The notes under the pieces were generated by a model that worked only from the letters and a program-made list of their open reading frames with translations, did not search any database and had not been told where the DNA came from. A stretch of DNA of 32,562 nucleotides. It comes from Nitrosomonas sp. GTDB taxonomy: Bacteria > Pseudomonadota > Gammaproteobacteria > Burkholderiales > Nitrosomonadaceae. This document shows, piece after piece, positions 1 through 32,562 of this stretch (its first letter is position 1; each line of letters starts with the position of its first letter). The DNA is taken from positions 1 to 32,562 of the forward strand of contig NZ_JAKFWH010000012.1 of the NCBI RefSeq assembly GCF_021731985.1. Reading direction: 5' to 3'. The translations under genes were made by a program, and so were the position numbers.

Positions 1-238
1 GCTACAAGGGATTGGTCAAAAATACCGCTCAGATGTTCTCGCTGTTCGGGCTTGCCAATTTGCTGTTGGCTCGCCGGTGGCTATGCAGAACAGGCAGCCT
101 AGTTGCGCCTTGAAAACAAGAAATGAGGGTAATAATGCAAAAAATGATGCGATTCAGGTCAAAATTGGGCAAATTATCGCAATATTACATGATCACTCGG
201 CTTGATCTCTACTGCGCGATGAGTTATTCAGCGTTTCC
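1..238 (+). mobile_element. IS5-family insertion sequence, right end only
   Basis: This is the 3' part of an insertion sequence that begins outside the window. It holds the transposase C-terminus (3-113) and a terminal segment ending in TTATTCAGCGTTTCC at 224-238. That end, read outward-in, is GGAAACGCTGAATAA, nearly the same as the left terminus of the short element at 22234-22376 (GGAAACGCTGATTAAT). The next bases are CTAA (239-242), which fits the YTAR target duplication of IS5-group elements, but the other copy is outside the window. The family call rests on the transposase tail and the end sequence. Confidence 0.7.
3..113 (+). CDS. IS5-family transposase, C-terminal 36 residues (partial)
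   Basis: The frame open from the window edge reads YKGLVKNTAQMFSLFGLANL, then LLARRWL, and stops at TGA 111-113. The pattern Y-K/R-G-L-x-K-N-T-A-Q followed by a hydrophobic F-x-LANL stretch and an RR pair is the usual tail of IS5-type DDE transposases. The catalytic residues lie upstream of the window, so activity cannot be judged. Confidence 0.7.
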   Translation, partial: YKGLVKNTAQMFSLFGLANLLLARRWLCRTGSLVAP

Positions 239-242
239 CTAA

Positions 243-875
243 GCAATGAAAAGAGATGGATATCGCTGCCGTTCTTGTTATTCAGATTGGTATCAACAGA
301 ATCCCGAAGAAGTTTTGCTGCAAAAGTATCGGCGTGATCGCCTTAGCTTCGACGCGGGTGCTTTGATCGTGTGACGGCCATACCTAGTGTTCTTTTCAGA
401 AATAGGCAGAAATACTGCGCAGCGGAATGCTATAGAACCGGCTACTGGGTCTATGTGGACGGAGTTCTCGACAACACCTAAACGGTTAGGTAGACCAATG
501 AATGTGTTGCAATTCCTTAATGCGGCGGATAACGATAGGATGGAAAAATAGGATTTTTAGGGAGTAATTAGTCAATATTGCACATAAACTATTTTCTACA
601 AACAAATTTTCTGTAAAATAAGCATAATGCTTATATCAATAAAGTTGTTTTGTAAGCAGAATAGGCTGTACTTCTAACAGACCGCTGGAAAACTATCTGC
701 GTTGCCGCTGTGATGTTGAAAATAGGCGCAGATGCTTATTTATTATACATAAACTGCGATTTTTCTCCTGTTTCTGCTTTGCATCGGTTACCTCGAATAC
801 GTTTTTTCAATGACCTGTTGAAGTATATATATTGTTGGCCTGAGTAGTCTTAGAACTTTATTAGGAGTAAGAATT
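243..875. other. Gene-poor stretch between IS end and PEP-CTERM gene
   Basis: No open frame here has a ribosome site and a protein-like composition. It turns AT-rich after about 540. It contains a perfect 8-1-8 inverted repeat at 618-634 (listed separately) and, at its end, the ribosome binding site of the next gene (AGGAG, 863-867). I looked for a sigma-54 GG-N10-GC type site, which is common in front of PEP-CTERM genes, and found none that is convincing. Confidence 0.5.
618..634. promoter_or_regulatory. Perfect 17-bp palindrome, possible operator
   Basis: ATAAGCAT-A-ATGCTTAT is a perfect 8-base inverted repeat around one central base. It lies about 240 bp upstream of the PEP-CTERM start in an AT-rich intergenic region. 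No T-run follows it, so it is not a terminator. An operator for a dimeric regulator is possible; the regulator is unknown. Confidence 0.3.
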
Positions 876-1754
876 ATGAAATTTAGAAAAAATCTACTGG
901 CGCAAGTAGTAGCAATAGCATTATGTGGCGCGTTTGTTTCTTCAGCAAATGCTGCAGCTGTAATTACTGATGGAGCGGGCACCTCAGCTACAATCGCTGA
1001 TGCCGGTTATTTTTCAAATACAACAGCCCTTGGCATGAGCTATTTGGGAAGGGAATTTGTTAACCTCGGTACATGGGCATCAAATTACTCGTTCAATGCC
1101 AATGGTTCGTCTGTTGCGGTAGCAGATGAGTCGGTGGGTGCTCCATTTGGAACAGATGCATCGAATCCATTTATTTCTTCAATCGTGTTTTCGGGCGGCA
1201 ATTTAGTGCTTACTGCTAGTTTTAGTGGTGGCTGGAGCTTTATTGAAACGGTAAGCATTCCAACAAGCGGTCATGTGGCTGTCCAGGTTCAACTGACGAA
1301 CAATACTGGTGCTACAGCAACTGACGTTCAATGGGGTGTTGGTATTGACCCGGATCAAGGTGTTCCGGTTGGTCTTGGGTTTGACACAACTAACGTAATC
1401 AATGCGACAGGAAATGCAGGTTCTGTAACGGCCACAAGTTTGGATGGATGGTCGTTAACGCTGGCTAATACAACAAGCGCATCGGCATTTGCGATCAATC
1501 CTTTTGTTGGTTCTAACTGCTGCAGCCCAGTTGATCCAGCGCTGATGCTAGCTGCCGCACAAGCACCTGGTGATTATGGTTTCGCTGACTCGTCGATTAA
1601 CCTGGCTTATGACCTCGGTACCATCGCTAGTCAACATTCGGTTACTTTTGGTTACGAATACATCATGGCTGTTCCAGAACCAGAAACCTATGCCATGTTG
1701 CTGGCTGGTCTTGGTTTAATCGGTTTCTCAGCACGCCGTCGTATGCAGGGCTAA
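876..1754 (+). CDS. PEP-CTERM sorting domain protein
   Basis: This 292-residue exported protein has a Sec signal peptide (basic start, hydrophobic core, predicted cut after SANA near residue 26). At the C-terminus it has the complete PEP-CTERM tripartite signal: VPEPETYA at 266-273, a hydrophobic segment, then a basic SARRR tail. In the known system, exosortase EpsH/XrtA recognises this signal and processes the protein at the membrane for release or attachment, often in extracellular matrix producers. The mature middle is rich in Gly, Ala, Ser, Thr and Asn, beta-like, with one CC pair (near residue 214), and has no recognisable catalytic motif. The start ATG is supported by AGGAG eight bases upstream. 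The gene stands alone and ends in a clear terminator. No exosortase gene is in the window, so one is expected elsewhere in the genome. The role of the mature domain is unknown. Confidence 0.88.
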   Translation: MKFRKNLLAQVVAIALCGAFVSSANAAAVITDGAGTSATIADAGYFSNTTALGMSYLGREFVNLGTWASNYSFNANGSSVAVADESVGAPFGTDASNPFISSIVFSGGNLVLTASFSGGWSFIETVSIPTSGHVAVQVQLTNNTGATATDVQWGVGIDPDQGVPVGLGFDTTNVINATGNAGSVTATSLDGWSLTLANTTSASAFAINPFVGSNCCSPVDPALMLAAAQAPGDYGFADSSINLAYDLGTIASQHSVTFGYEYIMAVPEPETYAMLLAGLGLIGFSARRRMQG

Positions 1755-1794
1755 AAAATACCTAAGTAGTATCTGGGTATTGCTGGTGTTTTTT

Positions 1795-1832
1795 AAAAAC
1801 CCGCATTTCGATATCGGAATGTGGGTTTTTTT
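1795..1832 (+). terminator. Rho-independent terminator of the PEP-CTERM gene
   Basis: A hairpin (AAAAACCCGCATTTC / GGAATGTGGGTTTTT) ends in a seven-T run about 40 bp after the stop codon. The A-run on the left and T-run on the right make it potentially bidirectional. Confidence 0.85.
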
Positions 1833-1970
1833 GATTTTCCGGTACACTCTTGCAACATAGCAGACAGATTCTTGATTGCGGCCGATTATCTGCAAATCCA
1901 TAAAATCAAGCGTGCAAGGTGGATTCATATTAGAATCGCGCTTCTTTCTGTTAAATTCTGAATCAAAAAT

Positions 1971-2801
1971 ATGCATCCAATGCTAACCATCGCGGTGAAA
2001 GCCGCGCGCCGTGCCGGTAGTATTATTAATCAGGCTTCACAGAATCTGGATTTGCTCAATGTGTCGAAAAAATCACACAGTGATTATGTGAGTGAAGTGG
2101 ATGGTGCGGCTGAAGACGCTATTATCAAGGTTTTGCTAGCGGCTTATCCCGATCACGCGATTCTGGCGGAAGAGAGTGGTCGCCGGGGCGATGAAAAAAA
2201 TTCAGAATATCAGTGGATTATTGATCCACTCGATGGTACGACCAATTTCCTGCATGGTTTTCCAAAATATTCGGTTTCCATTGCAGTCAAGCATAAAGGT
2301 ATGCTCAGCCATGCAGTGGTTTACGATCCAACCAATAATGAATTATTTACGGCTAGCCGAGGTGGCGGTGCCTTTCTGAATGATCGCCGGATTCGTGTCA
2401 GTAAACGTACCCGGCTTGAGGATTGTTTGATCGGTACGGGCATTCCATTTCGTGATCTGACGCATCTGGACGCTTATATTGCCATTTTGAAGGACATTGT
2501 TCCACGCATAGCGGGAATTCGCCGGCCGGGTTCTGCTGCGTTGGATTTGGCCTATGTGGCGAACGGACGTTATGATGGTTTTTGGGAAATTGGCTTGGCG
2601 CCATGGGACATGGCCGCCGGTTGTCTGCTGATTACCGAAGCCGGTGGATTGGTCGGTGATCTGGAAGGCAATGAGACACAATTGGAAAGCGGACAAATTA
2701 TTGCTGGCAATCCCAAAATATTCGGGCAATTGCTGCAGGTGATTGCGCCACACTTGACTCCGGCATTGATTGAAGCGCAGCGGGCGGCAAAATCTCAGTG
2801 A
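1971..2801 (+). CDS. suhB: Inositol-1-monophosphatase family protein (SuhB)
   Basis: This 276-residue protein of the Mg-dependent inositol monophosphatase family hydrolyses inositol-1-phosphate and related sugar phosphates. E. coli SuhB (267 aa) also acts as an rRNA antitermination factor with Nus proteins. Metal-site motifs are intact: EES at 67-69, [10 protein letters not shown] from about 84, and PWDMAAG at 211-217. ATG 1971 has only a weak ribosome site, and a second ATG lies three codons later, so the exact start is uncertain by 9 bp. The gene converges on scpB, and their stop codons overlap by 7 bp (2795-2801). Confidence 0.93.
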
Positions 2802-3424
2802 CCGGATTCTTCCGGTTCTTCAAAAGGCAGGCCCTGATTCTTGTCGCTGGACTCAATCAAGGATTTCATCTCTTCCAGTGGTGGAAGTTCTTCTAGCGAG
2901 CGCAGATTCAGATCATCCAGAAAATGCTGTGTGGTGGCGAACAATTCCGGTTTTCCGGGTACGTTACGATGTCCGACAGCTTCAATCCAGCCGCGCGCAA
3001 TGAGTGTTCTGAGCACCGAACTGGAAACACCCACGCCACGGATTTCTTCAATATCACCGCGTGTCACGGGCTGGCGATAGGCAATGATGGCGAGGGTTTC
3101 CAGAACCGCGCGTGAGTAACGCGGTACTTTTTGCGGGGTCAACCGATCCAGATACGGTTGCATGGCCGCTTTGGTCTGGAACCGCCAGCCGCTAGCTACC
3201 GTGACCAGTTCAACGCCGCTATCACTCCATTTTTCGCGGATTTCTTCCAGTAATTTGGAAAGCACGGCAGCGCTTATTTCATTATGGAATAGCTTTTTTA
3301 ACTCACTAATGGGCAAAGGATCCTGTGCCGCCAGCAATGCTGCTTCCAGAATCTGCCTGGTTTTCGCGAGACTCAGCGAGTCCAATGGGTCAGGCTGATG
3401 AAGCGGCATCAATGGCGCAGACAT
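2795..3424 (-). CDS. scpB: SMC-Scp complex subunit ScpB
   Basis: The 209-residue kleisin-partner subunit ScpB binds ScpA and with it regulates the SMC ATPase in chromosome condensation and segregation. The sequence shows the typical ScpB layout: an N-terminal winged helix ([18 protein letters not shown]) and a conserved second winged helix with [20 protein letters not shown] and [19 protein letters not shown]. The tail is acidic and low in complexity, as usual. It overlaps scpA by 35 bp, which suggests translational coupling, and is the last gene of the minus-strand operon. Confidence 0.95.
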
Positions 3425-4235
3425 AAATCATTCCAGAATCTTTTACCTGAGAAATTTCCAGCAACAATTCCTTGGCCAGTTCCAGGATCGCCAGAAAAGT
3501 GACAACAACTTCAGCGACAGTCGCTGAGGGGCTGAACAAGTCATAGAATTCAACCTGTTTGTGCCCGCGCAAATCGCGCAGCACTTGGCTCATATAGGCA
3601 CGCACAGAAAGGGTTTCACGCTTGATTTGATGATGGCGGTTGACTTTGGCGCGCGTCAGAATGGCGACCCAGGCATGGTACAAATCATCCGTGTGGATAC
3701 TGGGTAATTGTTCGACTGTATTTTGCTCGATCCACATCTGAATGATGCTAAAGTCACGCTCAGCTTGCGGCAATTCATTGAGGCGTAATGCGGCCTTTTT
3801 CATTTGCTCGTATTCGAGTAAACGACGCACCAGCTCGGCGCGCGGATCATGTTCTTCTTCTGTTGCTGTTTTTGGGTTGGGTAATAACATGCGTGACTTG
3901 ATTTCAATCAGCAACGCGGTCATGAGCAGATATTCCGCTGCCAGTTCCAGTTGATCAGTGCGCATCATTTCAACATAGGCCATATATTGCAGGGTGAGCT
4001 CGGCCATCGGAATATCCAGAATTTCCAGATTATGTTTGCGGATCAGATATAACAATAAGTCCAGCGGACCCTGGAAGGTGTCCAGGAAAATTTCGAGTGC
4101 GTCAGGCGGGATATACAAATCCTGCGGAATCTCCAGCAACGGCTCGCCACAGATTTTAGCGAACGGATGGGGTTCAACAGAATCAATAACGGAATTCACT
4201 GCTGCCTGTTGCTCATTGGGTGGTGATCGATTCAA
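3390..4235 (-). CDS. scpA: SMC-Scp complex subunit ScpA (kleisin)
   Basis: This 281-residue kleisin bridges the SMC heads and binds ScpB. The diagnostic N-terminal block DTFQGPLDLLLYLIRKHNLEI is present near residue 52, followed by a helix region (YLLMTALLIEIKSRMLLP) typical of ScpA. The open frame begins at TTG 4235, and I see no nearby in-frame ATG before the conserved block, so a TTG start or a slightly different start must be used; no strong ribosome site is visible. It lies 20 bp after trpS and overlaps scpB. Confidence 0.94.
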   Translation of the reverse strand: MNRSPPNEQQAAVNSVIDSVEPHPFAKICGEPLLEIPQDLYIPPDALEIFLDTFQGPLDLLLYLIRKHNLEILDIPMAELTLQYMAYVEMMRTDQLELAAEYLLMTALLIEIKSRMLLPNPKTATEEEHDPRAELVRRLLEYEQMKKAALRLNELPQAERDFSIIQMWIEQNTVEQLPSIHTDDLYHAWVAILTRAKVNRHHQIKRETLSVRAYMSQVLRDLRGHKQVEFYDLFSPSATVAEVVVTFLAILELAKELLLEISQVKDSGMIYVCAIDAASSA

Positions 4236-4255
4236 TTGCCCGATTGCAAGGTTTA

Positions 4256-5458
4256 TCAGGAATAACTGAGTCCCATGGCTTCGCGTATGTCACGCATGGT
4301 CTCTTCGGCCAGTTTGTTGGCTTTCTCACAACCATCCGCAATGATGTTGCGCACCAGGGTGGGATCTTCTTCGTACTTCATAATGCGCTCATACATCGGT
4401 GCCTGTTCAGCCAGAATTTTGTCGATGATGGGCGATTTGCAATCCAGGCAGCCAATTTCCGCGTTCTTGCAACCGCGCTGTACCCATTCACGGGTGTTAT
4501 CATCGGAATAAACCAAATGGAATTGCCAAACCGGGCATCTGGCAGGATCACCCGGATCGCTACGCCGCACTCGCGCCGGATCCGTCGGCATGGTACGGAC
4601 TTTTCTTCGGATGCTTTCCGGGTCTTCGCGCAAACTGATGGTGTTGTTATAGGATTTGGACATTTTCTGACCATCCAGGCCGGGCATTCTGGAGGCTTCG
4701 GTGAGCAATGTTTCCGGCTCGGTAAGAATCATTTTGCCGCCGCCTTCAAGATAACCAAATAAGCGTTCCCGGTCGCCCAGGCTGAGATTCTGTTGCTCAT
4801 TCAGTAATGATTGGGCTTCTTCCAATGCATGTTCATCGCCCTGCTCTTGATACAGATTGCGCAACTCGGTATACAGTTTTGATTTCTTTGAGCCCAGCTT
4901 TTTGACGGCTAATTCCGCTTTTTCTTCAAAGCCGAGTTCTTTGCCATAAATATGATTGAAGCGGCGCGAAATTTCGCGTGTAAATTCCAGGTGCGGTGCT
5001 TGATCTTCCCCGACGGGAACCAGATTGGCGCGGTAAATCAGAATATCCGCGCTTTGCAGCAGCGGATAGCCAAGAAAACCATAGGTGCTGAGATCTTTCT
5101 CGGACAATTTTTCCTGCTGGTCTTTATACGTGGGCACGCGTTCCAGCCAGCCGAGCGGTGTCATCATCGACAGCAATAAATACAGTTCGGCGTGGGCAGG
5201 GACTTTGGACTGAATGAACAAAATCGCCTGCGAGGGATCAACGCCCGCAGCCAGCCAATCAATCACCATATCCCAGACATTCTGTTCGATAATTTCCGGC
5301 GTGTCGTAATGGGTGGTCAAAGCATGCCAATCCGCGACAAAAAACAGGCATTCATATTGCTGCTGCAATTTTACCCAATTTTTTAATACGCCATGATAAT
5401 GTCCTAAATGCAGGCTGCCGGTGGGGCGCATGCCTGATAAAACGCGATCAGCAAACAT
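4256..5458 (-). CDS. trpS: Tryptophan--tRNA ligase
   Basis: This class I aminoacyl-tRNA synthetase charges tRNA-Trp. The HIGH-type motif is HLGH (17-20) and the KMSKS motif is intact (265-269). At 400 residues it is longer than the ~330-residue E. coli type because of an insertion of about 55 residues before the KMSKS region (roughly 185-240, rich in K, E and Q). This longer form is common in betaproteobacteria. ATG 5458 is preceded by AGGAT. The gene sits between the M50 protease and scpA in the same operon. Confidence 0.96.
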   Translation of the reverse strand: MFADRVLSGMRPTGSLHLGHYHGVLKNWVKLQQQYECLFFVADWHALTTHYDTPEIIEQNVWDMVIDWLAAGVDPSQAILFIQSKVPAHAELYLLLSMMTPLGWLERVPTYKDQQEKLSEKDLSTYGFLGYPLLQSADILIYRANLVPVGEDQAPHLEFTREISRRFNHIYGKELGFEEKAELAVKKLGSKKSKLYTELRNLYQEQGDEHALEEAQSLLNEQQNLSLGDRERLFGYLEGGGKMILTEPETLLTEASRMPGLDGQKMSKSYNNTISLREDPESIRRKVRTMPTDPARVRRSDPGDPARCPVWQFHLVYSDDNTREWVQRGCKNAEIGCLDCKSPIIDKILAEQAPMYERIMKYEEDPTLVRNIIADGCEKANKLAEETMRDIREAMGLSYS

Positions 5459-5484
5459 TTTGATATCCTAAATGTAAAACGTTG

Positions 5485-6150
5485 TTAGATATATAACCCA
5501 AAAATTGACACAATAATTATTTTAGTCCAGGTAATCATAGGCCCAATCACCGTACCCAGCACACCGCTGAATAACAATCCCAATAATATGATAAAGCCGT
5601 AAGGTTCGATCCGGGAAAACGGGTAAGCCAAGCGGTGTGGCAGCAGACTGATGGCCATGCGGCCGCCGTCCAAAGGCGGGAGTGGCAGCAGGTTAAGCAC
5701 CATCAGGATGACATTGATTTCGATCCCTGCGATTCCCATCAGCGCTAGCGGTTTTGCGAAACTGCTTTCGGGCATGGTAATGGCTAATTTAATCATCAAA
5801 GCCCAAAAAAGCGCCATCAGCAGATTGGCGCCGGGTCCGGCTGCAGCTACCCACAACATGTCGCGTTTCGGCTGACGCAAGTTAGAAAAATTAACCGGTA
5901 CCGGTTTGGCCCAGCCAAATAGAAATCCCGCGCCGATCGTCATCTTGCTGAGAACGAATAACGTCAGCGGTACCAAAATCGTGCCGATGAGGTCAATATG
6001 TCGGATCGGGTTGAGGCTGATGCGTCCTTCATTAAAGGCAGTGAAGTCACCAAAATGCTTGGCAATATAACCATGCGCCGCTTCGTGCATAGTGATGGCA
6101 AAAATAACCGGTAAGGCATAAATGGCAATGCCTTGAATAATTTCATCCAT
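5485..6150 (-). CDS. Site-2 protease family (M50) membrane metalloprotease
   Basis: This membrane zinc metalloprotease belongs to the compact M50 (FtsH-regulated/YwhC-like) group. From ATG 6150 it has 221 residues, with zinc-site HEAAH at 22-26 in the first membrane helix and the third ligand in NLLPLPPLDGGRM (Asp 161). About five to six hydrophobic segments are visible, and it lacks the PDZ domain of RseP. The frame can open at TTG 6162, but ATG 6150 fits the family start better and overlaps the yciO stop by 8 bp. Substrate is unknown; the conserved position between yciO and trpS is seen widely in betaproteobacteria. Confidence 0.9.
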   Translation of the reverse strand: MDEIIQGIAIYALPVIFAITMHEAAHGYIAKHFGDFTAFNEGRISLNPIRHIDLIGTILVPLTLFVLSKMTIGAGFLFGWAKPVPVNFSNLRQPKRDMLWVAAAGPGANLLMALFWALMIKLAITMPESSFAKPLALMGIAGIEINVILMVLNLLPLPPLDGGRMAISLLPHRLAYPFSRIEPYGFIILLGLLFSGVLGTVIGPMITWTKIIIVSIFGLYI

Positions 6151-6775
6151 GACTGAATCCAAACGGTTCGAGACGGCCTTTACCTGGACGGATCAATTCG
6201 GGTACATCGGTCGTCAAATCAATCACGGTGGTCATTTCTATTCCGCAGGAACCGGCATCCATGATCAGTTCAACCTGATGCTCCAGGCGCTCGCGGATTT
6301 CTTCCGCATCATTCAGCGGAAATTCGTCTTCCGGTAATATTAACGTAGAACTCAGTAATGGCTCGCCGAGTTCTTCCAGCAGCGCCAGAACGACTGGATG
6401 ATCGGGAATGCGCAGGCCGATGGTATTGCGTTTCGGGTGTTGCATGCGGCGCGGAACTTCCCGCGTTGCCTGTAAAATAAACGTGTAGCTGCCGGGCGTC
6501 GTGGCTTTGAGTAACCGGTACTGGCTGTTGTCGACTTTTGCGTAGGTTGAAATTTCTGCCAGATCCCGGCACACCAGCGTGAAATGATGGCGCTCATCCA
6601 CTTGCCGGATAGTGCGGATACGCGCCATCGCGTTTTTATCACCGAGGTGACAACCCAGGGCATAGCAGGAATCCGTGGGGTAAACGATGATTCCGCCGCT
6701 GCGTACGATCGTTACGGCCTGTTTGATCAGGCGTAAATGCGGTGTGTCGGTGTGAATAGAGAAGAATTGGGCCAC
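6143..6775 (-). CDS. yciO: Sua5/YciO/YrdC family protein, YciO type
   Basis: The 210-residue protein has the YrdC-like nucleotide and RNA binding fold. TsaC/Sua5 members make threonylcarbamoyl-AMP for t6A in tRNA; YciO is a paralogue whose main role is less certain. Features that favour YciO are the short length and blocks such as YPTDSCYALGC, RIRTIRQVDERHHFTLVCRDL and LRIPDHPVVLALLEELGEPL, SSTLILP. The start appears to be GTG 6773-6775, with no strong ribosome site. It is the second gene of the operon, after the PHP gene (51 bp gap). Confidence 0.9.
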   Translation of the reverse strand: MAQFFSIHTDTPHLRLIKQAVTIVRSGGIIVYPTDSCYALGCHLGDKNAMARIRTIRQVDERHHFTLVCRDLAEISTYAKVDNSQYRLLKATTPGSYTFILQATREVPRRMQHPKRNTIGLRIPDHPVVLALLEELGEPLLSSTLILPEDEFPLNDAEEIRERLEHQVELIMDAGSCGIEMTTVIDLTTDVPELIRPGKGRLEPFGFSHG

Positions 6776-6826
6776 AGTAAGGACTGTATCTGGATTAAAT
6801 GAGTGTTAAATCAGTCTATCAAAAGA

Positions 6827-7684
6827 TTATACAAGTTCGGTTGCTATTGTGTTTTTCCAGTGATGCCAAACGGGTGTGCATCCCTGCGGAAATTCGGGTA
6901 ATTGTCCCAGATCGTGAAAGCTTTCGCCCGGACCATGAAAATCTGAGCCGCATGAGGCCATCAGATTCTTGTTTTGCGCATGTTGCGCAAAGTGACGAAC
7001 CTGCTCAGGCGTGTGACTCGACGTGACCACCTCAATGGCCGATCCACCCAGCGCACAAAATTCATCGAGTAAATCATTGAGTACATTTTTACCCAAATCA
7101 TAGCGCCCCGGATGCGCGATGATTGCACACCCCCCGCTGCCGCAGATCCAGCTTACCGCATCACTGAGTGCCGCCCATTCGTGCGGAGTATATCCCGGCT
7201 TGCCTTTTACCAGATATTTTTTAAATACGGATTTTACGTCTTTGGCATAGCCTTGCTCAACCAGGAAACGGGCAAAATGCGTGCGCCCGATCAAGCGCCG
7301 TTCGCCCACATGGGCATAAGCGCCTTCCAAGCTGCCGTGGATACCGATTTTTTCGAGTTCTGCAGCGATATTTGCGGCACGTTGCGAACGGCCTGCGCGG
7401 ATAGCGGTCAGACCTTCGATGAGTGGCGTATACTCTGGATCAATGTCCAGTCCGACAATGTGCAAGGTACGGCCGCGCCAACTGACGGATATTTCCACGC
7501 CGTTTATAAATGTGATATTTTTCGCGGCGGCTGTCTGGCGCGCTTCTACCAACCCGGCGATGTCGTCATGATCGGTCAAAGCCAGCGTTTCAACACCGCG
7601 TAGCGCGGCGCGTTCGACCAGTTGAACGGGTGTTAATAAACCATCAGAAATTGTGGAATGACAATGCAGATCAATATTGAGCAT
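6827..7684 (-). CDS. yciV: PHP domain phosphoesterase (RNase AM / nucleoside bisphosphate phosphatase, YciV type)
   Basis: This PHP-domain metal phosphoesterase shows IDLHCHSTISDG at its start, a LTDHDDIAGL block, and later IIAHPGRY and GSDFHGPG motifs, which supply metal ligands. Family members hydrolyse 3',5'-nucleoside bisphosphates, and the E. coli member matures rRNA 5' ends. I prefer ATG 7684 (MLNIDLHCHS, 285 aa) to the upstream ATG 7711, because the family starts just before the first His motif. It heads the operon that runs to scpB and is divergent from nnrS. Confidence 0.92.
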   Translation of the reverse strand: MLNIDLHCHSTISDGLLTPVQLVERAALRGVETLALTDHDDIAGLVEARQTAAAKNITFINGVEISVSWRGRTLHIVGLDIDPEYTPLIEGLTAIRAGRSQRAANIAAELEKIGIHGSLEGAYAHVGERRLIGRTHFARFLVEQGYAKDVKSVFKKYLVKGKPGYTPHEWAALSDAVSWICGSGGCAIIAHPGRYDLGKNVLNDLLDEFCALGGSAIEVVTSSHTPEQVRHFAQHAQNKNLMASCGSDFHGPGESFHDLGQLPEFPQGCTPVWHHWKNTIATELV

Positions 7685-7746
7685 GAAGATTCGTTGCGCA
7701 AAGCAGGACATGCATCATAGCAAATAACCCGGTTTAAGAGAAATAA

Positions 7747-7781
7747 TTGATCTGGATAATTAAAGAGATAGTTAGAACTAT
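7747..7781. promoter_or_regulatory. Divergent promoter region with FNR/NNR-like half-match and a 6-2-6 palindrome
   Basis: TTGAT-CTGG-ATAAT (7747-7760) matches 8 of 10 defined positions of the FNR/NNR box TTGAT-N4-ATCAA. ATAGTT-AG-AACTAT (7768-7781) is a perfect inverted repeat. NnrS genes are often controlled by NO- or oxygen-sensing regulators of this family, so the box is plausible, but a single imperfect match is weak evidence. Confidence 0.25.
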
Positions 7782-7802
7782 GAAGAAATGCATATTTCAT
7801 AA

Positions 7803-7943
7803 GGGCACTTCTAAAAATTCAAAGTTCCAAACAAAACGAGGCGCAAGCAAAAAATGGTGACGCAGCATATAATTGATATGTAAGGAAACATTTTTTGTGA
7901 GCAACAAAGTGTTGTGACGAAATTTGGATTTATAGAAGTGCCC
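7803..7943. mobile_element. 141-bp MITE upstream of nnrS
   Basis: The terminal inverted repeats start GGGCACTTCTAAAAATTC at the left and, read inward from the right end, GGGCACTTCTATAAATCC; 22 of the first 25 bases agree. A direct repeat ATAA flanks both sides (7799-7802 and 7944-7947), consistent with a 4-bp target duplication. It is too short to code for a transposase and has no open frame of interest. The right ATAA runs straight into the ribosome binding site of nnrS. Confidence 0.8.
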
Positions 7944-7956
7944 ATAAGGAGCTCGA

Positions 7957-9183
7957 ATGACCATACCGCCGACCGTTCGCGATCATATTTCGGCTGCGCC
8001 GCATCGCAGCTTGTTTCTTGCCGGCGCGCTACAAGGCGTGCTGACACTGCTTTGGTGGGTGTTTGATCTGACCGGGCGCTATGCCCTAATGGGATCCGCC
8101 ACAGTTTGGAGCATCGCCCCGACTTGGGCGCATGCTTTCCTGATGGTCTATGGTTTTTTCCCGTTCTTTATTTTTGGTTTTTTGTTTACCACGTACCCGA
8201 GCTGGTTGAATGGCGACAAAGTAAAGCCGAGTGAGTACATGGCTACCAGTTTATTGATGGCGATCGGCGTTGTGTTGTTTTATGTCGGGCTATTGACGCA
8301 CAAAGTGATCATTATCATGGGTGTAGAGATCATGCTGGCCGGATGGGGCGTTGCGGTTTATGTGTTATTCCGCATCTTGTTGGGCACCGCGCCTGCTCAG
8401 GACAAACGCCATGCGCGCGTAACCAGTGCCGCATTACTCATGGGTTGGCTGGGTATGGCTGCGTATTTGTTGTGGCTGGTCACCGAAAGCCCGGCGGCGC
8501 TCGATTTTGCGCGCCATGCGGGCATCTGGTTTTTTCTGTTGCCGATCGTGCTGACCGTTTCGCACCGCATGATTCCATTTTTCTCCAGCCGGGTATTGGA
8601 CAACTACGTATTAATCAGACCCTACTGGATGCTCTGGTTAATGCTGGCTTGTATTGGTGCGCATGGCTGCCTGCAATCGCTGGATATGCCAGCCTATCTG
8701 TGGATTGTTGATTTTCCGCTGGCGGGCTGTGCATTTTATTTATCGTACCGCTGGGGATTCCTGCGCAGCTTCCGCGTGAGCTTACTGGCGGTATTGCATG
8801 TTTCATTCGCCTGGCTGGGTGTTGCCATGTTGCTGTACGCAGTGCAAAGCCTGGTGTATATACTATCCGGCAGCATGCTGCTCGGCCTGGCACCCTTGCA
8901 TGCACTGGCGATTGGCTATTTTGCCAGTATGATCCTGGCGATGGCGTCACGCGTCACGCTCGGGCACTCGGGACGCCCACTGGAACTGGATCACATGACC
9001 TGGATTCTGTTCTTAAGTTTTCAAGCGGCCACAGTACTGAGAATATTGGCGGATATCGTGCCAATGATCGCACCGATGTTGTATGTGGCTGCAGGACTTG
9101 CTTGGCTAGGTTGTTTTGTATTTTGGGCGGCTAAGTATGCGCCGATTTACTGGCGGCAAAGGGTGGATGGGAAGCCGGGGTAG
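7957..9183 (+). CDS. nnrS: NnrS family membrane protein
   Basis: This 408-residue polytopic membrane protein has about 12 hydrophobic helices. The conserved NnrS elements are the N-terminal HRSLFLAGALQGVLTLLWW block, the HAFLMVYGFFPFFIFGFLFTTYP block, SHRMIPFFSSRVL, and HALAIGYFASMILAMASRVTLGHSGRPL. NnrS proteins are haem- and copper-associated membrane proteins linked to nitric oxide metabolism and relief of nitrosative stress, which fits an ammonia oxidiser that makes NO. The ribosome site AAGGAG ends eight bases before ATG 7957. A MITE ends 13 bp before the start codon, so the original promoter now lies beyond the insertion. Confidence 0.92.
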   Translation: MTIPPTVRDHISAAPHRSLFLAGALQGVLTLLWWVFDLTGRYALMGSATVWSIAPTWAHAFLMVYGFFPFFIFGFLFTTYPSWLNGDKVKPSEYMATSLLMAIGVVLFYVGLLTHKVIIIMGVEIMLAGWGVAVYVLFRILLGTAPAQDKRHARVTSAALLMGWLGMAAYLLWLVTESPAALDFARHAGIWFFLLPIVLTVSHRMIPFFSSRVLDNYVLIRPYWMLWLMLACIGAHGCLQSLDMPAYLWIVDFPLAGCAFYLSYRWGFLRSFRVSLLAVLHVSFAWLGVAMLLYAVQSLVYILSGSMLLGLAPLHALAIGYFASMILAMASRVTLGHSGRPLELDHMTWILFLSFQAATVLRILADIVPMIAPMLYVAAGLAWLGCFVFWAAKYAPIYWRQRVDGKPG

Positions 9184-9311
9184 TTGAGGTAGAGTGCTAA
9201 AAAGCAAAGCGCATTGCACCGGCACATTCATATAGCCTCGAATAAAAATCGGTGAAATGCCCTTTAACTTATAGGTATATCTTACAAATACGAGCGACTT
9301 GTTGAGGCGAT

Positions 9312-9845
9312 ATGTCGGGGCATTTCGGAAGTCTAATTTTAATAAATGTACTAATAATGATTCCTATCGACCTTGGAAATGCTACAGTCCGTTACCTTGA
9401 AGCCCAAGATCATGTGGCATATATCGCTATGGAAAAGAATGCAGAGATAAAGCAATATGTCGGTGGGCCCAGTAATAGGACAGAGCAAGATCTCCTGAGC
9501 AGCTTACGTAATTATTCTCCTTGCACTTCGCTCTTAGTTGTTGCAGATTCTGAGACAAATACCTTTATTGGCCGCTGTGGTCTTCTTGAAAAAAGAGGGT
9601 CGCTCGAGGTTGAGTTATATATCTTGCTTACTCAAACGCATCTTAGGAAAGGGATAGCTAGGGTGGTTGTGCCATTCCTTGTGCGCCTCGCTGCAGCGAA
9701 TGGAAAAGTTGCCGTCGCATACGTCGATTCAGCTAATCAAGCAAGCCTCAAGTTACTGGAGCGGATCGGTGCAATTTCTGATGGAACTAATACTGATTCT
9801 GGGTACCAGGTTAATCATATACGTTACATTTTCACAAGCACTTGA
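9312..9845 (+). CDS. GNAT-family N-acetyltransferase
   Basis: The 177-residue protein has the GNAT layout: an N-terminal TVRYLEAQDHVAYIAMEKNAEIKQYVGG strand-helix, a central beta section (SLLVVADSETNTFIGRCGL), then EVELYILLTQTHLRKGIARVVVPFLVRLA. In the last block, HLRKGIA replaces the usual acetyl-CoA Q/R-x-x-G-x-G/A loop. The C-terminal NQASLKLLERIGA helix is typical. GAGG six bases before ATG 9312 supports that start; family alignment would also allow ATG 9357. Substrate unknown. Monocistronic, with codon use that looks less ordered than the neighbouring operons. Confidence 0.8.
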   Translation: MSGHFGSLILINVLIMIPIDLGNATVRYLEAQDHVAYIAMEKNAEIKQYVGGPSNRTEQDLLSSLRNYSPCTSLLVVADSETNTFIGRCGLLEKRGSLEVELYILLTQTHLRKGIARVVVPFLVRLAAANGKVAVAYVDSANQASLKLLERIGAISDGTNTDSGYQVNHIRYIFTST

Positions 9846-10100
9846 TTGAGTTAAGAAACAAAGCTCTGCGTAATCAATTAAATATTGAGGTTTTCTGCAT
9901 TCGCACCAGTTTTACGTGTTTTGACTAATTGTTTCGAAGCATCTAATTTGTGGATCTAACGAAGTTTGATATGATGAAACTTATGTTGAGGTATTACCTT
10001 AATGAATGAAGATAGATCATGGGGTGGCAATGATTGAAATATTTCTGAAAAAATATATTGTTTCATTTCGTAAGTCTGATTGCATTTAGGTGGTACAGCT

Positions 10101-10613
10101 ATGGCCCTAGTCAGGGATCGGCATCGAATGGCAGCGATTCTAATGTTTATGGGATTGATTGTTGCCGTTCTCCCAATTCCACTGCTGAGTGGGGTTAGGT
10201 CGACTTCGGGTTTCCTCGAGAATCTTGAACACGCCTTAGTGCAAGTTTTTCCTGTCGCCAAGAGTCCAATTTTTGACGACGTTTCCCTTGGCAGAGAAGA
10301 CATAACCGCACAGGTTATTAGCTATCCTCATCCATCTGGGAAAGAGCTGTTGATCGAATTTCCTCGTGCTATGCCTCTGGATGAAATCCGCATCGTCTTG
10401 CTAGCGGGGGATGCGGAGGAAGGTGGGCGCTTACGGGCAGATCAATCCAAGGCGAAGCGTCTTCGCTTTCGTGAATGGGTTACTAACCGTTCGGCATTCG
10501 CCGTTCCGTATCGATACTTTCTTCTTTGTGGATTGGTTCTAGGGTTCATTGGAGCCTTTCTGATTTTATTTGGTTATCGCCATGTCGCGTCGCCATCTGA
10601 TGACTCTACCTAA
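10101..10613 (+). CDS. Uncharacterised two-TM protein
   Basis: I do not recognise this 170-residue protein. It starts at ATG 10101 behind AGGTGG. It has a hydrophobic helix near residues 11-30 (MAAILMFMGLIVAVLPIPLL), a soluble middle of about 105 residues with no known motif, and a second strong hydrophobic helix near the C-terminus (YFLLCGLVLGFIGAFLILFGY) followed by a short polar tail. This suggests an inner-membrane protein with one loop, probably periplasmic. It has no operon partner: the gaps on both sides exceed 200 bp. Biased composition supports a real gene, but the family is unknown. Confidence 0.65.
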   Translation: MALVRDRHRMAAILMFMGLIVAVLPIPLLSGVRSTSGFLENLEHALVQVFPVAKSPIFDDVSLGREDITAQVISYPHPSGKELLIEFPRAMPLDEIRIVLLAGDAEEGGRLRADQSKAKRLRFREWVTNRSAFAVPYRYFLLCGLVLGFIGAFLILFGYRHVASPSDDST

Positions 10614-10826
10614 TATTTTGTAAGCTGAATCTACTGCAAGCAACTTCGATGTATCAGCAGAAGCCAAAATTTAAAGTTGCACTTTTTAACCGGTTTTTGT
10701 GAGGAAATTGGCTGTCTTGAATACGCTCTTCAACAGTCTCTGGCTAATCACGAGTTGATAAATGGGGATACGCCACAGCTATAATGACGACTATAAATTT
10801 CTTCTCAATCAACCGATAAGCCTAAA

Positions 10827-11240
10827 ATGGACAATCTGGATATTCGCTGGCAGCAGCGATTTGCGAACTACAAAAAAGCCTTGCTGCAACTGCAAAGCGC
10901 AGTTGATCTCAGCAAACAACGTGCACTCAGCCAATTGGAAAAACAGGGTGTCATCCAGGCATTCGAATTTACCCATGAATTAGCTTGGAATATGTTGAAA
11001 GATTTCTTGCGGGATCAGGGCAACCAAAATATCAAAGGTTCAAAAGACGCGACCCGTGAAGCGTTTAAAGTTGAACTCATCAGCGATGGTGAGCAGTGGA
11101 TGGCGATGATTCAAAGCCGCAATATCTCATCGCATACCTACGACGAGCGTACAGCCGAGCTGTTGGTAGATACGATTATCCGCAACTACTATCCGCTGTT
11201 CGTCACGCTGAAAACAGAAATGGAAAAGTATCTGCCGTGA
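10827..11240 (+). CDS. HepT-like HEPN toxin (nucleotidyltransferase substrate-binding protein family)
   Basis: This 137-residue all-helical protein belongs to the HI0074/HEPN family. The HEPN RNase motif RX4-6HXY is intact: R98, H103, Y105 in SRNISSHTYDE. In type VII HepT/MntA systems the toxin is an RNase that the cognate nucleotidyltransferase silences by adding AMP groups to the motif tyrosine. The block FEFTHELAWNMLKDFLRDQG is typical of the family. Its TGA overlaps the GTG start of the next gene, as expected for a coupled toxin-antitoxin pair. Whether the pair acts as a toxin system or in another nucleotidyl-transfer role is not decided by sequence. Confidence 0.85.
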   Translation: MDNLDIRWQQRFANYKKALLQLQSAVDLSKQRALSQLEKQGVIQAFEFTHELAWNMLKDFLRDQGNQNIKGSKDATREAFKVELISDGEQWMAMIQSRNISSHTYDERTAELLVDTIIRNYYPLFVTLKTEMEKYLP

Positions 11241-11566
11241 ACCAGGAGCGCGCATTTGGTTTATCGTCCACCACATTGGAAAAACTCAACAGTGTATTCG
11301 CGCAGTATGCTGCCATCGATTCGGTACTGATTTACGGTTCACGCGCCAAAGGAAATTACCGTGCAGGTTCCGATATTGATCTGACCATCAAAGGCAGCGA
11401 GATTTCATTCGCCGAATTCATGCAGATTGAAGATCAGATTGACGATTTGATGCTGCCTTATACCGTGGATTTATCGCAATATCGCCAGCTTGAAAATGTC
11501 GACCTAGTTGCGCATATCGATCGGGTTGGCGTAGCCATTTACGACAAGGAAACGTTCGGGAAATAA
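11237..11566 (+). CDS. MntA-like minimal nucleotidyltransferase antitoxin
   Basis: This is a 109-residue minimal nucleotidyltransferase. The catalytic signature GSX10DXD is complete: G34-S35, then D46 and D48 (YGSRAKGNYRAGSDIDL), with a likely third acidic residue in TVDLS (D79). In type VII systems such enzymes transfer AMP to the HEPN toxin and neutralise it. The start is GTG 11237-11239, overlapping the TGA of the preceding hepT-like gene. An open frame extends upstream of this GTG, but that part is only the other-frame reading of hepT. Confidence 0.87.
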   Translation: MNQERAFGLSSTTLEKLNSVFAQYAAIDSVLIYGSRAKGNYRAGSDIDLTIKGSEISFAEFMQIEDQIDDLMLPYTVDLSQYRQLENVDLVAHIDRVGVAIYDKETFGK

Positions 11567-11579
11567 GCAATTTATTGTT

Positions 11580-11754
11580 TGCGAACGAAGGGGCGCGACT
11601 TCCAATCCTACTTCACGCAGATAGTGGCTTTGCTCGATTCACATGACGACAAAACATCCCTTGCTGCGCACGGTGATAATGTCTTCCGTCTTATCCGCCA
11701 GATCTTCTTACAGGCACGCAATTCTTTGGTCTTTAGATCGTTGGCTATAATCAG
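11580..11754 (-). pseudogene. Decayed YefM/RelB-type antitoxin copy
   Basis: Read on the minus strand, this stretch is a clear nucleotide homologue of the intact antitoxin gene at 13212-13460. The opening is CTGATTATAGCCAACGATCT instead of ATGATTACAGCCAATGATCT, so the start codon is lost. A G is missing in the GGAATT run (frameshift), GAA has become TAA in the CTGGAAGAA context, and AAA after ATG has become TGA. The match fades after about 170 bp, so the 3' part is missing, and no toxin gene follows. It lies 10 bp after the stop of the 91-aa gene on the same strand. Confidence 0.85.
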
Positions 11755-11764
11755 CTTGGTCGGA

Positions 11765-12040
11765 TTAAGAAATGTCAGTGATTCTACGCAGAAGTTGTGG
11801 CGATACGGTCCATTTATTGCCATCTTCGGCAAGGATGGAGACAGTTTTTTTGTTGTAGCGCGTAATGATTCCAAATACCGGAGGTTCATTGTCAGGCTCG
11901 AAGCAAACTTTGTCACCAATTGAGAATGCAAGCATGCTTGTGTGAGCTCGCATTTGGCGGAGAAAGCGAAGTCGTTCAACGATTCGTCTGTTAAGATCAA
12001 TGAGTTCTGATTCATTCAATTGATCAATATCGATTTTCAT
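11765..12040 (-). CDS. Conserved 91-aa protein of unknown function
   Basis: This protein has an N-terminal helical half (MKIDIDQLNESELIDLNRRIVERLRFL) and a C-terminal small beta-barrel-like half (FSIGDKVCFEPD, GIITRYNKKTVSILAEDG, WTVSPQLLRRI). The second half resembles KOW/SH3-like nucleic-acid or protein binding folds in its strand pattern, but that is only an impression. A good ribosome site (AAAGGGGAA) precedes ATG 12040. I believe similar short proteins occur singly in many proteobacteria, but I cannot name the family. It is followed on the same strand by the decayed antitoxin. Confidence 0.75.
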   Translation of the reverse strand: MKIDIDQLNESELIDLNRRIVERLRFLRQMRAHTSMLAFSIGDKVCFEPDNEPPVFGIITRYNKKTVSILAEDGNKWTVSPQLLRRITDIS

Positions 12041-12216
12041 GGATATTCCCCTTTCTTATTCGTTGGCTAACGAGAGAAAAACCGCATTGTATCGTTTTTG
12101 CTATTGAATATGCGGCAGTGGATTTATGTCATGTGTAGTGAGTAGTGAGTTTTGACTTAATGAGCTAACTTGACTAAACTTAGTCCAGTTAATCCCTGTG
12201 ATAAGAAAATACCAAT

Positions 12217-12480
12217 ATGCTTACCATCAACATCCATGAAGCAAAAACCCATTTATCCCGATTTATCGAGAAGGCTGCAGCCGGTGAGGAAATCATCATC
12301 GCTAAAGCGGGGAAGCCCATTGCTAAATTAGTGCCGCTGCACAGCTTATCTGCCCCTCGAAGCTTGGGTATATTCAAGGGGCAGTTGAATGTTCCGGAAG
12401 ATTTCGATGCCGTATTACCCGAGGATGTGGCGATGCAATTTCAGAGTGGAGCTATCGAACCATCCTCTGAGAATCGCTAA
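12217..12480 (+). CDS. Phd/YefM-family antitoxin
   Basis: This 87-residue antitoxin begins MLTINIHEAKTHLSRFIEKAAAGEEIIIAKAGKPIAKLVP, the standard Phd/YefM DNA-binding N-terminus (strand, then helix with EAKTHLS, then the GEEIIIAKAGKPIA turn). The C-terminal half (EDFDAVLPEDVAMQFQSG) is the flexible toxin-wrapping part. It lies 11 bp before a PIN toxin gene and probably represses their shared promoter. A Phd-type antitoxin with a PIN toxin is a common combination. Confidence 0.93.
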   Translation: MLTINIHEAKTHLSRFIEKAAAGEEIIIAKAGKPIAKLVPLHSLSAPRSLGIFKGQLNVPEDFDAVLPEDVAMQFQSGAIEPSSENR

Positions 12481-12491
12481 AATCGCTAACA

Positions 12492-12887
12492 ATGCGATTG
12501 CTGCTCGATACGCATATTCTGCTATGGGCGCTGGATACGCCTGATCGATTGCCTCATTCCCTGAGAACGCAGTTGGAATCGCCGTCTGTCGAAGTGTATT
12601 TTAGTGCGGCCAGCATTTGGGAAATTGCGATTAAGTCGGCATTGGGAAAAATTAAATTTCATTATTCAGCCAAAGGAATTGCCGACGGTGCGGAAATGAC
12701 CGGTTTCATTGAGATGCCTGTTTCTTCCGAGCACGCTGCGGGCGTTGCGCGTCTGCCGATGATACACACGGATCCATTTGATCGTTTGTTGATTGCTCAG
12801 GCATTAGCCATGCCAGCCCGCTTTGTGACTGCTGACACTACATTGGCTGGTTATTCCGAGCTGGTGGATTGGGTAGGAAAGCCATAA
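12492..12887 (+). CDS. vapC: PIN-domain toxin (VapC-like RNase)
   Basis: This 131-residue PIN-domain ribonuclease carries the acidic active-site residues: D6 (LLLDTHILLWAL), E44 (SIWEIAIKSALGKI), D97 (HTDPFDRLLIAQA) and D115 (FVTADTTL). This group usually cleaves tRNA or other structured RNA in a Mg-dependent way and is silenced by the upstream antitoxin. It is full length for the type, with no lesion. It converges with the RelE-like gene (43 bp between stops). Confidence 0.93.
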   Translation: MRLLLDTHILLWALDTPDRLPHSLRTQLESPSVEVYFSAASIWEIAIKSALGKIKFHYSAKGIADGAEMTGFIEMPVSSEHAAGVARLPMIHTDPFDRLLIAQALAMPARFVTADTTLAGYSELVDWVGKP

Positions 12888-12930
12888 GGGCCGCGCACTG
12901 AAAATTTTGTGGCGGTGCAAAGTAGCGCAC

Positions 12931-13215
12931 CTACCCCGCCTGATACACATCCTCATGACTCCCCACATTAACCAGAATAATTTCTTTTTCAGTAATCAGT
13001 ATTTCAAGCGTAATGCGGTAACTGAGATTAATCGATACCGAATGTAACGCTGACAATTTGCCTTTTAACGGGTGGATTCTCAGGGAAGGATGGTATGGAT
13101 TAAAAGCCAGTAATTGCAAGGTTTTTCGATAAGGCTCTTTTAATTCCGGGTGTTTCTGTGCAAAGCGTTTGGCGCGTTTCTTATAACTGCCGGTGAAGAT
13201 GAGCGTGTAGCTCAT
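12931..13215 (-). CDS. RelE/ParE-superfamily toxin (YafQ/mRNA interferase-like)
   Basis: The 94-residue basic protein has the RelE fold: FTGSYKKRAKRFAQKHPELKEPYRKTLQLL helices, LRIHPLKGKLSALHSVSINLSYRITLEI strands, and the C-terminal IILVNVGSHEDVY that matches the family ending G-x-H-x-x-x-Y. Members are ribosome-dependent mRNA endonucleases or gyrase poisons; the VGSHEDVY ending and LSYRI favour the mRNA interferase side. It overlaps its antitoxin by 4 bp (13212-13215). Confidence 0.88.
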   Translation of the reverse strand: MSYTLIFTGSYKKRAKRFAQKHPELKEPYRKTLQLLAFNPYHPSLRIHPLKGKLSALHSVSINLSYRITLEILITEKEIILVNVGSHEDVYQAG

Positions 13216-13460
13216 TTAGGAAACAGGTCCTCGACATGTTGATCGATCGTATCTTTGCTGAATTGACCGGACGCCAGATCCTGCCGTGCTTCGTAAAGGG
13301 CAGCTTCCAATTCCATCTCACGCAGATAATGATATTGCTCGATTTTCATCACGACAAAACATTCTTTGCCGCGCACAGTGATGATGTCTTCCGTTTTATC
13401 CGCCAAGCTTTCTTCCAGGCAGGCAATTCCTTTCGTTTTTAGATCATTGGCTGTAATCAT
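13212..13460 (-). CDS. YefM/RelB-type antitoxin
   Basis: This 82-residue antitoxin of the Phd/YefM superfamily reads MITANDLKTKGIACLEESLADKTEDIITVRGKECFVVMKIEQYHYLREMELEAALYEARQDL. The GKECFVVM turn and the YxYLREMELEAALYEAR helix are typical of the group paired with RelE toxins. A C-terminal segment would wrap the toxin. It begins at ATG 13460 and overlaps the toxin start. A degenerate second copy of the same gene lies at 11580-11754. Confidence 0.9.
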   Translation of the reverse strand: MITANDLKTKGIACLEESLADKTEDIITVRGKECFVVMKIEQYHYLREMELEAALYEARQDLASGQFSKDTIDQHVEDLFPK

Positions 13461-13642
13461 TTTTAATCGCTTGTTTAATCGTGCTGTTGACTATATGATT
13501 GAAAGTGTGGCGTGTCAATTAGAAATTGGCAAATGAATTATGGAGATATCAAATCACCAATAAAGATCGATTGAGTGAAAATTGGTAATCAACTAGCCAA
13601 GGAATCGTATCTTGTAATGCACTGTAAGTTTTTTAAATTCAC

Positions 13643-14115
13643 ATGAACTTCTACTGCGTGCGCCACGGGCGCACGAACTATAACGACCTCGGTCTGTGTA
13701 ACGACGACCCCGCCAGGGATGTTTATTTAACGGAGGCAGGCATCGCACAAGCGCAATCGGCAGCGTTGGCGCTACGAGAGGTGGCATTTGAGCGCATTCT
13801 GGTTTCGCCTCTGCCACGAACGCGCCAAACGGCGGAGATCGTGAACCGGTATCGGATTATTTCGCAGCGATTAGTCATGATCCGCTCCGGGCGCGCGTAA
13901 ATGGCGGTGAGTCTTTGCTGGATCACAAGCAGCGTGTTTTGCGCTTTATCGACTGGTTAAAAGCGCAGCAGGATAAAAACCTGCTTATAGTCGCGCATGA
14001 AGAAACCATGCGGGTATTTGTCGCCTATTTTGAGGGCGGCGTCGAAGATTCTCAACTAAGGGATATTCATGTGGGGAATTGCGAATATAGACATTACAAT
14101 CTGGACATTCCCTGA
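13643..14115 (+). pseudogene. Histidine phosphatase family protein, broken by internal deletion
   Basis: The first frame reads MNFYCVRHGRTNYND with the RHG motif (residues 8-10) and SPLPRTRQTAEIVNRY, then runs into TAA after 13900. The homology continues in another frame: DYFAAISHDPLRARVNGGESLLDHKQRVLRFIDW, then NLLIVAHEETMRVF, to TGA 14113-14115. The catalytic His of the second motif (VAHEE) is in this second part. The residues that usually lie between EIVNRY and DYF (roughly 20-25 in related phosphatases) are missing, so one deletion near 13848-13853 both removed sequence and shifted the frame. Related enzymes include cobalamin-pathway and general phosphoglycerate-mutase-like phosphatases; the specific role is unknown. 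Confidence 0.82.
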
Positions 14116-14289
14116 AAAAAATCATCCTTCGACTGATGCACTTTCCAGCATCGGCACATCCTGCCATACTGCAGATTAATTTTTTAGCATGGCGTCACGC
14201 ATGCGCACGGAAATTCCGGGCGGCCAATGTGCCAAATGTGTGTCACCAGAGTGACGATTCTGGCGGCAAAAAATTTCGAAGGGGATTGC

Positions 14290-15564
14290 ATGACTCAGAT
14301 CACTGAAATTATCAAAAATGCGGGCCGATGGCTGGAACAGCAGCAGGATAGTGAATCGAAGGGATGGGGCGAGCGTCGCGGCAGTCATGTCAATGTACTG
14401 AATACTGCCGAGGCGATGATTGCTTTGATCGATAGCGGGATTTGTCATGCGGGCACTAGCTCGATCCGCGGCGCGGTTGATTTTCTTCTGAAACATCAAA
14501 CAGTGGATGGCCAAGATGCTGGTTCGTGGCCACGGGGGTTAACCACGGATGACGGTAAAACCATCGATATTCCTGACTTGGTGCGTACTTGCTATGCGAT
14601 TCAGGCGCTCATCAAAGCCGGTAAGGGGATTGACGAAGGCCCGGTGCAATTGGCGCTGATCTGGCTGCTTGGGCGCAGAAATGAAAATACAAAAGGCTGG
14701 AGTTACGCCCGAGGTAAGCCCGATGCACTGATGCCGACTTGTTTTGCGCTGACAGCTTTGCTGGATGCCTACGATGCCTATCCTGGCGCTTATCAAAGCC
14801 AGATATCAGAAAGTCTGCAACATTTGGTGAATGCTTATTACAACGATGGGGGAGATGAAATTCGCGGCTCATTCGGTGCGCCGGGGCCCCTGCAGGGCGT
14901 ACACACAATCCATGCTGCATTGGTATTACAAATTGCGCGCAACAATAATTTAAGTCCATTTCTGGAACAGGAAAAACAGGCCATCGAATGGCTGCTGCGG
15001 AATCCGGATAAAGCCATCAGGTTGCGAGAAGAATGGGTGGAAATTGACCAAACCAAAATTGCGCATGGCCAAACCGGCGGTTATGGCTTTATGTTCATGA
15101 CCGATACCTTGTTGATGCGGCTTCTTCTCGGATCGGAGAATTTGGATGATAAGAAAAGCGCATTGGCGCATGAAGCTATGCATAGCCTTAAAGACAAGAT
15201 CGATGAAAACACCGGGGCTTTTTATGGGCCGCGATTATTTTCCTGGGCCACAGCAAAAGCATTGCCTGCCTTGGCTGTTTTGCAAAAGCATGCCGGTACG
15301 GAATATCCGGATCTTCCTGCGCGCACGCCGGAATCCCGGTCTGAATCCACCGGCTGGAAAATCGCCCCGGTTATCATCATCATGGGATTTGCAACCCTGC
15401 TCTCCGGGCTTGGTTTTTATTTGATGGTTACCGAGAAATTCGGTCTTCTGTCCTTTACCTTTTTTGTCGTGATGTTGTTAGCTGCCCTCCTGGTCTATGG
15501 CCATATTAAAGAAAAAACTTTCAAAGAATTATTAAGCAGCCTTGGGGGGCTATTAAAAAAATAA
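14290..15564 (+). CDS. Prenyltransferase/squalene-oxidase repeat (alpha/alpha toroid) protein with C-terminal membrane anchor
   Basis: This 424-residue protein has a terpene-cyclase-like alpha/alpha toroid (about 1-335) made of repeated helix pairs. Typical repeat landmarks are GWGERRGSHVNVLNTAEAMIALIDSG, TKGWSYARGKPDALMPTCFALTALLDAY and GGYGFMFMTDTLLMRLLL. No DXDD or DCTAE cyclase motif is visible, so it is unlikely to be a true squalene-hopene cyclase. A Ser/Pro/Arg-rich linker leads to two hydrophobic segments (about 357-379 and 385-404), so the toroid is probably cytoplasmic and membrane-tethered. The start ATG 14290 is preceded by AAGGGGA; the frame is open further upstream to GTG 14227 without a comparable ribosome site. 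The next gene, a HAD protein, begins 42 bp downstream and is likely cotranscribed. Function unknown. Confidence 0.82.
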   Translation: MTQITEIIKNAGRWLEQQQDSESKGWGERRGSHVNVLNTAEAMIALIDSGICHAGTSSIRGAVDFLLKHQTVDGQDAGSWPRGLTTDDGKTIDIPDLVRTCYAIQALIKAGKGIDEGPVQLALIWLLGRRNENTKGWSYARGKPDALMPTCFALTALLDAYDAYPGAYQSQISESLQHLVNAYYNDGGDEIRGSFGAPGPLQGVHTIHAALVLQIARNNNLSPFLEQEKQAIEWLLRNPDKAIRLREEWVEIDQTKIAHGQTGGYGFMFMTDTLLMRLLLGSENLDDKKSALAHEAMHSLKDKIDENTGAFYGPRLFSWATAKALPALAVLQKHAGTEYPDLPARTPESRSESTGWKIAPVIIIMGFATLLSGLGFYLMVTEKFGLLSFTFFVVMLLAALLVYGHIKEKTFKELLSSLGGLLKK

Positions 15565-15606
15565 AATGCTGTTTTACATGAACGATTCTAATTTGAGCGC
15601 AATGTC

Positions 15607-16281
15607 ATGATTGATACGATTATCTTTGATGCGGAAGGCATTGTGATTGACACGGAAGCGATTTGGGACAAGGGTCAGGAAATCTTTTTGCAGCGTAGGG
15701 GCTTTGTCTATGACCGGGAACGGATCAAACCATTACTCACCGGACGGACGCTTGCCGAAGGGGTGGAAGTGATGAGACAAGCGTATCAGTTTGCAGGAGA
15801 TACCGAAACGTTAGCGCAAGAGCGTGCAGATATCGTGCAGGATCTTTTTATTCATGAAACCAGCTTCATCTCCGGATTTCTTGAATTCTACGAATCCGTG
15901 CGCAACCGCTACAAAACCTGTATCGCAACATCGATGGATCAAGATCTGCTGAAGCAAGTGGATCAGCGACTTAGTCTTTCGACGCTGTTTGAGAACAAAA
16001 TCTACACGCTGGATAAAGTAGGCTATCGCTCCAAACCCAATCCCGACATTTTTCTGTACGCAGCGCAGCAACTCCAGTCATCGCCGGAAAACTGCGTCGT
16101 CATTGAAGATGCGCCGCATGGGATTGACGCCGCAAAAAGCGCCGGGATGTGGTGCATTGCGATCACTACAACCTATGATCCCGGAAAATTAGAGAAAGCA
16201 GATTTTGTCGTCAGTGCGTACACAGAAATTGATCTTGACGCTGTGAAAAAACATGCGTCAATAAAATCGGATAAAAACTAG
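15607..16281 (+). CDS. HAD-superfamily hydrolase, subfamily IA (beta-phosphoglucomutase-like), atypical DxE motif
   Basis: This 224-residue HAD protein has a helical cap and the standard motif order: FDAEGIVIDTE (motif I, D8), IATSMD (motif II, T108/S109), SKPNPDIF (motif III, K143) and VVIEDAPHGIDAAKSAG (motif IV, E167/D168). The second Asp of the DxD motif, normally the general acid/base, is Glu here (E10). Such enzymes dephosphorylate or isomerise small phosphorylated metabolites. The altered residue may slow turnover or change chemistry. It lies 42 bp after the toroid gene and converges with mtfA. Confidence 0.88.
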   Translation: MIDTIIFDAEGIVIDTEAIWDKGQEIFLQRRGFVYDRERIKPLLTGRTLAEGVEVMRQAYQFAGDTETLAQERADIVQDLFIHETSFISGFLEFYESVRNRYKTCIATSMDQDLLKQVDQRLSLSTLFENKIYTLDKVGYRSKPNPDIFLYAAQQLQSSPENCVVIEDAPHGIDAAKSAGMWCIAITTTYDPGKLEKADFVVSAYTEIDLDAVKKHASIKSDKN

Positions 16282-16289
16282 TATCCGAT
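16266..16289. terminator. Short inverted repeat between convergent HAD and mtfA genes
   Basis: ATCGGAT (16266-16272) and ATCCGAT (16283-16289) pair around a 10-base loop exactly where the two stop codons meet. The stem is short and lacks a clear T-run on either side, so a terminator role is only possible. Confidence 0.25.
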
Positions 16290-17053
16290 CAACGCCAGCG
16301 CTGCGCCGGATCCTGGCGGTAAAACAGTGCCAACTGTTCATAAACAGAGGGAAAGTATTGCTGGGTGATTAGCGGCAGTTCAAAAAATACTTCACTCAAT
16401 ACCGCGAAAAACTCTGCCGGACTCTCCGCCGCGTACGGATCAATGATGGTTTCATGTCGCTTATCGACCTGATGGCAGAATTTGGCATAGGCACTGCTGA
16501 ATACTTCATGCCAGGTATACGCGCTCATGTTGGCGTGCAACTCCGGGCAGCCGTTGGCGCCTTCGTACAGCATGTCAATCTTGTGTGCGAATTCATGGAT
16601 GACTACATTATGCCCGGGATGGGTATCGGTATCTGCTGCATCCTGCCAGGAAAGAATTACCGGCCCGGCAGACCAGGCTTCGCCCGATGCGACGCGATGC
16701 ACATGATGCACAACACCAAATTCATCCGCATAATCGTAATCCAGAATAAATTCACCGGGGTACACAATAATCTGGCTCCAGTTCTGATAGTAATCCAGGT
16801 CAAGATTCAGAATCAGAATGCAAGCCTGCAGTGCAATCGTCACACGCATTTCATCGGTAATTTCCAGTTCGTGCGCGCCATAAATTTGCTTGTCATGCAG
16901 AAACAGTGTGGCGCAATCACGCAAGCGCGAGAGCTCCTCAGGATTGAGCCCTTTCAGACAGCGCAGGTGAATTAGCTTCTGCCAGATGGGATCGGGTATT
17001 CCTTCTTGCTGAAGAATGTGGTTCCGGTGCCAATTCTTTAGACTCCATGACAT
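16289..17053 (-). CDS. mtfA: M90 family zinc peptidase MtfA (Mlc titration factor-like)
   Basis: From ATG 17053 this is a 254-residue protein of the MtfA/YeeI family. It contains the zinc motif HEFAH (153-157) in HNVVIHEFAHKIDMLYEGANG, and ESPAEFFAVLSEVFFELP, which supplies the third ligand region. E. coli MtfA binds the glucose repressor Mlc and has aminopeptidase activity; whether an Mlc target exists here is unknown. The start is set by AGGAG seven bases upstream of ATG 17053; an upstream in-frame ATG 17077 has no such site. It stands alone. Confidence 0.92.
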   Translation of the reverse strand: MSWSLKNWHRNHILQQEGIPDPIWQKLIHLRCLKGLNPEELSRLRDCATLFLHDKQIYGAHELEITDEMRVTIALQACILILNLDLDYYQNWSQIIVYPGEFILDYDYADEFGVVHHVHRVASGEAWSAGPVILSWQDAADTDTHPGHNVVIHEFAHKIDMLYEGANGCPELHANMSAYTWHEVFSSAYAKFCHQVDKRHETIIDPYAAESPAEFFAVLSEVFFELPLITQQYFPSVYEQLALFYRQDPAQRWR

Positions 17054-17227
17054 GACGGTAATCTCCTTTTGTTCCATCCAGCCTAAAGCATGACAGAAAT
17101 ACTATGACTATGAGGATTCATGTAGAATTATACCGTTGGGTTCGAATGGCCGGGCCAGCGCCAAACGATTGAGAAATCGAGTTTAACCATTAAGCCATAG
17201 TGAATATTTTATAGAGGAAAATTTTAG

Positions 17228-17422
17228 ATGAATTTTAAATTTAGCGTCGCTTGTATTATTGGCCTAAGTATCGCACTGATCGGTTGTGGCGGAGTTCCCG
17301 AAGCAAGTTCGGAAAATTGTGCAGGAAGAGGACTGGAGTCATCCCTTACAGCTTTTAAGAACGATGAAGCTGGACGGCAAGCCTTCCTCGATAGTTGTGA
17401 TGCGATGAAGAAAGGAAAATAA
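17228..17422 (+). CDS. Small putative lipoprotein
   Basis: This 64-residue protein starts MNFKFSVACIIGLSIALIGC, a lipoprotein signal with lipobox LIGC and predicted lipidated Cys20. The mature part (about 45 residues) contains two further Cys residues (NCAGRG and DSCDAM) that could form a disulfide, and a charged C-terminus. The ribosome site GAGGAAAA precedes ATG 17228. A perfect 15-bp terminator stem follows about 80 bp after the stop. I do not recognise a family. Confidence 0.72.
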   Translation: MNFKFSVACIIGLSIALIGCGGVPEASSENCAGRGLESSLTAFKNDEAGRQAFLDSCDAMKKGK

Positions 17423-17505
17423 ACGATCCACTAAAAATTCAAGCCAATTCCAGGAGTAGCTTTTAGATCTTTTAAAAGAAGCTGGGGTTGATGCTACTTT
17501 CAACG

Positions 17506-17547
17506 AGCGGCGAATCGAAGTCTTCTTCGATTCGCCGCTGTGTTTTT
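17506..17547 (+). terminator. Strong rho-independent terminator
   Basis: A perfect 15-bp stem, AGCGGCGAATCGAAG (17506-17520) and CTTCGATTCGCCGCT (17525-17539), has a TCTT loop and a T-run at 17543-17547. It terminates the small lipoprotein transcript and insulates the RAYT remnant. Confidence 0.9.
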
Positions 17548-17586
17548 CTATATGCCATTGTCTGAACAATGCTTGAGAAATAAGTA

Positions 17587-18323
17587 GAATTACGACGATA
17601 GCTTACTAAATACACTAATTATTCCATATTTACCTCGTATTGTAATTCCCGGCTATCCACATCATGTGACACAACGTGGAAATCGTCGCGCTCGAACATT
17701 CTTTGAGGATGGTGACTACGAACTTTATGGGGTATTGCTAGGGGAGGCAGCCCGAAAGGCCGAAACAGAGATTTGGTGCTACTACTTGATGCCCAATCAT
17801 GTGCATATCATTATTGTTCCTTCGGATGAAGATGGATTACGCCGCACTTTTGCCGATGCACATCGGCGTTATACCGGATATATAAATGCTCGCCTGCAAG
17901 TGACAGGGCATTTATGGCAAGGGTGGTTTGGCTCAATTGTGATAGATGTGGAACACCTAGCGCATGCCGCCGTGCGATACGTCTCTCGATGAGCCCGGTT
18001 CGTGCTGGATTGGTTGAGCGGGCAGAAGATTGGTGCTGGTCGAGTGTTGCCAGTCACTTGTCAGCGCAGGACAACGAGTTGGTCAAGGTTGCACCTGTGC
18101 TAAATCGTTATGGTGACTTCGAAACCTTTCTTGCTCAGGAAGATGTTAACGAGGCATTCAAAAGACTTCCTCAGTCGGAAACAACGGGATGACCCTTGGG
18201 TTCAGAGGATTGGATCGAAAAATTAACGGCAATGACTGATCGTGAACTTAAGGCGAAGAAACGTGGCCTCCAAAAAGTAAAGGGTGAGAGTTACGTGTAT
18301 TTAGTAAACTGTTACCGTAATCC
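17587..18323 (+). mobile_element. RAYT (REP-associated transposase) element with terminal inverted repeats, decayed
   Basis: The left end at 17587-17615 is GAATTACGACGATAGCTTAC followed by TAAATACAC. The right end at 18295-18323 is GTGTATTTAGTAAACTGTTA followed by CCGTAATCC, which is its inverted counterpart with a few mismatches. The repeats bracket a Y1/HUH-type transposase gene. Related ends are found at 20909-20934 and 21049-21079. Confidence 0.75.
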
Positions 18324-18336
18324 AGACATTGCATAA
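17621..18336 (+). pseudogene. REP-associated tyrosine transposase (RAYT, Y1 HUH family), pseudogene
   Basis: In three pieces this reads as a RAYT: LPRIVIPGYPHHVTQRGNRR, the HUH block YYLMPNHVHIIIVP, then HRRYTGYINARLQVTGHLWQGWF and, in the next frame, SPVRAGLVERAEDWCWSSVASHL. Lesions: the initiator is ATT at 17621-17623, where the deleted relative at 20909-21079 has ATG in the aligned position; there is a frameshift with an in-frame TGA near 17990; and CGA appears changed to TGA at 18190-18192, before PLGSEDWIEKLTAMTDRELKAKK. RAYTs are single-strand transposases thought to mobilise REP palindromes. The GTG at 17666 could start only a truncated product. Inactive unless suppressed. Confidence 0.88.
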
Positions 18337-18490
18337 ATTCGCACGATTATTACACATGATATTGTTTTAAAAAGTGATTTTTAGAATAAATGGTGTGGTT
18401 ATTCATACGCCTGACTGAGATAAATTTCTTGTGGAATCAAGAGATAAGTGAGGGAATGCGCAATTCATGCAATATCCGGGATAGTACTAA

Positions 18491-18532
18491 CAACTGCGCC
18501 TTACCGTAAAAATTCACGGTAAGGCGCAGTTG
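18491..18532 (-). terminator. Strong hairpin after the duplicated-module gene
   Basis: A perfect 17-bp stem, CAACTGCGCCTTACCGT (18491-18507) against 18516-18532, has an 8-base loop. It starts 23 bp after the stop of the minus-strand 753-aa gene. The T-run on the minus side is weak (TTAGT), so it could be a terminator or a 3'-end stabilising structure. Confidence 0.65.
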
Positions 18533-18554
18533 TTTGACTTCTGAATTGTGAGTT

Positions 18555-20816
18555 CTAAACTAACTCATCCTCGTATGCAGAAATGATCTCAGTAATCGTC
18601 GATCCTGCAGTGATTGCTTTGGCAGAATTATCAGTTTCAATAGCTTCTCTCAAATCCTGCAATGCATTTTGCATCTTTACACGCTGCTGCGTGCCTAAAC
18701 GCAATTCCAGGTCAGGCAAGAAGATAGTGGCATATAAAGATATTCTCTCAGAAGCAAGCAGTGCCCGATTCCGATCAACACCGAACGTTGATTCAATCTG
18801 ACTGATATTTCTTCTAAATTGACCAATAACCCCTTTGTTGATGTCACTAACGATTTCATTAGCGACCACATCCGCCAAATCACCGGTTAATTGGGCTTTG
18901 ATGCGATCGTTGCCTGATGGATTATCCTGGGCGATAAATACTTCAACAGTACGGTAGAGAAGATCACCTCCCAACTGCCCTACCCTTGCTTCATCAACAT
19001 CGATACTTCTATTAGCAATAACCCCCTCGACTTCGTGCAATACGCCGTTCAAGAAGCCCCTGACCAGCGGAACGATGATGTTTTCGCGTGCTATCGCAAG
19101 AGTGGTGCGGTCATTTGCATTCGCTTTGCTTAAAGCTTCTCTGCCATTCAAAAATGCCAGCGAAAACTGGTCCTCCGGATATGGATCCGGACCAGCCTCA
19201 TCTTTGAGCGTTTGTTTATCCTTTGTCAATACCTTGTTTACCTTGCCGACAGCAAGCATGATCGCCAAATAGGCTGTTTCCACCCTATCCCATTCCAGTG
19301 CCAATTTATCCGTTGCCAAACTATCAAAATTATCAAGCACTAATGTTGTTCGATTGTAAATGGCAAGCGCAAAAACTCGTTGTATCGATTTGTCGATTAC
19401 TTGCGAAGCTAACGCAACTTGATTTCCATTTCTGACATTTTCAATAGCTGCTAGAACATTTTGATCAATCGTCAATCCATAGGCCAGATCAATGATTTGA
19501 GTTAATTGCTGCAACTCTCCGGTGTATGCTGCAGCAATTGCTTCCGCATTCACAGGATTTTCTGCACGATATCCACTAATCTGATAATAACTTGTTGAAG
19601 CATTATAAACAAAACCCGTATCGATTGTAGTCCTGGGATCGATCAAATTTAGCTCCTTCTGATAGCTAAGCAGAATCGCCGCTATCGCATCACGAGCTGC
19701 TGCAGATTTAGGCACGCTATTTTCGCTGCTTGCAGTTTGCAGATTACTGAGTGCAGTTTCCAGATTGCCACGCACTTCAGCGCCTAAGCGCACCTCGACA
19801 TCCGGTAGAAAGACTCTAGCATAAGCTGCTGCTCCTGAAGCTTCTGACATAGCTTGAAAGCGATTTACACCAATACTTATTGATTGGTAACTCATTTCGC
19901 CATAAACCTGACCAACAAATCCTTTGATTAATTCACTAACGATTTCATAGGCTACAACATTTGCAGCATTTCCTGCCAGTTGCGCTTTAATGAGTTGATT
20001 GCCGACCCGGTTACCCTGCGCGACCAATGATTCAATAATACGATAAAAAAATTCCCCTTCTTTTAGCGATACGGCTGTCGTCTCCGGATCCGTGCTTCTA
20101 TTCTCAAGAACACTGGCCACTGTACGTAAAACCCCAATATAATAAGCTTGGGCTAATGCAATTCTTGTGGTAGAGAACTCAACAGCAATAACGCCGGAAT
20201 CTTCCTCGGGATTACTTTTATCCAGTGCCCTCCTAATCCGCGCAACCGATTCATTAAACTGAACATCCAGTGCTGGGTTACTTCCTGAAATTATTGTTTG
20301 TCTATCAGCACTCAGTATTTCATTGGTTCTTGCAACAGTGCCGGTAATCGCTTGAAATGCTGCAACTACGTCATCCAACATTTGAATTAATTCAGCAGAT
20401 GTTGCAGTGTTAAATCGACGTTGTATCATTGTGATACGATTCAAAATACTTTGGTAAAAAACGCGTTGCAAAGTCTTGTCGATCACCTGAGTCGCCAGTC
20501 TTGGCTCATTTCCACTTTTGATCTCTTCAATTGCAACCAGGATGTCACTATTCAGTTTGAGTGAATTGATCTCAGCTTCCTGTGCCAATATTTGTAACGC
20601 TCCCGTGTAGGCACTAGCAATGGCATCGCCATTAATTGGCGTCTCTTTACGCAGCGTTTCAATAGTCTTGTAAGCAGCCACGGCCTTCTGAATTGTATTG
20701 GTATCAGCAAAACCTGCAGCAAACAAGCTCGCATTACCCATACCAAATACAATAAAAATTAATCTCACAGTCAGAGATTTACTCATTGAAGTCATGAGTT
20801 TCTTTAATAAAAACAT
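18555..20816 (-). CDS. Exported protein of two tandem ~345-residue modules, family not recognised
   Basis: This 753-residue protein has an N-terminal signal-like segment (SLTVRLIFIVFGMGNASLFAAGFA, about 14-37) and is otherwise soluble and mostly helical, rich in A, I, E, R and N. It is an internal duplication: AIASAYTGALQ (65-75) and AIAAAYTGELQ (426-436); VIDKTLQRVF (111-120) and VIDKSIQRVF (473-482); IKAQLAGNAANVVAYEIVSE (276-295) and IKAQLTGDLADVVANEIVSD (639-658); VFLPDVEVRLG (335-345) and IFLPDLELRLG (698-708). The offset is a steady 361-363 residues. There is no cysteine, no CXXCH and no known catalytic motif. AAGGAA precedes ATG 20816. It is monocistronic, with a strong hairpin behind. 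Probably periplasmic or secreted; no function can be assigned. Confidence 0.85.
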   Translation of the reverse strand: MFLLKKLMTSMSKSLTVRLIFIVFGMGNASLFAAGFADTNTIQKAVAAYKTIETLRKETPINGDAIASAYTGALQILAQEAEINSLKLNSDILVAIEEIKSGNEPRLATQVIDKTLQRVFYQSILNRITMIQRRFNTATSAELIQMLDDVVAAFQAITGTVARTNEILSADRQTIISGSNPALDVQFNESVARIRRALDKSNPEEDSGVIAVEFSTTRIALAQAYYIGVLRTVASVLENRSTDPETTAVSLKEGEFFYRIIESLVAQGNRVGNQLIKAQLAGNAANVVAYEIVSELIKGFVGQVYGEMSYQSISIGVNRFQAMSEASGAAAYARVFLPDVEVRLGAEVRGNLETALSNLQTASSENSVPKSAAARDAIAAILLSYQKELNLIDPRTTIDTGFVYNASTSYYQISGYRAENPVNAEAIAAAYTGELQQLTQIIDLAYGLTIDQNVLAAIENVRNGNQVALASQVIDKSIQRVFALAIYNRTTLVLDNFDSLATDKLALEWDRVETAYLAIMLAVGKVNKVLTKDKQTLKDEAGPDPYPEDQFSLAFLNGREALSKANANDRTTLAIARENIIVPLVRGFLNGVLHEVEGVIANRSIDVDEARVGQLGGDLLYRTVEVFIAQDNPSGNDRIKAQLTGDLADVVANEIVSDINKGVIGQFRRNISQIESTFGVDRNRALLASERISLYATIFLPDLELRLGTQQRVKMQNALQDLREAIETDNSAKAITAGSTITEIISAYEDELV

Positions 20817-20908
20817 TATAGGAATTCCTTTCTAAAATTAGCTGACATCAATACATACAAATCATGCCCGTGATTTTTTACCCAGTTGGAATTCCAGAAC
20901 TGGACGTA
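20817..20908 (-). promoter_or_regulatory. 5' region of the duplicated-module gene with a small palindrome
   Basis: This short stretch carries the ribosome site (AAGGAA on the minus strand) and, at 20882-20903, an inverted repeat CCAGTT...AACTGG around GGAATTCCAG. It lies between the gene and a RAYT-derived element, so the promoter must be here or inside that element. No confident -35/-10 pair was identified. Confidence 0.3.
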
Positions 20909-21079
20909 GAATTACGGTGACAGCTTACTAAAGCTACTTAACTTCCACCCTTTACTTTTTTGGGCTGCGTTTCTTCATCTTAAGTTCGCGCCAGTCATGG
21001 GAATTACAGCACGAGGTAAGCTAGCCATGCTAGCAATATGGCATAACTAGTGTATTTAGTTAACCGTCACCGCAATTCC
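20909..21079 (-). mobile_element. 171-bp internally deleted RAYT derivative (REPIN/MITE-like)
   Basis: Read on the minus strand, the element begins with the RAYT left terminal repeat (GGAATTGCGGTGACGGTTAA), then ATG GCT AGC TTA CCT CGT GCT GTA ATT CCC, the first ten codons of a RAYT (MASLPRAVIP). It then jumps to the RAYT 3' end: in another frame, RELKMKKRSPKK and a stop. It ends with the right terminal repeat GTAAGCTGTCACCGTAATTC. The whole transposase core is gone. The 3' part closely matches 18238-18290 of the RAYT pseudogene, but the details differ, so it is not simply a deletion copy of that locus. Confidence 0.85.
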
Positions 21080-21183
21080 ACGTGCCGCAAGCGGCGAAAC
21101 TGATCGAAGAAACCGGCTACAAGCGGCGCCTGCCTGAACTGCAGAAATTGCAGAAAATAATCGGTGAACAGCCATTCAGTTAG
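21079..21183 (+). pseudogene. C-terminal gene fragment next to the RAYT derivative
   Basis: One frame reads HVPQAAKLIEETGYKRRLPE, then LQKLQKIIGEQPFS and TAG at 21181-21183. It has protein-like composition with no start codon, and begins exactly where the RAYT-derived element ends. It looks like the tail of a helical (possibly TPR-containing) protein whose remainder was lost; the family is a guess. Confidence 0.4.
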
Positions 21184-21237
21184 CATTCGTTCACAGCTAT
21201 TCAGACTGACTCTCTACTTGGACAGAGTAAACCTAAA

Positions 21238-21897
21238 TTAATCGGGCTGTTTTGTCGTGCGCAAGTAAGGTTTGATGGTTTTAAAGCCTTGTGGAAAGAG
21301 TTTTCCTGCTTCTTCATCAGAGACACTGGGTACAATGATCACGTCTTCCCCTTTTTTCCAATTGACCGGTGTAGCCACTTTGTATTGCGCAGTCAACTGC
21401 ATCGAATCCAGCACGCGCAGAATTTCATTAAAATTGCGGCCAGTGGTCATTGGGTAGGTCATCATTAATTTAATTTTTTTATCCGGCCCAATGATAAATA
21501 CAGAACGAACGGTCGCATTGGTTGCAGCGGTACGCCCTTCCGATGTGCCTGATTCATCCGCAGGCAGCATGTTATACAGCTTGGCGACAGCCAAATCGGT
21601 ATCGCCGATTATCGGGAATTTAACTGCGTGGCCTTGCGTTTCTTCAATGTCTTTAGCCCATTGCTCATGGTTATCAATTGGATCGATACTTAAACCGATT
21701 ACCTTGCAGTTGCGTTGTGCAAATTCTTTTTCCAGGCCGGCCATATAGCCCAATTCGGTGGTACATACTGGCGTAAAGTCTTTGGGATGAGAAAATAGGA
21801 TAGCCCAGCTATCACCGATCCATTGATGGAAATCGATTGTTCCCAGAGTAGTTTTCGCAGTGAAATTCGGGGTGATGTCGTTGATGCGTAATGACAT
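21238..21897 (-). CDS. Peroxiredoxin, Prx6/1-Cys type
   Basis: This 219-residue thiol peroxidase reduces H2O2 and alkyl hydroperoxides in the cytoplasm. The peroxidatic Cys45 lies in SHPKDFTPVCTTELG. The long C-terminal extension (after about residue 160: VATPVNWKKGEDVIIVPSVSDEEA...FKTIKPYLR) is the Prx6-group dimerisation domain, including the conserved PVNWKKG and IIVPSVSDEEA blocks. No resolving Cys of the 2-Cys kind is seen; the other Cys (in QRNCKVIGLS) is buried by analogy. AAGGAG precedes ATG 21897. Monocistronic. Confidence 0.94.
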   Translation of the reverse strand: MSLRINDITPNFTAKTTLGTIDFHQWIGDSWAILFSHPKDFTPVCTTELGYMAGLEKEFAQRNCKVIGLSIDPIDNHEQWAKDIEETQGHAVKFPIIGDTDLAVAKLYNMLPADESGTSEGRTAATNATVRSVFIIGPDKKIKLMMTYPMTTGRNFNEILRVLDSMQLTAQYKVATPVNWKKGEDVIIVPSVSDEEAGKLFPQGFKTIKPYLRTTKQPD

Positions 21898-22069
21898 GAT
21901 TTTCTCCTTTATTAGAATTTTGGATCAGCCAGAACAGGCTTTAAACATAATGATTTTACAATTACATCATAGAGATTATCACGACGAGGTTTAAAACGAA
22001 ATCCAGTTTATTTCAAGTATAGATGGAGAATCGGTTTAAATCAGTTTAAAAATCGGGATTGTGTGCTAG

Positions 22070-22229
22070 GAGTCTGTCGGACTTAAGGTCAATCTACTGC
22101 GCCAGTGGGATAATGGTTCATATTTCCTCAATTTCTCGTTGCATAGATAAACTATGCGCCTCAAAATAGAGGAAATACGCACTCGTTCTCCCACTCGGCT
22201 CGCTACGATTGCTTAAGCCCGGCAGACTC
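22070..22229. mobile_element. 160-bp MITE A, left member of a stacked pair
   Basis: Terminal inverted repeats GAGTCTGTCGGACTTAAG and, from the other end, GAGTCTGCCGGGCTTAAG agree at 16 of 18 positions. CTAG flanks it on both sides (22066-22069 and 22230-22233). Inside there is a second nested palindrome: ATTTCCTC ... GAGGAAAT with GCATAG-ATAAA-CTATGC at its centre. It is non-coding and probably mobilised by an IS5-type transposase. Confidence 0.8.
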
Positions 22230-22233
22230 CTAG

Positions 22234-22376
22234 GGAAACGCTGATTAATTCGCCGAGCAAGATGAGATGCAAGGCGGATGGAGCGCAAGGAGCGAGACAT
22301 ATCAATAGGATAGGCGAGTTTCTGAGCACCACCCAACGCAGCAAATCGCTTGCGCAAGCAATAAATCAGTGTCTCC
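22234..22376. mobile_element. 143-bp MITE B, right member of a stacked pair
   Basis: The left end GGAAACGCTGATTAAT and the right end, read inward, GGAGACACTGATTTAT agree at 13 of 16 positions. CTAG lies at 22230-22233 and 22377-22380. The terminus closely resembles the end of the IS5-type element at 224-238 of this window, which suggests that the same transposase family moves it. Non-coding. Confidence 0.8.
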
Positions 22377-22380
22377 CTAG

Positions 22381-22601
22381 ATGACTTATTCTGATAATAC
22401 TACCAATGCCTACGTTCCTTAACAATTGATGAAATAGCAGCGTATGTACTTTCAGCCTGAGAACGAATGCGTTATAGTGAAATGCTTATGATTTTGGCTA
22501 ATCCGTTGGGTTTAGTCGTGTCGAAATGGGCGGTTCTTGTCTTTGATTAAAGAAAGATTGGTGGGTCGTCTGAATAGGCATCACACAGAAAAGGAAAATT
22601 T
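22381..22601 (+). promoter_or_regulatory. cysK upstream region
   Basis: There are 221 non-coding bases between MITE B and cysK. The clear element is the ribosome site AAAGGAAA just before ATG 22602. The region is AT-rich around 22470-22500 and should contain the promoter, but no certain -35/-10 pair or CysB site was recognised. Confidence 0.4.
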
Positions 22602-23582
22602 ATGGCAAATTGGTTTGAAAATAATTCATTGTCCATTGGGCGCACGCCTCTGGTGCGTCTTAACCGGGTGACTGACGGCGCAGCGGCATTGGTATTGGCA
22701 AAAATTGAAGGACGTAATCCGGCGTATTCGGTGAAATGCCGCATTGGCGCTGCAATGATTGACGATGCTGAACGCCGCGGGTTGCTTGGCCCCGGAAAAG
22801 AAATTATCGAGCCGACCAGCGGTAATACTGGTATTGCGCTGGCTTTTGTCGCGGCTGCGCGGGGAATTCCGCTGACGTTGACGATGCCGGAAACGATGAG
22901 TGTGGAGCGCCGTAAATTGTTGATTGCGTTGGGTGCCAGACTCGAATTAACCGATGGCGCGCGCGGGATGAATGGTGCTTTGGCGAAGGCGGAAGAGATT
23001 GTTGCTTCTGATCCGCGCCGCTATGTGCTGTTGCAACAGTTTAAAAATCCAGCCAACCCGGAGATTCATGAAAAAACCACCGGCCCGGAAATATGGGATG
23101 ATACCGATGGTGCCGTTGATATTTTTGTCGCCGGTGTGGGAACGGGTGGTACGATTACCGGCGTTTCCCGCTATATTAAGCAAACCAAAGGCAAAGCCAT
23201 TACCGTGGTGGCTGTTGAACCCACGGCGAGTCCGGTGCTGTCACAAAAACGCGCGGGTGTGTCATTGGCGCCTGGACCACATAAAATTCAGGGAATCGGC
23301 GCAGGTTTTATTCCCGATAATCTGGATCTGTCATTGGTCGATGAAATAGAGCAGGTCAGTAATGAAGAGGCGATAGCGTATGCGCGGCGCCTGGCACGGG
23401 AAGAAGGCATTCTGGCCGGCATTTCCTGCGGCGCGGCCGTGGCGGCAGCCGTACGCCACGCCAAACACCCGCAGAATGCCGGAAAAACCATTGTGGTTAT
23501 TTTGCCGGATTCTGCTGAACGTTATCTGAGCAGTATTCTTTTTGAAGGCATGTTTGATGAACGGGGTTTGACGACATCGTGA
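22602..23582 (+). CDS. cysK: Cysteine synthase A (O-acetylserine sulfhydrylase)
   Basis: This 326-residue PLP enzyme joins O-acetylserine and sulfide to cysteine. PLP Lys45 lies in [11 protein letters not shown], the substrate loop [12 protein letters not shown] starts at residue 70, and the phosphate-binding loop is [11 protein letters not shown]. The [12 protein letters not shown] block and the [13 protein letters not shown] block favour CysK over CysM. AAAGGAAA precedes ATG 22602. Its stop overlaps the start of the acetyltransferase gene by 4 bp (GTGA), so the two are translationally coupled and supply and use the same intermediate. Confidence 0.94.
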
Positions 23583-24532
23583 ACGATATCAAGAGAACGC
23601 AGGATCCCCTTTTGCGGAGCGCTTATTTAGATGTGGAAAATATCGTTGTTGAGTTGCGTGCTTTGCGTATGGCCTCGCTGCAGAGCCGTAACCGGGGGCA
23701 TGACAAGCCACCCAAGTTACCGTCGCGCAAGATTCTGATGGGTGTCGCTGAGGGCTTGAGCGCGGCCTTGTTTCCTAATCGGCTGGGCTCGTCGGAATTT
23801 GCGGATGAAGGCATCGATTATTATGTCGGGCATACGCTGAACATGACATTGCGCGAATTACTGGTGCAAATTCAACATGAACTGCACTATAACGCTGGCC
23901 TGGAAGTTCTCAGCAATGAAGATCGTGAACAGTCGGTTGCCATTACGCAGGCATTTGCCAAACGGCTGCCGGAAGTCCGGAGTCTGCTGGAAAGCGATAT
24001 TATCGCGGCTTATGAAGGCGATCCGGCGGCGCGTAATGTGGATGAAGTGCTGGTTTGTTATCCTGGAATAATGGCTATTACGCATTACCGGCTGGCGCAT
24101 GTTTTGCATGGTCTGGGCGCGCCATTGATCGCGCGCATGTTTTCAGAAATTGCGCATTCAGTAACCGGGATAGAGATACATCCGGGTGCGCAGATTGGCG
24201 GCAGGTTTTTTATTGATCATGGTACCGGTGTGGTGATTGGTGAAACTGCGATCATTGGCCAGAATGTGCGCTTGTATCAGGCAGTCACCCTGGGAGCCAA
24301 ACGTTTTCCGGTTGATGAGAATGGTGCTTTGGTGAAGGGCAATTTGCGCCATCCCATTGTTGAAGATGATGTGGTGATCTATGCTGGGGCAACAATATTA
24401 GGGCGTATTACCATAGGACGAGGATCGACGATCGGCGGTAATGTGTGGTTGACGCGTAGTGTGCCGCCGGGCAGTAATATTTCACAAGCCCAGATGCGGC
24501 AAGAAGTGTTCGAGGGCGGTGCTGGGATTTAA
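23579..24532 (+). CDS. cysE: Serine O-acetyltransferase (EpsC/SrpH-like)
   Basis: This 317-residue serine acetyltransferase makes O-acetylserine from serine and acetyl-CoA, feeding CysK. An N-terminal helical domain is followed by a left-handed beta helix from about residue 190, with hexapeptide repeats: [45 protein letters not shown] and later [21 protein letters not shown]. The catalytic-type His lies in DHGTG. It belongs to the longer EpsC/SrpH form rather than the ~270-residue E. coli CysE. The C-terminus ends GGAGI, and a terminal Ile is what CysK's active site binds in the cysteine synthase complex. The start is GTG 23579, overlapping cysK. Confidence 0.92.
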
Positions 24533-24615
24533 ATATAAATAAGCTGCAGGCTCATATTCTGTTATCGAAATTGAGTGCCGATGGGATTGCCGGCCTGCTG
24601 CTCTGAGAGGTGGAT

Positions 24616-25023
24616 ATGACTACGAATAAAATAATTCTTACGCTGGACGATGCCAAGAAAATAGCCGCGGGTGCAGAAGCCGAAGCCAAGCGGAATGAAT
24701 GGCCGGTTGTTATTGTTATCGTGGATGACGGCGGTCATTTGCTCTACCTGCAACGCCTTGATCATACTCAGTTCGGCAGTATTAATGTGGCCATTGAAAA
24801 AGCGCGTGCCGCCATTGCATTTCGTCGCCCAACTAAAATCTGGGAAGAGAATATTGCGGAAGGACGCCTGAGGTATCTGAATTTGCCGGGCACATTGCCC
24901 ATTGAAGGCGGATTACCGATTACTGTTAATAATCAATTTGTCGGCGCGATCGGTGTCAGTGGCGTGCGATCATTCGAAGATGCGCAAATTGCCCAGGCCG
25001 GGATTGATGCATTGGTATCATAA
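24616..25023 (+). CDS. GlcG/HbpS family haem-binding-like protein
   Basis: This 135-residue protein belongs to the GlcG/HbpS (DUF336) family: LTLDDAKKIAAGAEAEAKRNEWPVVIVIVDDGG near the start, then the LLYLQRLD, INVAIEKARAA, and GGLPITVNNQFVGAIGVSG blocks. Members form octamers, and one (HbpS) binds haem and senses oxidative stress; most have no fixed role. There is no signal peptide, so it is cytoplasmic here. GAGAGG before ATG 24616 supports that start over the in-frame GTG 24610. Confidence 0.9.
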   Translation: MTTNKIILTLDDAKKIAAGAEAEAKRNEWPVVIVIVDDGGHLLYLQRLDHTQFGSINVAIEKARAAIAFRRPTKIWEENIAEGRLRYLNLPGTLPIEGGLPITVNNQFVGAIGVSGVRSFEDAQIAQAGIDALVS

Positions 25024-25052
25024 ACTGGGGTATTCGAAGTTCGGTATGGTTT

Positions 25053-25547
25053 TTATGGGTGTTTCTCTGCATCTGTCTGAGTCAAATAGATGAGGGCGAT
25101 ACCAATTATCGTAACTAAGCGGAATGCAGCTTGTTGTCCATTAGCTGTTTCTGATTGCCACATCAAAAACCACTCTCCGCCAATCGTCATGAATCCCGTA
25201 AACCACAAGATAAAACCAAGTGTTAGTCCCAGAATTGCCAAACCTTTTGCCTGATTAAAGGATGCAGGGTCTTTAAGGTTTTGATATAAACGCAAACCGC
25301 CCAGCCAGCAAAGTCCTGCAATGACGATTTCTATCCCAATGATGAAACTGTAAACCGTATGATGAATGAAGGGAGATTGGATAGCCCGCCACATTCCCTG
25401 GTTATCAGGAAAGGTCGTATCCATCGTAAGGACGTGAGTGACGAGGGAAAAATTTGAGTTGTAATCAGTCAAATTGTTGAATACTACCAGCGAGGCATAC
25501 AGTGCAAAAGCCAAGACCATCACAGTTTTTGATAATCTCGTATACAT
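25053..25547 (-). CDS. DUF2165 family small membrane protein
   Basis: This 164-residue protein has four hydrophobic helices: near the N-terminus (VMVLAFALYASLVVFNNLTDY), at VYSFIIGIEIVIAGLCWLGGLRLY, at GLAILGLTLGFILWFTGFM, and at the end (VTIIGIALIYLT). The N-D/N-Y motif after helix 1 and GGEWFLMWQS are typical of DUF2165. Function unknown. I prefer ATG 25547 (MYTRLSK) to the upstream TTG 25568. It converges with the GlcG-like gene (29 bp between). Confidence 0.85.
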   Translation of the reverse strand: MYTRLSKTVMVLAFALYASLVVFNNLTDYNSNFSLVTHVLTMDTTFPDNQGMWRAIQSPFIHHTVYSFIIGIEIVIAGLCWLGGLRLYQNLKDPASFNQAKGLAILGLTLGFILWFTGFMTIGGEWFLMWQSETANGQQAAFRLVTIIGIALIYLTQTDAEKHP

Positions 25548-25636
25548 GGTGTTAATGATTGGGCGCAATCATTAAATGAGTGCTAAAGATTAATTGGGGA
25601 AAGTTGTTCGGTGGGGCACAAGCGACAAAAATTCGA

Positions 25637-25690
25637 TTAAACCCCGGCCTGATCGCTTAACCAAAAACAGGTGCGTTCCGGCCGGGTTAA
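25637..25690 (-). terminator. Inverted repeat downstream of the Tim44-like gene
   Basis: TTAAACCCCGGCC (25637-25649) pairs with GGCCGGGTTAA (25680-25690) around a 30-base loop. On the minus strand it follows the Tim44-like stop by 28 bp and is trailed by TTTAATCGAATTTTT, so it may serve as its terminator despite the large loop. Confidence 0.45.
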
Positions 25691-25717
25691 TTCAATAACG
25701 CTATATTGCAAAATAAC

Positions 25718-26590
25718 TTAGGAAACTTGCTGAATACCTGCCAATAACCAGGTGGCATCAGAATTTTTAAGATCTTTTTGAACATGCCAGATTTCATCAA
25801 ATGCTTCCGGTTCGCCATCGGGCGCATCGCGCAGCTGACCGGTAAAGCGGACACTGGCGATTGCCAAATCATTGGTTGTTTCAACTTCCAGCAGATTGGC
25901 ATCAATGAACAGTACTTCCGTTTTCTGCTGTGCGTCACCTCGCTCATTAATTTGCGCACTAATTTCTGCAAACATTTCGGGGGTTGTGTAGTCACGGATT
26001 TCGTTGACATTCCCATGATCATGCGCAGTTTGTAAGCGCATGAACGAAGCCTTCGCATTGCGTATGAACGGTTCCACTTTAAAGTCAGCCGGAATATTTG
26101 GCTGGCTGTATGCGGTTTCTCTGCTATCCGCTGTTGCAGTGCCTGCGGGTGTGGTAAATGGCGGCGTGTCAAAGCGATCTTGCGTGTTTGTGTTCGTGCC
26201 GGAATATTGCATCGAAGGTGTGGACTCTGCAGTTTTGGGTTTGCGTAACATGCGGATGATGAAGAAAATAGCGCCCGCTAATAACAGCATAATCAAAATA
26301 TCTGGCATATTGATGTTCTCAAATGCACCACCCATAAAGAGCGCGGCCAGTAAACCGCCGGCTGCAAGACCTGCCAGCGCGCCACCCCATTTACTTCCAC
26401 CCCCCGCAGCGGCTGCAGCAGGCGCTGCAGCCGAAGATTTCTGAGAGTTAGGCGCAGCTTGTTGTTGGTTAACAGATTGACGTTGTGTGCCTATATTTTT
26501 ACCGCTTCCCATACGCTTTGCTTCCGCATCAAAAGCAAGCAATCCGAAACTGAATATAGCCAAAGTCAGAAAGGTGAGTGTTTGCTTCAT
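25718..26590 (-). CDS. Tim44-like domain membrane protein
   Basis: From ATG 26590 this is a 290-residue protein. It has an N-terminal signal-like segment (LTFLTLAIFSFGLLAFDAEA), a low-complexity Q/S/A/G linker (QQQAAPNSQKSSAAAPAAAAAGGG), a glycine-rich hydrophobic stretch, a helix at DILIMLLLAGAIFFIIRML, and a C-terminal Tim44/MBA1-like domain (about 160-290: FIRNAKASFMRLQTAHDHGNVNEIRDYTTPEMF ... VRFTGQLRD ... FDEIWHVQKDL). This domain in bacteria is found in membrane proteins of unknown role, often annotated as transporter- or ribosome-associated. GGGAGA sits ahead of ATG 26590, so the longer reading from 26605 is less likely. Confidence 0.85.
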   Translation of the reverse strand: MKQTLTFLTLAIFSFGLLAFDAEAKRMGSGKNIGTQRQSVNQQQAAPNSQKSSAAAPAAAAAGGGSKWGGALAGLAAGGLLAALFMGGAFENINMPDILIMLLLAGAIFFIIRMLRKPKTAESTPSMQYSGTNTNTQDRFDTPPFTTPAGTATADSRETAYSQPNIPADFKVEPFIRNAKASFMRLQTAHDHGNVNEIRDYTTPEMFAEISAQINERGDAQQKTEVLFIDANLLEVETTNDLAIASVRFTGQLRDAPDGEPEAFDEIWHVQKDLKNSDATWLLAGIQQVS

Positions 26591-26732
26591 AGTTGTATCT
26601 CCCAAACTGTTATTAAAGTAATGAGTATAGCACCGGGTTTGCGTTGGCAGCTACACTGAATTTTTTGATGCCCCAATATCCTATGTGGCGTTGAGTCATT
26701 TTCTGTTGAAACAAATGCTTAATCGATTGTTT

Positions 26733-27161
26733 CTAGCGCAGTAGGATCAAGCGGGGTATTGCATCACTATTGATCCATACAATCGCATTCTGATCATATT
26801 GCTCTCCTAATGATTGGGATGTATTCAGATCCAGTCCGGGCACAAAAAAACTTTTTTCTGCAGGCCAACTGTCAGCCGGATCAGTATTTAAGCATTCAAT
26901 GATCGGATAAGAATGACGATTCAAGAAATTCCTGAGTGATTCGTGCGCAGCACAATTTTTTTCATTGCTTAACCGCCGACTGTATGGATTATAGGCGCTG
27001 ATAATAGCCGCGCCAGACTGTCCCGATGAAATAAGGAGTTTTGCGAGTGGTTTTGAGTATCGATCAATTCGTAGGGAAATTGAGTCAGGGCCAGCGCCAA
27101 TCCGATAATTTGCGCAAAGGTAGCTCGCAATAAGATTCTTGGCAATAACCGATTGAATCAA
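26733..27161 (-). CDS. DUF3293 domain protein
   Basis: This 142-residue cytoplasmic protein has the DUF3293 pattern: an opening YRIGAGPDSISLRIDRYSKPLAKLL, IISAYNPYSRRLSNEKNCAAHESLRNFL, SWPAEKSFFVPGLDL, and the closing LGEQYDQNAIVWINSDAIPRLILL. Function unknown. No ribosome site is outstanding. It lies between the Tim44-like gene (about 140 bp away) and the cytochrome c gene (about 70 bp), on the same strand as both. Confidence 0.83.
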   Translation of the reverse strand: MIQSVIAKNLIASYLCANYRIGAGPDSISLRIDRYSKPLAKLLISSGQSGAAIISAYNPYSRRLSNEKNCAAHESLRNFLNRHSYPIIECLNTDPADSWPAEKSFFVPGLDLNTSQSLGEQYDQNAIVWINSDAIPRLILLR

Positions 27162-27232
27162 AGTTATGTACTTGGATAAGAAGCGGATCAGATAATCAGG
27201 CTGAGCTGAATCTTGGTATTTTACTATTCAGG

Positions 27233-27784
27233 TTAATGATGACTGTGCTCATGATCATGCGAGTGGTCTTTGGCTGAGTTGATGAGATTCTCATATTGCT
27301 CAGGTGTCATATGGTTCATTTTGAGAACAAAAGCCGCCATCGCCCAGATCGAATCATCATCGTGACTAAGGCCCCAGGCTGGCATGGCAGTCATTTTTAA
27401 ACCATTTTTGATTACCCAGAAGTATTCTCTGATGTGTTCTAATTTCTTGATCGGATCATCGACTGATTCGCGCTGATGGAATACAGGTGCTTGTGGATAC
27501 AAACCTATCGACAGTTCTGTCGGTTTCAAACCGGGAGCCAGATGGCAAGTTGTGCACATGGCATTGTAGTGTACGGCACCTATCAGCAGCAACTCAGCAT
27601 TATCCAATGGTGGCACTTCCAGATTCTTGGCACGTGCTTCTATGGAGCTTTCACGGATCCATTCGATAATCTTTTCCGTGATACCCCAGTGTTTATCTGT
27701 GGCGGCCATATTGTAAGCGCCGGATCCAAGGGCAATGAATGCCAGTATGAGTGATGCCAATATCAGACTAAGAATCGTTTTCAT
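27233..27784 (-). CDS. Membrane-anchored mono-haem cytochrome c
   Basis: The 183-residue protein has an N-terminal membrane anchor (ILSLILASLILAFIALGSGAY), then a periplasmic cytochrome domain with one CXXCH (CTTCH, 77-81) and a likely distal ligand Met134 in MTAMPAWG. The C-terminus is His-rich (DHSHDHEHSHH), which could bind metal. It is probably an electron carrier; the partner is unknown. Its ATG overlaps the cysB TGA by 4 bp (ATGA), so the two are translationally coupled, an odd pairing because a transcription factor is not an obvious cytochrome partner. Confidence 0.9.
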   Translation of the reverse strand: MKTILSLILASLILAFIALGSGAYNMAATDKHWGITEKIIEWIRESSIEARAKNLEVPPLDNAELLLIGAVHYNAMCTTCHLAPGLKPTELSIGLYPQAPVFHQRESVDDPIKKLEHIREYFWVIKNGLKMTAMPAWGLSHDDDSIWAMAAFVLKMNHMTPEQYENLINSAKDHSHDHEHSHH

Positions 27785-28779
27785 TTTTTGACCTCAACAA
27801 ATGATTGGGTGTTTGCTTTCAATGGGAATGAATTTGCAATCTCTGAGTCATCATATTTACTACTTTCCAGTTTGGCTTGAATACTGGCGTGATCAAGGTG
27901 CGGCGCAAACATTTCGATAAAATCGAAGACATAACCACGTATATAACTGTTGCGGCTGATACCGATACGTGTCGTGCTGGGTTCAAACAGATGGCTGGCA
28001 TCGATAGATCTGAGATTTTTGTCTCGTTTAGGATCAAACGCCATGTTTGCCAGTATACCAACACCTAGCCCCAGTTCTACATAAGTTTTGATCACATCGG
28101 AGTCAATAGCGGTTAGCACCACATTGGGCTCCAGTCCCCGGCTTGCGAACGCCTGATTGATTTTTGAGCGCCCGGTAAAAGCAAAATCATAAGTAATGAT
28201 AGGATATTGATTAATTGCTTCCAATGTGAGTTTTTTTAACTTCAGAAGCGGGTGCTTGGGTGGCACAACGACACATCGATTCCACTGATAACACGGCAGT
28301 AATATCAATTCTTGAAATTGTTCAATGGCTTCAGTAGCAATCGCAATGTCCGCTTCGCCCGAAGTGACTAAAGTAGAAATTTGCATCGGACTGCCTTGCC
28401 GCAGGATTAATTTGACTTTTGGGTAACGTTCGGTAAAGCGCTTGATCACCGGGGGTAGCGCATAGCGCGCTTGCGTGTGCGTTGTCGCAATAGTCAGTGA
28501 ACCACCGGCTTCATTGGTAAATTCCTGCGCAATTTTTTTTAGATTATCGGCATCGCGAAGCATCCGGGTGGCCGTTTTTATGATCAGTTGCCCGGGTGGC
28601 GTTATTTGTACGATACGTTTACCATTGCGCAAAAAAATATCTACACCGAGCTCATCCTCAAGCATCTGAATTTGCTTGCTGATGGCGGGTTGAGAGGTAT
28701 GTAATTTTTTTGCCGCTCTGGATAAATTCATATCCTGACTGGCGGTTTCACATAAATAGCGAAGTTGCTGTAGTTTCAT
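27781..28779 (-). CDS. cysB: LysR-family regulator CysB
   Basis: This 332-residue LysR regulator has a winged helix-turn-helix at the N-terminus (MKLQQLRYLCETASQDMNLSRAAKKLHTSQPAISKQIQMLEDELG), then a periplasmic-binding-like effector domain. The DNA-binding block and ITYDFAFTGRSKINQAF match CysB rather than generic LysR proteins. CysB activates sulfate-assimilation genes when N-acetylserine is present. It is divergent from the cysI/cysH operon and upstream of the cytochrome c gene. A C-terminal tail of about 20 polar residues (about 308-332) is longer than I would expect and not typical. Confidence 0.93.
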   Translation of the reverse strand: MKLQQLRYLCETASQDMNLSRAAKKLHTSQPAISKQIQMLEDELGVDIFLRNGKRIVQITPPGQLIIKTATRMLRDADNLKKIAQEFTNEAGGSLTIATTHTQARYALPPVIKRFTERYPKVKLILRQGSPMQISTLVTSGEADIAIATEAIEQFQELILLPCYQWNRCVVVPPKHPLLKLKKLTLEAINQYPIITYDFAFTGRSKINQAFASRGLEPNVVLTAIDSDVIKTYVELGLGVGILANMAFDPKRDKNLRSIDASHLFEPSTTRIGISRNSYIRGYVFDFIEMFAPHLDHASIQAKLESSKYDDSEIANSFPLKANTQSFVEVKK

Positions 28780-28820
28780 AAGTCGTGTCAGTTAATAATA
28801 AGTGGTTATATCGATCTAAC

Positions 28821-28856
28821 ATAACATTATTTTGAATAATAAAATTGTATTGTTAT
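28821..28856. promoter_or_regulatory. Candidate CysB binding site
   Basis: The 36-bp AT-rich stretch begins ATAAC and ends GTTAT, with ATTAT / ATAAT elements inside, giving overall dyad symmetry 42-77 bp upstream of the cysB start. CysB sites are long, AT-rich and loosely symmetrical, so it fits, but they have weak consensus. It may mediate autoregulation. Confidence 0.4.
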
Positions 28857-29025
28857 GATGCTACTGGATAAAAAAAAGAAGTAGAAAGACAACTAGATGA
28901 AATCACCTATTAGGTGCGTCGTGTCAGATTTCCTGGTTGACTCCAGCACAGTCAGAGTGAGTAAATATTCTTTGTGATGTTCTTATTGTTCGTGTTTTGA
29001 TATTTTGTCAGTTTAGCTAACTGTA

Positions 29026-29055
29026 CCATTTCACATCAATTCCTATGTGAAATGG
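29026..29055. promoter_or_regulatory. 11-bp perfect hairpin in the cys leader region
   Basis: CCATTTCACAT (29026-29036) and ATGTGAAATGG (29045-29055) flank an 8-base loop. No T-run follows, so it is not an ordinary terminator. It could be an operator, or an RNA structure if the transcript starts upstream. Confidence 0.4.
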
Positions 29056-29110
29056 GTGTATTGCATTTTGTCTGTGATTAAACGGCAAAAGACGATTCCC
29101 GTTTCGTTTT

Positions 29111-29134
29111 TTGCTAGAATAGCAACATTGCTAT
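29111..29134. promoter_or_regulatory. Alternating TTGCTA/TAGCAA repeats, possible operator at promoter
   Basis: The bases read TTGCTA-GAA-TAGCAA-CA-TTGCTAT: three copies of one 6-mer in alternating orientation, including the exact inverted repeat ATAGCAA-CA-TTGCTAT (29119-29134). TATATT at 29132-29137 could be a -10 box. It lies about 200 bp before the first gene of the cys operon. Confidence 0.4.
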
Positions 29135-29332
29135 ATTTTGTCCGCAGCAGGTATCAAACTGACTCTTGAGGGTTGGAACAAAAACCGAATAGTATGATCA
29201 ATGTGCAATAAATTTAAGGCGACAAATAAGAAGTTGTTTTGTGTGTCAGAATGATAAGTGGCTGTGATGGTGAGCTGCTGATTCTTTGACAGGCTTTAGC
29301 GGCTTCCCGTTAATGAAACAAAGGATTGATTG

Positions 29333-29560
29333 ATGAGTACAAATATTGAGAATAAACCTAAACAGGTCTCATGGTTTAATGGTTGTGGCGGGCGCGTTGG
29401 TGTGGTGGTGGGTGAGAGCGGTGAACATGCTTATATTGGTATGGCATTAAGGCATGACGAGGATGATGATGTAAACCATATTATGAAGTATGGTGCTAAA
29501 TTCCCCTTGGAAGCAGCATTATTGTTGCCCGTGTCCAAGCGTTATACCCAAGAATCCTAA
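29333..29560 (+). CDS. Uncharacterised 75-aa protein leading the cys operon
   Basis: This short protein has no signal peptide. It has the central sequence VSWFNGCGGRVGVVVGESG, HAYIGMALRHDEDDDVNH and a tail LEAALLLPVSKRY. AAGGA seven bases before ATG 29333 is a good ribosome site. The acidic DEDDD patch, one Cys and many Gly residues stand out, but I do not recognise a family. It is 87 bp upstream of the sulfite reductase gene on the same strand, so it is probably cotranscribed and could be a small accessory to sulfite reduction, but that is inference from position only. Confidence 0.75.
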   Translation: MSTNIENKPKQVSWFNGCGGRVGVVVGESGEHAYIGMALRHDEDDDVNHIMKYGAKFPLEAALLLPVSKRYTQES

Positions 29561-29647
29561 AAGATCAGTTTAATTACTGACTAATCAAGATATTTTTGTT
29601 GCATACCTTACTGAGCATCTTTGACTGAATATGCGGGGAAACTAAAA

Positions 29648-31390
29648 ATGTATCGCTATGATGAGTATGATCAACAAATTGTGGATGAACGTGTCAAGCA
29701 GTACCGTGATCAGGTACAGCGGCGTCTTTCCGGTGAGTTGACTGAGGAAGAATTCTTGCCTTTACGGCTACAAAATGGCTTGTATATGCAAATACATGCC
29801 TACATGTTACGTATTGCGGTGCCTTATGGTTTGATCTCGTCGAAGCAGATGCGCATGTTTGCCCATATTGCCCGCAAATATGATCGTGGTTACGGACATT
29901 TCACAACACGTCAGAATATTCAGTTTAATTGGCTAAAACTGGAAGATACGCCCGATATCTTGGCTGATCTGGCTTCGGTCGAAATGCATGCTATCCAGAC
30001 ATCCGGTAACTGCGTGCGCAATATTACATCGGATGAATTCGCCGGTGTGGCTCAGGATGAAGTAGTAGATCCACGTCCCTATGCAGAGATTTTGCGCCAG
30101 TGGAGCACTTTTCATCCGGAATTTGCTTATTTGCCGCGAAAATTTAAGATTGCTATCAGTGGTGGAAAAGAAGATCGTGCTGCTGTTTATGCGCATGACA
30201 TTGGCTTATCCGTGACAAAAAATGCGCAAGGCGAAATCGGTTTCCGGGTGCTGGTGGGTGGAGGATTGGGGCGTACGCCGATCATAGGCAGTGAGATTTG
30301 TGAATTTGTGCCCTGGCAGCATATTTTGACGTATGTAGAATCCATTTTGCGAATCTATAACCAATATGGACGCCGGGATAATAAATATAAAGCGCGTATC
30401 AAGATACTGGTAAAGGCGTTAGGGATTGATGAGTTTAAACGTCAAGTTGAAGCCGATTGGGCGGATCTCAAGGACGGCCCCGGCACTTTAACCAGTGAGG
30501 AAGTCAATCGTGTCGCCACTTTCTTTACGGATCCGGCTTATGAAAAACTAACCGATCATGATTCGCAACTGAATGAATTCAAGGCGGATAGCCGCTCATT
30601 TTCCAACTGGATGTTACGCAATGTTAAAGCACACCGCGTTCCAGGGTATGCGATTGTTGTTTTGTCGTTGAAGAAACCAGGCAGTGTACCCGGGGATGCT
30701 ACGGCTGAACAGATGGAAGTCATCGCAGATTTGGCGGATCGTTATAGTCTGGGTGAATTACGCATCACGCATAAACAAAATCTGGTATTGGCGGATGTCC
30801 GGCAGAAAGATTTGATTCGGTTATGGCAAGAAGCTACCGCACAGGAACTGACCGCCCCCAATATTGGTTTACTGACCGATATCATCAGTTGTCCTGGCGC
30901 GGAGTTCTGCACGTTGGCCAATGCGCGTTCCATACCGTTGGCGCAATTGATTGCCGAGCGTTTTGAGGATTGGGATTTTCAGCATGATATTGGTGAGATA
31001 TCACTGAACATCTCGGGCTGTGTCAATGCTTGTGGGCAGCATCATATCGGTAATATCGGCATTACCGGAGTGGAAAAGAAAGATCACGATGAATGGTATC
31101 AGGTATCACTGGGCGGTGCTGAAGGTAACCTGAGTTCGATTGGTAAGATTATCGGCCCATCCTTTACATTTAATCAGGTGCCTGAAGTGATTGATCGTCT
31201 GCTTCAGGTTTATCTGCGCGAGCGGTTGGAAGCTGAAAGCTTTATTGATACCGTGCGCCGTATTGGTCATGCGCCTTTTAAAGAGCATGTGTATACGACG
31301 GATTTTGCGGTAGCGGAAGAAGAAACTGCCGACAAACATGTCGTGGCTCCTGCGCGATATTCAGTGCCTTATTTTTCCCCAAGGTTTTAG
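29648..31390 (+). CDS. cysI: Nitrite/sulfite reductase, siroheme and [4Fe-4S] (CysI-like)
   Basis: This 580-residue protein reduces sulfite to sulfide by six electrons. Duplicated ferredoxin-reductase-like halves are visible (FTTRQNIQFNWLKLEDTPDI and the later LGELRITHKQNLVLADV). The cofactor cysteines are C415 and C421 in SCPGAEFC and C458 and C462 in SGCVNACG, the C-X5-C ... C-X3-C set that binds the cluster and siroheme. No flavoprotein cysJ lies nearby, so electrons likely come from ferredoxin or another donor. I prefer ATG 29648 (GGGGAAA upstream, MYRYDEYDQ) to TTG 29621. It is followed 5 bp later by the DUF934 gene. Confidence 0.93.
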   Translation: MYRYDEYDQQIVDERVKQYRDQVQRRLSGELTEEEFLPLRLQNGLYMQIHAYMLRIAVPYGLISSKQMRMFAHIARKYDRGYGHFTTRQNIQFNWLKLEDTPDILADLASVEMHAIQTSGNCVRNITSDEFAGVAQDEVVDPRPYAEILRQWSTFHPEFAYLPRKFKIAISGGKEDRAAVYAHDIGLSVTKNAQGEIGFRVLVGGGLGRTPIIGSEICEFVPWQHILTYVESILRIYNQYGRRDNKYKARIKILVKALGIDEFKRQVEADWADLKDGPGTLTSEEVNRVATFFTDPAYEKLTDHDSQLNEFKADSRSFSNWMLRNVKAHRVPGYAIVVLSLKKPGSVPGDATAEQMEVIADLADRYSLGELRITHKQNLVLADVRQKDLIRLWQEATAQELTAPNIGLLTDIISCPGAEFCTLANARSIPLAQLIAERFEDWDFQHDIGEISLNISGCVNACGQHHIGNIGITGVEKKDHDEWYQVSLGGAEGNLSSIGKIIGPSFTFNQVPEVIDRLLQVYLRERLEAESFIDTVRRIGHAPFKEHVYTTDFAVAEEETADKHVVAPARYSVPYFSPRF

Positions 31391-31395
31391 TCAAG

Positions 31396-31929
31396 ATGAT
31401 AATAAAAAATAAAACAATCGTTGCAGATGATTGGACTGTTCTCCGTTTAAATGAACAGGAGTCAGCTGAAAATGTAACGGTTGCGGAAGGTAAGGTGATT
31501 GTTCCATTGCAAGTGTGGCTGCAGCAACGTGATGCATTGCAACAACGTGCTGAAATTGGTGTTTGGCTGGCGAGTGCCGAGCGGCCGGAAGATTTGAAAG
31601 GTGATATACACAAATTTTCTGTGATTGCAGTTGATTTTCCGAAATTCTCAGATGGCCGCGGATATTCAATCGCCTATAACCTGCGCGCGCGCCTCGGATA
31701 TGCGGGGGAATTACGGGCGATCGGTGATGTCTTGCGTGATCAATTATTTTATATGCAGCGCGTGGGTTTTGATGCTTTTGCAACACGTCCGGATCGTAAC
31801 ATTGAAGACGCATTAAAAGGATTGACTGATTTTTCTGAAGTTTATCAAACTTCTTTTGATCAGAAACTGCCATTATTCCGGCGAGTGCAGCGCAAGGGAA
31901 ATCCGGTGGTGGATATGGCTAATGAGTGA
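31396..31929 (+). CDS. DUF934 protein associated with sulfite reduction
   Basis: This 177-residue protein belongs to DUF934, whose members almost always lie between cysI and cysH in proteobacteria. Typical blocks are IVPLQVWLQQRDAL, IGVWLASAERPEDL, VIAVDFPKFSDGRGYSIAYNLRARLGYAGELRAIGDVLRDQLFYMQRVGFDAFATR. The last block is the signature. It has no cysteines; an electron-transfer or assembly role in sulfite reduction is proposed from context, not proven. The gene overlaps cysH by 8 bp. Confidence 0.9.
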   Translation: MIIKNKTIVADDWTVLRLNEQESAENVTVAEGKVIVPLQVWLQQRDALQQRAEIGVWLASAERPEDLKGDIHKFSVIAVDFPKFSDGRGYSIAYNLRARLGYAGELRAIGDVLRDQLFYMQRVGFDAFATRPDRNIEDALKGLTDFSEVYQTSFDQKLPLFRRVQRKGNPVVDMANE

Positions 31930-32562
31930 GTTGCAGCAAAGGATTGAACAGGTTGTTGCAATTCTGACCGAAACAGTGCGCGACTTTGCACCGGTTACAT
32001 TTGCGAACAGCCTGGGTGCCGAGGATATGGTGTTGACTGATATCATTGACCGGTATCAACTCGCTATTGATATGTTCAGTCTGGATACTGGGCGGTTGCC
32101 GCAAGAAACCTATGATTTGATGCAAACAGTGCGTGAACGGTACAAAACGACGCTGCGCATCTATTTTCCCAATGTAAAACAAGTGGAAGCCTATGTTTCC
32201 GAGAATGGCGTCAATGGTTTCTATCAAAGCATCGAGCTGCGTAAAGCCTGTTGCCATATCCGTAAAGTAGAGCCATTACGCCGCGCTTTACAAGGTAAGC
32301 GTGCCTGGGTGACTGGGATACGGCACGAGCAGGCAACCAGCCGATTGAGTTTGAAGGTATCTGCCTATGATATGGGCAATCGTATGCAAAAGGTGAATCC
32401 GTTGCTGGAATGGTCTAACGCGGAAGTCTGGGAATATCTGAAGCACTATGAAGTGCCTTATAACAAGCTGCACGATAAGTTTTATCCCAGTATCGGTTGC
32501 GCACCTTGCACGCGTGCGATTACACCGGGTGAAGACATCCGTTCCGGACGCTGGTGGTGGGA
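31922..32562 (+). CDS. cysH: Adenylylsulfate (APS) reductase, CysH, 3' end outside window
   Basis: The frame opens at ATG 31922, inside the end of the DUF934 gene, and runs off the window after 213 codons. PAPS/APS reductase blocks are clear: FANSLGAEDMVL, MFSLDTGRLPQETY, KACCHIRKVEPLRRAL, WVTGIRHEQATSR, NPLLEWSNAEVWEYL, YPSIGCAPCTRAI. Cysteine pairs CC (110-111) and CXXC (193/196) are the [4Fe-4S] ligands of the APS-type enzyme, so it most likely uses adenylylsulfate rather than PAPS. The catalytic C-terminal Cys lies beyond the window and cannot be checked. Confidence 0.95.
   Translation, partial: MSELQQRIEQVVAILTETVRDFAPVTFANSLGAEDMVLTDIIDRYQLAIDMFSLDTGRLPQETYDLMQTVRERYKTTLRIYFPNVKQVEAYVSENGVNGFYQSIELRKACCHIRKVEPLRRALQGKRAWVTGIRHEQATSRLSLKVSAYDMGNRMQKVNPLLEWSNAEVWEYLKHYEVPYNKLHDKFYPSIGCAPCTRAITPGEDIRSGRWWW

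Follow-up and report, generated by a model that had tools for sequence, protein, structure and literature searches.

An exported two-module protein of Nitrosomonas as a candidate accessory of receptor-linked iron uptake

The window analysed here, a stretch of 32,562 nucleotides from a Nitrosomonas sp. genome (contig NZ_JAKFWH010000012.1, positions 1 to 32,562), carries a gene for an exported protein made of two homologous modules. The relatives of the module that were identified belong to the window's genus or to anammox bacteria. The initial annotation of this DNA offered no role for it; genome context points to iron acquisition. Because the gene in most related genomes follows a TonB-dependent receptor in an apparently iron-controlled operon, the protein is probably an unrecognised part of iron acquisition, and we assign a probability of about 0.6 to its being an exported accessory of a Fur-controlled iron-uptake operon.

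Two homologous modules behind a signal segment

The internal duplication of the 753-aa protein is beyond doubt. Its two halves (residues 31-400 and 396-753) are identical at 131 of 351 aligned positions (37%), with a BLOSUM62 score of 565, whereas 500 shuffled comparisons gave a mean of 44, a standard deviation of 7 and a maximum of 74. Two homologous modules had been proposed in the initial annotation from landmarks repeating every 361-363 residues, and five landmark pairs were found at that spacing; the module length of about 345 residues given there was too short, as the modules measure about 355-360. The protein contains one Trp, one His and, as described, no Cys. Its four most hydrophobic 19-residue windows begin at residues 15-19, in agreement with a signal segment ahead of the modules, the cleavage of which was placed by eye near residue 34. 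Homologues are 55-83% identical across almost the whole length (among the matches listed, the best 120 of 300; about 8000 candidates were scored in each protein search), and the gene is thus intact, as annotated. It also has its own hairpin downstream of the stop codon; no T-run follows the hairpin, and a terminator role is therefore putative. The coordinates of these features are collected in Table 1.

Table 1 Features of the two-module gene and its surroundings in the window
Feature	Position	Strand	Basis or remark
Segment of about 4.0 kb holding the gene and the transposase remnant	17068..21078		Absent at the same place in the relatives G025 and G046
Remnant of an IS200-like / REP-associated tyrosine transposase, apparently two frames	17666..18192	plus	
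Inverted repeat, perfect 19-bp arms, 8-nt loop	18489..18534	minus	20 nt past the stop codon; no T-run
Exported two-module protein gene, intact, 753 aa	18555..20816	minus	ORF call and homologue alignment
Module 2, residues 398-753	18558..19625	minus	Alignment; folded alone, pLDDT 94.4, pTM 0.91
Trp509 codon, sole Trp of the protein	19290..19292	minus	
Module 1, residues 38-397	19626..20705	minus	Half-versus-half alignment, model
Signal segment, residues 1-34	20715..20816	minus	Hydropathy; low-confidence residues 1-35 in the structure model

Structure prediction of a single module, suggested earlier as a check, gave a confident helical domain for module 2 alone (pLDDT 94.4, pTM 0.91) with one small beta hairpin; both modules are predicted to be helical apart from such a hairpin, as had been read from the sequence. 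The modules were also said to match no named family, and this was borne out. Searches with the whole protein gave nothing convincing in Pfam (only Sec10_HB, E 0.012, below the cut-off) or NCBIfam (only TPR_END_plus, E 0.092) and no match among PDB sequences at E 10, for which a module profile gave a single match at E 0.28. When 45 module rows were searched singly against Pfam, any family found at E 0.01 was common to at most two rows. Since the rows disagree, we took the stray matches, Sec10_HB, TPR_END_plus, DUF4856, Lgt1_N and others (the latter in one or two of the 45 rows), to be chance. A fold search of the PDB with the module model had no match at E 0.001; among the 50 matches listed there is a weak resemblance to vinculin, talin and catenin, with a best query-normalised TM of 0.26. 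The two-module exported family is real and without a name, and in the accessible parts of the open literature we found no description of it beyond a remark on the N. europaea genes NE1538-NE1543, discussed below.

Among the 45 module rows, 66 columns are at least 90% identical, including 8 Arg, 2 Lys, 4 Asp, 3 Glu and 3 Tyr. None of them is His, Cys or Met, and the best His column reaches 6 of 45 rows, which speaks against copper or usual haem ligation; copper was consequently dropped as the bound metal. The conserved Arg, Lys, Tyr and acidic columns would fit oxygen ligands or contacts with an anionic ferric siderophore. The stretch IKAQLAGNAANVVAYEIVSE, regarded earlier as part of a functional surface, is indeed conserved, but columns of high conservation occur all over the module and therefore nothing singles it out as a special surface. 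The position of Trp509 is occupied by Trp in all 38 aligned full-length proteins. By module, the Trp of the LEWDR motif is found in 18/18 module-2 rows, in 9/9 rows from anammox bacteria and in 5/18 module-1 rows; P0147, an incomplete protein, has Trp in module 1 and not in module 2.

The probable iron operon of Nitrosomonas and the copy in the window

The 125 genomes searched within the family Nitrosomonadaceae include 85 of the window's genus, 72 of which have the gene, and 40 of three sister genera, none of which has it. In 60 of the 72 gene-bearing genomes, a gene for a TonB-dependent siderophore-type receptor lies on the same strand, no more than 1.3 kb upstream; the gaps between the matched stretches are 97-1286 bp, and at most 267 bp in 57 of the 60. 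The receptor is present in 70 of the 72 genomes, lying elsewhere in 10 of the 70 (some at contig ends), and had no match at E 1e-100 in the other two. Another 6 genomes of the genus, and 34 of the 40 from sister genera, have the receptor but no module gene, and so the module is not essential for the receptor. Of 20 extracted neighbourhoods, 18 have a gene of one receptor cluster upstream in the same orientation, and in 17 this gene is the next open reading frame. Three small opposite-strand frames separate receptor and module gene in L055, and the receptor gene of L048 is a fragment. The two receptors scanned, from L041 and L063, contain the barrel and plug domains of TonB-dependent receptors and exceed the cut-off of the siderophore receptor model TIGR01783 (223.5) with 271 and 295 bits; their best equivalog model is the catecholate receptor Fiu, far under its cut-off.

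Upstream of the receptor, 25 of 37 loci encode the bacterioferritin-associated ferredoxin, bfd (in L063 with a Pfam Fer2_BFD match), and some a bacterioferritin. Scored against what we take to be the Fur-box consensus, 24 of these 25 loci have a Fur-box-like site ahead of bfd, the 12 loci without bfd having been left unscored. The site matches the consensus at 16-17 of 19 positions (15 in one locus), a level equalled by at most 1% of 200 shuffles, and lies 33-271 bp before the bfd match; its commonest sequence is ATTA[AC]GAATCATTCTCATT. The one locus without it, L084, is from a sister genus, and the site is present in each of the 15 loci that combine the module gene with bfd. A Fur box immediately before the receptor was considered and rejected (against shuffles, 2 of 19 loci at 0.005, 17 not below 0.05), as the site precedes bfd. 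Genes for TonB, ExbB and ExbD, named by eye, lie ahead of bfd or the receptor in 4 of the 20 neighbourhoods.

Downstream neighbours were counted in 32 genomes (40 loci minus 8 repeats), 12 of which show at most 1.5 kb of downstream sequence. A multicopper oxidase is encoded there in 8, with a weak fragment in a ninth; 7 encode a di-haem CcP/MauG-like enzyme, and both enzymes occur in one genome. In total, 14 genomes thus have either redox partner, or 15 if the fragment is included. The di-haem enzyme of L041 is above the cut-off of PF03150 and far below that of the MbnH family, TIGR04039 (52 bits). G061 (L047, 6677-12320) has its module gene apart from the receptor: it stands second after fur (PRK09462, 194.6 bits, cut-off 146), with a di-haem CcP-like gene behind it. 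On the opposite strand downstream, 9 of the 20 neighbourhoods (L036-L055) have a cluster that encodes a Gly/Asp-rich repeat protein, RTX-like by eye; a recurrent gene, TPR-like by eye, follows the RTX-like gene in this cluster, which faces the iron operon.

This gene order is like that of the operon NE1538-NE1543 in N. europaea, described in the accessible part of one report as two hypothetical genes, a TonB-dependent receptor, two further hypothetical genes and a multicopper oxidase (PMC10781756). According to the same text, this operon was inhibited when a tripartite culture was kept under simulated microgravity, and a role in iron homeostasis was suggested (PMC10781756). From gene order alone, NE1541 or NE1542 would be the module protein. 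Other partly accessible reports state that a fur mutant of N. europaea overexpresses receptors (PMC3050691), that N. ureae has two TonB-associated ferric siderophore transporters and two bacterioferritins (PMC4786657), and that N. europaea is without a siderophore-making system of its own (PMC9693385).

The copy in the window sits away from the usual operon, between mtfA and a peroxiredoxin gene. In the same genome, the receptor orthologue (77% identity) is on another contig behind TonB-ExbB-ExbD-like genes and bfd, and the operon slot of the module gene is empty: about 660 bp (L063, 11886-12544, contig C24) hold no module remnant and are followed by the flank genes otherwise found behind the module gene. 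The same 660-bp arrangement is seen in the relative G046, which has no module match. At the window site, alignment with the two relatives G025 and G046 runs to position 17067 and resumes at 21079-21086, these genomes having 652-684 bp in between; a third relative, G051, still matches 17063-17515 at 78%. The window site is occupied and the slot is empty; the gene is therefore missing from its operon and stands elsewhere. Mobile remnants had been noted beside the gene, which holds for the window copy: the first frame of the transposase remnant (17666-17992) has a weak IS200-like / REP-associated match (24-28 bits), and the second frame, to 18192, has no match in Pfam. Positions 18430-18480 are repeated at two other places of the genome with 91-92% identity, perhaps as the end of a mobile element. 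Elsewhere in the window, 14227-15564 encode a protein of 445 aa, one part of which weakly resembles squalene-hopene cyclase and which has hydrophobic segments at its C-terminal end.

The window protein is 61% identical to that of G025, while the flanking DNA is 87-95% identical in long blocks. In general, however, identity is about 15 points lower for module proteins than for receptor proteins; the residuals of the window copy range from z -2.3 to +1.4, and it does not stand out from the family in GC3. This copy may have come to its place by relocation or by horizontal acquisition. No Fur-box-like site was found before it (best match 12/19, equalled by 79% of shuffles). Its genome gave no match to the multicopper oxidase, in a search that had no positive control, and only partial matches to the di-haem enzyme (21-25 bits).

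One-module relatives in anammox bacteria

Wider draws of genomes gave two matches each, the window's own genome and one other of its genus, among 369 genomes of the class and among 398 of the phylum. The named matches listed are mostly Nitrosomonas (N. ureae, Is79A3, Nm84, Nm166, JL21), and a few bear the labels of metagenome-assembled genomes of other groups, such as Moraxellaceae or Betaproteobacteria, as given. A module-only query also finds proteins of about 480 residues that are 45-47% identical to module 1, one of them named Candidatus Brocadia sp. WS118. These relatives occur with carboxypeptidase-regulatory-like domains; in the one-module relative of L026, this domain is N-terminal. 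Within Planctomycetota, covered by a pattern scan of contigs and by protein searches, the contig scan with P0128 identified 10 loci in Brocadia, Kuenenia hertensis and Planctomycetota metagenome-assembled genomes. The idea of matches to ammonia oxidisers only needs widening, as relatives also occur beyond the aerobic ammonia oxidisers: anammox bacteria have a one-module form behind a carboxypeptidase-regulatory-like domain.

In an unrooted maximum-likelihood tree of 49 module rows, module 1 forms one clade (97/90) and module 2 another (100/99), and therefore the duplication predates the sampled Nitrosomonas copies. The single modules, ten anammox-type rows and P0169, also form one clade (100/98). 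Since the gene is common to both groups and was not found between them in these searches, the distribution suggests an old transfer between the betaproteobacterial genus and the planctomycete group.

In all nine anammox loci where it is visible, the next same-strand gene after the module gene encodes a protein with two CxxCH (haem) motifs. The sole Pfam match of the one that was scanned is a short CTI stretch barely above the cut-off. A small carboxypeptidase-regulatory-like protein is encoded ahead in six loci (one scanned), and no receptor was recognised by eye beside the anammox module genes. In 9/9 upstream stretches (L026-L028, L030-L035), the module gene is preceded by the conserved sequence TGAGAnnGAGnCT, which belongs to an inverted repeat of the 7-1-7 type and starts 33-41 bp ahead of the start codon. 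Scoring seven of the loci against the Fur consensus placed three beyond all 300 shuffles, two at 0.07-0.08 and two at 0.14-0.24; in L034, one of the last two, the best Fur match is elsewhere than the TGAGAnnGAGnCT repeat. By its sequence, the element resembles a Fur-family site.

Two carboxypeptidase-regulatory-like domains of L026 also resemble part of the Kustd1514 S-layer glycoprotein model, one at 9956-10390 (40 bits) and the other in the N-terminal part of the gene at 10529-11980 (34 bits). An FEA1-related lipoprotein (NF038033) was considered and rejected. The weak NCBIfam match stems from a Gly/Ser region at the C-terminal end of an anammox neighbour; searching 143 genomes yielded four partial matches of 19-29 bits, none above the cut-off, and 14 controls gave none. 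The window protein and its genome have no match to NF038033, and the lipoprotein Cys is absent from this Cys-free protein.

Proposed role and alternatives

The role that we propose draws on the computed signal segment, duplication, fold prediction, cluster place, Fur-box-like site, redox neighbours and distribution. From these we infer periplasmic residence, one shared transcript, binding of iron or siderophore and a relay step. Under iron shortage, Fur would release the operon, and the TonB-dependent receptor would import a ferric siderophore through the outer membrane, probably one that other bacteria produce. In the periplasm, the two-module protein would then take the ferric complex, or iron freed from it, and hold or relay it, while a redox partner, the multicopper oxidase or di-haem enzyme in Nitrosomonas, may alter the state of the iron or its carrier. 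In anammox bacteria, the protein with two haem motifs might act in the same step. A bolder version seems improbable to us as a whole: that the modules are a new class of periplasmic iron carrier with an undescribed helical fold, common to aerobic ammonia oxidisers and anammox bacteria by an ancient inter-phylum transfer, and that the iron is loaded or released when a di-haem enzyme or cytochrome either oxidises the conserved Trp or delivers electrons to the bound iron.

Imelysin and EfeO, of the peptidase M75 type, are exported helical proteins of similar size from iron loci, sometimes with di-haem partners, and the module protein is like them in all these respects. It differs from imelysin, which we take to be PF09375 with a GxHxxE-type His motif, in having no conserved His for such a motif (best column 6/45). 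The imelysin family is absent from the whole-protein Pfam matches at E 10 and from those of the 45 module rows at E 0.01; no imelysin fold is among the PDB fold matches listed either, an absence that carries no weight. FhuD and FeuA, binding proteins of ABC siderophore importers, have two alpha/beta lobes. The proposed receipt of a ferric siderophore behind a receptor resembles their function, but the module model is helical, with one small hairpin (pLDDT 94.4), and no ABC genes were noticed by eye among the recurrent neighbour clusters listed. The pairs MbnP/MbnH, MopE/SACCP and CorA/CorB offer a further likeness: in the accessible part of a report on them, the partner lies beside a MauG-like di-haem enzyme, has a conserved Trp and is often near a TonB-dependent transporter (PMC3621798). 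Unlike these partners, the module has no conserved His, Cys or Met and a di-haem enzyme in a minority of loci, and the window protein has no NCBIfam match to the MbnP partner family, TIGR04052, which that text names (PMC3621798).

These pairs nevertheless set a precedent, with MopE, CorA and MbnP (PMC3621798, as far as accessible), for the module being the substrate of a di-haem MauG/MbnH-like enzyme that oxidises Trp509, the modified module then binding metal as is reported for MopE. The Trp is kept in 18/18 module-2 and 9/9 anammox rows and is the only one of the window protein; the candidate enzyme is encoded downstream in 7 of 32 genomes and in G061 stays with the module gene though the receptor does not. 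It is absent next door in most loci, however, and the persistence of the Trp in loci without it means that the residue may be structural only. The scanned anammox partner is of another family, with the CTI stretch as its sole Pfam match; the window's own genome offers only the partial enzyme matches of 21-25 bits, P0147 has no Trp in module 2, and the NCBIfam search gave no match to the MbnP family. Altogether, we regard Trp oxidation as the role of the module as quite improbable. That the module is instead an outer-membrane or surface scaffold that holds the receptor and envelope proteins, with no iron binding of its own, we consider unlikely. Helical bundles weakly like vinculin, talin and catenin would suit a scaffold, as would the resemblance of the anammox-form domain to part of the Kustd1514 S-layer glycoprotein (34 bits), but vinculin and talin likeness is common for helical bundles, here with no match at E ≤0.001 and a best TM of 0.26 among the 50 matches listed, and a scaffold leaves the iron operon unexplained.

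The module protein could also be an unrelated envelope or stress protein that only shares an operon with the receptor. The two genes are apart in 10 of the 70 genomes with both (some at contig ends), the window copy stands alone, and the receptor is more widespread than the module; against this, the close linkage in 60 of 72 genomes extends across the genus, and in G061 the gene is near fur with a di-haem gene even when parted from the receptor. We consider this reading very unlikely.

Ammonia-oxidising bacteria need much iron for their haem enzymes. To our knowledge, the periplasmic iron-handling proteins behind the many receptors of N. europaea have been little studied, and the module family provides a conserved candidate for a periplasmic iron handler, one that has a confidently predicted structure, stands behind a Fur-type site and has redox neighbours. 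What is new here is the genome context: the link to the receptor, the operon with bfd and a Fur-box-like site, the redox neighbours and the anammox relatives. The family occurs in both of the ammonia-using groups that are run together in partial nitritation-anammox treatment, a process for wastewater (PMC9909701, in its accessible part).
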